From contig JAJEKV010000084.1 in NCBI GenBank assembly GCA_021234155.1, forward strand, positions 3,539,702-3,603,701: a stretch of DNA of 64,000 nucleotides, given 5' to 3'. Source of the DNA: Isoetes taiwanensis (Eukaryota > Streptophyta > Lycopodiopsida > Isoetales > Isoetaceae). The notes below the pieces were generated by a model. That model saw nothing but the letters and a program-made list of their open reading frames with translations, did not search any database and was not told where the DNA came from. Below are positions 1 to 64,000 of the stretch, one piece after another (position 1 is the first letter of the stretch; every line of letters begins with the position of its first letter). The translations under genes and the position numbers were made by a program.

Positions 1-274
1 AGTCCACTGCTAAGTAATCCATCCAACAAAAAGTAAGTTTCATAAATATTTTTAAAAGAATGTTGTATGAAAAAAAATAGAAGATCTTGATGCCCACGGA
101 TAAACACCTCAATCCGATTCAAAAATGTTCCAAAGCGGGTGTTCTATTCAAAATAGATGTTGTAGAATCTCCTCAAGCCTACATAGAAACTTTTCAAGAA
201 TCTTGAATAATGTACTAGAATCTCCTATTGCAGAGACACCTGAACAGAATGTTCTGAAACATGAAACTTACAAG

Positions 275-485
275 GAAATGTTTTGAACAATGCATTGGCC
301 TCAACTTACATTGTAGGAACATGCTAAAATTGGAATATGCACCGTAGAACGTGCTACACTGACTCAGATAAAATGTCCTAGATTATAAACTATGTAAAGA
401 GAATGTTCTGGAATATGCATCGGTCCGAACTTGTGCTATAGGAACATGCTAAAGTTAAAACATGCACCGTAGGAAGTGCTAAATT
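275..485. repeat. Imperfect direct repeat, two units
   Basis: Two diverged units start near 275 and near 401. Both contain the blocks 'aggaacatgctaaa' and 'atgcaccgtag' in the same order and spacing. Function unknown. Confidence 0.6.
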
Positions 486-490
486 TCTTA

Positions 491-512
491 CGCGCGCACA
501 CACACACACACA
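491..512. repeat. (CA)n microsatellite
   Basis: A short CG-then-CA dinucleotide run is read directly from the sequence. Confidence 0.9.
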
Positions 513-698
513 TTGCATCTATCTTGTAGAGCAATGGGTCACCCTTGGCCTCTTTTTTGTAGTTGAACTAGTATTCTTATCCGACGTTTTGTGAAGGGTT
601 ACTAAACTATTTTGGCATTTCGATTTTAAAAGCATAAATCATATCTTGCCCTTAAATGTTGGGACTCTGTTACTTTAAGATCTAAATTACATTTAGAT

Positions 699-960
699 GG
701 GTAAAAGCATATGTCTATTTATCGAGCCGATGCCGATCTAGGTAGGGCGAAGCCTTCTGGGGCGCGTGCCGTGATATGACTAAAACGGGAGAGACACCTG
801 TCGCACCATTCTCTGTCCATTCCACTCTGATCCTCGCGAGGGCGCGTTCAGAGGCATGGTGTACCACTAACGTGGATGGCTCCTCGCTCAGGTGTCCCGA
901 CCCGGATGGGTGAGGACACACCGAAAGGACGTATGTCTATAAGGTGGGGGAGTAAGATCA
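699..960. other. GC-rich block with a MITE-like end
   Basis: The block begins with GGGTAAAAGCAT, which matches the terminal inverted repeat of the 319-bp MITE at 47581. A little downstream (around 1050) is 'cactgggtactgggcac', resembling that MITE's interior. No matching inverted end is found, so this is at best a truncated or rearranged relative. The GC-rich centre matches nothing I recognise. Confidence 0.25.
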
Positions 961-1156
961 TATCCAGGAGAAAACTGCGGCTATACATATATATGGCATG
1001 CCTTAAAAAATACATTCAAGGAACATAATTGTACCCAAAACAGTAGCTAGCACTGGGTACTGGGCACTTGTGGTAACTATTTAAAAGTGATGTATTTTTT
1101 TTATTTATTTTTGGGTTGCCCCTAAGGGGGCAAACCCTTGTTTATGTGGGGTTTGT

Positions 1157-1198
1157 GGCATATTCTAGGTATATGCCAGTATATGCCTAGAATATGCC
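1157..1198. repeat. Perfect-looking hairpin (inverted repeat)
   Basis: Two 18-nt arms (1157-1174 and 1181-1198) are reverse complements with one mismatch, separated by a 6-nt loop. No terminator or RNA gene context supports a function. Confidence 0.8.
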
Positions 1199-4100
1199 GA
1201 TGACTGCTAAAAACCCATTATTGGCTGTAAATGCTAGGTCACTTGTGTTAGTGGGCAGCCACTCTCGAAACCGGCCAACCGGAGAGGTCTCCTCTCGTTG
1301 GTTACAGGAGTCCTTTCAAGAAGCAGTCTATGTTTTCCCTTCGGGCAACACATGAGCATGAGTTTAAAGCGCCAAGTAAATCCGTGTAGCTAAGGCCAAA
1401 CCGGATTGTGATAGAAATGATGGTAGTGAATGCGCCGAGTAGGAGCTCTATGCCCCGATCTTGAAGAAATGGCTCGCTCCGCCCATGGATATTCTTCACA
1501 TTGGGTCGATTGGCGCCGTTTTTGCCCGATGCCATGTTGTCCGTGATGCCCTAGTTTTGCTTGAAATCGATCATCACGTAAGGATTATAAGAGCTATGCG
1601 CATATATTTTTACTTTCCTTGCTCTTCCGTATAAACAAAGGATTGCGAGATAATTCAAGCTCGTGGGTTTAAAACTGCTCGAACGATCCCAAATCCCAAA
1701 CAAGGTAAGCCTTTTGTCGAGTGTAATCTAAAGCTTCAATTTAGAACCTAGTTTCGTGGTGCTAATTAGCACAGCAATCAATAACTCAGTCCCGCAAAGC
1801 TCCAAGCTTTAGGGCGAAATATATGCTTGCATACGCTTTACCTTCTCTTTTTGGTGATAAATATGATACTTTTAAAGCCTTTTAAACCTCTATGGAACTC
1901 AGAATTCGATAATGCAGAGTATCCTTAGCATCTCATTCTAAAGCTAATCAATTGCGTTGAGAGCATGGCAAAGACCTTTGGGTTGTACATGCGGACATAC
2001 CGCATTGGCGCATAGCAAAGACCATCAATATTTCATAGAGTGGCTCGTTTCTCAAAGATGCTATCTCATGCAAATTTGTTCTTGATTCCTTCCAGAATTC
2101 AATGTGATAAAGCGGCGTAAAGCCATAGATATTGTATGTTAAACCGTAGATACTATGTTTGGAGTTCTAAATGGTGTGAATCGACATCAGAGGGCCTTAC
2201 ATAGCTATATATAAGCAGCTGGGTTTCCCCACTTACGTAAATTTGCGTGATGTGGATTTGAAGGTAGATCTTCAATATGTCTGGTAAAGGTAAAGTTGGT
2301 TCTTGCATTTGTAAGCTATGTTCCAACTAATTTTTAGTAAATATCTTCATGCAGGGTACTTCAGATAGGTTAGGGATGATTGTAGCTTCCATTCTGATTC
2401 TTTAAGAGCGTGCAAATATCCGAGAGCGTGAATGAAGGTATAATAGCAATCGATTCTTTGTAGGTCCTTGCAACTTTGAAAGCTCCTTGCTTTGTTGAAA
2501 TATACCCTTTTGGTTTGAAGAGCTTCTCATGGACTTCATGTTGTGGTCTGTGGTTTTTGAATTTATTCAAAATGCTTTCACAGAACCTATTTTGCAAATT
2601 CTGCAGTTTGATATAGTAATAGCAGTAAGTGCAGCCATTTTTCCTGCTATTTAGAAGGCCATAGTAAATCCACATCTAGAGGCATAATAGCAAAAATATT
2701 ACTGAGCATTTTGGACCAGCTCATTTATGTGGCTCATGTACTTTGATTTATTTCACTCATTTGTGCTATGAATTTGGAAAACATGTACCTAGCAGTTTTT
2801 GTAGGTTGTTCTCTAAGCTTTCCAATGCATGCTCATGCTTAAGAAGTGGAGCTCCCTTGTTGAAGTTACGGCCCTGTTACTAGTCTGCTGTAGAATTAGA
2901 GCAGCAAATGCACTTTGTTATATTTGACATATTTAGACTAGGAATTTCAAACGGATGCATTGGTTGGTGAAACAGAGCTTGCACCTGCAAGGTATGCCAA
3001 TCTTATCTGTTGCTCTGCTCTATTACTCTTTATTATGCTTAGACCTAAGGAAATTCCCAGAAATAGGGTCACGGATTGATCCTGCAGAGCTGTATGATGG
3101 TTTAGAATACTGAAAAGGAAGAAGATAGAAGGAGATAGAAAAGGAGATATCTTGTGATTCTACAGAAATATGGAGTAATAATTGACTGTGATCATGGTAT
3201 TGAGAGAACTTGAGTTTGATTCGTAAATAATCTCAGTTAGACCTTAGTTAAATCATTATACACCATGTTAGATACCACCATATATTGAATTGATTGTTTT
3301 AGAAGCATTTGAGAAGCCATAATTGGTTATAGATTAAAAGGCGCTGCAAAGGGCATGCAAGGGATGCACATTAGCATTTGCTGGGAAGGGAGATAAGATC
3401 TTGAGAATCTTCGGAAACGGCCAATCTGAGAAAGGCATCAAAGGAAGCTTTGCATTGCTGGATCTATTTTTGAGCAGCACGATCACGCTCCAGAAAGAAT
3501 ATCAATGAGTTTATGGGGCATGACCAACAGTAATCCTATATAATCTAGGATGCAGCTCGACAAGGATTAGGTTCTTTTTATGCATTAATGTGATAGTTTA
3601 TGGTTTTAATTGTAGGTCTTTCTAATGTCATACCAAATTGCGTAAGGATGAAGGGCATATTTTGCAGCTTCTCTGAAACAGACGAGGTACCTCTTTTTTT
3701 AAATATGTTGTGATTATGAAGAAATATGGAGTAGTAGTTCACCTTGATGGTGGTAATGACAAAGAATCTGAGTTTGATAGTTAAATTGTCTTGGCTTTCA
3801 CCGGATGCTCAACACCTTCAGGGCAAATGCAGAATAGAGATCCAGCAAACGTGGAGCACGTTTAACTCAATGAGCACAGAATGTTAGAAAAAGAGCAATC
3901 CATGCAAGGGAGTTACTCAGGAGGATCTATTAGAGTAAATTGTTCCTAGATAAAATGGAATAGGATGTTAACTGTAGCATTCTTCCTAGATCAAGAAAGA
4001 AAAGTATAGTGGTGAGGAGCATAAGGGCCAACCATATGCTTTTGTGCTTGCACTCAGTGTTTTTAGCCGATCTCTATTTTTTGCATTTATTGAGTCCATA

Positions 4101-6341
4101 TTACTTTGATTTTGTATAGTCTTTGCTTGCAGTTATAGCTTCGGGTGTGCAAAAATATGGACATGTTCTAATTTGTGTGGTTAGATTCCAGTCAAACTTG
4201 AATGCCAAGACGTTCTTAATAGTTTTCAAGCTTCACATTGGCATGGTTGCTCCAGGAACCATCTTAGACAATGACAATTTAAAAAAAAATAAAAATAAAG
4301 AAGCATCCAACATCATATATTGCAGAAAAATGAAAGCTATTTTATGTGGTTTAACTTGCATAGTTCTCCATCTATTAACAAGGGTTATCATTGTAACATA
4401 ATAATTATCTTTGCTTTTGCGGGAATATTGAAGGAAAACAACCAAGAAAAATTGGCTTCCATGTACACCGGGCTGGTATAATTTGTTGTTGCCTATGTCC
4501 CCGAAGTTGAAGCTTGTATGCAAAGGATTATTTATATAATTTAGAAAATGATGGTGTTCCAACGGTGAAGATTGTAGACAGAGTATGGATATTTATGATG
4601 ATTTTCTATTGTGCACACTTTGTTTTTTTAAACATATGGTGAAATTGCACATCCAATGGGAGAGCAACCCAATCGTGCATACATAAAACCATCAGAGGGG
4701 ACGTGGTAAAAATGTTACCGGCACCCTATTAGTGACATCAAAACAACGCGAATACCAAATTGCCTTTGAAAGCATGAGCATGGATAGATAAGTCGCTCTA
4801 GTAAATATACTGAAATATTGTCTTATACCCACTTATTTGTGTTTTTTTATTTGTGTTGGAAGTATTGATTGTTTGTTGTGTTAACAATTGCGGAGCGCTT
4901 GCATTTAGTGCTTCTCTTGTGTGTCCTACAATTTTGCAAGTGCACTTTGTGCTGGGTTCTTTGATAAATTTAAGTACCAACCAAATAGCAAATACGGTTG
5001 TCATTGTGAAGTAAAATTCAAGAATGTGAGGTGAAATGCAAGAATGCTGCGTGAAAATTGATAGCAACATCAACACTTAGATTTGTCTTAACCTGCTTTT
5101 ATGTGTCCTAAATCATAGCGCAACACTTTATAGCATGAGCCCATTCTATATCTCAGGTACTCGTAAATCATAGAGTTATTCATTGCACAGTATCATTTAT
5201 GTGAATTAACTAAAAGTATTATTCTATTCTCCCCCAGTTCTATAAATTGACATGCACAGCTTCGTAAACAAAACTTCTAGCTAAGAAAACGACACATTGT
5301 GTTCTCACAAAAAAGACCCGACACGAAACGACGATCTAGAAATTATGAAACACACTTTCTCTCTACCGGAGGGCAACCCCTCGTGCGCAGCACCTTGTTT
5401 TTTTTGCCTATGATAACCTCAAAAATATGGAGTTAGGGGCTAATTGTCCTAAGGTTGGAGGCGTATAATTAGTGAAGGTGGTTATTTTGGAATTTTTTTT
5501 TTTGTTGGTCACAATCTTATATTACGAGATATTAGGATTGGGGGCATTTATATATGCTAGGTATTCTATATTTAGGTCTTGTGAGCATGGAATACAGTTG
5601 ATGTGGTATCCAGAAAATAGTTTGGGAAGTAAACATCGTAAACACTTAGTATTTTACCTTCATGGTGATTTTTATTTTTTAGGAAATTTGAGTGTTTATT
5701 CTCGAAAGTTTGGAGAACCCATTTTTGGGCACCCATGTTTGCCCTCCCAAAACTGCTTCATCTGGATTGGATTTGGTTCTAGATTGTTTGATATAACATT
5801 GACACTTGGTCTTGCATGTCGATTTGATTGAGACCCTACCCGAAATCGCTCAAATTTGGGTTGATTCTGCTACTTGCAGGTTATCTCGATATGGATTCAG
5901 GTTGCGCGTGTGATAAGAAAATTCTTTCGATCTTGTTTAGAGGATGTTCACATTCCCTACTATCTCTAGTCTTGATCCGCAGTATAAATATTTAGGTAAA
6001 AACTGTGTCATTCCAGCTTTCTTATTGCTTTCTGTTCTTGGAGGTCATAGTTGCAACTTAGCTTAGAGTTCTTTTTTATTCTTTGTTTTTGTGCAGGTCT
6101 TTCTTCGTAGATTGTCGACAAATTTTCCTTTTTTAGTTTTGTATTTATGTTGCTCAATTTTTGCAGATTATTTTCCTAGCTTCATGGCGGAGACTCTTAT
6201 TCTCTTGTATTGTATAATCAGGAGGTGCAAAAAAATCAGGTGATTTTGCCTCAGTAATTGAGAGTTTGCATCCGTTAAATATCAATCCACATCTCTCCTT
6301 TCATATCCTCTATATGACGTCTTTTATAAGAAGTGTCAAGC

Positions 6342-6640
6342 AGCAACAACAAAATCCCATATATGGGGTCTTCAAAGATATAATAGATAGGTAGGTAGGT
6401 AGGTAGGTAGGTAGGTAGGTAGTTGTTTTAACGTCACACCACTAGGCAGGATCCAACTGGTCATGTAACCAAATAAGCAGCATCAAATCCCTCATATGGG
6501 GTCGTTAAAATAGTGAACAACAACAAATTTCCATATACAAGGTCTTCAAAGTAGTGAGCAATAACCAAGTTACCTATATGTGGTCTTCAAAATAGAACAT
6601 AGGAGTAGCGAGGAGCAATCAAGTCCCTTATATAGGACTT
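6342..6640. repeat. Degenerate tandem repeat, about 45-50 bp units
   Basis: About five loosely repeated units have the pattern 'caacaa..cccatatatggggtcttcaaa', interrupted by a TAGG microsatellite. Units begin near 6342, 6478, 6519, 6568 and 6613. Confidence 0.6.
6388..6423. repeat. (TAGG)n microsatellite
   Basis: About nine copies of the tetranucleotide TAGG in a row. Confidence 0.95.
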
Positions 6641-6910
6641 TCAAAATTTTTTCTTTTTCTCCGCTTCCTTTTTTTTGGCTTAAGAACAAGGGAGAATGTT
6701 GACCCTAAGGGAGCAACAACACCTTAATTGTTCAACTATCTGTGGAAATAGATGAATATTGCAGGGATTGAAAGGTCTTGAGAAGTTGCATAAGCTGACG
6801 AACGTTAATGGATCATTAGAAATGACTGAATCAATGTATCAATTGCCATGTTCTTGCTTTTTTAGTCCAAATTTCTTGATTTCACTATTTCTTGATTCCT
6901 TGCTTATATC

Positions 6911-7420
6911 ATGGCAATGGGGCCGCAGCGCCTCAAGGCCTGCTGGAGGGAAAAGAGATCTCAATGGTTGGCTAGATGGAATGTGCAGGAGCACAGGTGC
7001 ATACATGTGCAAACAGAGGCAGATCGCCATAGCTTGAGGCAATATCTTGACGCTTGCTTCCTCAGCAAGCTTTGGGATGCCAATGCCTTTGAACATGTCA
7101 AAATAGCACATACTAGCGCCACATAAATCCCACATTGGAACGAGGCCTGCAATGCTACCTGCGTACCCACTTGCCCATGAAAAGGCGCAGACTCATTGCC
7201 TCCATTCGCACGGGGGCACATCATCTTCGAATTGAGACGGGTAGAAGGATTGGTGAGCCACGCCAGGACAGGCTTTGTCAATGCTGCCAAATGGGAGTCA
7301 TTGAGGATGAATCTCATACCCTTCAAAGTTGCCCAGCATATGATCAAATTCAGACGCGCTTATCTTTGAAGTTGGTCGCTTTGGCCACCGTTACATGTGA
7401 CATTGAGTACAAAGATCCGT
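6911..7420 (+). pseudogene. Retroelement C-terminal zinc-finger remnant
   Basis: Two overlapping frames encode the end of a non-LTR-retroelement-like polyprotein. The part at 7135-7422 reads RLIASIRTGAHHLRIE, then a Cys-x2-Cys pair, then an EDESHTLQSCPAYD block. This matches the C-terminal C2HC-type finger typical of LINE or mobile-element reverse transcriptases (CxxC...H...CPxY). The upstream part at 6911-7126 lies in another frame. There is no reverse transcriptase domain nearby, so this is a small decayed fragment. A related fragment on the opposite strand lies at 8146-8790. Confidence 0.55.
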
Positions 7421-7934
7421 GACGGTCTTTGGGATCATACCTTCAGGAGGTTATGGACATGCGAAATCAGTTATGTCCTCGGGCACACACTTGACATGTA
7501 TATATACATTGATGTATACTTGTACAGTTTGACAACATTCTTATTACTGCCACGGTTTTTCCCTCGAAAACCCTTCGGGGTGGGGGTTTTTTAACCCGGA
7601 CAGTAATAAGTTTGATGCGCTCCTTATGGGTCCCATAGGCCGATTGGCCTCAGTAGACGATAAAAAATCATTCTCATTGTTATTCTCATTCTAAATCTAT
7701 ATTGTAATAGAGCATTGAAGTGTTTTATAGCATCGCAATGATGATTTCAACTGATCCAAATTCAGGAAAGCCATCAAGAAAGCAATTGACAAAAAGCTGC
7801 TTCTGATCTCAAAGCCTTGAGCTAAAAACTCATCAAAGGTATAAGTAGCCCTTCACTTCATTTTCTTTTTACAAACACCTATAAGGACATGGGATGCCCT
7901 TATGCATGTGATTATGTGTGTGTGCGTGCCTGCA

Positions 7935-8064
<130 letters not shown>

Positions 8065-8145
8065 GTGAAGTGAAGTGAAGTGAATTGTATTAATTCATCT
8101 TGTCAGACCATCAGGTCTATAGGACCGATTACAGAAATATGTACA

Positions 8146-8790
8146 TCAAGAAACAAATATCATGTCATCCGGCAAGAACTCATCATCGAGTAACTCGCCA
8201 TCGCTCTCTGCCATCTCATCTCCACTAGATTCAATAATCTGTTTGATTGCCACCTCTCTCAAATTCAGCAAGTCCAACAAAACGCTTCCAACTATAGTGG
8301 CAGGCATATCAAAAAACTGCAGTAAGCTAGTTGCCTCAATGTTGAATCGGGCTCTCAAAGACTGGTATGCTGGGCAGACTATTATTGCATGTTCTTCATC
8401 TTCTACATCATCCGAACTGCATGCCCTGCAGGTCCGGTATTCACGTTGTATGTTGTACCATCTGCCGACTTCTATACTCAAGTGGTTGGCACTAAGGCGC
8501 ATCCTACAGATGGCATGCCTCTTAGCCAAGGAGATATTTTCATGCAGATATCCTATTTCTCACAGCATAGGGTTCATTTTCTCCTGGTAGTGTGACATTT
8601 TGATTCCAGGTGCACGCCAAATTCTCTCTCGCACTTTTTCTTGCACCCAATCCCTAATCCTGTTCCTGTTGCTTGCCATTTTCTTAGCCAAATCATACCC
8701 CATTTTCTTAGCCAAATCATCCCGTCTGCATACCAACCCTTATCCATCGTTGCTTTTAGAGCCAGCCTTGGATAACTTTCCTCGTCCAAG
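8146..8790 (-). pseudogene. Retroelement C-terminal zinc-finger remnant (minus)
   Basis: The minus-strand frame at 8529-8146 encodes RLSANHLSIEVGR, then CRAC, then EDEEHAIIVCPAYQSLRARF. This is the same CxxC...EDE.H...CPAY architecture as the plus-strand fragment at 7135. The preceding 260 bp (8790-8530) encode a Lys/Trp-rich stretch in another frame with an internal duplicated segment. The fragment is frame-broken and lies between two long GA tracts. It is most likely the 3' end of an old non-LTR element. Confidence 0.55.
8676..8723. repeat. 24-bp tandem duplication
   Basis: 'ccattttcttagccaaatca' occurs twice head-to-tail (8676 and 8700). It gives the duplicated WLRKWGMI segment in the minus-strand remnant. 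Confidence 0.9.
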
Positions 8791-8824
8791 CTCCCTAACC
8801 TGCTTAGATATGTTAAGTAATGGC

Positions 8825-9085
<261 letters not shown>

Positions 9086-9240
9086 CTTAGAAAATGGGCT
9101 ACAGAATAGGACAAATTTTAGGTTGGAATGGGTGTTAATGGCAAGAGCACAACCCTCATGCACAAATGTCCATTACTTTTGCCATTTTTGTTTTCTTACA
9201 GAAAAAAGGCAAAAAGAGCATAGAATAGTGAGGTGGCAAG

Positions 9241-9302
9241 ATGGGGTGGCAAATAGAGTGGTGCCTTTGGCATGGGGTGGAAAATAGAGTGGTGCGTTTG
9301 GC
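9241..9302. repeat. 31-bp tandem duplication
   Basis: Two head-to-tail units of 'atggggtggcaaatagagtg' plus 11 further bases, differing at two positions. Confidence 0.85.
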
Positions 9303-10333
9303 AGATTGAGGTGGCAAAACTCTTATTAGCTAAAGCTTAGTAATGACATAATTTTTTGGATGGATGATGTTATCATTTGACTGATGTGGCATGATGATGT
9401 GGACTCAAAGCTTAAGATATGAATGTACAGGAGTCATGACGACATGGAAATAATGACTTGCAAACCTTATAGAAACATTGCCATTGGTTTTTTTGGAAGG
9501 TAGAAAAGTAAAAGGATGGGTCAAATTGATTAAAAGGCAAGGAATTGAACAAGAGGACATGGCAATTGGAAAAATGGAAAAGAGCAAATCTCTTTCATTT
9601 GAAATGGTCGTAGGTTTACCAAGTATTTTCCAACAATGTGGGATGCACAACTTTACGAAGTTTTAGCAAGACGTTTACGAAAACTGATCCTTGCTACTAA
9701 GGCTCCTATTTAAAGTTTGTAAAACAATGGATTTCAATGCTTCTTATTATTTAGAACCTGTGACTGCTAGAAATGCTTAAAATGTTGTCAGGCCTAGGAA
9801 CAAACTACCTAATGAATATAATGCAAAGGCTGTATGGTAGAATAGGCTGGCACATCAAGGAAGTAAGAAATAAAAGGATAGAACTTTATTGGCATCTTTT
9901 GTTTGATGTCAGGATTGGCATGCCTGCATGAATATATAGGTATAATATGGAGAGGTTATGTGAAGAAATAGACCATCCCATTGGCTGAAAGATGGAAGCA
10001 TGCAAATGAATCATGAGAGATGAAAGAAGGAAGATGGAATTATGAAGTCAAACTGGCTGGCTTGACAACACATCAAGCACATGGAAAATATTATGGAGGA
10101 CATGTGATTCAAATTCCAACATTCAAATCCACGTCACTTTTTAAATAGAAAAAGAACAGTACTTGAAGCAAGAATATGTAGTGGCAACAAGCTTATCTTT
10201 CTTCCACTCCAATAAGCAAGGGGCACACATTAAAATGATATAAAACAACATAAGTGAACTATAAGTACATCATATATTTTGTTATTAAATGTACAACATG
10301 ACATTAAAAGGTCAAAAGTTTGAAACCTTGTGA
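9303..10333. other. Intergenic stretch, nothing recognised
   Basis: AT-rich DNA with only short ORFs and no recognisable domains. If the HUH ORF at 10334 belongs to a transposon, this is where its left end should lie, but I could not identify a terminal repeat. Confidence 0.5.
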
Positions 10334-10792
10334 ATGTACATATCATATTTTGATTTAAGTCATGCATGTGTTGGGTCCTCCCTCAGATTGGGTTATGGAT
10401 GCTTGGGGATGGCTGGCATGGATGCTCCTCCTGAATATTATGACATGCTAGTTAAATTTTGTGAGATGGACTGTATTGCAGGGGTTATTGCAGCAGAGAG
10501 GGGGAGTGATCTTGATCACTTACATTTCCAGTGTGTTTTTAGACTATCCCTGAAGTCTCCCAAACTTGTGAACTTGGCCATAAAGAGACGATTTGGGTGG
10601 GGATCCAAGAAGCCTATTGGGGTGGTTCTTGTGTGCAAAGCACTGAAGAACATTAGACTCCATTGCTTTCAGGGCTTAATTGGATACTGCATGAAAGACA
10701 TGGATAAGCCACACTTCAAGCTGCAAGAACGTTTTGGAAAGGCAGTTGGAGATGGGGAAAGATTTGTATTTGTTGTATGGTGCTGGTTGTAA
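10334..10792 (+). CDS. HUH endonuclease (Rep-like) ORF, candidate rolling-circle transposon
   Basis: This 152-codon ORF shows the two hallmarks of an HUH single-strand endonuclease. AAERGSDLDHLHFQCVFRL contains the His-hydrophobic-His motif (HLHFQ at 10517-10531), preceded by the ERG that often leads into it in Rep-type proteins. About 55 residues later comes GYCMKD (10682-10699), a Tyr-x-x-Lys-Asp nucleophile motif of the single-tyrosine type. Such enzymes nick and rejoin DNA in rolling-circle replication. No helicase domain follows, unlike Helitrons, so a replitron-like element or a captured Rep is more likely. The N-terminal 27 residues before MAGMDAPPEY may not be translated. A GT..AG pair (10789-10831) would join it in frame to the next ORF but would be a very short intron (43 nt). 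Confidence 0.6.
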   Translation: MYISYFDLSHACVGSSLRLGYGCLGMAGMDAPPEYYDMLVKFCEMDCIAGVIAAERGSDLDHLHFQCVFRLSLKSPKLVNLAIKRRFGWGSKKPIGVVLVCKALKNIRLHCFQGLIGYCMKDMDKPHFKLQERFGKAVGDGERFVFVVWCWL

Positions 10793-10831
10793 ATATTTAT
10801 TCTTTGATTGATCATGTTTCTTTGCTTGCAG

Positions 10832-11353
10832 TTCTTTGATAATGTCTGGTTTAGAGATGGAGATTGGTAATGGGAGCGTGGTTGGGGCTACTGTTGGGGG
10901 CCAGCCTGGGGCTCCTGATGTCATAAGCCCCGTGGGTGTTGTGGAGGGTGGTGCAGCCCATGGTAATGAGGTAATTGATCTTACTAGTGATGAGGATGCC
11001 TCGTCATCACCTCATGTGAGGCCTCCTGCGCCGGGCCAAGTAGTCATGATGTCATACATAATGCCACGCCCTCTCTCGTTGTCTTCTCCTCTCCAAATGG
11101 GAAAAGGGTACAGGTGGCCTTAGAGGTGGTTCAATCTGTTGTGAACATCAATACGCTGGCCGAGTCTATGGCAGCCTCTGTTCGTTTATTTAGGATGCAA
11201 CTCGGGCATTTGTTTGCAGTTTTAGAGCATGCAGTTGCACACATGGAGTGGGAGGAGGTGGAGGTAAGCCAAACTGAGCGCCAGCATATGCGGGCACATA
11301 TGAACTTGGCAAGGACTCTGAGGCGACATAATGCTGTCATGAATAACAATTAG
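10832..11353 (+). pseudogene. Downstream part of HUH element ORF with SUMO-interaction-like motif
   Basis: Two overlapping frames continue from the HUH ORF. The first (10836-11123) contains EVIDLTSDEDASSS, a hydrophobic V-I-D-L core followed by acidic and serine residues. This fits the consensus of a SUMO-interaction motif. The second (11114-11353) is helical and His/Met-rich (LAESMAASVRLFRMQL, then AHMEWEEVEVSQTERQ). One frameshift separates them. No catalytic domain is seen. The position directly behind the HUH domain suggests one original polypeptide, now broken, or a spliced product. Confidence 0.4.
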
Positions 11354-12960
11354 GTACTGTTTTCTTTTATTGCTTTCTTGTGTTGAATTTTTCTTGAGTT
11401 ATTTGTGTGCAGTTCTTTCATTGTGTGAAGAAAAAAACGTACGAAATCTGAAAAATATGCCTCTGAACTGTTTGTGTATTTGGAAATTCCAAAAAAAAAG
11501 CTTTGTTTGATTGGGAAAAAAAAGGATTGTATGTCTGATTGGCTTTTATTGATTGCATTGCTTGCATGAGAATAGTGACTTGAAAAAAAGAAAAAAAAAA
11601 GAGGGAGAATGGCTGTATGTATGCATGTGCACTTGCATGAGATTAGCCCCTGCCCTTTAAGGGCGGTCAGGCTGTTTAGATCTGTGCAATGCGCAGGGAA
11701 TTCGAATCCCCAAGTCTGTATATTGCTTTCTATTCATATGACCTGCAGATGGAATGTTGATGCTGTGGCAAAGTCGACTGTAAGGGAATGATGGCGCTGA
11801 TATACAGTGCAGACTGTTTGGACGTGATCCATAAGCTCTTAATATAGACTGGAGACTTCTTGGGCGTGATCCACAAGCTGTGGCACCATATATAGAACTG
11901 GCTTTATGTGGCATCTCCTTATTATTGGGGATTGAATTGCCAAATTAGCATGTTGCTAATTTCGAGTCAAGGCATATGAAATATGTTCTTCAATGGTTGT
12001 CAAACGCCCTTAGGAATAGGGCCACATAAGCATTTGACCCTAACCCTTGCTGAGTGTACGCATGGGATGCTCTTAGAGGGAATATTCCTCAATATATTCC
12101 CCCATCCAACACTTGGAAAATTGCTACAGGTTCCATCAACCATAATCAAGCTATCAACCTAGAATTAGTGCAAGTTAGATAAGATTCCGAGTTGCCAGGA
12201 GGGTCAACTCGACAGGCTCATCACAAAAGAGCAAAACCCTACTTCCGACTCCTGCAATAATGCTCCAAATTCGTCCCCTACCTTCCAAATTTGGCAAAAG
12301 CCTTTCTAACAACAGAAATATTTACCTTCTAAACATGGCGACTGGCATCAGGCCATTGCATCGCCCTGCTCGACCCCAAAACTCTTCCAATCACCTTGCT
12401 TGGCCCCAACAAAACCCTTCCAACAATACAGGAAATGAAAAGATTTGATTTTGCCCTATTCTTATCCTCTTTTTCTTACACCCCCTTAAACCTTCCATAT
12501 GTTATAAATGTACCCTTTAGCAAACCATATCAACTAAGGTCAAAAGGTCGCTCCAACTATGTATAGAAAACTCTTGCTTGCATGTTGGACTCTTGTTTAT
12601 TCTGATAAGTGTTGAACATATGCCTTTGTCTTATGAAGTTCATATATACGGTATATAAATGTGTGTCCTGCCAATGGTTTAATTGCATATTCAACTTGTA
12701 TTCTATCTGCCCCTGTTCATGCCATACAGGGGCTGATTTGGCATATTCTAAACTTTTTAACAGGGGCTGATTTGGCATATTTTAAGGTATATTTGCCAAA
12801 TCGATAATCGAACTTAACTGGAAAAATAAATTGAAAGGGAAACGATGCAGGTGGAGCTCCTCTGGGCCGTAATTGTCCATTGTTCAGCTCGTCATTCGTC
12901 GTCAGGTTTGGCTTTGCTAGTTTTGCCGCCTTCTACGATATTACTAGGCTTCCTTTTATA
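11354..12960. other. Intergenic stretch with a tRNA-like B-box
   Basis: No protein gene seen. At 11694-11712 the sequence GGGAATTCGAATCCCC resembles the T-arm/B-box of a tRNA and is preceded by a G-C-rich variable-arm-like segment. A complete cloverleaf and discriminator cannot be drawn, so at most this is an old tRNA-derived SINE. A short direct repeat of 'caggggctgatttggcatat' sits at 12726 and 12761. Confidence 0.4.
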
Positions 12961-12969
12961 GAGGGGTCC

Positions 12970-13155
12970 ACTAGTTATATTTTTAATTTGTAACTTTGTG
13001 ATTGCCTTTTCAATCATGCTGGCCCTTTAGTCTGCTCCATTGACACTATATGCGCAGCAACCAGTCATATTTTTAACTTTGTAACTTTGTAAATGCCTTT
13101 CCAATCATATTGCCCTTTAATCTGCTCCATTGACACTACATGCATAGGAACCAAA
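12970..13155. repeat. Tandem duplication, about 95 bp, two units
   Basis: Two diverged head-to-tail copies share 'atatttttaa', 'gcctttycaatcat' and 'ctgctccattgacacta' in order. They lie downstream of the nitrate reductase gene. Confidence 0.8.
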
Positions 13156-13204
13156 ACAAAAGCATACAGAAAAATGAAGTTAGAAAAATGAAGTTAGAAA
13201 AATA

Positions 13205-13640
13205 TCAGTTATACTTGAGGCATATAACTTTAAATGTCTCCCCTTGTAATAGCATCTTGTAATGTTAATAGCTCGTAATAGCATCTTCACGGTATTTGAG
13301 GCACTTAACTTCACATGTCTCCCCTTGTAATAGCATCTCATACTGTTCATAACACGTAATGCATCTGCACAATTTATACAATTTGTAAAACTGTACAGAT
13401 TCTAATGTACAAAGGGCTAAATAGTTACTGTAATGCAAGGACTAAACTCGTTGAATAGCATGTAATAGCATCTGCACGATACTTGATGCAGATAACTTTT
13501 ACATATCTCACCTTGTAATAGCATCTTATAATGCTGATCACACATGATGCATCTGCACAATTTATACAATTTGTAAATCTGTACAAATTCTAATGTACAA
13601 AGGGCTAAGGTTTACTTTAATGCAAGGACAAAACTCAGAA
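13205..13640. repeat. Tandem repeat downstream of nitrate reductase
   Basis: Two long units (about 13278-13455 and 13468-13640) share 'ccttgtaatagcatct', 'gcatctgcacaatttatac' and 'aatgtacaaagggctaa'. A partial copy lies before them at 13205-13277. The second unit runs right up to and includes the nitrate reductase stop codon, so the duplication borders or overlaps the 3' UTR. Confidence 0.85.
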
Positions 13641-16604
13641 CTGATAAATGTTGTCCTTGTCATGGCCCAATTTGTCAAGATTCGGCAGGCAAGCATATTG
13701 GATCATTGGAGGGGGTCCACAGATGAATATAGCTGTATCAGAAGCAGCCTCCGGCAAATGATCTTGGATTATCTTCTCTGTAATGAACCCAACACTGTAC
13801 GGCCAATCTTGTGTTGACGGATTTGAAACAACATACCACACTTTAAAGTTCTCGTGCTCTTCTTGCCATCTGTCAAGCTCCTTTCTAAGCATTATATCCT
13901 CCTCTTGTCTGTTTGCATATATAAGAAATAATTGTGTCTGGTCTTGCTCATCATGGAGGATGGTCTTTATAAGCTGAAACATGGGTGTGATACCAGTTCC
14001 ACCTGCAAGCATGCCCATTTTTCTTGCATATTTGAGCATCCCAGAGACTGTAAATTCTCCCTTTTCTAGGTAATAAATGTGGCCGTACGGGCCCTTCACC
14101 TGAATGCTATCATCAATCTCTAAGCTGTCCAGATACTGTGACATAAGGCCACCTTCAGGGAATGATGGATGCACATTTTTAAAATAAACCCTAATAAATA
14201 ACTCAAAGAAGCCAACATCAGCATCTGTGCTTGTTGGTGTGTATGCTCTCATGCAGAGTTTACCGTTGATGGTTGGAGACAGCATTACATGCTTCCCAAC
14301 TGGCAGACCCAAAACCTGTTCTTCAGAAGGTAGACTGAACCTCAGCCTCCTAATATCATGTGTCAAGCATTCCTTTTCAATGAGTTTACAACTAATGCTC
14401 TGCTTAGGGTCCACAGGAAGAGCAGTAGCACTAGTTTTCATAGAAAATTCTGGAATGGAACCTAGTCTTCTCATTGCTGCCAGTGCTTTGTTATTCCCAT
14501 GTAATGAGCTCTCTGGAGTTGTATCAGAAGAAATGCTACCATGGAGAAGGTCACCAATTCTAAAATCTTCCAAGAGCGCACGGGCTTTGGAAGAATGTAT
14601 GGCATCAAATTCTTCTGTGCAATCTGTACCTGCATTTATCAGGATGCTATCTACACCACCTGGGTGGTCCTTGAGAAATGAAGTGCAATCGTATACATTG
14701 TTGTGAATCACAATCCAACATGATTCTGCTTTGTTATGTTTCCTAACCTCTGACATTGAAATTAGGTGGGGAACTGACTTTCCCAGGGCTGGAGTGGATG
14801 CACTTCTAGTAAGTGGAAGCTGGTCTTCCTCATCCTTTTTAACCATCCATCCACCTGATTGATTTCCAGCCAATGTGGGATGTTCAAAAAGAAGACCAAC
14901 ACCTCCTCCCTTGCGTTTGCAAGGATTCACGTGAATTTTAAACCAGCAGTTATTCATCATTCCCTGTGATCATATAAAAAATTAGCAATTATTCAAAGTC
15001 TGTAACTGGCCTTCAACAACTTTCTAATTACCATAACATTCCAAATAAGATCCTTTGGTTGAGTGTTCAAACTCTCATCCCAAGCTCGAACAGCCAGCTG
15101 TTTGGATTGAAGCAACTCAATTACTTCCACATCCAATTGCCAGAAGCACCAACACCAGTATTTTCCATACTTGGTAGGCTTTTCTGGATGGTTGAGAGTG
15201 CATATTTTCCAAGTACCACCATCATCCAAACTGACCTCTACCCTAGTGACCTTCCTACCACCCCCTGTACATCCAGCACATTATTTTACATGATGATGCA
15301 ATTCAATTCAATAAGATGTAAGATAGTATACCTGAGTATGCATAGCCCTTAAGCGTGTACGGGGACTGTAAGGTCGACGGATTGATTAGCAGTACATCTC
15401 CATGAACAGGTGTGGTAATAACAGAGTTAATATTAAGGTCATTTATGATGTAATTCGGATTAAACCACCAGCCTGTACAAAAACAAAAAGGTTAGGAAAT
15501 GTCACCTTAAGGTACTTAAAACCAGAAGAAGCTGTAAAAAAGAAAAGAAAATGGAGGGAATCCAAAAGATCAAAAAGTACCTTCAGAATTTGCCATCTCA
15601 GCATCCACATGAGAAGGAAGAACACGATTATCTTTGTAATGGTAGTAGTTAGAGGACTCGACAGAAGTAACTTCAATCTTTTTCAACCATTTCACCATTC
15701 TGCCACCAATAAATCCTGGTATAATCATGCGAACAGGGAAGCCATGATCAGGTTGAAGCACCTTTCCATTTTGCATGTAAGCAATGATTACATCTTGGGT
15801 CACATCCAAAGCCTTGTCTATGCTAATGCAAGTCCCATAACCAGAACCCGAAGCTGCAGGCAGCTTATCTCCACCCTCAAAACAAACAAATCGGGCTCCC
15901 TTTTTTTTAGATAGGACCCCACATGCTCTTAAAAGATCACAAAGGCGAACACCACGCCATATAGAAGTGCTCAATCCTGCAGCTCCCCAATTAAAGCCAA
16001 TCGTTTGTTGCACCATATTTTGTTCCTTTCTTCTATTGCCAGCACATACTAGAGTTACAGGAAGCTCTCGAGCTTGGAATTTAAGCAGATCATCCATGGA
16101 AAATGACCTTGGCATTTTTACCAAACCACAAACCTCCACCTTCCAGGAGTCCCATGCCCCCTGAGCAGAAGCCCCATGGTTCCTCACATAATGCAATGAC
16201 GTTGGAGTAAGAAAGCCATGCTCCATTAGTTTTTCTAATGGAGGCTCACTATTAAAGGGATGTCTTCCCGTCAGCCGAATCATGCTAGGATGTCTAGGAA
16301 TCCAACCGTCTGCTGTTCCTTCGTCTCTTTCATCTATGCTACCATCCTTCCTTATATCTAAGGGCACAACATATTCCATTTCTTCTTCTTCATCCTCTTC
16401 TTCTTCCTCATGCACATGGCCATTCTCTTCATACAAATGGCCATTCTCATCACCAATCGAGCCCCAAGAAACAATACTCCTTTTAGGAATAATTGCCACA
16501 CTATGAAGCTTCTCCACAAAATGATCAGCAGTTAGTGATGCATGTGCATCAGACAATATTACCGGTGCTTCCACCACAGAGATACCCATCGTATCCAACA
16601 TCAA
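13635..16604 (-). CDS. NIA: Nitrate reductase, assimilatory (four exons, 908 aa)
   Basis: This cytosolic enzyme reduces nitrate to nitrite with NAD(P)H. Exons read on the minus strand are 16604-15581, 15472-15332, 15264-15032 and 14963-13635. All introns are GT..AG and the frame stays open for 909 codons with stop. Three introns at these places match plant NIA genes. Domains: acidic N-terminus (about 55-95); molybdenum cofactor domain with the ligand Cys187 in [13 protein letters not shown]; dimerisation region (about 345-460); hinge with RSASTP, a 14-3-3 consensus with Ser522; cytochrome b5 with haem His566 (HPGG) and His589; FAD domain with RAYTPTS (705-711); NAD domain with GGTGITP (787-793) and CGPPPM (Cys881). 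All key residues are present, so the gene is probably functional. The start Met is the first in the open frame. Confidence 0.97.
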
Positions 16605-16965
16605 ACAATTGATTCAGGAGGGCGAATTTGCGGACACGGGAAGAAGCTGGGGAAATCTCATTTTTATCGAGCAAGGAAAGCACGATGAATGGTTGTGCCG
16701 AAACGCAGAAGCAGTCAAGACGAAAGCCAACCTGAAAGGGCATTGCTAAACCTCCAGGTTACGTCGGAGGACAAAACGGCTCCCCGCAAGCTACAAGGGT
16801 CATCGACCGCCGGCTCTTCACGTGGGCCCATGTGGCCGAAATTGGAGGTCAATCGCCATGGCAAATTTCTTCCTTTCATCGTTTGCCACGTTCCTTACTC
16901 TCGACCACATAATAATTTTTGTGGTATAATTTATGTCTGAAAAGGTGTACTATAATATATAGGAA
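16605..16965 (-). promoter_or_regulatory. Likely nitrate reductase upstream region
   Basis: This is the minus-strand upstream DNA of the nitrate reductase start codon. A TATA-like TATATATT lies near 16953-16961, about 350 bp from the ATG, which would imply a long 5' UTR. No better TATA box is evident closer. The transcription start cannot be placed from sequence. Confidence 0.25.
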
Positions 16966-17544
16966 ATCCGCGTTGTTGGTGTTTCTAGAACATGTTAGGG
17001 GAGGGTCGCCCCCTTTCGTGCACTTAAGGGCCCGTTCATTGTAAAGGTCTGCATCACCACATTCCACAAACTCGGCACCATTAGATTCTCCACATGTCGT
17101 ACAATCCAATGGTGTAATGTATTTTAATTAAAAAAATGTGAGGCTTCGAGTTCTGTTGGGTTGAATGTAGGGGGGTCAAGGCGGCCCTCCTTTATAGCAT
17201 GATTTTAGCCACGTACCATCCCCATGGCCTTTATCATGGCCAGCGATCGTGGTGGATAGGCCCTTGCTATCGCGGAGAGCTCGCACGGATTCACGCTCCC
17301 TCCCCTCGCCCCCCTCTCAAAGCCACATAGGCACATGTAATTGCCTCCGTGCTTCCTCTCCTCTTGGGCCGAGGGCTGATGAGCCCGTCATCGAGGTTAA
17401 TCCAACTCCAAATATGCAGGGCAGTTGATTTTCGATGTGGGAGGGTGAATTACCAGGATGAGACAGATTCGGCTTTGATCTGCCTCGTAATTTTGCTGCC
17501 ATCCAGTACAAAGGGGATCATAAACGCTTGATCCCTCTCCCCCC

Positions 17545-17575
<31 letters not shown>

Positions 17576-17950
17576 CTTCCATGCAGCGTGTTGGGAAATC
17601 CAACCATTGTAGAGGTGTTTACATAAGGGTTGTTTTCCATGAGAGGAAAACTTAGAGGTTTTTCAAAGGTGGGGTCACGGGAATCGGATGTTTCCCTAAA
17701 CATCTAACCTGAAGGCACCCAGGTTTGGGATCTGCTATTTTTGAAAGCCAGGTTTTGAGCCTCTTTTTGTCTTCTTGGTGGGGCTAGGATGAGGTTTGAG
17801 ATCCATGGAAACAGAGAAAATATGGGCTCCAGGTAAACATCACCATAACCTTGAAAAATTTCAGGTTCAACCCTCATGGGAAGCCATCATAAGGAGCGAG
17901 CTCATCTGGTATCTAGCAAATCCGACTACGCCATAGCAATTCGCAGAAGC
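16966..17950. other. Intergenic DNA with a 28-nt poly(A) run
   Basis: No gene recognised. A run of A at 17545-17572 follows a C-rich block and could be the tail of an old retroposed sequence, but I find no matching target-site duplication. Confidence 0.4.
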
Positions 17951-18604
17951 TATTTTTTTTTTCTTCTAAATTTTTGATTGAAGGATGATATTATATTTAT
18001 ATTATAAAGGAGAACAAAAATGACTACTTGTATGGGGAGTGTCCACCCAAAAAAAAAAAAAAAAAAAAACCTCCATGAAAGTGAATCCGGAAAGTGGGGG
18101 TTTAACTAAAATTCTATGACACCCAAAGATGTCAAACAAGGAAGGAAATAACTATAAGTATAACAGTTGTCTGCCTAAAGGTTATAAACCAAAGCCAAAA
18201 ACTCTGAAATAAGAGTGACAGGGTTTTATAATGTTTTAAGATGTCTTCAATCCTGAATTTGATCCTCAACATCAAGTCTCCTATCCAGAGGAGTAACCAA
18301 ATTTAAATCCAAAGGGTCCGGTCCTTTCGTGACCATTGTCATCTTGGCAAGATATAGGCATGGGCATGATCCGGATTTTGCAAAATTGTACTTTCCTGCA
18401 AAGATCTCTAGCTTGACAGATGAAATTCTCTCTTCAGTCCTACCGGAGGGCACACGAGCAAGTGCAATCACAATCTTCTTCAAAGTGATGAAGGGCAGAC
18501 TGTCGAAATTCAGCTGCCCACTTTTGAATGTCTTCATATTTCTTATTTGGGAAGGAGATCCGTCCGCTCATAAGAAAGAATTTTCCCCTCAAAAAAAGAT
18601 GAAC

Positions 18605-19723
18605 TTATAAGTAGACTTTATGAATCCAAGACACATCATAATTTGTTTGAGAGAGTATGGCCTGAGGCCATATAACTTCATTGCAGAAAACTAATTTATT
18701 TCTGCCTTTCCAGATTCTCCATAGAAGGATATAAAAACTCCAATGTCTGGGAGAGCTGGGGAGAAAAAAATCAGCTTCAGGACTCTCGAGAGAGAGATTA
18801 AGCAGCAAGGCCTCTGAGGAGATCTCAATTGTCCATTGGGACCAGAAGCAAGATCTAAAAAGATGGTCTTCATTTTCTGCATACGAGAGACATCTAGGGC
18901 AGACATTAGTATTTGAAAAATTACAGCTGAAGCGCTTGCTGTTTGTGGCCAGACTTTTATGCCACAGTTGCCAAATGAATGCCTTGATTTTCGGATTAAT
19001 CGGGGACTTCCAAAGATGGATAAGATTGGCTTTGCAGCGTTCCTGAGAAATTCCCCATTTGAGGTGTACACTCATCTCTTGATCTTTCATAAGATATTTA
19101 TAAGCCTCCTTTACTTTAAAAATGAATTTCCCTTTATAATGCCAAGTGATATTGCTATTGTTCCATTCAGCTTGAGAGATATAATTTGAAATGGCATTAT
19201 AAAGAGATCTGCTGCTATCATCTTCATACCTGATGTCAGAAGAATCAAAAGGAATAGGACCGTTAGCATCAAACAGATCTGAGATTGTGATCAAACCTTT
19301 TTCTTGCCACAATTTAGCTTGGTCTGGGAAGTTTCTAATGAGACAATGGGAGCTGTTGTCTCCGAGAAGGTAAGGATTCCAAAAAATATGTTGAGAAAGG
19401 GAAATTCCTTTCTCCCATGAATACATCCCTTTTACCTGCTTCCAAGCCATTATCCATTTCCTTATCAAGGGAGGACAATTGTTGGGGATCCAAAAACTCG
19501 AAAAAGGTCGCATCCGAAGTAACATTTTGATGTTCCAACCGTATGGCTTACATTTGAGGATGTAGTGCTTGATGAGGACGGAACCGGATCTTTGGATCTT
19601 ATCTCGTAATAGATCTGAAAAAGTATTTTGCAAAAAAGGGCGTGGCATGCTTTTCAATATTGATAATTCCCAAACCGCCATAGACTTAGGCTTGCGACAT
19701 TCTTCCATTGAGACAGAGTCCAA
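18605..19723 (-). pseudogene. LINE C-terminal region with zf-RVT finger
   Basis: This 372-codon open frame continues the LINE after a frameshift. Near its end it has FIWQLWHKSLATNSKRF, then CPRC, then ENEDHLFRSCFWSQW. This is the zf-RVT signature (CxxC...H...C) found at the C-terminus of plant LINE polyproteins, followed by the usual FYILLWRIWKGRNKLVF block. Confidence 0.75.
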
Positions 19724-19728
19724 AGATC

Positions 19729-20786
19729 TTACATTCTTGCCACGGAGATGAATCTTCCAAGGATACCCTGCAGCTTTTTGTAAACATATTTAGGAGCAAG
19801 GATGAAGGAGGATTGATAAACATGGGTTGAGGCTATAACCGAGTTCGCAAGAATTGCCCGACCAGCTTTAGAAAGGAATTTGGAGTTGAGAGTATCAACT
19901 TTGTGGTAAAATTTCTCAATGATGCCATTCCATAAATCTGCTGCATTTGAACGAATAGCAAAAGGAATGCCAAGCAATTTAGAATGAGTATTTGGGGGGT
20001 TGAAACTGCAATCAAGGAGAGTGGCTGCTTGAGTTCCCAGATCTGAGTTATGGGAGGTAATCTTAGATTTGGCAGGATTAATCTTGCATCCAGAAAAGTT
20101 ACCAAAGTCATTTAGGATATCCTTAGTATGATTTATCGACTGAAGATCCATGGATAAGAGGATAAAAGTATCATCTGCAAAATGCCCATTTAAGAATTGA
20201 TCAGTCATATCATTTGTAGGGAGATATAAACCTTCTATTCCCTCCTCTTTTGGCTTTCTGCAGGCTGCCGGGAGGGCTTCCATGACAATACTAAAAAAGG
20301 AAGGGGGGGGGGGCAACCTGCTTTGACTCCTCTTTTAATGTTGAAGAAGGGGCTGCATTCCCCATTAATTAAAACCGAGGAAGAGGAGTTGTTGAGAATT
20401 GCTGTGAAGAGGTTGATTGAGCTAGTGCTGAAATCGAGTTTCCTGCAGCAAATTTTAAGAAAATTCCAATTGACTATATCGAATGCTTTAGTGATGTCGA
20501 GTTTCAAAAGAGCAATCTCTTGATTGGAATCTTTTGCCCATCTGAGGCCAAGAGCAGCAGTGGCAACATTATCCAGAATATTCCTTCCTTTCAAGTAAGC
20601 CGATTGGCTCTGACTGATAATATTGTTTAAAATCTCCTTCAGCCTCTGAGTAATAGCACCTGAAATAATCTTGTATATGACATTAGTTAGAGAAATAGGT
20701 CTGTAATCCGAAAAGGAGATGGGTTCAGGAGTTTTTGGGATCAGAGAATCTTCTAAATTTTTGGCACTTTGCAATGTTTTGTTCAT
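19729..20786 (-). pseudogene. LINE reverse transcriptase domain, frameshifted
   Basis: Typical RT order is seen. PISFSDYRPISLTNVIYKII is followed by SAYLKGRNILDN, LLKLDITKAFDIVNW (motif A Asp), RGVKAGCP (motif B) and HFADDTFILL (motif C with both catalytic Asp). The frame breaks inside motif B at an 11-base homopolymer (plus-strand G run 20303-20313), which split the ORF in two. The thumb region follows (KLLGIPFAIRSNA, SKAGRAILANSVIASTHVY). Confidence 0.8.
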
Positions 20787-20804
20787 TTAGTGGACATGCG
20801 CTTA

Positions 20805-22786
20805 AGTGATATCTTTAAGATTTATATCTATTGGTAGGAGGTAGGATTTTTCTTGGGGATCTTCTTGGAGGTCCCAGGAGATTGTCTTTCATCATTTTCT
20901 TGCCTCTTTTTCTTCTGTTGTTGATGGTAGACCAGGCCCCTTCTTCTATAGAGGAGGACTTATAGTTGACCTGAAAGTCAAGGTCGTCATCCGAGTCCTC
21001 CTTCCTAGATTCCTATCATTTAAAATGCCAAGGTCCAAAGTGGAGATGCTCATAGTGATAGGATCGACCTTGATAACAACTTTAGAAGGAAATTGGAAAA
21101 TAATAGAGATAAACTTATTAGGGAGACCCGAATTGCTAGTGCTGCATTCATCCTTGATCTTGTGATTTTCTTCCAAATATTTGGCCTTGGGGTCTCCAAA
21201 CTTGTTTGTACTACTGTTTCTCCGAATCCCTGTGCATCGGTACTTCCTTACCTCTTATGTTCTCCTTGGGAGGAGGCAATGAAGTTCTAGCCAAAGGAAG
21301 CTTGGAATAAGAGATGTTGAGATAAAAAAGGTCCCGATTAGGAATTTTGCAGGGGATTTTATCTTCCCAGGTGGAGTAAATTTTTGTTTGAATGCAAATA
21401 GACGGGATGTTAGTTTGGAGTATGGAGATTTGGATAATATCACCCAAAATACTGGCTATGGCCCTGAGATGAGAAGCGGTCCAGCAGCCCATAGGAAGAT
21501 TGGAGCTGGAAATCCAGGTGGTAGTAGAGATCGAAGAAAAGTCACCTAGAATGTAAGAGGGGTCCCATTTCATGATATACACAAGATTGGTTAAGATCAC
21601 AGGGAACTGTCTAACTTAAGAATGGAGAGGATGGGTATCAACTGAGTTTTGGTCACCCAATGCTTCACAACACTTAAGGGCATTTTTGAGGGAAATGAAC
21701 AAGAATAACATGATCAGTGTTTCTAAGAATAGCAGAGTTGTCTATAATAGCACTGAGGTCCAAAAAATTCGCTTCATCTCCATTATTAATATCAGTTTTC
21801 AAAGATTCAGAGGTAACATTATTAGAACACATAGAATTGAGCAAGCCATTTTTGTAAGAGTTACCATTGATCTTGTCGTACTTGCCCATGATCGGAACAG
21901 AAGACTTGAGCACTTGCTTAGAAACCTTTGTCTTATTTTTGTCCATGTTTTTCTCTTTGATGATGGTATAGTTTTGACAGTCACAGTTCGCACAATCGGT
22001 AGGATGGAAGTAGCCATTACTATCCGCAATTTTGCATTTGGTAGGAGCCTCGAGAGGGAGTTGATAAGTTTTATAATCCATCTCTACTTCCTTTAGAGTC
22101 TCAACGGCAAAAGGGGGAAGCCTATTCTTGAAGCCCTTCTGAAAATTTTCGATCACATGATCATCTGCCTCCTCCCAAATTTTGACCAGACGAAAGGAAG
22201 CTTTAGATTTCCACCCGAGATCTTCAAGCTATTCTGCTAAAGTCTTAGCCGCCTGCAGCATTTCAGTCATGGACCTCCTAAATATCTGATTCTTGAGGCT
22301 ACAGCAGTCTTCCTTCGAGTGCCAAGTTTTCACCCTGATAAGCTGATAGAGAAGGATATCCATTTCTTGAATTTTCTGTAGCATTTGCCAAACCAGGTCT
22401 CTGTCACTAGCTTTCCCTTCCTTGTACTGGTTTTCGAGTCTCTGCATCTCCAATTTACACACCAAGATCTGTCCTCCCTTCTGCACCCCCCCGCAATTTG
22501 CAGCGGTCTCTTGTTGCTCCCTGATTATATCGAAAGTAGCCTTTAATTCCTTCATCTTAATCCAGGCCGGGTCCTTTTTGTCGTCCAAAACAAAGATTTG
22601 ATCCCAGCTTTGAATGACGAGGAGGGAGTTTTTGTCTTTGTACTCATAAGGCTCCCTTCTTGTGGAGGACGAGGATCCCCCGACTGCCGGTTTGCTTGTC
22701 GTCCCCTTAGATTTCATGGAACAGGGAAGGATCACGGAATCGATAGAGAGAACTAGAAAAAACAGGAAGACGGAGCAAGGATCCAA
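20805..22786 (-). pseudogene. LINE ORF1 (DUF4283-like), fragmented
   Basis: Four frame-broken pieces are visible: 22786-22229, 22156-21674, 21600-21211 and 21176-20946. The third contains LPMGCWTASHLRAIASILGD, which resembles the DUF4283 pattern common in plant L1 ORF1 (hydrophobic, P-x-x-x-W, then RAIAS.LG). The first piece is Lys/Gln-rich and looks coiled-coil-like. The second is Cys/Asn-rich with CANCDCQN. ORF1 proteins bind the element RNA in a ribonucleoprotein particle. Confidence 0.55.
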
Positions 22787-22850
22787 AGGAAATAGAAAGA
22801 AAGATAGGCAAAAGGGGTCGAATAATCTTTAGATTTTCTATAAAGGGGAA

Positions 22851-23560
22851 AAAAGATAGGAGAAAAGAAATCATGAAGAAAAGAGAGGGAAAGCTGCCAT
22901 ACTAATCAAGACTGATTGCCCGTACCCCTGAACCGACTGCCGAGATCTAACAAGGGAAGAGGGTCCCATCAATCATTAGGACAGAAGCCAAACGGTTAAA
23001 CTAGAAAAAACAGGAAGCAAGAAGGGCCGGGATGACAAGATCAGTTCGCAACCCCAAATCTCCAAACAACAATCCCGAGATCCAAGAAGACTTCTGCTGG
23101 CTGAAGATCAAAGAATGTTGCCTAGTGGTAAATGGATTCCACCCCGAATTCTGTTGAAACTTCAAGGAGAAAAAGATTTCTCTCGAAACTGTTGCCTACA
23201 GCCAAATAAGGTTGAGAGTTATGCGCAGAGACCTTGAGAGAGCCGATTCTGTCGAAGCAGAGGATGCAAAGAAAATACCTGTTAAAAAATTCAAAATCTA
23301 CTCTACAAAAGCCTATTCTAGAACGATTATCCCTGGTTAGAACTATAAGATTATCAATTGCTTGAATGAACCATCATTCAATTAAATTGGGTTTATGTCT
23401 TAATTTTGGGACAAATTTCATATTGCATGTTTTTAGTAGCATATTCAAATTCACACATTTCACCTCAAAATTATGAAAACGTAATATCATGTTATTTACA
23501 AAATAGTCAATATTTCACAATATAGCACCATATCATAAAAACGTGATAACAAAAATTTAC
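22851..23560. other. Intergenic or LINE 5' UTR
   Basis: No ORF recognised. Purine-rich sequence next to the LINE ORF1 start (22850-23330) may be its 5' UTR. The remainder is AT-rich. Confidence 0.35.
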
Positions 23561-23568
23561 ATAGTTAT

Positions 23569-26460
23569 TCAACTTTCTTCAAGCACCCCCAATGATATCA
23601 TAGCCTTCTTCCTGACATCCTGAGGTATTGTAATTCTCGCATTTCTAGCTGGAATAGTGTTTGGAGTCCATGAGTACAAAACACTTTCATAGTCTAGCCA
23701 AAGATCAGGATCACTCGGATTTCTCCTCCATCTCTTTGTCCAACAAGAGTACCTTTCTTTATCCGATACGTTGGTCAACTGATGCACTGGACACCACCAT
23801 TCCACCCGCACATGGTTGAAGTTAATATTACCTTCTTCTTTGCAAATATCAGAGATAGTGAACCCCAACCACACTGGATATGTATCTAAATCTGATGGCT
23901 TTACTACCACAAATTGGTGGCATTCCAAGTCAGTGGAAGGTTCATAAGCATCCATGCCTAGAAACTTTGGCCTATTGTTCTTAGGACCAACATAGTGTTT
24001 GTCAGAAGGAGGAGGAGCATATTGCTTGCGAATGCTACTTACAAGTGTCATCAAAATCCTCAAAGACTGCTAAGGTCTTCCACCTAGTCTTAGGCAACCA
24101 CCCTTCTTTCAATTCATCCGAGGATGTGTCTATCTCCCCAACAAAGTTAATCACCTTCTTCCAGTAAGCCACCAAGGCACGGTTGGTGTCATCTGGATTG
24201 GTTTGCCAATGCTTTATATAGTCTTGGATTCCTTCCTTAGTCAATCCCAATTGCTTCACTTCTTCAGTAGGTTTTAAAGCTTTTGGTTGACCTAGAGGTA
24301 TCATAGGCTTGCCATTCTCATCTCTACCATATTTCCTCCCCTCCTCTCCACTCATCCTCTGAAGGTCTCATCTTCCATTGGAAGATTGGAATCCCATCTC
24401 TCACCCAAAAAGTGAACTGCAGAGGCCTGGAATGACCTTCAAGATCCAATGTATAACCATCCACAAAGCTCTTCCAATCGGGCACTTCTTCTATGAGAGA
24501 AGCTATAGGGTTTGGAGTAGTGCATTCATGCAAGATTTCCATTAGCCTAGGAAAGTTGGTCACTGTTTGCTGCTTCAGTATACAACTATATTTGCCAAAT
24601 AATGCATCCACATCCTCATGGGTATGCCCGGCATAAGAAACCCTAAATTAACTCTTTCAAATATCCCCACAACAAGTTAAGTAGGATAGGAAAGAAAACA
24701 TCCACTGTTCTTATTTTGGCCAAAGACAATTATCAAGTTGCAAGAGAAACCTTTTGGGTAGATCTTGAGGTTTAGCACGTGAAGTTGAAGCTCCAACATG
24801 TTCATTAGACCCATGCTTCCTAAACCTTGCCTTGCTGAACTTTTCAATATTGTTAGGGTTTCCATCTAACAATGCTCTATGTAGTGCCCTCGGCTAGTCA
24901 GAAGGTCCTGAGGTGACCATTGTATCCATTTTCATAGTTTCTCAAACACCTCATGATACTCCCAATATGAAAATCTGACCATCACTCCACAACTCCAAAC
25001 TAAAATGGCCATAGTAGGTTTGATTCTGCCCATGCAAGATTGCCCCTGATCATTGAGATCAGAAAAGGTATGATCTTCCACATGACTTTGGTATGTACTT
25101 GAATTGTGGAAGACAAGTCTTTGCTGGTCCATCTTGTCATGTATAATACATAAATAGTTATTGGGTTCCAATGCGTATAAAGTCCTCCACATCCAATAAC
25201 ATGATCTACATGATAGTTGGTCACTATATGGTCCTTCATATGCTCCCCTTATCCTAGCCCTTTGACTAGGTTGCACAGTCTTATCAAGAGTCTCCTTCAA
25301 CTTAGCACATAAATTGCACTTTGCAAAGTTGTTTGAAGTTGCTATGGTGACATGATTGAAATGCTTCTTCCATAACCTACTAAAGCTAGGTTGGGATATA
25401 TGGAAGAATTCCCAATTCTCAAGTAGGGAATTCACTTCTTCCAAAAATACTCTTTTGAGTACAATGTGATGGCAACCTTTTCTCAACAACCGCTCTTCCC
25501 TTTTCATCCCTTCTGCTTTTGTGTGGCATAGACTCTGATTGAAATCAATATATTTTTCAAATATCTCCCCGCAGCCGTGGTCCTAGCTGTTGGTCTCAAC
25601 AAACCATTATTTCCATGTAAAGCAATCCCTGTTCCCCCTCTGCTTTTTTTTGCCAATTATGCCATGAAGAAGTTGGAATTGCATGGATACTCGCCATGCT
25701 TTTTTGCACATATCCATTTGCCTAGCAAAGGGTATCTTTTTCTGTTTGGGTTTCTTTCATCTTGAAGTGCATGCTCAAGATTGTGTACATGTAGGTCCTC
25801 CTCTCATCAACAATTGTACTCTTGAAAAGTGGCTCTTGCTTCCACCAATTGTTCTATTGTGAAGAATTGCATACAATCACTCAACAACAATCTGAGCCCC
25901 TAACCTTCACCATTGTCTCACGTTTGGTGTCACTAATCAACTTGGCTCTTTTGCTAGGATAATGTCTGGCAACTGATACTTCTCCCCTTTTGCCTAGGTT
26001 TAGAGTTCCAACTGCCAATGGATCAATATCAAGACAATCATTGTCCCCAACAACCTCAGGCTCTGGAAAAATATAATCCTCCACAAATTGAACACTACTT
26101 ATAGGCCATGCCATGATGCAAGGAACCTCCAATTGCTTGACACAACCAAAACATTCCTTGTCACCCAAACCTTTACCTTTCCAGGTTGTCTTCCAACATC
26201 GAAATTGCAATACCAATATTGTCTTCCCCTAGCCTTTCATCATTAACAAATTGACCAGGATCTCTAGCTAGCACAATGACTCCTTGGCCTACTATTTCCT
26301 TGTTGCACTTGTGCATGATTCTCACCTTCTTGTTCCTCCATTGCACCCTACTATAGAGGACTAATTGTTTTTCTTCAACATTCTTGCTAGGAGTTGGTTT
26401 TTCATTGATATTGCTCTTTTCACCATCTTGAGTTGGAGGGGCACCATTGACCTAGGCAAA
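23569..26460 (-). pseudogene. Decayed transposon-like ORF cluster, family unrecognised
   Basis: On the minus strand a chain of fragments reads like one broken gene: 26460-26225 (YSRVQWRNKKVRIMHKCNKE), 26216-25881, 25507-24932, 24611-24324, 24355-24035 and 24063-23569. The 25507 piece has SRLWKKHFNHVTIATSNNF, a CNLCAKLK pair and IIHDKMDQQ. A conserved Asp in HDKMD after a Cys-x2-Cys region is reminiscent of DDE-type transposases, but I cannot name a family. The 24063 piece has LGFTISDICKEEGNINFNHV, then RVEWWCPVHQ. Overlaps and frameshifts indicate decay. It could instead be a host gene duplicate. Confidence 0.4.
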
Positions 26461-26860
26461 TTGCACCCTTTTTAGTCAATGAGTAAGAAAAAATTATTAC
26501 ACCATAAGATAAAAAAAGTACGTACATTTATGGAATATGTAGAGGTAAATCAAATTTTTTTAAAAGCAAGAAATTCCTTGGAAATAGGTTTAATATAATA
26601 ATAACAATGGGCGTAAACGAAATCATTTAAAACAAGAATTTTCATGGCAACAACAAGGAAATGACATTTATATAAATATATCCAAATTTTAATTATCGAA
26701 AATTTGGATATATGATTACGAAAAGACATATAACTAATAGACGTGAGAATTTATTATCCATAATAATATACCCTAGACTAGATAATATAGCTGGCGGGAA
26801 TTTCGTACGCCTGGCGTGTTATTTGAGGCAATAAATTATTCACGCTAAGAGCTAATTAAC
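26461..26860. other. AT-rich upstream region
   Basis: No gene. It ends with a TATA-containing segment that recurs in part 1.25 kb downstream. Confidence 0.5.
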
Positions 26861-26935
26861 CCTATATAAATCCGGTTCACGCTCTCAAGACCTCCATTCT
26901 GTCCCAATTTTTTTTTCTGCCCGCCATGAAGCGTT
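26805..26935 (+). promoter_or_regulatory. TATA-containing promoter-like segment, copy 1
   Basis: CCTATATAAATCC at 26861-26873 is a good TATA box. The ~100 bp around it (cctggcgtgttatt, then aattattcacgc, then the TATA box) recurs at 28045-28145 in the same order. Confidence 0.45.
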
Positions 26936-26937
26936 GC

Positions 26938-27530
26938 TTCAGCCTCGACCGACCTTCATGAAGAACCCGAGGTCTCCTCAAAAGAGACGCCGGGTTGAAG
27001 AACCCTCAATTCCCCCCCATTGATTTTTTTTCCCAATTCTCCTCCTCGATTCCGATTCGAGAGGATGATTCTGATTTCGTATGGAAGAGGAGGGAGTTGA
27101 GCTCCTCCGATTCCTCCGATTCTCAAGAGGAGGAAGAGGAGGAAGAGGAGGAGTTGGAGGAAGAGGAGGAGATGTCCTCCCAAGAGCACATGATCGCTCC
27201 GCCTGTGGGGTTGGCTTGACCACTCAAAACAGAATGAAATCTCTGAGGAGGAGGAGGAGGAGGAGGAGGAGGAGGAGGAGGAGGAGGAGGATTCTAAGAA
27301 GGTCGACACAATTCACCCGCTTTTTGGAGTGGTTAAGAGATGAACCAGGTTTGCATGTGATTTCTTTTTGTTTTTGTTTTGCACCTTTCTTTCTTTTCTA
27401 ACACCTTTCTTTCTTCTTTGTTGCAGGCGGAAGAAGAGTGATGCATCCCGGGCGCCCATTTTTGTTTCCATTCTTACGAAGTTTTGGACACGCCTCCCGC
27501 ATTTTTTTTTCTCAGAATTGTGTGAAAAGC
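26938..27530 (+). pseudogene. Acidic/serine-rich N-terminal exon of an unknown gene
   Basis: Downstream of the TATA box, short frames encode a Ser-Asp-Ser stretch and long Glu runs (SSSDSSDSQEEEEEE, then NEISEEEE), then DSKKVDTIHPLFGVVKR. A plausible intron with GT at 27350 and a pyrimidine-rich ...TTGCAG ending near 27426 follows. A one-base shift separates the two acidic stretches. No domain is recognised. It could be the start of the large decayed locus that continues to 35.2 kb. Confidence 0.3.
27243..27291. repeat. (GAG)n trinucleotide run
   Basis: About 16 GAG/GGA triplets encode a poly-Glu stretch in one frame. Confidence 0.95.
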
Positions 27531-28044
27531 CTTCGCAATCACTTCTTCCAAGCCTTCGCATCTGTACATACAACTGTTTTTAATGAAATCAAACAGTTTT
27601 CTTCATAAACTTTGTCTTCAAACAGTTTTCTTCAAATGCTTTTTTCTCAGACATAAATTTTTTGGATAAAATCAAACTCAGATTCTCCAATTATTTTGGC
27701 TCCAAGCTTTTCTCTCTAAAATTTTGTCTCTCTAGAATTTTGTATCTCCAAATTTTGTCTCAACAAAGTCTCTGAACACTATAAATCAACCACATGAGAA
27801 ATCTCCATTCACACAAGAACCATAGGAAATTTTCCTATACGACCTAAAACAATTCCCCAACCTTACAAGTCATTTTTAGCCTTCATAATTTTGCCTTTAA
27901 AATCATTTTTAATGTAGCCTATATAAAATTTCTAAATTCTATTTTTCAATGCAATAAATGGAATAAAATGTCATGGAGAATTTATTGCATGAAATGCAAT
28001 ATTCTCCATATATACCATATACATGTCATGTCTCATGAAGACCG

Positions 28045-28145
28045 TGACGCCAGCGTGTTAATTCAAGCAATCAATTATTCACGCTTAACTTTTTCTAATT
28101 GTGCCTATATAAATCCATTTTACGCCTCAAAGTTCCTACATTTTT
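28045..28145 (+). promoter_or_regulatory. TATA-containing promoter-like segment, copy 2
   Basis: CCTATATAAATCC at 28104-28116 is identical to the copy at 26861. It is preceded by ACGCCAGCGTGTTAATT and AATTATTCACGC, the same order as copy 1. No clear ORF follows directly. Confidence 0.4.
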
Positions 28146-28149
28146 CTTC

Positions 28150-29020
28150 CTTCCTTCATAATTTGACGGTTTGCTTCTCACTGTGGTTTGGATCCGCCAT
28201 TCCCCGAAATCTTGGTGAGCGTACTTATATTCATCAATGTTAGATGTTTGGTTTCGCAATTCCTAACTTACTAAAAGACTCACGCCTTTTGTTCTCAGAG
28301 CATCCGAGCGCAGGAAATCGAGACTCAGAATTAAAACCAAAAGCAGAGGACTAAGGTCCGCTAATCGAAAAGCCTCCTAATTAAAACCACAAGCATAGTC
28401 CTCCGTTCTTCAATCCTTCCAAAATTTCGAACTCAAGGTTAGTTTTCATTTAGTTTTAAGTTGCATCTCAATGGGTGTTTAATCCAAGAAGACAAGCTTT
28501 TGCATTTGCTCGAGGGGAGGAAGCAGATGATGTTTATGAAAACCGTAATAGTTTTTATAAACTTCATCCGCTTCTTTTGTTTCGAAAAATTCTTGAGTTT
28601 CTCTTCCCGAATTAATCATGCTATTGCATGCAAGTTTCTATTATGAATAAGTGTAGTAGAAAGCATTAGAAAAATCTGAAAGATAATATTTGAAACACGC
28701 TTAAGCGTGTTTTAGGGTAACCTTAGTTTTCAACATGAATACACGCCGCGTGCATTCAGCAGCCGAGGGAGAAAAAAAAAAAAAAAAACGTATGATAGAT
28801 AAGTAAATAGATAAAGGCCAGCATTATTTACACGCCGGCCGAATGCACGCCGAAATGTGTATAGTTTTTCCTATATAGCGCTTTACACGCCGAAATGCAA
28901 ACAATTGTATCCCTACTTTCAACTTTTTACGCTTAAACACGGGCGCAGCGGTTCTTAGTTTCTAAGTTTATAAATAAAGAAATATAACACGCCAGCGTGA
29001 ATACCGATACACCGCCACTT
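28150..29020. other. Non-coding stretch with CACGC/GCGTG motifs
   Basis: No gene seen. Several ACGCC/GGCGT motifs and a short poly(A) run (28771-28788) are present. Confidence 0.4.
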
Positions 29021-29024
29021 CCTA

Positions 29025-29630
29025 TTGATAGATGCCAGTTACATTAATCACCCTACAGGTGACGAAGATGGATTGGAATTACATTTGGGCCAGCAATCAC
29101 ACAATGGCAGCCTCCAGCTTCGCCCAATCTCCAAATCGGTTGAACCGCAAACCGAGCACCGGTTCGGGCCGAGCACCGCCTTGCAACCCCCGGAGTACTT
29201 GGATCAAGTAATGATGATGGCAAAGCAGAGCGCTAGGGCAATGATGGATCCGGGCTCTGGGGCCCTTGCAATTGCACGGAGGCTCGCCCTCTTATCTAAT
29301 CACTTCGAGAATGCAAGACATGCATTGATCGAGAGTGAATCTCGTGATCCGGCACCGAGATTCAAAATGAGGAGCCGCTTAGTGGTTAGCCTCTATGCCC
29401 GATGCCCCAACACGAACCACTACCACAAAGCGTATAATGATGCAATGGAGATGGCTCAACCAATGGAATCACTACCGCAGCGCTATACGATGCATTGGAG
29501 GTTCAACCAATGGAGCAGAGAGGCGAGCAGGAGGAGGAGGAGCGGAGGTGGAGGTGGAGCAAAGGGGGTGGTGGAGCTAGAGCCCGGTGTTTTTGCCGGG
29601 TTTTACCGGAAGAATTCACTATGCCCCTAA
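29025..29630 (+). CDS. Hypothetical protein, about 200 aa
   Basis: This is an unbroken frame without an obvious ATG at its 5' end (it opens at TTG), so it may be an exon. It encodes LELHLGQQSHNGSLQLR, then a helix-rich part (ARAMMDPGSGALAIARRLAL), HFENARHALIESESRDPAPR and a C-terminal Arg/Gly-rich segment. No domain recognised. It lies inside the large 26.8-35.3 kb locus and has no similarity I can see to the mobile elements nearby. Confidence 0.35.
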   Translation: MIDASYINHPTGDEDGLELHLGQQSHNGSLQLRPISKSVEPQTEHRFGPSTALQPPEYLDQVMMMAKQSARAMMDPGSGALAIARRLALLSNHFENARHALIESESRDPAPRFKMRSRLVVSLYARCPNTNHYHKAYNDAMEMAQPMESLPQRYTMHWRFNQWSREASRRRRSGGGGGAKGVVELEPGVFAGFYRKNSLCP

Positions 29631-29639
29631 TGGAAATGG

Positions 29640-31060
29640 GAGATCGATAGCCCAGCCTACTCATGAGACCGGGCTTGAAACAAGAGTCCGGGATTTTGTC
29701 CGGTTTATCCAAATTTATCCAGATTATATACAATTGTAATCTTTTTCCAATGAATACAACAAATTTTGTCTACTTCTATATTTCTACAATGTAATACATG
29801 CTACATACCTTTTTAAGCGGTTTCTTGGCCATGCAACAAATGTTCCAACACTTTCTCCAACCGTATCCCCACCGGTGTCTCATGGCAGGTAAAGCTTCAT
29901 CCATAGCTAAGCAAGCATAATCATCAGAACTTCGGACATACTTATCCCCGAAAGCGGAATTCCATGACAAGCATTCTGATGGATCGATGGAGTCGATCTT
30001 GCATAATCCTACTTTCCTTTTCTGATTTGTAGTTAACATGAAACATTCATCTTCGACAATCGCAGAAAATTGCTATTCGTGACACCTACTATTGGAAATT
30101 AATGTTCAAGCTATTGAATGAGATGAGTACAGTAATTCTCGTAGCCATTCTTGAGAAGCTGATTTGAGAAGTCAAGGCTATGGAAACTCCGCGGTCGGGA
30201 AAATTCAATTAGAAGAAAGATTAGGTTAACTACGCTTAGGCGGGATAAATTTGGCGGATACTTTTTGGGTAGATTGGTTTTAAAAACTTAATGAAAGAAG
30301 CTCTACGGACGGTCTTCTTCGCCATTATTATTTGTATGTGTCAAGAATATTTCAAACCGTGATTTTGTGTTTTCTTGAAATTCAAATTTCTATTTCTCGC
30401 ATTGTAGAAAAAAGCTATTTCTTCGAAAGCAGCTCGAAAGGCCAGATCCGGTTTAACCTTCCGACTGCTACTTAGGCTTACTCCGCAGATGTCTTCTAAA
30501 GCCAATCGAGGTCGAGGCGACGGGGCAGGGGAAGCTGTGGAAGAGGAATCTCTAAACCCGCTCTTCTCAAGTTTCAGAGGACGCTGATCAGAATACACGT
30601 AATACATACGTAACCCTATTCAAGGTATTTAATTTGCCACGTATCACACAATCGTGGTGGAGAGTATTATGCTTGCATGAATTTGAGATATTTCCTTGCC
30701 TTCTCGATAATATGCTTTGCATGAGTTTGAGTTATTATGCTTTGCATGAATTTTAAGTATTAACATCGCCAATGCTCGATTGTCCGCTCAGAAACATAAT
30801 TTTGCTCGCTTTTATATATAGAATATAGCGGTGTTAGACAGCTTGGAGATAGCAATGTTCAATGAGGTTAAATAGTGTGAAATATGGATTCATGAAGGGT
30901 ATGTAGCTTAAAAATGTGGATGCAAAATAATTTAGTTTCAAATTAACGATAGCATGGTCAATAATAGAGATACCAACACGCCAAGCCGTGATTTGTACTA
31001 ATTTAGGTTTAAATGCACGCCAAGCGCGATCTCTTGTTCAAAAAGTACTCTAAAAGTGCT
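29640..31060. other. Stretch without supported genes
   Basis: Only short ORFs without recognisable domains. AT-rich apart from scattered ACGCC motifs. Confidence 0.5.
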
Positions 31061-31073
31061 CATCTTCATTTGC

Positions 31074-34000
31074 AGTGCTCAAGAGGAAGAAAACCCCTAC
31101 TAATTCGGTTCTAATCCCCGCCAAGAAAGCAAGGGCAGACCCTGCATGCGCACTATATGATCTCACCTTAGATGATGAAGGGCCGATTCTTATAGCAACC
31201 ACCGACCCCGCCTCGCCTCGAAGAGGAAATGGACGAGGGTGCCGAGTGGTACGCTGACCTTGCCAAGACAAATGGCAAGCTCGACTTAACTCTCTTCTCG
31301 AGGAAAAAGGAAGCGCACAAGATGGCCAAACAAGGGATCCTAATCTCTTGTGAGGAAGAGGATGACACCCACCGCAAATTGCTCTTGGAGATTACACGTA
31401 TGTAAGAAAGATCCGCCGTACTTACTCACCGTAGAGCTATTGCATACAAGGATACGCTCATGAAGACAGATGTGAACGGTGAGACATGTTTTAAGTATGG
31501 TTGGCCAACCAATGTAGCAGCTTACGCCAATATCTATTTGCCAAGGGGTTACAAAATTGTAGAGGCATGTTCACTAAACCGACACCAAGTCACTATTTGC
31601 AGCAAGCTAGGGAATTAGCTGACTTGAAAGCTTCTAAAAGGGTCCTATATCTAGGGAAGAATGTTCAACCCGCAGCTTGTCGGCTGCATGGAGGCTTCGC
31701 TTTTGAGAATGAACAGACGAGTGGCGCAAATTTAGAGGCCATGAACAAGCCGAATAAGTACGACCATTATCCATTGGGTCTTAAGGAAACTTTTATGCAT
31801 CCATGTGAAGTCCTCATCCGTTCACCAAGCTCCATTTATGTTAGCAGAGATATGATCCAAAGACATGCCATGGAGATTGTTCGAGCATGATTAGTAATCC
31901 AGGTCAAATGCCTATGCCAGATGATGTGCTACCTTGGGATATGATCTCAACAAGCTCGGCGGTGGACGAACGCCCGTGAGCTATTATCAAGTGATGATAT
32001 TAAATATGTCATCATCGACGGGCAGCATTCCGCTGAGGCACAAAAAAGGCCATCATCGCAAAACAAACAAACAGCCAAAAAGTGTTCTACAATCACTATG
32101 CGATAGGAGGTGTCAGATCTTGATGCCAATACTTCACCGCAGATTTGGTCGAGATTAGTGCAACTTTGAATGAAATGGGGAAGACATTTCTATACAAAAG
32201 GTAATCAACCTGGTTTCATATAATTGTATTCACGCCAGCGTTAAATCAAACCAATTCACGCCAGCGTGTTTTGAAATCAATCGACTTCACGCCAGCGTGT
32301 TTTCAAGTCAACCAATTGATTTGAAAACACGCCGCATGAATTGATTGATTTGAAAAACACCGGCGGAATTGGTTTGATTTGAAAGCATGCCCGGCGGAAT
32401 TGCATTAGTAACTTTATTCATTTCACGCCAGCGCGATTTTTCTCTTCATCAATTCTATTCAAATCGCCGTGTGTTTCTATTCTATGATACTCGATTCAAT
32501 GTCCGTACTATTGCAGTCCATACGCTGAACAACCGCGCCACGCCCCAACAAGGGGTGGAATATGGTGCCCATTGCCCACCGCATGCATGGGTCAAAGTCC
32601 GAGGCATTCAAGCCGCCGGAGCGGACTCGCCGCAGATAATTATACAGAGAAGAAGAAGACCGCAAGAAAATCAAAGAAAAAGGTGGTGATGACATTGCAT
32701 CCTTCAAAAGCTCATCCAAAGCAGTCAGACCAACGCACTGTGATAAGATTGTGTTTTGTAAGGAGGCAAGATGGCTCAAGTGGAATGAATTCGGGACGCT
32801 TTATGCACAAGGGAAGCCGCCAGATACTATGGGTAGGGTGCCTCCCCGTTGATGTAAGCATCTTTGACTTGAATGTGACAGAGATGAGAAAGACTCGTGG
32901 GCTAGACGACGCGGAGACCATTTGGGTTTTAGACCGCTGCTTAAAGAAGGAAGTCTTATACAAGAAGGGTGCTTTCACCAAGGATAGGATGTCCTTCGCT
33001 GAGTGCTTAAAATATGTAAAGGATGTATCGCAGCAATGAAGTCACCGTAGGAGCTGAAGTTACAAAGGCTATCTGGGATGTGGCATTATCCGAAATTGGA
33101 TTGTCGGACAAATACAAGGTCAAGAATGATGACATCAAGAAGTTTGTATTCGTCAAAGGACTTCCTAAAGAATTGGAAGGCTAAAAATACAAAACATAAG
33201 GAGACTCTACCCCCCAAGGTAATCGGGCCGAGTTGAGAAGAAAAGTGGCCCTTTGTGAAGAAGATTATCGAGAAGACGACACCGCCCAAAGATTCACCCC
33301 ATTGGGTACAAAGGTCTCTTGCCGATTCAACTTCTCGCCTTAAAAATATATCACTTTTGTGTTGGACAAATAGGGTGGGAGAGGAGATATGGGCATGAAC
33401 CGTAAGGACTACAAAGAGCTTCTTTACCAGTCAGATAGGATTGACAACCGAGAGGTCCTTCACTATTGTCATCGCTTGTCCTTCGTGTGTGAGTCACATC
33501 CGCATGCACTATCTCTGCGCCATGATCTGAAGTGCCTCAAAGTTATTAGGGAGGGATGCCTAATATATGATGTTAAGGATAATGAGTTGCTAACGTAACT
33601 AAGATGGCACATGTGATCTTTATTATGATATCCATGCCGCCGACGAGGAATATGATATTGCTAAGGCCAAGGGTGACAATAGCAAAGCATGGGAATGTTT
33701 TCTTCTAGATGATCCAGACTTAAGAACTATATTCTTTCATACCTGATCGATCACCGTAACAGATGAGTCAAGAGGATGAGGATCGGGACCCTCCTAAGTG
33801 GGGAAATCAAGCACGAAGCTACAAACCAAGGAGAAGGGCCCCTTAAATAAAAATGGATTTCCCCCGCCTATGGCTATTGCTTACCTGCCGAGGCATTTGC
33901 TCCAATTGATACAACCCGCTTGGAGCTTCATGTTGAGGTTATATTGCCCGAGAGGCTCTTATGGGTGCAAGAAGATGTCACCGCTTTGTGAGTGATGAGC

Positions 34001-34160
34001 GTGCCAAAGACTTTCTTGAACCATTCTCATGCATGTGCTTGCCAAGTCTCCTAAAGGCCCTTATGGCAACCTGAAATCATCAGCAATCAAAAGTCTCGTA
34101 GACTTGTCCAATTCGAAAGTGGACGCTGTTCCCCCGAGAGGGAACTAGTAACTGCAAATG
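31074..34160 (+). pseudogene. Decayed multi-fragment gene with DGQH motif
   Basis: After a good acceptor (TTTGCAG at 31067-31073) coding-like fragments follow in changing frames. They include: VLKRKKTPTNSVLIPAKKAR and KTNGKLDLTLFSRKKEAHKM (31.1-31.4 kb); YGWPTNVAAYANIYLPRGYK and VLYLGKNVQPAACRLHGGFA (31.5-31.9 kb); YVIIDGQHSAEAQKKAIIAK (about 32.0 kb); DKIVFCKEARWLKWNEFGTL (about 32.75 kb); AWECFLLDDPDLRTIFF (33.7 kb); LERLLWVQEDVTAL-like sequence (33.95 kb). The DGQH motif recalls ParB/DGQHR-type domains, but the fold is not established. At least eight frame changes or stops suggest a pseudogene; some may be introns. It leads into the HAD phosphatase exons. Confidence 0.4.
32220..32440. repeat. 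Clustered CACGCCAGCGTG palindromes
   Basis: Three to four roughly 31-bp units each carry TTCACGCCAGCG(TG), an imperfect palindrome (CACGC-CA-GCGTG). Single copies also occur at 28049 and 28988, and a variant at 26807. See findings. Confidence 0.7.
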
Positions 34161-34721
34161 ATAAGGAAAGTAGTAATGAACAAATAGTCGCTAAACCGGT
34201 TGCTCAAAGTACCGTGGATGGCGGCGAACTTAGGGAATATCCTTGCCCACATTGGCGGGTGATGCAAGCAACAATAGAGTAGATTCACAAAAGTTAACAA
34301 TGAAATAATTGACAGTGGAAACCAAAAATGAAGGCAACGGCGGCTCTAGTGATTCACTGTGTTTGCCAAATCAATAGTAAAATAATGTCGGCCAGAAGGA
34401 CGCAAATGAACTAATAGAAAATAACAATTCTAACAAAATGTAAGAAGACGAAGATTAAGGGTGGCTGAGGGGAGAATGACGCCCGATGACGGCAAATAAA
34501 CCGAAGATGATAGGTATGGCCTTGCCATCTAAATAGCGCCACGCCGGATTTAATTTGTATTACCTTTGAATTAAATCGCCCAAGCTGCTTTGATTATTTT
34601 TCGTTGTCAACTAAATCACGCCGAGCCGATTTGGTTATGACTATTTCAAATCACGCCATGCCGCTTTGTATTGTTTGTGTTATCGTGATCTTGTCGACCG
34701 GATACATGTTTGATGTTTCAG

Positions 34722-35230
34722 CCCATTGCGCTTTAAGAAGGTTGTGGTGTTCGACCTAAACGGAGTCCTTTGCAAGACTTTTCCCAAAAATAAAGTGGCT
34801 AGAGAACAGCTTCATCGTACACCAGAGAATCAAACACCAAGTGGATCTATCCGCTCCGCCGCACTTGAAGGAGATGCTAGACGAGGCATTCAAAGTTATT
34901 TCGAAGTTGGTATTTGGTCATCCATGGAACTAAGGAACATCAAGGATACTTTGGAGGCACCGGGGAAATGCGAGAAATTGGTTGACCCTTTGGGATCAGA
35001 ACAAATGTGTGAAGTTCACTAATCCCAAGGATCCAACAGCATGCCTATCTTCATCAAACACTTGAGTAACATGATGGACTAACTTGGTATCGGTGAATAA
35101 GGATGATATAATCATAGTGGATGATGATGCTCTCAAATGCTTCTACAATCAAACACAGTTCCGAATCCACCATCTTACGATCCAAAAAACTTTGGGACAG
35201 ATGATTTTCTCGTGAAGTTTGTGTCTATTA
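34722..35230 (+). pseudogene. HAD-family (FCP1/NIF-like) phosphatase domain, broken
   Basis: After a TTTCAG acceptor the frame reads RFKKVVVFDLNGVLCKTF, the first HAD motif (DxNGV in place of DxDGT/V). Then come FEVGIWSS and LWDQNKCVKFTNP, then IIIVDDDALKCFYNQ (third motif Asp-Asp), and finally a NPPSYDPKNFGTDDFLVKF tail in a shifted frame. This order matches FCP1/NLI-interacting-factor-type phosphatases. Several stops and one frameshift indicate decay. The Asp-to-Asn change in motif 1 would affect the general acid. A related 3' end occurs at 53543. Confidence 0.6.
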
Positions 35231-35576
35231 TGCATAATTTGGCTATGGGATGACGGGGGTGAAGTGTTAGATTGCATCTTAACCGATAGAACGGGCCGAC
35301 ATGGAACCACACCTTGTTAAATACGTGGAAAAACATGGATTGATCCCTTTAATGTTTTATTGGAATATATGATATTTTTGTATGATATTTGTGCCATGTA
35401 TCGATAATTTCGAAGTCCGAATTGCCTCGCAAATAATGCAATTTGTTATTATCAAACCTAATATTATCATCTATTGAGCAAGCAATATTTGTCTCATCTA
35501 TGTTAGCAACTTGCTTTTCATTTCTCAGATATTTCAATTGCGATATGAAAAGTCACACGTGAATCGCAACCTTATG

Positions 35577-35900
35577 TTATTTTTGAAGTCCAAAAAAAAA
35601 GATTAAAAAAAACAAAAACCCCCTAGAAGACAATAGCAGGTTGGCGTGATTTTGGAGTTGACATAATCCCAATTTAATTGGATGATGGTTAATGGTTTCC
35701 TCATGGCCTTGGGGGGGAATCACAAAACCCAGCCCTTGGAGAACAGCTTCGAGCAAAGCATCATCCATTAGGGTTGGGTGATGCACAGATCCCAAGGCGC
35801 AAGAGAAAGGCGCTCTTCCTTTTTTCCACCCTTCCAATCCGATGCACAAATTATTCATTGTCCATTGATAGTCCAGCAATAACTTGAGCTCGGCCTCCAT
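35577..35900 (-). pseudogene. Minus-strand ORF convergent with the HAD locus
   Basis: A 107-codon frame (MEAELKLLLDYQWTMNNL, then DALLEAVLQGLGF) starts about 300 bp beyond the HAD fragment on the opposite strand. The end of it (HHPIKLGLCQLQ) has a diverged counterpart at 53990-54040, again beyond the second HAD fragment. The two loci therefore share this arrangement. No function recognised. Confidence 0.3.
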
Positions 35901-37250
35901 GTGCCATTTGATCTTGACTAAAACTTTAAGTTACATATGGACCATAGTAGATATATCCAACTATTCTTATGTGCTAAATTCCATTTTAAATTATTTGTTC
36001 ATCATCATATTTCTAGTTAATTAGCATGCATGCACACTTAACACATGTTCAACCAATTAGTTAAGGTCCCATATAAATGAGCATTTATTTAAGCGCAAGC
36101 CTCTACCTAAAGCCATTATCACTGCATGCATGCATTTTATTTTCAAAAATCTAATGTCTTTATATGCATATTGGACATTTATCCTTCAATATTAAGACCA
36201 TTCCTATTTAATTCTGTGCATCTGTGAAATCTCAAATCCTTGAATAAATTTTAGATAGTGGTCCACCCCTTGAATATTTTAATCCATGAGATATTGCCTT
36301 TTACAGTATCAGTTGAATACTTTAATCCATGAGATACTGCCTTTTACATTATCCATTCAGCAAGGATAAAGGCCTACTAGCAGCATTGTTAAACTCCAGT
36401 TTTAAAGAAATTCTTGAATTTTTTTATTTTTTTATTTTTGGAACAACTCCATTACACCTAATGAAATTTGATAAAAGAATAAGGACAGGGCTTCGCAATT
36501 AACCTGAGCAGCTCGGGCATCACGAAGAGTATTTTTAGCAAAGACAACAACTGCTTATCTTTCCAATTTGTGGCGGGAAGATCAAATCACCATCCATTCT
36601 GATCCTTTTATATTTCATCTTGCTTGTGAACATGGTCTTCCTATGTTTCTTAATTTTCTTATCTTCCTCCGCGTCGTCGACACGTTCCCAGGCCGACATC
36701 TCTGTCTTCTTTCCCGAAATATTGATCAGGGACAATCACATCCAATCTTGCATGTTTAAATAAGACTTTGGCCTCATTTCTATTGATGACGATGTCATTG
36801 ACAAAGTAACTGATGTTGTTTTACGTGTTTTGTATTCTCAAACCCCGGTTCATCGTAAGTTCCAATGTAAACTTGGCCCCCCTCCTCAATCTGTGATAAA
36901 CTGTGGAGACAGTTAGGCATCTGGCCAGGAAGGAGAAGCATCAAGAGGTGGAACACTTTTTATTATCATTCCAGAGATCTCACCATATGACTCAAGAAAC
37001 TGAGCTACATTCCAATCTGATTTAAATCCTCACATATCGATACAGATCAGCTGAGTATGCTCAAGTACGGTGGCTCAATACCACATTTCTTTTATGGATA
37101 TGCGCCTCTTGGTTCGGGCATATAATCTTGTCAACACAGGTTAACATTATTGCAGGAAGAGTACCCAGGACATAGTCTTTATTGATATTTGCTTTTATGT
37201 AAGGACTATACATGCCTGCAATATCCAGCAGGCACTGCTTTGTATGCTAC
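35901..37250. other. Stretch without supported genes
   Basis: Nothing recognisable except a tandem duplication of 'ttaatccatgagata' plus 'tgccttttaca' units at 36271-36362. Confidence 0.5.
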
Positions 37251-37257
37251 TGACAAG

Positions 37258-39840
37258 TTACGGAAGCTGAGATACTGCACTTCCGTGTTGGATTTCACAT
37301 GATGCAGGACTTCTCTCTCCATCAAAGTTAGTGTCCTCAAGTACGAAACATTCTGTGTAGTCTAAGGTGGTTTTCAAAAAACACTTGCCTGCAAGTATCT
37401 CATCCAACAGACAATTCATTTCAGTGTTGGACATGCCTCTGAGAGTCCGAAGGAAGGCCTTGTTAAAGAAATCCTTTGGCGGCTTGTCAGGGACATTGTC
37501 TTGATCATCACTCAATATCCTCTTCATCCACTTGTTCACTATAGCCATAAACTTAGATTAGGCCGCTTCTGGCATAAAGATCCATTGCCTTTCATCTTTC
37601 AGTTCCTTAACTTTAGTAGTTGTGACTTCAGCGAATTCTTGTAAAAGAAGAACAAGTCAACAAGATTGCCTCAGCGATCCTGACAAGCAAAACAAAGCAG
37701 AATAAAATAATCAAAAGCTCCACACGATGGCGATCCCGTTGAGCATAGCAAAACAAGACATATTGCTCCAGAGAATTGCGATGACGGTCCTCTTCAGGTA
37801 GTGTAAAAAATTAGACTACCAACATACCAGCCACTTATCAGATTTGCCTTGTATGGGTGAGCCTAGTGCCTGATGCTGATGTCGGAGCTGTTGTACGATA
37901 GACTCCTTGTATACTGTGTTGGCAATGATTTCATTGCACTCGATGGACAGGTGTAGGTATTCTGTATTTTCAGGTTACCATTCAATATCTTCGTCCTTCT
38001 CCTAGCATACACTATTGAGATTTCGACTTTTGTTTCAACCGACCCGAGCATTCCACAAAGGATTTGAGCTCCCGCCATGGAATAGTTCCCAGAGATAATA
38101 TAATATTTTTTCCCTAGAGCTGCGTAGGATCATTCCATGTTAATGTTTTTCCTGTCACAGGATCAAACGAGAGAAGGTCAGCTAGCGTGAGGATGTCGTG
38201 TGGGGAGTCTCTGAAAGACCAATAGAGTATGCACGTGATCGTTAGATATAGTTTTGTGCATAATGTAGGGGGGAGCAGTGACGCAGTCATATATGCTAAC
38301 ATATTTGAACCAAGAAACACCATCGGACAAAACCTTTTGTACTGGTTCAACTTCAACGTTGTTTTCTCTGTCAGCCATTTTTCATTGACTGTCTTAAACT
38401 TAAGCTCCTCGAGTAGAGCATATGAATCTGGCATAGGTGTTGGAGCAATATAGGGAACAGCCTGCAATGCATTTTCTGGGACCTTGAACTGTGCTCTAAT
38501 TGGTCCCTTGAACGTGACTCTGACTGTTGGTGTAGAAGTTGAAGCGGAGCCTTCATTTCTTTTCTTTTTAGACACGTTGCGAATACCCACACTTATATAA
38601 CATTCTTCTTGCCCAAATATGTGGACTTGCCCTTTGAAGATTCAGGCGACCTCACCCTTGAGGATTCAGCTGAATTGGACTTTTTAGGCTCAGGTGGCTT
38701 GCGCTTTAAAGACGGACCTGACTTTGGCAATGCAGACATCTTTGTGCTGGCAATAGGTTTCGACCTTCTCTGTAGAATTTTCCTGTTTAAATCCCTGCAC
38801 CTAGTAGCTAGCCAGGTGTTGTCCATTCTCATGGGCATTTTGTCATCCTTCAGAGCCTTTATGGCGCAGCTTGGTGGTTTCTTGTCATTAGCAAGAAACT
38901 TTCTGCATGCAATGAATTCCAGCAGTATATCCTTATTGTTAAGGCCAACAACTTCTATGGATTCATAAGAAGGCAGTGGCTAGCTGTAACCTCTGGCACT
39001 GTGATCCTTTCTACTGGCTTTAGGCTTCATTGAACTTGCCGTCATCATAGCAAGATCGTAATATTTAAGCTACAAGATGTACTGAATAAACTGGTGCTAG
39101 GTGGTGTCTTCCATAGAGCAGAGAATAGCATTTTGAACCTTCTCAGTACTGCCTTCCCACATGTGACTATTATCCCCATCTGCTCACCCACCTTAATGTT
39201 TTCGCTTTATATTATAAATAGACACAACTCCTTTCGTTTGTTCCCTTCTTTATGTGGCACACCCTGCAATATTTCCATACACCATCTTTAATTCGGCACA
39301 GATGTCACAACTCTAAGCAGTATCACATTTGTAGGTCCTTCAAATACTTTAGCGTCTACAAAGTTCAAAAATCCGGTTAGTGGCATAATATAGAATGCAC
39401 TAGTGGGTATTTGAGATTGTTGTATGTTTCCTGGAAGCTTTACCAAGATCACATGTTGTCGATGGACCCATTTCCTCTCTATGGAATAGTTCATCTGCAC
39501 AGTTTCCAGATATGATGACCCTCTATTCACACCTGGGGGCTTTACAAGTTCCATAAGATATGCCATGATGTGATGGGAACCATTGGCATTCTCCTAGTGA
39601 TATGGGTTGTTGTTGCCAAGATTGATCACATAATATCGTTTGTGTTTCAACCCTCCACATCATGGACAATGCGAAACAGGTCCTCCTCACCACCTTCACT
39701 AGAGGCTTCATCATCCTCATTGCCTGTTGTATGTTGTTGCGCCAGTGTGGTGACCTGGGGTCCATCCTCTTGCTTTGAAGCCAACACTCTTTGGTTCTTG
39801 CTTGCCCTCGTCACCATGTGCTAACTTCTAAGCCCTTCAA
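37258..39840 (-). pseudogene. Decayed ORF cluster, family unrecognised
   Basis: The minus strand carries a series of fragments: 39765-39523, 39566-39288, 38960-38593 (read-through into RDLNRKILQRRSKPIAS), 38590-38114 (158 codons, with YALLEELKFKTVNEKWL and LLSFDPVTGKTLTWND) and 37640-37258 (VNKWMKRILSDDQDNV, then SNTEMNCLLDEILAGK). Stops and frame changes break the chain. Composition is protein-like, with hydrophobic and charged alternation, but no family comes to mind. It may be part of a DNA transposon or a gag-like region. It lies head-on to the Copia remnant. Confidence 0.35.
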
Positions 39841-40690
39841 ATATAGCTTTGGAAGGGGTAAAGCAGGCGACATCAAAGGGGCCCTATGAGAAGTGTGGAC
39901 AGGCAGCAATGCAAAATGGATGCCATCCTCATTGATAGTCAATATAATCTCTAGGTCAACATGGCTCTTGTGGCCATCCAAAAATATCAAACGTGTCCTT
40001 TCTAGACACCCCCACTCCTTTCGAGAGGTATCTTGGTAGTGCAGGGTAGCTAGAGAGACAAGGTTACCCCCCCAATCCTCGACCTAACCCCACTAAGGCG
40101 ACGCATCACTTAGGTGGGGTCAAACTCATACTTTTACCTCTCACAATGGCAAACTATAGATCTAACAAACTATGGACCCCCAGTAGATCAGCAACCAAGG
40201 ATCCTTCTGCACGTAGTCCTCTATTGTGAACCAATCAAGCCCCTTAGTCTTCATGCAGGCTTCTATGCAATGCACATGCCAAATTAATTATTGAGGTCTA
40301 TTACCAGAGTCACACTAATCATGGTTTCTAGTCTCTATCCCTCTTCCCTCAAGCACAAGAGGTGCAAACAAAGCAATTTTTTCCCTGATCATCTATCATA
40401 ATCCAAACAAAGCAATGCTACAGTTCTATTGTGATATCAATAGAACCAACATTCCTTGGATGGGGATGTCTTATCTTGCATCTCCTATTTATGCTGCCTC
40501 CTTCCTCATTTCCAATCATCGGCGTTCTCTTGGGCTCCTTTCCATTTTGCTCTTTTTTGACTCCACAAGTCTCTCCTACCAGTCATGCCTTCTTGAGCTA
40601 TTTGTCCTACCCTATGCATCGATCATATGCATATCATCCTATCTTCCCTTAGCTTTTTGGCAGTGGATCATCCCTATCTGATCATGTTTG
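39841..40690. other. Stretch without supported genes
   Basis: Only short hydrophobic ORFs of the kind expected by chance. No repeats recognised. Confidence 0.5.
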
Positions 40691-40699
40691 ATGCTGGCT

Positions 40700-42582
40700 T
40701 TTCGGCAAGCAATCTTGTGATCAACTAGGATTATGGTTCGGTGGAGTATGATTGTGATTCAGGGTTGTTGAAGTCCGGCTTTAATGCTTTTGCAATAATA
40801 CCTTTCTATGGAGCAAGTAACTAAATTGGTGATTCACTGCAATACCAAATCTTTCAGCTAGAAAAAGTTAGAGGCTTCAATAGTGATTTACATCAGCATA
40901 AAATTTTCGGCTAGAAAAGCCATAGCAAATGGATCTGTGGTAGAGAGAGACATCATTGTTTGCTTACTCAGTGAAACTGTGGCATGATTCACCAAGTAAT
41001 ATTCAATTACAAATAATATAATCTTTTGAGAATGTTGGATGAATATTCAACACTCCCCCTCAGCCAACATTCATGTGTTTGATACTAATAGCATCACAAA
41101 AATATTCATGCTTTCTTTCGGATAATGCTTTCATCAAGATATCTGCTTCTTCTTTGGAAGTAGGAATTTACTACAACTCAACTTCACCTTTCGCCACTTT
41201 CTCCCTTATGAAATGATAATGCAGATCATTATGTTTTGACCTTGGGTGCAACACTGGATTCTTAGTAATTGCTATACAACTTTTATTGTCACAATACAAT
41301 TTAGTTGGGCTAAATTGCCATAACCAAATTAGTTCTCTTCTTGCCAAAGAGGCAACGACATATTCTAATTCAACTCTTGACATGGCCAAACAATTTTTCT
41401 CGTTGCGACACCATTGTGCCATTAAGTTTACACAAATATCCTAATGTGGATTTTTGTTTGTCCATGTCTCCTGTCCAATCCGCATCGGTATAGCCAGTCA
41501 ATTCTGCATAACCAATCACCTTAGGATTACTATCAAAGCTTTTAGTGTAGCAAATATATATAGCACATGGTATACAAAGTATCTAAGGATACGCTTGGTG
41601 GCTATCCAATGTTCCCATCCTGGGTTAGTCAAATATGTACTCAAAGGGCCCCAAATGCAATATCTGGTTTTGTGGCATTTTTCATGTAAAGCAAACTTCC
41701 AATGAGCTCTTTATAAGGTATTCACTTTTTTCCTTTTTTCTTCCTCAACCATTGGATACAAATCTCCAGAAATGCTTTTATAAGCCACTAGAGGAATTGG
41801 TACTGATTGTCATAAAAAAAAAGTGTCAAGCATCTTCCTAATATATTTTATCTATATTAAAGCCAACACTCCAATTTGCCTGACTTTGTAAGCCTCCATG
41901 CCCAAAAGTTTTTTGATTTACCAAGATCACTCATCAAAAGTATAGCTTCCAACACATCTTTGTACTCATCCATAAATCTTCAATCATTAGCACTCGTGAC
42001 ACAGTCATCAATATACAATTCTATGATGCAAATTTACCATCTATCTTTTTGATGTACAAGTTACCTTCACTCTCCAATTTTTCCAAACCCTGTACAATAG
42101 ATAACTATTCATGCATACATACCATAGTCTAGATACTTGCTTAAAACCGTACACTGCCTTTTTAAACTTAGAGACTTTATTTCCTTGCACCTCAAATCCA
42201 ACTGGTTGATTTCCTCCCGGAGAAAGCTGTATTGTCGAGCTTTAAATCATGCTTAACTGCTATGGCAATCAAGACTCGCAAATTTGTTAGTTTAACAATA
42301 GGAAAAAAAGTGTCATGATAAACTTTAACAGCTTCTTGAGTAAAACATCAAGCCACCAATCTAGCTTTATATCTTTCAAATTTTCCATTTAGGCCCCCTT
42401 TTATTTTAAAAATCCGTTTACATCCTACCATATTTTTATCTTTTAGTTGAGGTCTGAGATCATACATACTTGTCTGTTTAACAACTCGAGTTCTTCTTGT
42501 ATGGCCTTTCTCCAACTGCATCCGGTAAGTTGATAGCTTCATCATATGTTTCAGGCTTCTTAACCCACAGCATTGCTGGTCG
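40700..42582 (-). mobile_element. Ty1/Copia retrotransposon remnant (minus)
   Basis: Minus-strand reading gives KKPETYDEA (start of RT) at 42580, then KDKNMVGCKRIFKI, KFERYKARLVA, a LYIDD catalytic motif near 42010, and the RNase H part AQWCRNEKNCLAMSRVELEY (41.4 kb). It ends with a typical Copia polypurine tract (GGGGGAG on the element strand at about 41054-41060). The 3' LTR (TGTTGAATATTCATCC...) then runs leftwards from about 41053. The left LTR boundary could not be fixed. Frames are broken. The RT is cut on the right by the long-LTR element at 42583. Confidence 0.8.
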
Positions 42583-44075
42583 TGTGACGTTCCACATATT
42601 TATACGCCTTTTTAAGTATAAATACGTGACACGTCACTATGAATAATTAATGGCACATTAATTATTCATAAGCTAAGGTTAGCTATGTTAATAATTAAAT
42701 TATAAAGGTGGAAACCTAACCTTAAACCCTAATTCGAATTTAAGGCTTAATCTAATATTAAAAGGGCCTAAAATACCAAATTAGTTAATATTAGCCAACC
42801 CGGAGCTGCCACCTGGCCCAAATCGATTGGGCAAGGGAGAGTTACTAACTTGGGACCCAAATTGTTTTTGCACCCCCATTTGCCCCAATTCAATTAGGAG
42901 CAATTGGAGATGGAGGAGGAGGAGCAAAGCAGCCTGCACCCCTTCAAAGAATCGAGATGGAGCCATCCCAAGCCCGATTCGACTAAGAGTCCGTAGCTTA
43001 GCTGTGTTATCTCAGAGGGTAGTGCCCCCGCGGGCATTTGTTGTGTGTATTTCTTCTGCTTTCTCTCGGTGTTCTTTATGCTTTAATTGTAGGAACTAAC
43101 CCTTGATTGCAAAGGTGAGTTCTCTTTATCTCCTGATTCGATATTTGCTCATGAATGATGGATTGATAGTTCTTTGCATAAGTATTACTCTTGAAAATGG
43201 GGAATTACGGGGTAGAGACCTCTCGAGCCCATGTATTGTAGTATGCTTCTAGATAGAACCCCAGATATCCCATTAGATGCGGCTCGGTACAAGAGACCAC
43301 CCAAATGTGGATGCTATGGAGTGACTTAGCACCAAACAAGGGACACAAAGGGTGAAGTGGGGTGGGGTCTTGCACCTAACATAAAAGGCTCCCCGAGACT
43401 CCTACAAAGGGACTAGGGTTCTAATAGCCTAGCCAGCTGAGCTAGGGCGCGATCCAGGCCGGTATGGGTCCGACACTCCCCTCGGTACAGCAGGTATGAC
43501 CCGCATGGGGCATCCCCGTACTTTGAGTAGATTTAGGGCGAGTAAGTCGCACGGATGCGGGGTCGCCGATGCGACGTATTCTCTAGTCCACCCATGGAAC
43601 CACCGGGTGATCCCGAAGGGGGACGCTTTCCGACCTGCCTCACCTGGACGGGGCTTCATGAACCCCGTAGTAGGCTCAAGGGTGATACCTTGAGTCTCAC
43701 AGAACCGAAGGTTATAGTGACGCCATAGCATGATTCACTCATCCGCAAAGTGTGCACAGAGGGGGGCGGATGGAGTGACAACCCTAGCCGATGTTCTATG
43801 CCAGCTAACGCCAGTTATACTCCGTCTCCCGATCGATCTTTGAGATCGAGCCGCCTATCCTCACAGAGTCCAACCGGGTAGAACCCGGGTTTGGGGTGTT
43901 TTCCTTAGGGTTAGATGCATATTCTCCGCCGCTGGTACTTGATGGATGTGCCACCCTTCGTGGTGGTTATTTATATATGATTTATGCCGTGGTGCTAACA
44001 TGTATTCACGCTTCCGCCACTTAGAGCCCCATTGAAGGCGTGGTTTAATGACACCTCCGTCCTTCTTCACCGCAT
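42583..44075 (+). repeat. LTR A (plus), truncated at 3' end
   Basis: It begins TGTGACGTTCCAC inside the Copia RT. Its right part (from about 43740) aligns with the 3' half of LTR D: both contain 'gcaaagtgtgcacag', then a 'ggcggatggagtg' block, then 'gcttccgc'. The terminal GGGGACGTCACA is missing, so the LTR is truncated or recombined near 44075. Confidence 0.6.
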
Positions 44076-44630
44076 CTCTCTATAGATGGCCCTCGATAGA
44101 CGGAGGGTTCTCGCCATGGCGGTGATGGTCGCCATGGAGGGGAAAGTCCCCTGCATGTATACGCCTTCGGGTCGATATATTCGTGGAGCGCCACAAAGGT
44201 ATCGAGCTTTGTACCTTTATGATGTGGCTGTACCACCCACTTCCCAAATGGACAGGGGCCAACTCTATGTTGGACTTGTACATGTTGATGTATTCACATG
44301 TGCAGGCCAGTAAGCAGTACGTGACCTGCCCATGTATAGAGGGTTGCTGATGGCCCGACTTTTCCAGTTTTATCTTATCTACATGTGTTACCTTTTTGTT
44401 ACGGTGATGTTTGATATCGGACTTCGGTCCTTAAACCTTCTTATGATAAGTATGTCAAATGCACCTTGCTTAAACTCTTCTATGTTTTAAGCTTTCATGC
44501 TATTACCTTCGGAAATAAGGAATTACCTTCCTTTTTATGTATACTTTCTTCTATTGCAGTTTTCGATTAACCGTCATTTGTTTAACTAACCCCAATGCTG
44601 AGGACAACATTATTTTTAAGGTGGGGAGAA
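44076..44630 (+). mobile_element. 3' internal end of a long-LTR element with polypurine tract
   Basis: This stretch follows truncated LTR A and ends in GAGGACAACATT and then AAGGTGGGGAGAA (44618-44630), a classic polypurine tract placed directly before an LTR start (TGTGACGTTCC). Such ends are typical of Ty3/gypsy-type plant elements. A 75-codon ORF here has no recognised domain. Confidence 0.55.
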
Positions 44631-44704
44631 TGTGACGTTCCACGTATTTATACGGTATATGTATAAATAAGCTGACACGTCACCCAATAAAGGTACGCCA
44701 CCAT
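44631..44704 (+). repeat. LTR B, first 74 bp only
   Basis: It starts TGTGACGTTCCACGTATTTA just after the polypurine tract, closely matching the start of LTR A, and is cut off at the inverted LTR C. Confidence 0.65.
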
Positions 44705-45540
44705 TGTGACGTCCCCTACTCGCATACGGTGCACTCACCGTATACAAACAGGAGTTCATCCCCCATACCAGCTCCATGCCGATACAGGGCCCTCCACATG
44801 ACACTGCAACCGCGGTTGGGTTCCAAAGGGGAAGAGGAAGGGGTCATTTTACCCCGCCTCCTCGTGGCCTACCTAGCTGCGGAAGCGTAAACATACATGT
44901 CAAGATACAACATAATCACATATCCACCTCGGCGGGTGGTCCATCGATCTCGATGAGACAAAGATCAAAGACAATGCACATGGGGAATCCCTACCCAAGG
45001 CTCAGACTCGATGGGATGACTGACGGCTTGGGTCTCCAGAGTTCATTGCAGACAGAATTCATGGCAATGGATTTGACTGGCATAAGAACATGGCATCGGG
45101 TTGTCCACTCCATCCGCCTCTCCCCGTGCACACTTTGCAGAGTAGGCTGAAAAGTGCCTGACCTCGATCAGAGCTCACGGATGCATAGCCGAAAGGGCTA
45201 TTCCCGGTCTCATCCTCCCAGCCTGGATGGGGCAGGAGGGGATTACTCCCCTCCGTAGATTTGCATGCCGACTCAAGGTGACTAGAGGGCCAACGCCTGA
45301 TTCGACCGGGAACCCACCGAAAGTGTACACCACTTCACGGGTGTCGAGTCCATGCCCTACCCACACTCAGTGGTAAGCCATTAGACCTAGTCACAATGAT
45401 CCCTGGTAGGCCTTACACACCAGAGGGATCGTTCAGGAGTCAGAACATGAACCTCCTTCTTAGCCAGTCTGGCCCCTTCACCCACAACCAGGTGTGGTTC
45501 TTGTACACAGGCCGAATCTATAGTGTGCTAGAGAGGCTAA

Positions 45541-45580
<40 letters not shown>

Positions 45581-47375
45581 TATGAATATGTTATATTATA
45601 GAGAAAGTGTTATACATATATCCCACGTATGGGATTAATAAAGCTAGCCTTTGCATTCCTGAACTCAAATCATCATCAACTAACCAGTGACACTTAAAGA
45701 AAACATAAAATCCTTGGATCATACCAATCCTGTCAAGAGCTTTGTTATAGTTGAGCCCATATTTTCGATGATGGGCGAGAGCCATGAGAGCCACCTTCAT
45801 ATTAAAAATATTCTTCATCTTGTCCAAGGAGAATTGTTGTCCCCCCATCTTCCATATTGTCCACAGCCCTATGTTGAGCAGAGACGCAGAGATAACATCT
45901 CCATCAGTAGCTACAATTATTCCTGGCCATTGTAGAACATTGGTACCAATGAGCTGACACACCCAATCCCGTAAGATCATGACCTTGGGGCAAAAGAATA
46001 AATGAGTGAGGGTTTCGAGGTATTGCATCCAAGCGGGCATCCGCCACTCGGAATAATCCCATTTCCGAGAGTCTCCATAGTGCTCAATCCTCCCCTCAAA
46101 GCTAACCATCCAAAATTGCAACCTTCTTGAGCAGAGTGAAGTCCATGACTTAGCTAGTAGTTGTTTTGCCTCAGACAAGATCAACTCCCAACCCGCCGCC
46201 AGCCTTTTAAGGGAGTCAACACCTGAGAAGGCGATATATCGTGGCGACAACATATTTCTCTTCTTCCTCGCCATGTGCCCATCCATCACACCGGGCCTTC
46301 CTGTCCTAAAAGATTAGCCAAAGTACTACATATTTCTCGGTAGATCTTCCTATCACCCTCCCCTGCATCTTGAACCTTTTCTTTAAAGCGAGACCAGGAG
46401 AGCCACCGTACACCATCCCAAAGATGTGCCACTCTAGTGATTCCTGCTGACCTCCACTTAAGAAAGATGCAGGGGTGTGTGAGAGCTAGAGGGAGGTTAT
46501 TTCTCATCCATATCTGAGTGTTCCAGAAAATGCTCAGCTTTCCAGCCTCCCTCGGAGCTTCCATTGGCTTAAAAAGACTTTGAACTTCTAACCAAGCCTG
46601 TAGCAGCTTCCGCATAATTGGTGATGTGCCTGGGGCAATTTTGTAACAATAAAAGAAGGAACCCATTTCCTCCCTGGGTAAAGAAGGCTTACCTTTTAAA
46701 GTACAACGTTGAAGCCAATATTTGACAAAGTGCAGAGCTAGGGAGGTAATACCTCGTAGTGCTCTCCACACATATTTGCCTGCGAGTACCTGGGCTTGAG
46801 TTTCCAAGTCCTTGCACCCCATCCCACCATCCTTTCGATCCATACACAGTTCCGACCATGCCACCTTATGCATTCCTCCCCCCCATATAAACTTCCTGAT
46901 GATGGTTTGGATTTGATTATAAATGTACTTAGGAGCTACCATAGCTGAGGAATAGTATACATGAGAAGCTGCAAGGACTGCATTGGCAACTGCAATCTTT
47001 CCAGCGATCGCAAGCCTTTTTGCTGACCATAAGTTGACTTTCTTTCTCAGGTTGTCCAGAATAGGGGTCCAGGGTCCTTTTAGATTATCGGAAAGGACCA
47101 GGGGTAAACCAAGCAATTTTGTGGCTTCATCTTTGAGGATGCGAAATCCAAAGTCTTTTACCCTCGAGAGAGGCTAATCTAGGAGCATCTACTACCAAGC
47201 TTTAAGTCTCTACCCCCCTTCCCAATACAAGGAGTTCATAGAGCTACATCATCCATATACATCACAGAAGAACTAAAGAACTATATCTAATCTATATCAT
47301 AGAGTTAGGTTCTTTAGTTAGAGTCTGGTCTAGAGATCTAGAGGGCTGCTTTAGGCAATTTAATAGCTTAAACCC
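44705..47375 (-). repeat. LTR C (minus), interrupted by a LINE
   Basis: It reads TGTGACGTCCCCTACTCGCA at 44705, the reverse complement of an LTR 3' end. It runs to a hairpin centre near 47375. Apart from the LINE inserted at 45544 it is the mirror image of LTR D, about 1.03 kb of LTR sequence. It lacks the 5' 600 bp present in LTR E. Confidence 0.75.
45544..47166 (-). mobile_element. 5'-truncated LINE with 14-bp target-site duplication
   Basis: On the minus strand a 276-codon frame (47116-46286; LWSAKRLAIAGKIAVANAVL, then PKYIYNQIQTIIRKFIWGGG) and a 232-codon frame (46289-45591; LETLTHLFFCPK) form the RT thumb and C-terminal region. They overlap by four bases, so one frameshift separates them. 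The poly(A) tail is the T run at 45543-45575. AGAGAGGCTAATCT occurs at both borders (45530-45543 and 47167-47180), and the uninterrupted sequence is seen in LTRs D and E. A clean target-primed insertion. Confidence 0.93.
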
Positions 47376-47389
47376 CATTTCAGTCATAG

Positions 47390-48756
47390 AATCAGCAGGT
47401 TTAGCCTATTAAATTGCCCATAGCAGCCCTCTAGATCTCTAGATACCAGACTCTAACTAAAGAACCTAACTCTATGATATAGATTAGATATAGTTCTTTA
47501 GTTCTTCTGTGATGTATATGGATGATGTAGCTCTATGAACTCCTTGTATTGGGAAGGGGGGTAGAGACTTAAAGCTTGGTGGGTAAAAGCATGTTAGGGT
47601 GTCCCTTAAAAAGTATTATTTAGTGACCAAAAAAGTACCTGAAAAGGTAGCCAGGACTGGGTACTGGGTACCTATGTAATATTGCAATAAAAGATACGTT
47701 TTAGAACTTTTATATATATTTTGGTCTCCGATAGCATTATATTATCTTACTTTGTATATTAACATATTCTGGACTTTTATTTTGGATTTTTATATTAGTT
47801 TTAATAAAAAGAAAAATGAGAAAGTACCCAGTTCTGAAGTACCTAGTGTATGTACTTTTGCGGGTTCCAAAAGTGGTACACCCTAACATGCTTTTACCCT
47901 GGTAGTAGATGCTCCTAGATTAGCCTCTCTAGCACACTATAGATTCGGCCTGTGTACAAGAACCACACCTGGTTGTGGGTGAAGGGGCCAGGCTGGCTAA
48001 GAAGGAGGTTCATGTTCTGACTCCTGAACGATCCCTCTGGTGTGTAAGGCCTACCAGAGATCATTGTGACTAGGTCTAATGGCTTACCACTGAGTGTGGG
48101 TAGGGCATGGACTCGACACCCATGAAGTGGTGTACACTTTCCAGTGGGTTCAGTCGAATACGGGCAGTGGCCCTCTAGTCACCTTGAGTCAGCATGCAAA
48201 TCTCTGGAGGGAGTAATCCCCTCCTGCCCTATCGGAACTGGGAGAATGAGACCTAGGAATAGCCCTTTCGGCTATGCATCCGGCGGGCTACAGTCAGGTC
48301 CCGACACTTTTCAGCCTACTCTGCAAAGTGTGCACAGGAGGGGCGGATGGAGTGGACAACCCGATGCCATGTTCTTATGCCAGCCAAATCCATTGCCATG
48401 AATTCTGTCTGCAATGAACTCTAGAGACCCAAGCCGTCAGTCATCCCATCGAGTCTGAGCCTTGGGTAGGAATTCCCCATGTGCATTGTGCTGATCTTTG
48501 TCTATGCAGATGCGATGGACCACCCTTCGAGGTGGATATATGATTATGTTGTATACTGACATGTATGTTTACGCTTCCGCAGCTAGGTAGGCCCTGAGGG
48601 AGACGGGGTAAAATGACCCCTTCACTCTTCCCACTGGAACCCGACACGGTTGCAGTGTCATGTGGAGGGCCCCGTGACGAAGATGGAGCTGGTATGGGGA
48701 TGAACTCCTCGTTTGTATACGCGAGTGCAATCGTGCACGCAGTAGGGGACGTCACA
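47390..48756 (+). repeat. LTR D (plus), partial
   Basis: It ends GTAGGGGACGTCACA at 48756 and is followed by a primer binding site. Its left end is the hairpin shared with LTR C, so the two form a palindrome. It contains a 319-bp MITE. Without it the length is about 1.04 kb. Confidence 0.8.
47581..47899. mobile_element. MITE, 319 bp, TIR GGGTAAAAGCATG
   Basis: The ends are inverted repeats of 22 bp (GGGTAAAAGCATGTTAGG... at 47581, its reverse complement ending at 47899). TGGT is duplicated at the borders (47577-47580, 47900-47903). The empty site AGCTTGGTAGTAGATG is seen in LTR C and LTR E, proving insertion. No coding capacity. A 4-bp duplication does not point clearly to one superfamily. 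Confidence 0.92.
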
Positions 48757-48757
48757 G

Positions 48758-48769
48758 TGGTATCAGAGC
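48758..48769 (+). promoter_or_regulatory. Primer binding site for initiator tRNA-Met (LTR D)
   Basis: TGGTATCAGAGC lies one base after the LTR end. It is the complement of the 3' end of plant initiator tRNA-Met, the usual PBS of plant LTR retrotransposons. Confidence 0.92.
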
Positions 48770-48962
48770 AATGTTCTTGGTGACCAAGAGCAAAGCACTG
48801 ACCATGCTCCCAGTAGCACTAACTTGATAGGATCCTTAAACCTCGAAAAATGGGAAATTTTTTTCTCATTTTTGTAGTTTATGCTAAGCTAGTAACAGTT
48901 AAAATGAATGAAAACATAAAAAGACTAAAATTGGTGAGCCAACTTTCAAAAAAAGTAGGGTG

Positions 48963-49231
48963 GTCTCACACGTCGCACCAGGACAGATAATGTGAATCTC
49001 ATTTTCGGGCTGGGCGCAACGTGTGAGACATTCAGCTTGGAATACACGAAAAAGTTATAAATTACAGAAAAATAACTTGATAATTCTAATTTTGAACTAA
49101 GAGGTAGTAGAATTGGCAGGTTACATGCTTACAAAATATAAAATTTAGCAGCGGGACCCACCATGTCTCACACGTCGCGCCAGGACAGAAAATGGACTTT
49201 CCATTATCGGGCTGGGCACAACGTGTGAGAC
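48963..49231 (+). repeat. Two 67-bp hairpins in the left leader
   Basis: 48963-49029 and 49165-49231 each begin GTCTCACACGTCGC and end in the near-complement (ACGTGTGAGAC), enclosing CCAGGACAG and GGGCTGGGC. They lie between the PBS and the TATA box. Confidence 0.85.
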
Positions 49232-49307
49232 CATGCTCGAATTTAAGTGTTTTAGATGTCCTAGATGACCCAAGAAGGTAGTTTGAAGTTTGACCTAAAA
49301 TCGACCC

Positions 49308-49317
49308 CTATAAATAG
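49308..49317 (+). promoter_or_regulatory. TATA-like box upstream of the H3-tail ORF (left)
   Basis: CTATAAATAG lies about 100 bp before the ATG at 49418. The same box at the same distance occurs in the inverted copy. It suggests an internal promoter. Confidence 0.5.
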
Positions 49318-49417
49318 ATCTAGACCGCCCCATTTCCGCGTCCCTTCCCTAGAACATCTGCTCTCATCTGCTAAGGCGATTTTCCGGCGCCGATATCGGA
49401 TTGACGAACCGTTGAAT

Positions 49418-49570
49418 ATGGCAAGGACCAAACAGACGGCAAGGAAGCCCTGCCGACGCCGACGCTTCAAATGCCAAATGACTCCCGCTCGATTCAAAGG
49501 ATACTCCAAGAACGCTTTTCCGCAAGGCGAATCTTCATCCAAAGGAGGAGGCGCACTCGACCGAGAGTGA
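49418..49570 (+). CDS. Retroelement first ORF with histone H3 tail N-terminus (left copy)
   Basis: The ATG at 49418 opens MARTKQTARKP. Residues 2-10 are identical to histone H3 A1-K9, including Lys4 and Lys9. Pro replaces Ser10, and no H3 globular domain follows. The next part is basic (CRRRRFKCQ) then Ser/Gly-rich (QGESSSKGGGALDRE), with a stop at 49570. In another frame acidic sequence resumes at once, so this 50-codon ORF is probably the frameshifted start of a longer protein. It occupies the gag position, about 650 bp after the primer binding site. A real histone H3 gene is excluded by the absence of the histone fold. Inference: a histone-tail mimic. Confidence 0.75.
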   Translation: MARTKQTARKPCRRRRFKCQMTPARFKGYSKNAFPQGESSSKGGGALDRE

Positions 49571-50150
49571 CGAACGGGAGGTCCTAGATGACGAAATCTC
49601 GCATTATCATGCACCAGATCCTCGAAGAAATCGCCGAGGAGGAAAGGAGGAGCAAGGAGGAACGAGCGCAGAGGGGACAGCCGACCGTCGAGGAACAACT
49701 CGAAGCTTGGGCCCGTCTGCAAGAAGCTGAGGAGAGGGAGGAACAGTGACACCCGGAGCTTAGTCTTGCTGAAGAAGAAGACCTCGCGGCGTTCATCAGC
49801 AAATATGAAGCCAAGGAGCGCCGCCGAGAGAGGAGGACGAGCCTAGCACAAAAGTGAGCCAAGAAGAGGAAGGCCAAAGGCATTAAGGGTAAAATGTAAG
49901 AGTTGTGAAGGTTGGTAAGCGAGGGCAAGGTCCCGTCATCAATGAGCCATCAGGCGAGCAGACCCCGCCTTCGACCGACGACTCGGACGAGGATTACGTC
50001 CCCAACACAGAGGGGGCAAGCTCTTCGAAACCCCCGGCCGTGGAGAAGGAAGTACCGCAGTGGCAACCGAAGAGGAGCAGCCCGCAAGCCAAGCCCCCAC
50101 CTTTCCCCGACGCGGATAGAGTTAAAGCCCCCGCTGCCACAACGGGAGGC
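49571..50150 (+). pseudogene. Continuation of the H3-tail ORF (left), frameshifted
   Basis: Frames after the stop encode charged, coiled-coil-like sequence (MHQILEEIAEEERRSKEERA at 49609, and VEEQLEAWARLQEAEEREEQ). From 49905 comes an acidic Ser/Pro-rich stretch (PPSTDDSDEDYVPNTEGASS). 49571-49888 aligns with the inverse copy at 50163-50540. No zinc knuckle, protease or RT is seen. Confidence 0.45.
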
Positions 50151-50162
50151 GACGGGGTTGAT

Positions 50163-51183
50163 GCCTTTTGCCTTCTTCTTCTTCGCTCACCGCTGTGGTT
50201 GGGTTGTCCTCCCGCCTCTTTGTCCTCCCCTCGGCGGCGCCCCCGCCTTCGCACTGCCAATGAAGCGTAAGATCTCGCTTCTTCTCGGCTAAGCGCCGGG
50301 CCGCCGCCGCTTCTCTCCCTTTGCTCCTCCCGGCAGGGGTCTCGGGCCCGAGTTGCTCCTCGCCGTTGATCGCCTGCCTGCTCCCTGCTGTTCCCTCGCC
50401 CTTCCTCCTCCTCTCGCGATCTCCTCGAAATTTGATGCATGATGTCCGGGCGGTCGCCCTCTATGATCTCTGTATGGTCGCTCCGATCCGATCCTGCATC
50501 TTCGCTCGAAGAAGATTCGCCTTCTTGGAAAAGGCATTCTTGAAGGACTCTCTGAAAGAGGCCAGGACCGCTGGCGCTGGAGGATTCGCTTCGGCGAGGC
50601 ATTAGAGGAAAAATTAGATCACATTTTGTCCCATTAAAGGATGCTTAAAATGCCATGTCAGCTTTTTAAACTGTCCAATAAGAGAAGAGCTCCAGTATAT
50701 CTCATTCCAGTATTACGTGGCAGCCTGTAATTAATGCAGCTGTAACTAACTTCTCTGGTATCATTTTTTCATTATAACTTTTGATCCATAACTCCGATTC
50801 AAAAACTTTTTGCAGCAATGGGTTCGTCGTCACAAGATCTATCTAGTGATAACCCATTCATACATCTTTTACGATATAAATATATAAGAAATAAGCAAAA
50901 AATCCTATTTTTATAAGGTTAACGCATATGACCATATTGAAATACATCATAACCATATATCATTGGAAAGATCTTTTCATTCCGCATCTAATGCAACAAA
51001 CGCCGCAACATTTTGACAAATGGATCAAAAGTTATGGGGGAAAACAACAGCAATGAAGTTGTTGGTGCTGCATTAATTGCAGTTAATAGAGGGTAGCCAT
51101 TCCATTGGAGGATTCTTATGGGGATCAAATGAGATCTCAAATTGCCTCTAATGCTTCCTAGCAGTCTGTTTTGTGCGGGCCAT
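50163..51183 (-). pseudogene. H3-tail ORF, inverted right copy, split by a MITE
   Basis: On the minus strand the ATG at 51183 opens MARTKQTARK (51183-51154). The 554-bp MITE follows immediately, and the frame resumes at 50599 with PRRSESSSASGPGLFQRVLQ, then EGESSSSEDAGSDRSDHTEI and an Arg/Glu-rich part. The stretch after the tail aligns with the left copy (both reach GESSS at the same place) but has many amino-acid changes. The first ten residues are identical while five codons differ synonymously. Pro follows K9 here also. Confidence 0.65.
50600..51153. mobile_element. MITE, about 554 bp, TIR CATTAGAGG
   Basis: It begins CATTAGAGGAAAAATTAGATC and ends in the imperfect reverse complement (GAGATCTCAAATTGCCTCTAATG). 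About 35 bp of TIR align. It interrupts the right H3-tail ORF between codons 10 and 11. Comparison with the left copy gives the empty site (aaggaag|cc). Target duplication is at most GC (2 bp). Non-coding. Confidence 0.85.
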
Positions 51184-51282
51184 ATTTGATGGTTCGTCGA
51201 TCCGAGCTAAGCGCCAGAAGATCGCCTTGGCAGACACGAGCAATTTCTAAGGGAAGAACGCAGAAATGGGAGGGATCTAGGC

Positions 51283-51292
51283 CTATTTATAG
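51283..51292 (-). promoter_or_regulatory. TATA-like box upstream of the H3-tail ORF (right)
   Basis: CTATAAATAG on the minus strand, about 100 bp before the ATG at 51183. It mirrors the left copy. Confidence 0.5.
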
Positions 51293-51366
51293 GGGTCAAT
51301 TTTAGGTCAACTTTTAAACTACCTTTTTGGGGTGCTTAAAACATCTAAAACACTTAATTGAGCATG

Positions 51367-51647
51367 GTCTCACACGTTGCGCCCAGCCCGAAAATGAAAA
51401 ACTCATTTCCTGTCCTGGCGCGACGTGTGAGACATGGTGGTGAGACATGGTGGTGTCCACTATTAAGTTTAACACTTTTTAAACATGTAATTTGCTAATT
51501 CTACTGATTCTTAGCTCTAATTTAGAATTATCAAGCTATTTTACTGTAATTTACAACTTTTTGGTGTGTCTAAGCTGAATGTCTCACACGTTGCGCCCAG
51601 CCCGAAAATGAAAATCTCATTTCCTGTCCTGGCGCGACGTGTGAGAC
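51367..51647 (-). repeat. Two 67-bp hairpins in the right leader
   Basis: 51367-51433 and 51581-51647 are the inverted-copy counterparts of the left hairpins, with the same length and arms (GTCTCACACGTTGCGCCC / GGCGCGACGTGTGAGAC). Confidence 0.85.
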
Positions 51648-51839
51648 CACCCTACTTTTTGAAGGTTGGCTCACCAATTCTTAATCTTTTTATGTTTTCA
51701 TTCATTTTAGCTGTTACTAGCTTAGCAAAACTAAAAAAAATGAGAAAATTTTTTCCCATTTTTCGAGGTTTAAGGATCCTATTAAGTTAGTACTACTGGG
51801 AACATGGCCAGTGCTTTGCTCTTGGTCTCCAAGAACATT

Positions 51840-51851
51840 GCTCTGATACCA
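51840..51851 (-). promoter_or_regulatory. Primer binding site for initiator tRNA-Met (LTR E)
   Basis: GCTCTGATACCA on the plus strand is TGGTATCAGAGC on the element strand, one base from the LTR end. Confidence 0.92.
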
Positions 51852-51852
51852 C

Positions 51853-53542
51853 TGTGACGTCCCCTACTCGCATACGGTGCACACACCGTATACAAACAGG
51901 AGTTCTTCCCCCATACCAGCTCCACGCCGATACAGGGCCCTCCACATGACACTGCAACCGTGGCGGTTCCAGTGGGAAGAGTGAAGGGGTCATTTTACCC
52001 CGTCTCCCTCAGGGCCTACCTAGCTGTGGAAGCGTAAACATACATGTCAGTATATAAGAGCAACCCACGTATATCCACCGCTTAGGGCGGTACATCACAT
52101 CTGCAATAGACAATGATCAGCACAATGCACATAGGGGAATCCTACCCAAGGCTCAGACACAGGGATGGACTGACAAGCTTGGGTCTCCAGAGTTCATTGC
52201 AGACAAAATTCATGGCAATGGATTTGGCTGGCATAATAACATGGCAATGGGTAGTCCACTCCATCCGCCCCTCCTGTGCACACTTTGCAGAGTAGGTTGA
52301 AAAGTGTGGGGACCTAACTGTAGCCCGCCGGGTGCATAGCCAAAGGGGCTAAGTCTACTGGGTTACATCTCCCCAGTCCCGATGGGGCAGGTAGGGATCA
52401 CTCCCTCCAGAGATCTACATGCTGACTCAAGGTGACTAGAGGGCCACTGCCCTTGTTCGACTGAACCCAATGGAAAGTCATAAACACCACTTCACGGCCC
52501 ACACTCAGTGGCAAGCCATTAGACCTAGTCACAAGGATCCCCGGTAGACTTTACACACCAGAGGGATCGTTCAAGAGTCAAAACACGAACCTCATTCTTA
52601 GCCAGTCTGGCCCCCTTCACCCACAACCAGGTGTGGTTCTTGTACACAGGCTGAATCTATAGTGTGCTAGAGTGGCTAATCTAGGAGCATCTACTACCAA
52701 GCTTTAGGCCTCTACCCCCCTTCCCAATACAAGGAGTTCATAGGGATACATCATCCATATACATCATAGAAGAACTAAAGAACTAGATCTAATCTATATC
52801 ATAGAGTTAGGTTCTTTAATTAGAGTTTGCTATCTAGAGATCTAGAAGGCTACTATGGGCAATTTAATAGGCTAAACCTACTGATTCCATGACGAAAGTA
52901 GGGTTTAGACTATTTAATTGGCTAAGTACCTGATCCTTGGGTTCCTCCTCCTGACCTGAGTTCGACCATCCTGCTGAAATGCTCGAATCAAGGGAAACTA
53001 AGGGTGCAATTCTCTCAGGCAGAGTCTGGGAAGCGGTTTTGACCCTTGGGGCAGCCAAAACAGAGCTCTAAAACCCTAGAAACGAAAATGGGCAAGTTAG
53101 GGTTTCCCTTCCTAAATAGACAAGGGGTTGGCTAGGGTTTCCAATTATCCCCTTTAGGCATGTGGGATAATTGGTAATGGGCCCACTTGCCTTTAATGGC
53201 TAGGTGGCCAAATGTGCCCACATGGAAATGTGTGCACCCAAATGTGCTCACATGGAAATGTGTGCACATTAATGAATGTGCACATTGGAAAATGTGCACA
53301 TTAATTACACCTATAGGTATGGCCCACTTGGCATAAGGTGTCCATATTGGAAAATGTGCACCTAGGTTAATGTGCACATGGTTAAATGTGCACATTAGCA
53401 ATTGCACATTCCCTGCAAGTTGCCCCCTAGGGGCTACCCGCCTGGCTATACTTCGGCGTACACGTCAGTCGGGGTGGCGTGTACGCGTGACGAGGCAGTA
53501 CAGTATACGTCCTGGGACCGTATATTGTACTGGAACGTCACA
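51853..53542 (-). repeat. LTR E (minus), complete, 1690 bp
   Basis: On the minus strand it starts TGTGACGTTCC (53542) and ends GGGGACGTCACA (51853), with inverted termini TGTGACGT/ACGTCACA. It contains the small hairpin (around 52862-52922) at which LTRs C and D are joined. The right border falls directly in the HAD-like frame at 53543. Confidence 0.88.
53205..53405. repeat. Degenerate GTGCACA repeats within LTR E
   Basis: About eight variants of 'aaatgtgcacat' occur in about 200 bp, each holding the palindrome TGTGCACA or a close variant. Confidence 0.75.
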
Positions 53543-53776
53543 GATGCTCTTAAGTGCTTTTATAATCAAGGTCAGGCTCTAAATCCACCAACTTATACTC
53601 CACAAGATTACTCAACAGATGAGTTTCTAGTACTATTCATGTCCATCATGAGTGGCTTGGCTTCTGGTAAAACAGTATCAGATGTTGTCAAAACGCATCC
53701 AGAACTAGATCGGACTAAGGAGATGGATCCCTATCTTGAGAGTTATTTGACAAAGAAAGGACTAGTCCCTCCATGA
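53543..53776 (+). pseudogene. HAD (FCP1/NIF-like) phosphatase 3' end, second locus
   Basis: Directly after LTR E the frame reads DALKCFYNQGQALNPPTY and TDEFLVLFMSIMSGLASGKT. These match DALKCFYNQ and TDDFLVKFVSIMHNLA of the locus at 35.1 kb. It then continues to SDVVKTHPELDRTKEMDPYL and ends ESYLTKKGLVPP with a stop. The upstream two thirds of the domain are absent from this side of the LTR. The 3' frame is intact, so this locus was the better preserved copy before the insertion. Confidence 0.65.
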
Positions 53777-56700
53777 TGTAATCTTCATATCAAGTGAATA
53801 CAATGTAAAAAGTGTTCTCTGTATATTGATGTGTTGTTATCTACAAATGCTAATCAAACACCACATTCTTCTCACTAAAACAAGAAAATGTTAAACCACC
53901 CACTACTACAATGCAAAAATTTGCAACAATGCAAAACAACATGTCACACAACAAAACACTATATTGAGAAAAGGGTATGCAAAAGTGGCGTGCTTTTGGA
54001 ACAGACATAAATCCAATTTAAATGAATGATGGTTTTTATGCCTTCTTAGCCAATCTCTTGGTCGCTGTATCCCTCTAAGGAAGAAGGTAGCCAAACCAGT
54101 TCTGTCTTGGGCATTATTTCAGCCTCTGCAACATTTTATGCTTCTCCATTCCTACGTGGATTATTGACAATATGGGATGCAATTAGACATCTTTTTCAGC
54201 TATGTTCTTCCATCCACACTCTATTGGAGACCCCATAGTGGTGGGCACCACTGCCTCCAGACCCTTTAGCACCTCCACTGGCTGCATCAGTTCATCCACT
54301 TACACAAAGACGATGGGTCCTTGCAGATGTCGTCTCTATTCAAGCATGGTATGAAGCTGGTCGCCTATTGTCTTGGCTTGAATTTCATAAACTTTCTATT
54401 CTCTCATTGGGATGCATCTGTATGGGAGGAGGTCCCAAAATGTTTGCCCTTTATGGTGCAGGTTGATATTATAGAAAATTTTTCTTTGGACTATCACAAA
54501 AATATTCACAAAAACAAGCACTTTGTCAGCGCAGACTCTTGGACATTGTCTTTTTTATTGTCCGTAGGTTCAGCCAGCATAGCCCTGGCTATAAGATTTG
54601 TTTAATAGTGTACTAGACTGTCGATGCATCCTCTTTATGGAATAATTTAAGGGCTAAATTTAGCTATTTCGCAATTTTTTAGCACATTTTTGAAAGAATA
54701 TTGGCTAAAGTAAATGGAAACAGGAAAATAATGATTTTAGCTTAACCTTTTTCGCATTGTCACCAACCTTCAAGCTCTTTAGCCAAACACTAGAAAGTAA
54801 GAGGGTGAAACGTTTAGCTAAACCATAGAAAATTATGGAATGAGTCTTGAGCTAGTTTAGCTAAAGTAATTCTAGAAAATAAGAAATATATGAATAATAA
54901 TTTATTTTTCAACATCCATGGAACAATTTGAGATCTAGGCTTTTCTAACTAGTTCCTTTACTGGTTTCCATCAAGAAAATGCTAAAATAAATGGAGATAA
55001 TTGGGAAAAAATATTCTAGCTTTAGCTTAATACTTTCCGTGCCCATACTATAGAAATTTTCTGGATGAATTTTAGGCTAGTTTAGCTAAAGGCCAGAAAG
55101 TATGAGAGGAAAAATTTTTAGAGTTTAGCTAAATCACAAATAGTCCTGGGATTAGTTTCGGGAAAGATTAGCTAAAGTCATTTTGGCTAATAAGAAATAT
55201 GGGATTAGTAATTTATCCCCTGGTCCTCTTAGAGTCTTATATCAATGCATGTCCCCTAGACAGAGGACATTTCATCTTGATTCTGGTTAGCTCTTATGGT
55301 CGATATGGGAGGGTTACAGACGTCATATATTGGCCACAGGACTTACCTAACGATATCGACCACATATCATTAGGTTGTTGTGGCCCATGATAAGATACCA
55401 ATGTCTTACAAGTATTCCTCCCTTGATCCAAAAGTGAGAGAACGTATTTGGATTAAATATCTTTAAATTGGTTCTTATTGTTAGTCTCCTATTCTGGCGT
55501 GAGTACATTGTGCTTCAACCTCGTGCTTCTGTGGCATCTTCTTGTGGTTACATAGTTTGATGAGATATGTACATTCTGTACCTTTTATATTCTATTCATA
55601 TTCTATTCATATCTGATTACTAGGCTTGTCTAACTCCCTGACAACAATTGCTGCAATTCTAGCCCATCCATCTGGCATATGTAAGTTTTGGGGTAAGCAT
55701 ATGCTGAGTTTTTAAAGATGCATGGTATCACTTTGGGCTGCGAATCGATATCCACTTTGGGCTATGAGTCGGACTGCATAATGGCAAGTAAGCTTTTTTC
55801 ATTCTTGCTCAGTCATCATGAGCTTATATTTCTATGGATAATAAACTCTAACAATCTACACCCTTCCAGTTTAGCATAGTTACTTTCCTTTCATTTCAGG
55901 CTTTGTAGGATTTGTAAAGTGCTGCAGATTTAGAGTAGTACACCAAGTAAGGCCCTGTTGAGAGTGAACGGCAAGAATTTTGGCTGCAATAGCATCATGG
56001 CGTGCACTCTTGTTTTGAGTTCATTTTATATTTTAATCATCACTTTGCAAAATCTGCATTTTAACTCGATACAGGGTGATGTCTAAACCTATCCAACACT
56101 CTAATATCTGGTTGTGTGATCATCTTAGCATGTAATCTATCTAGTTCAAAACTACAACTGAATGGAAATTAATTTCTTAAAATTATGAAGTATGTCGTGT
56201 ATTGCCAATACCTTATTCCATTCCATTCTATTCTATTCTTATGCTGTAAAACGTTTTCTTATAAAATCTTCTCTATTATGCATTTGTGCATCTTCTACTA
56301 CAAAAATATCTGTTGGGTAATAAAAGGTCTACAATACCTTATGCATTTGGATAATCGATCTGTGATTATTGCTGATCAATTCTTCTACTCCTACTTGCTA
56401 ATTCTTTGAGTTCTCTTTGTACATGCTTCTATAAGGCATGGGATATACCATCAGTTAACCAATATATCATTTTGAAGATCACATTACCAATTCCAAAAAT
56501 ATTTTGAGGTGGCAGATATTGTAAGCTTTGTGTTTAGTGTTGAAAATATAGGAATAGAGATATTAATTCCAAACACATGAACATGTGTTCGCAACCTTTA
56601 TGCAGGCTGGGAGTCCAAAATTCAGTCTGTCTCCCATGGTTCCAAATTGTCGAGATAAAGTTCAGCAATCTGTTCCAGCACTCAATGATGTGAAAAGGAT

Positions 56701-57590
56701 CTCTGATCTTGCTGGCTATGGCCATGGCTAGAACTATAAACTATTTGTTTTGTGTTTTTTGTTGTATTTTCCTTGCAGTTACCTTATTGATCTAAAAGCT
56801 GGCAAACGTTTTAACCACTGTACTCATGTTGACTTGGATTTGTAGATCAAAGCTTTGTATACCACAATGAATAGATGGATGGATGTTGCTGGATGACCCC
56901 GTTCTTAATTTCCAATGCCTTCTATGTTAGACACTCACAACACCACAATGGAAAATCAGCTCCTTCCTTTTCTGCTTCAATAGCTGCTAAATAGTGGTGG
57001 TTGCACTTTGTATTTAGGTGTTTATTGTTTGTCTTTCTGCAATGATTGTTAAAATAAAGCTGCATTGAGAAGATTTGTCAGCAACCTTTCTAAGGTAAGA
57101 TCCATCTCTTATAACTTTTGGTGTTCTGGTGGTGCTCTTTCAGGATTGCATTTTTGTCGTTTGAGTAATTTTTATTTCTCTAAGCGTAATATATGTGCGC
57201 TTTATCTTGGTTGGTGATAATGGTGCACTTTGATTTGCTTGCAGAAACCAAAGTCATAATAATACAACGGAAGAAGCAGCAGAATAATGTGAATACAACT
57301 GCCTACTGATAAATAAGATGATGAAAGCAAGAACTATAGAGAAGCAAGAACTATAGAGAACCTTGGTTTAGTCCTTCGTATAAGTTATAATTGAGCTGAC
57401 GATGTTGAAACTATAAAATGCACAATTTGCAAGCAGCAGCTTCATCAAGATGCAAAGTCAAACCCCCCAAAACCAAACCAAAAAAGGCTCAAACAAAAAG
57501 GCATGTAAAGACACATTTTGAACTTTAAAAATCACCCAAACACCTTTTGTCTTTGCCCCCAAATATAAAAGACTCTAAGGCAAAAGGCCA
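53777..57590. other. Gene-poor region
   Basis: The first part (53990-54060) is a diverged copy of sequence at 35640-35720, continuing the HAD-locus duplication. The rest has no recognised gene; a 94-codon ORF at 54321-54605 has no domain I know. Confidence 0.5.
54655..55216. repeat. Imperfect tandem duplication rich in TTTAGCTAAA
   Basis: Two units of about 270-300 bp share, in order, 'aaatggagata/aaatggaaaca', 'ttttagctta', 'agaaagta.gag', 'gtttagctaaa' and 'aataagaaatat'. The palindrome TTTAGCTAAA or a near variant recurs about ten times. Confidence 0.75.
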
Positions 57591-57611
57591 AAAATATATT
57601 TTAAACTTAAA

Positions 57612-57720
57612 ATGTATGTGGTGGGTAGTGTTGCTCTAGTGGATATCTTCTCCACTGGGTTTTGAGTCCCCCATGAGTAATAAAGATCCACGTTTAAAAA
57701 AAAAAAAAAAAAAAAAAAAC
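57612..57720 (+). mobile_element. tRNA-derived SINE, about 109 bp, with 14-bp target duplication
   Basis: The insert has a tRNA-like 5' part: TAGTGTTGCTCTAGTGG resembles an A box and GGTTTTGAGTCCCC resembles a B box. It ends in a poly(A) tail (57697-57719). ATTTTAAACTTAAA flanks it exactly at 57598-57611 and 57721-57734. These are the marks of a SINE mobilised by a LINE. Confidence 0.85.
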
Positions 57721-57775
57721 ATTTTAAACTTAAAGAAGACCAATACTTTTTTGCATTTTTCACATCGTAAAGTGT

Positions 57776-58750
57776 TAAAGAGCCTGAAACCTATGATGAA
57801 GCTGTCAATTCTCCTATTGGGACAAGTGGAGGAAGGCCATGCAACAAGAAGAACTCGAGTTGTTCAAGCAGATAGGTAGCTATGATCTTACACCTCGACC
57901 AAAAGATAAAAATGTGGTGGGATGTAAATGGATCTTTAAAATAAAGAAGGGGTCTGATGGTACCGTTGAGAGGTATAAAGCTAGCTTGGTGGCTCGAGGA
58001 TTTACTCAAGAAGCTGGTAAGAATTATCATAACACGTTTTCCCCTATTGCTAAACTAACAAGTTTATGAGCTTTGATTGCATAGCAGTTGAGCATGATCT
58101 AGAGCTCGACCATATGGATGTAAAAATGGGTTTTCTCAATGGGAATTTAGAAGAAGAGATTTATATAGGGCAATCGGTCGGATTTGAGGTGCAAGAAAAT
58201 CAGGTCTGTAAGTTAAAAAAGGTAGTATATGGGCTTAGACAAGCAACTAGACAGTGGTATGTATGCATGAATAGCTTTTTGTTATCACAGGGGTTTGAAA
58301 AATCAGAAAGTGAAGGAATTTGTACATAGGTGATAATTTCTGTATTATTGCTTTATATGTTGATGATTGCGTAATGAGCGCAAGTGATAGAAAATTTTTA
58401 GATGAATGCAAAGGCATTCTGAAAGCCAGATTCCAGATGAGTGATCTGGGTAGTTTGAAGAAACTTTTGGGTATGGAGGTCACTAGAAGGAAACTGGAAC
58501 ACTTATATTGACTCGGAAACAATATATTAGGAAGATGCTTGATAGGTTTACGGAATGTAAAACAGTTCTGACACCTCAAGTGGTCAGTAATAGGATTTGT
58601 AAAAGTGTGTGTCCTGAAATGAGAAAGAGAAAAGCCAAATGCAAAAAATACCATATATGGAGCTGATAGGAAGTTTACTCTATGTTGCCAATGCCACAAA
58701 CCAGATATTGCATTTGTCATAAAATTTTTGAATAGGTATTTGAACAATCC
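57776..58750 (+). mobile_element. Ty1/Copia retrotransposon, RT part (5' of LINE insertion)
   Basis: The fragments give EPETYDEA, KDKNVVGCKWIFKIKKG, VERYKASLVARGFTQ, EHDLELDHMDVKMGFLNGNL, VCKLKKVVYGLRQATRQWY and IALYVDDCVMSA (YVDD catalytic motif). Stops and frameshifts break it. The sequence ends at NRYLNNP where the LINE enters, and resumes at 63163. Confidence 0.88.
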
Positions 58751-59233
58751 TCTGTTCCTGAGGCAACAGGCAGAGGACTCCGTGGTGCAGTGAGTGGAGT
58801 TGGACGAGGTGGTGTGGTTGGGAGAGGTGGTGTGGGACGAGGCCGGGGCAGGCTTGCTGCTGGCCGCCCATTGGATGGCGGGGCTAAGGGACGTGGTGGT
58901 TCAGGGGAGGGCTCAGATGATTTGGTTGTGACTAGGTCTGAGGACAGGGCTATGGGAGGGGCTGGTGATCCTGCTGGGGATGTCCCGGTAGCGGTATGTG
59001 CTGAGCATGAGGTGGCTGGAGCAGCCCGGTTGGAGGTAGAGACTAGTGTGGCCGATGACTCTATGGAGGTGCCTGGGGGACTTCCAATACGTGTTGGAAG
59101 TGGAATGTCACGTAGAGCGGCTGTGGGTCACATTGCTGTGATTAATCCTCTGGCTCTAGACGATGACTCTGTGGAGTTGGCTGATGGCCTGGTGGGTAGG
59201 CATATGGGGCTTGACACTTCTCCTCCGGGATGA
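58751..59233 (+). pseudogene. LINE ORF1 C-terminal part (Gly/Arg-rich)
   Basis: The frame begins with RGG-like sequence (GRGGVVGRGGVGRGRGR) typical of RNA-binding tails, then an acidic and Val-rich part. It stops at 59231-59233, overlapping the start of the endonuclease ORF by the four bases ATGA. Confidence 0.55.
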
Positions 59234-60012
59234 ATAGGTCGATCCTCAGTTGGAATGTGCGGGGGGTGCGGTCCTCTAGTAGTAAGAGGGCCCGTGTTTC
59301 TTTGGCACTTCGGCAGTTCCGTCCTGATATTGTTTGCATTCAGGAGCATAAGTGTCATAGGGGTGATATGTCCACGCTCATGAATATGGTTGGTAGGCAG
59401 TTTGTCTCTATTGCTTCTTCTTCTGGGCGGACTAGTGGGGGTACTCTTATTGCTTGGAGGATGGATGTGCAGGTCACATACTCTGCAGCAGACAGGTTTG
59501 GTCGGTGGGCAATAATTAAGTGGTTGGAGGGAGGGCAAGAGTGGGGGATTGTTAATGTTTATGCCCCTAATCAGCCTTCTCAGTGGGGTGCTTTATGGGC
59601 CACAGTCTGGAATAAGTTGCAAGCCCTTGGTGGGTTGCAGGTCGCTTGGTTGCTGTTAAGGGACTTCAATATGGTAGAGCGAGTAGAGGATCGCTCTGGT
59701 TCCGGAACCCAGGTTGTGCATGGGTTTGAGAGAGACCAGTGGTCTCGTTTGTTGCAGGATTTAGCCTTGGTTGAGGTCCCTGGGGACTTGTCTTTCACCT
59801 ATTGTAATAGGCAGATTGGTGCAGGCTGGGCGTATGCTAGGCATGACCGATGCTATGCTTCCCCATGCGCACTGGATGGTGTGCCCTCTTTGCGCCGGAG
59901 TAACATTCTGTCTACCTCCATTTCTGATCATTACCCTCAGGTTTTGTCCAGTCGGGGTGCGGTTGCCTATCGGCCCTCTAGGACGATGTTCCGTTTGAAC
60001 ACCCTAGCTTAA
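59230..60012 (+). pseudogene. LINE AP-type endonuclease domain
   Basis: This 260-codon frame shows the exonuclease-endonuclease-phosphatase signature: LSWNVRG, CIQEHK, NVYAPN, LRDFNMVE (Gly of the usual GDFN replaced by Arg), ARHDRCYAS and SDHYP. The enzyme nicks the target DNA for reverse transcription. It ends in a stop, after which the linker to RT is frameshifted. Confidence 0.85.
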
Positions 60013-60799
60013 AGGCCGATGCGAATTTCGGCCCGGTGGCCGAATTGTGGCTTAATACCTTTTTATCTCCTCGAAGGGTATGTCCGGTATGGTGGACCGT
60101 TGTCCGAGGTGAAGCCGTTTTGCCAAGGTCTTTGGTAGGCGCGGTGCGGCAGAGGGGCGGGAGTGACAGGAGTTGCATGGTCTCTATCGGGGAGTTGGAG
60201 AAGATTCGGTGCAGCCTTCTAATGGCATTAGGAGAATGCAAAGTTTGCAGCGTATTGTTGCTCGGAGCAGGTTAAAGTGCAGGAGGCGCGTGGTGAAGGC
60301 GGCCCTTACGTGGGTTGAAGGAGGGGACACAAGTTCGTCGGTGTTCTTCAGAGCAGCTAGGGCACGATATATGCAGATCTATGGCGCCCCTTTGCTTTGC
60401 CCTCGATGGTCGGACTTTGGAGGATCCCGCTGATTTGCAGAGGTATGTGCATGCTCATTTCTCGGGTTTTTCACACAGTGCACTCTTCCCTATGAGCGAG
60501 GAGATGCGGGGAGCTTGTTTTGGGGGGGCTTAAGCCATCTATTCCCCACCACCGGTGAGAGCTTGGAGCGAGGAGCTCTCGAGAGGATTTAGCGGAGGCA
60601 TGTATGTGCATGGCCAAGGATAAATGTCCTGGGCTGGATGGCATCCCTGTGGAGTTCTTTCAGACTTATTGGGAGTGGGCTGGTGAGTCTATGTACTAGG
60701 TGTATCTTGAGTTGCTGCAGTCTTCTCAAATGGATAGGATCTTGAATACCCATGCATTTCCTTGATTTCTAAGGTTAAGCAGCCTTCCACCATTAATGA
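60013..60799 (+). pseudogene. LINE linker between EN and RT, frameshifted
   Basis: Several overlapping frames show the usual linker features in pieces (LKCRRRVVKAALTWVEGGDT, then FFRAARARYMQIYG) with at least three frame changes. Motif DWRPISLLSSV at 60806 begins the RT. Confidence 0.6.
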
Positions 60800-61495
60800 T
60801 TGGAGGCCTATCTCCTTGTTGTCCTCTGTGTGTACAAGATTATTGCGAAAGCCCTGGCAGAGAAGTTGAAGCCGGTGTTGACTTCTTCCATTAGTAAAGT
60901 GCAGTCTGGGTTTGTTCCTGGGAGGAACATTTTGACTAATGTTGCCGCAGCTTATGAGGGCCTTTATTGGGCCAGGAGAACAGGTCAAGGCATTGCCTAT
61001 CTTAAGCTTGACTTTGCCAAAGCTTATGATAGTGTCCGTTGGGAGTTCTTGTCTGCCATGATGTTAGCGTTGGGCTGTGGTCCTCGCTTTACAGAGACAG
61101 TCATGAAGCTGCATAGGTTAGCACGGGCTACGGTGGTGTGCCAGGGTGAACCCTCCGCCTTTTTCTCCTTAGGCAGAGGGGTGCGTCAGGGGTGCCCTTT
61201 GGCGCCGTTTTTGTTTACGATTGTGGCAGAGGCACTGTCTCAGTTGTTTTTGGTTGCAGTGGAGGAGGGGGTGGTGGATGGGCTTCGGATGCAGGATGGT
61301 AGCCATCGGATTATTAACCAGTTCGCCGATGACACTTTCCTCTTCTTGGTGGTAGAAGAGAGGAATTTGCGGAATGTGAAGGGTTTGCTGGATACTTTCT
61401 CCTTGGCCTCGGGCATTCTTCTGAATTGGGGTAAATGCTCCGCATTATGGTTCCAGCTGACTCCGCCTCCCCCTTGTTTGGCTCTATTCCCTTAG
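60800..61495 (+). pseudogene. LINE reverse transcriptase domain
   Basis: A 231-codon open frame has the RT motifs in order: SGFVPGRNILTN, YLKLDFAKAYDSVRWEFL (motif A), RGVRQGCPLAPFLF (motif B) and NQFADDTFLFL (motif C). All catalytic Asp are kept. The frame ends at a stop in the thumb region, so the full protein cannot be made. Confidence 0.88.
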
Positions 61496-61511
61496 AAGGT
61501 GCTTCCAGGTA

Positions 61512-63018
61512 ATGTGTGTACTAAGTTGTTGGGTATTCCCTTTGGAGGGGATGTTTCCATGGGGAGGGTGTGGGATGAGATTTTGCAGGGGTTGCAGAAA
61601 CACCTCAATTGGTGGTAGCAAGTTGTCCATGGCAGGTAGGATCACTATTGCCGAGTCAGTACTTTGTAGCACTCATGTGTATACAGCATCTGCGATGTTA
61701 GCTCCTGAGGGTAAGATACAGGCTTTGGATAAGATTGTTCGAAATTTAGTGTGGGGCGGGGATGATGAAGGGGGCGGTTGTTAAAGTGGCTTGGTGGAAG
61801 TGTCTCCGCCCCCGGGAGGATGGGGGCTTGGCCATTTTGGATTTGGCGCTGCATAGTAAGGTGTTGGTCTCCAAGTTTGTTTGGAGCAGTCTGCAGGATG
61901 GAGCATCTTCTCCTGGTGCGGCGCTGTTGTTGCAGTCTCTTCGCCATTGTGTGGCGTTTGGGAAGCCGTCTGTGCATGTGAAGTTGCCCTGGGCACTGTT
62001 ATATGGTTTCTGGCCTTTCCCACATGCATCCCCTTTTCTCACGGGGGTGTTGCGGGCTTGGGATCATGTGGTGCTCTTCCAGCTAGATTATGCCTCAGTT
62101 TATCACCACTCTTCCCCTTTCTTGTGGGTTCCTCTACCCCCTGCGCACTTGCCCTTGGCTGCCATTGTGCATGCTCGAATGCAGGCCCGTTGGAGGCGAG
62201 CTGTTGTGCTCACCTTGGAGGATTGGTATTAGGGTGGTCAGCTAGCTTCGTGGGAGTTCTTTCGAGCTCACTTTCGCCGGAGGGGCAGTGACCGGGCTAT
62301 TTGGGAACAAGTGGCGGGAAGTATTCTGCTACAAATACCTATAGTCCCTCAGGATGATGTGGTGGTGCAGGTTTGGAAGGTTTATCCGGATGTTATGTCT
62401 TCTTGTTTTGTGCGGTCTTGTTACCGGGTGCTGGCTATTCATGACACTCTGCCCCCTTCAGGCAAGTGGTCTCTGCAGCTTCTGGGTTCCCGATGGCGCT
62501 CGGTTTGGACGTGGACATGGAGCTCACTTCCCCCACCGAAGGTTAGGGTGCTTCTGTGGCAGGTGGTGCACCGCTGTATTAGGGTGAATGCCCTTGTGAG
62601 TCAGTTTAGGCCGGGTGTGAGCCCTCTCTGCCCTTGTTGTGGCCTTCATCGTGAGACTGTGGAGCATTGTCTGGTTTTATGCCCTCACTTGCAGGCTGCC
62701 TGGGATTGGGTTAGGGCTCTGTTTCAGGTGAGATTGACTAGCTAGCAGTTGCTGCTTCATGTGTATCCTGGTGCTTGGCCGCTCTTGCGGCAGCAAGCCT
62801 TGCATCTGTGCGTGGCTTGGTTGGTGTGGTCTATTTGGAAGCGGCGGCGGTTGTGGATCTTTCAGGGGATTCAGCAATCTGTAGCCTCTCTGATTCCTCG
62901 ACTCAGGTACAAGCTATTTCAAAGCTTTCTGGTGTTCCCAGGATTAGTAGAGCGGAAGTTTGCCATTTGGCGGGACTTATTGGGTGTTGTAGATGGTGAT
63001 GGTCGGTTTGTACAGTAG
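61512..63018 (+). pseudogene. LINE thumb and C-terminal zf-RVT region
   Basis: Frames at 61512, 61762, 62311 and 62749 cover the thumb, then WTWSSLPPPKVRVLLWQVVH, CPCCGLHRETVEHCLVLCPH (CxxC...H...C finger) and WLVWSIWKRRRLWIF. This is the standard LINE C-terminus, broken by about three frame changes. Confidence 0.8.
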
Positions 63019-63162
63019 TAGAGTTGCAATTTTTCTGTGAGTTTGTTGTGGAGTGTCGAGGTATCGCTGTCTCTTTGGGGCAGTTCTCCTTCCTCCTCAC
63101 TTGCTTTGTAACATTACCATTCTTTTAATATATTCATGACACAGTTCTTCAAAAAAAAAAAG

Positions 63163-63415
63163 ACAATCCAAGTTGGGTACACTGGGTTGCACCATTCTCA
63201 GGTATTTGAAAGGGACAATGGAGTTAGGAATTTGTTATACTAAAGGTAATGGGAGCCCTGAGATAATAGGCTTCAGAATTATCTGGTTATGGAGACGCAG
63301 ATTGGGCTGGAGACTTAAATGAGCGAAAGTCCACGACAGGATATCTTTGCAAACTCAATGGGACAGTGGTTTCGTGGTGTAGTAAGAAACAAAATTGTAC
63401 AGCAATGTCTAGTTG
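63163..63415 (+). mobile_element. Copia RNase H part (3' of LINE insertion)
   Basis: It resumes the Copia frame with NPSWVHWVAPF, then GDADWAGDLNERKSTTGYL and VVSWCSKKQNCTAMSS, a typical Copia RNase H. No LTR could be recognised after it. Confidence 0.85.
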
Positions 63416-64000
63416 CTAATAAAGACGAGGAGACAAGACTAAGCAATGGAGATATACACTCATCCATTTCCAAAAAAAAGAACTATTAAATATGACTGAG
63501 TGCAGTTCTGCAGAGAAAAACATGTGGCCAATTTTTTTTTTATTGTTTAGAAAATTTCAAAAGGAGCAATTCCTCTAATTTTATGGACCATATTCCTATG
63601 ATCTGTTCGAATGTCCAAGTAAGTAGAAAAGTTTATCTAAAAGTCTCTTTTTAATTTTGGTATTTCCAGTTGGACGTTTTTTTAAATCGGCCAGTTTTAA
63701 ATTATTCTTGATTTTCCCCAAGGGAAACAACACTTAGAGGGGGAACATGGATATCCCAACATAATATGCCAATCCACAGTTCTTAACGGCCGACATGGCC
63801 ATATATTTTAAAGAAAATTAACCCTATTGGCTTGAAGATACGTAGCAAGAACATCTCCTAAAGATCATAGATCTAGATGGCACTACAAATGGAAGCTCCT
63901 CAAATGGATGATGGCATCACTTGATTATCACGTGAAGTTAACTTTGCAATGCCATCCCTTTGCTATCCATCAAAGCTTATATGTTGGATTGACAGTTATG
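63416..64000. other. Right edge, nothing recognised
   Basis: AT-rich sequence without supported features. The Copia 3' LTR, if present, lies here or beyond but no polypurine tract is clear. Confidence 0.4.

Follow-up and report, generated by a model that had tools for sequence, protein, structure and literature searches.

The probable 5′ remnant of a histone H3 variant gene in a retrotransposon, with a proposed use in chromatin

Introduction

Host silencing of retrotransposons acts partly via histone H3 and its K4 and K9 marks. What, then, is the tail of this histone doing at the start of a retrotransposon ORF? The question is raised by a window (the whole stretch of 64,000 nucleotides of Isoetes taiwanensis DNA that was analysed) in which plus-strand positions 49418-49570 translate as MARTKQTARKPCRRRRFKCQMTPARFKGYSKNAFPQGESSSKGGGALDRE*, a product of 50 aa that starts MARTKQTARKP. 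Our answer is that this ORF is probably what is left of the 5′ end of a gene (ORF1) with which a retrotransposon encodes a histone H3 variant, and we propose a use in chromatin for the variant.

Results

Two truncated copies meet head to head in the window

According to the initial annotation, an ORF in a long-LTR element begins with an H3 tail, and the translation, the pattern match and the very many genomic copies described below all bear this out. The features concerned are listed by position and strand.

44700..45543 (to 45576 by eye), minus: third LTR fragment of the same family (sequence match stops at 44700)
47900..48757, plus: 3′ stretch of the copy 1 LTR, with more LTR pieces at 47167-47580
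48758..48769, plus: PBS-like motif TGGTATCAGAGC of copy 1, 660 nt upstream of the tail (motif search)
48963..49029, plus: leader hairpin 1 of copy 1 (-31.9 kcal/mol, z -5.9)
49165..49231, plus: leader hairpin 2 of copy 1 (-33.6 kcal/mol, z -7.0)
49418..49447, plus: H3 tail codons M-ARTKQTARK of copy 1 (translation, degenerate pattern match)
49418..49570, plus: the 50-aa ORF, which preserves the 5′ part of the decayed H3 gene (ORF1) of the element (translation; tblastn with the ORF1 of locus L039)
49418..50150, plus: ORF1 remnant of copy 1, ending short of the histone fold (tblastn, DNA match)
50158..50600, minus: ORF1 remnant of copy 2 beyond an insertion, meeting copy 1 head to head (tblastn, DNA match)
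50601..51152, minus: MITE-like insertion with termini ATTAGAGG / CCTCTAAT, immediately following the copy 2 tail (by eye)
51154..51183, minus: H3 tail codons M-ARTKQTARK of copy 2 (degenerate pattern match)
51367..51433, minus: leader hairpin 2 of copy 2 (-39.3 kcal/mol, z -7.8)
51581..51647, minus: leader hairpin 1 of copy 2 (-39.3 kcal/mol, z -8.6)
51840..51851, minus: PBS-like motif of copy 2 (motif search)
51853..53184, minus: LTR of copy 2, at least to 53184, where the compared L039 piece ends (86% over the whole 2,073-base match including the LTR)

Both copies are truncated and join head to head at 50150/50158. With the ORF1 of L039 as query, copy 1 was matched by three tblastn pieces, to stop-to-stop residue 298 (about 247 from the ATG) at 50132; its DNA match to L039 stops at 50150, and the inverted copy 2 starts at 50158. 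The fold of the L039 ORF1 begins at residue 329, and neither this ORF1 nor host H3 as query gave a fold match in the window, because both copies break off at the head-to-head junction ahead of the fold.

Within the window the degenerate tail pattern was found at two sites, 49418 (plus) and 51154-51183 (minus), each time mismatch-free, and the two tails are identical in 9/9 residues with silent differences in 5 of the 9 codons. On the minus strand copy 2 reads MARTKQTARKH*, because the inserted stretch starts immediately after the tail, the L039-like sequence stopping at 51153 and restarting at 50600. By eye, a possible 2-base GC duplication accompanies the MITE-like insertion at 50601-51152.

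The motif TGGTATCAGAGC is what we take to be the usual plant initiator-tRNA-Met PBS. The ORF at 49418-49570 had been called the first one past the PBS; a PBS-like motif does lie upstream, but further ATGs come earlier in the leader of copy 1. Both leaders contain two similar 67-nt hairpins each (GUCUCACACGU...ACGUGUGAGAC), which might serve as signals for packaging the element RNA or for its dimerisation. As for the third LTR fragment, no tail pattern was found past 44700; its outer end adjoins a long A tract, and this tract lies behind a stretch in which LINE-like ORFs were seen by eye (45591-46942, minus).

The tail recurs throughout the genome

Across the genome (1,658,258,908 bases in 1,110 contigs) the tail pattern had 516 + 535 = 1,051 exact matches, some of them host H3 genes, and 1121 + 1200 = 2,321 matches when up to two mismatches were allowed. 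Read backward, the pattern gave 0 matches genome-wide in the exact and mismatch-tolerant searches alike, and it appeared in 0 of 100 shuffles of the window with up to three mismatches allowed; on these two controls a chance match was rejected. The first 30 of the 1,051 exact matches formed our tail-selected sample, in which two loci (L035, L036) are true histone H3 genes and the other 28 run on into varied sequence (KPRPGE, KVVPPGY, KYNERPT, KVSKDD and others).

Since this sample was chosen by the tail itself, two further samples were drawn, by the fold and by the leader. The fold search used an 80-residue query and returned 8,184 first-look candidates, an unscored set in which other histones and noise are to be expected; the 150 matches that were scored all had E values no higher than 5.6e-42 and identities of 89-100%, and 46 of them lie in open frames of at least 400 aa, one with an internal TAG. 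The best 30 of the 150 make up the fold-selected sample. For the leader, a 175-base query gave 998 candidates, of which 40 were scored, leaving 39 once the window's own was omitted. Both samples consist of top-scoring matches, are biased to well-preserved copies and overlap in places; within them the exact tail was found in 18 of 30 fold-selected loci (one or two mismatches in 3, more mismatches or no tail found in 9) and in 26 of 39 leader-selected copies (one mismatch in 4, at least three in 9). Three of the nine fold-selected loci lacking a good tail (L056, L062, L066) have a decayed tail near the expected position. Many copies are therefore broken, the exact tail being absent from 12/30 and 13/39 copies, all of them best-scoring matches.

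These counts uphold the expectation of many copies with an intact tail, some with much longer ORFs, and they go against the possibility, raised at the outset, that the tail is absent elsewhere or stems from a capture common to just these two copies. Among viral contigs the tail pattern plus CC had 0 matches, and a 172-aa ORF1 piece had 11 pattern matches, none confirmed as a relative.

Fuller copies run on into a histone H3 fold

Fuller copies have 388-433 codons and comprise the H3 tail (residues 1-9), a long, charged linker of about 290-335 residues, and an H3 fold near the C-terminus. The Pfam scan, which took in L039, L040, L048, L049, L054 and L028, matched PF00125 above the cut-off in each (E 1.5e-22, 5.9e-9, 6.3e-28, 1.5e-27, 9.2e-27 and, for the divergent L028, 2.4e-21). 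Against PDB the L039 ORF1 matched 175 distinct sequences, the best being histone H3 (E 4.9e-22), and among the matches listed (60 of 175) all are H3 or H3 variants and none is CENP-A.

Six fold-selected loci (L048, L049, L054, L063, L064, L070) carry complete ORFs of 400-433 residues, from MARTKQTARK to a stop behind the H3-like C-terminus HIKGERP (HIKGEPP in L063), and L028, from a family with an unlike linker, has a complete ORF of 388 residues. In L043 and L065 the frame is open through the fold and has different ends. All fold-selected loci that are open from the ATG through the fold have the exact tail (8/8). A downstream fold match was found in 26 of the 28 tail-selected non-host loci (25 to the element fold; 1.5 kb examined), L021 having a 16-residue match to host H3 and no element-fold match, and L025 and L026 showing no fold match within 1.5 kb downstream of the tail. 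In L041 and L042 the ORF1 frame closes ahead of the fold, remnants of which are found in other frames.

ORF1 thus shares with canonical H3 the H3-type fold, free of gaps, and ARTKQTARK from residue 1 after Met. It differs in that S10 and the remaining tail do not run straight into the fold; instead about 290-335 residues lie between K9 and the fold, a long insertion that has no parallel in canonical H3, and the fold is identical to host H3 in 44-52 of 89 positions (49-58%, gap-free, in the seven complete ORFs). CenH3 has a divergent tail and a longer loop 1, whereas the element ORF1 has a canonical tail and a gap-free 89-residue fold, and we do not class it as CenH3.

The initial annotation stated that no histone fold follows the tail, which holds for the two window copies and fails for the family (PF00125 E to 6e-28 in fuller copies). 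Its proposal of a tail mimic without a histone fold drew on window copies that consist of tail and linker pieces only, but these end at the junction before the fold, and for the family the proposal is refuted by the fold in the fuller copies; we give it practically no chance. Since the fuller copies have an H3 fold, ORF1 is best read as an H3 variant with a long insertion after Lys9 and not as a free-standing tail mimic.

Two minor observations concern the same loci. By eye, the L048 ORF1 contains the stretch VKVYQKKIKEHNAYMAKWEAYNAYYQEHR at about 255-285, just before the fold, with a weaker counterpart in L028; and L039 has repetitive, tandem-like minus-strand frames (CHLGSNMPRW) at 833-2633, downstream of the H3 ORF.

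Tail and fold look strongly constrained

Over the 15 pairs formed by the six complete ORFs, the pairwise differences in tail codons 2-10 add up to 34 synonymous and 0 non-synonymous. The dN/dS is 0.038 for the fold, where pS between complete ORFs is about 0.46, 0.18 for linker codons 61-326 and 0.50 for codons 11-60; the pairwise sums are non-independent, so these ratios are descriptive and not a test. When L028 was compared with the six ORFs the counting method gave 10.0 non-synonymous tail steps (six pairs) despite identical residues, because the paths cross two arginine codon blocks. The non-silent tail changes in the 30 leader-selected copies that have no more than two mismatches were A1V, R2K, R2Q and A7T (mature numbering), once each, in a tally that omits the 9 copies with more changes. 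Tail and fold therefore look strongly constrained, and as the tail codons vary at silent sites a constraint at the level of DNA or RNA rather than protein is disfavoured.

These patterns also bear on whether an H3 gene was swept up by chance and has been copied along functionless. There is a fungal example of a transposon that captured an H3-like gene (PMC3538342), but the tail changes among the complete ORFs are silent only, the fold combines its low dN/dS with extensive silent divergence, and the same arrangement occurs in families with unlike linkers, which makes a chance passenger very improbable. ORF1 is almost certainly an element-encoded H3 variant under selection, as judged from these comparisons.

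Just beyond the fixed tail the residues vary. The residue after K9 is Pro in 14/28 tail-selected loci (otherwise Val, Arg, Tyr, Ala or Phe), in 20/21 fold-selected loci (Thr in 1/21) and in 30/30 leader-selected copies, and Ser was found at this Ser10 equivalent in none of the copies with up to two tail mismatches (28, 21 and 30; overlapping samples). The replacement of Ser10 by Pro, noted from the window, accordingly fits copy 1 and nearly all fold- and leader-selected copies, but as a rule it fails in half of the tail-selected ones.

In the two ORFs inspected (L048 and L028) the fold keeps C110, H113, D123 and L126, which we take to be H3-H3′ contact residues, as well as R69, R72, R83, K115, R116 and T118, presumably DNA contacts. 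R63 is replaced by Pro and R63-L65 are changed in both, so stable nucleosomes are not assured.

Such conservation helps to weigh the idea that ORF1 encodes a decoy, a soluble H3 look-alike that would soak up H3 chaperones or K4/K9 writers and readers outside nucleosomes and so weaken silencing. The tail residues read by K4/K9 enzymes are indeed fixed, and the long linker would expose the tail, but a decoy needs neither the DNA-contact nor the H3-H3′ residues that are kept in the two ORFs inspected, nor a dN/dS of 0.04 across the fold. We consider a decoy unlikely.

The carrier is a Ty3/Gypsy element

ORF1 lies between the PBS and gag in Ty3/Gypsy elements, and the matching integrase group has a chromodomain. 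Behind the ORF1 region, L040, L041 and L042 have a second ORF (ORF2) and then PR-RT; gag is present in L041 and L042 and in L040 as remnants of 26-28 residues, and RNase H was identified by a Pfam match in L042 and by a tblastn match in L041. ORF2, between the H3 ORF and gag, occupies the following positions.

L040, 3815-5355: ORF2, split over two frames
L041, 3766-4734: ORF2
L042, 3689-5245: ORF2, 519 residues stop to stop

ORF2 is conserved between families at about 30-50% identity. Pfam gave no match in the L040 pieces or in L042 and one chance-level match in L041, and the single PDB match of the L042 ORF2 had E 1.4.

One element, on contig C33, was followed from LTR to LTR over two loci, L042 and then L073. 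The order gag-PR-RT-RNaseH-INT was found in it, with gag and RNase H by Pfam and PR-RT by tblastn. In L073 the integrase core (E 1.4e-6) fell below the cut-off and the SH3 domain reached 1.4e-22; of the chromodomain only the start is present before it is broken (E 0.0011, below the cut-off). Past it lies a direct repeat that shares about 85% identity with the LTR upstream in L042. LTR and PBS both belong to the element; besides the window, 14 of the 34 tail-bearing loci listed contain the PBS motif.

A search with the broken end from C33 as query found L115 and L116, which break at the same position, and L118 (on C1056), which has a whole chromodomain (PF00385, E 8e-12) and was read without its upstream ORFs. 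What ties ORF1 to a chromodomain integrase is the C33 element, together with how closely the integrase ends resemble one another. In the window's own subfamily, L054 at C908 runs into a rearranged stretch (L117) that has ORF2- and gag-like parts on one strand and PR-RT on the opposite one, and in the 10 kb of L039 none of the ORF2, gag or pol queries matched.

The position of ORF1 brings in another reading, in which the protein compacts element RNA or cDNA in virus-like particles and the tail mainly matters after nuclear entry. Some giant viruses encode histones that are used in particles, ORF1 is encoded ahead of gag in the same element, and a histone fold with basic stretches could bind nucleic acid. 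Particle packing, however, leaves unexplained why all nine tail residues are fixed and the next ones variable; moreover, H3 normally requires H4, and the Pfam scan of ORF2 and gag pieces brought up no second histone. We therefore think it improbable that this is the main use.

Discussion

A proposed use in chromatin

An exact tail from residue 1 to 9, a free stretch and a constrained fold are what one expects of a protein that enters H3 pathways at both ends. Ala after Met is a standard signal for Met removal, which would leave a free A1. The protein would then pair with host H4, as histone biology and the kept H3-H3′ and most DNA-contact residues suggest, and host chaperones would load it into nucleosomes, where its tail would present K4 and K9 to host writers and readers. 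Nucleosome loading with the tail open to K4/K9 enzymes is, going by the sequences, the most likely course, with particle packing and the decoy as its rivals. Overall we lean slightly towards the view that the ORF1 protein acts in chromatin; that it helps to target or protect the element is possible but doubtful.

The most likely use would be a self-made nucleosome on element DNA, or in the chromatin around integrating copies. Such a nucleosome could bear K4 and K9 marks, though S10 and the segment K14-K36 would be missing, and it could be read by the chromodomain integrase that the element itself encodes. More tentatively still, these steps might close into a loop of self-recognition, in which K9 (or K4) is marked by the host, the protein is loaded on the element's own DNA, and the product is read by its own integrase. 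If so, new copies would land in, and keep, a chromatin state supplied by the element itself, and with neither S10 nor the K27 region this state would be subject to fewer controls by the host.

Relation to known systems

In Pyrenophora tritici-repentis a hAT DNA transposon carries H3L, an H3-like gene with PF00125, and is the closest precedent that our searches turned up; H3L has 26 very similar copies in the reference genome, all with tail insertions, and its authors suspect drift, possibly of the fold (PMC3538342). Here, by contrast, the carrier is a retrotransposon, the A1-K9 tail is exact, tail and fold show signs of selection, and the tail has 1,051 exact matches.

Chromoviruses are Ty3/Gypsy elements with an integrase chromodomain and share gag, protease, RT, RNase H and an integrase with a C-terminal chromodomain with the elements described here (PMC2864245), which differ by two added ORFs between PBS and gag, the first encoding the H3 variant. 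The chromodomain that defines the group is whole in L118; in the ORF1-linked C33 element it is below the cut-off and cut short. A plant Ty3/Gypsy lineage has gained an extra protein domain before, in orchids, although that domain is reported to be an m6A RNA demethylase (PMC9289625), whereas here it is a histone.

H3-tail letters in a foreign protein are also reported for SARS-CoV-2 ORF8, and influenza NS1 is a short viral histone mimic. To our knowledge such short viral mimics have no histone fold, whereas here an H3 fold follows the tail in the same protein. In a literature search judged by the titles and opening abstract lines of the papers listed, with most subscription papers and bioRxiv outside its reach, we found no retroelement-encoded histone, and the word 'histone' is absent from the main text of the Isoetes taiwanensis genome paper (PMC8566536). 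A mobile element with an H3 gene was already known; within the literature so covered, we know of no equal to a retroelement system with such a gene under selection.

An element lineage whose own H3 is apparently selected, with K4 and K9 frozen and the rest of the tail replaced, amounts to a natural experiment that asks which residues of the tail are required by an invader. Core histones, it suggests, can be selfish cargo, and the element may make or imitate host chromatin; whether transposons supply their own chromatin becomes directly testable. For annotation there is a risk, as H3-like gene predictions in such a genome may be transposon genes.

Further observations in the window

Two inverted, decayed stretches at 41893-42564 and 57774-58479 look Copia-type pol-like by eye. 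On the minus strand at 13635-16601, adjacent ORFs resemble, again by eye, parts of plant nitrate reductase.
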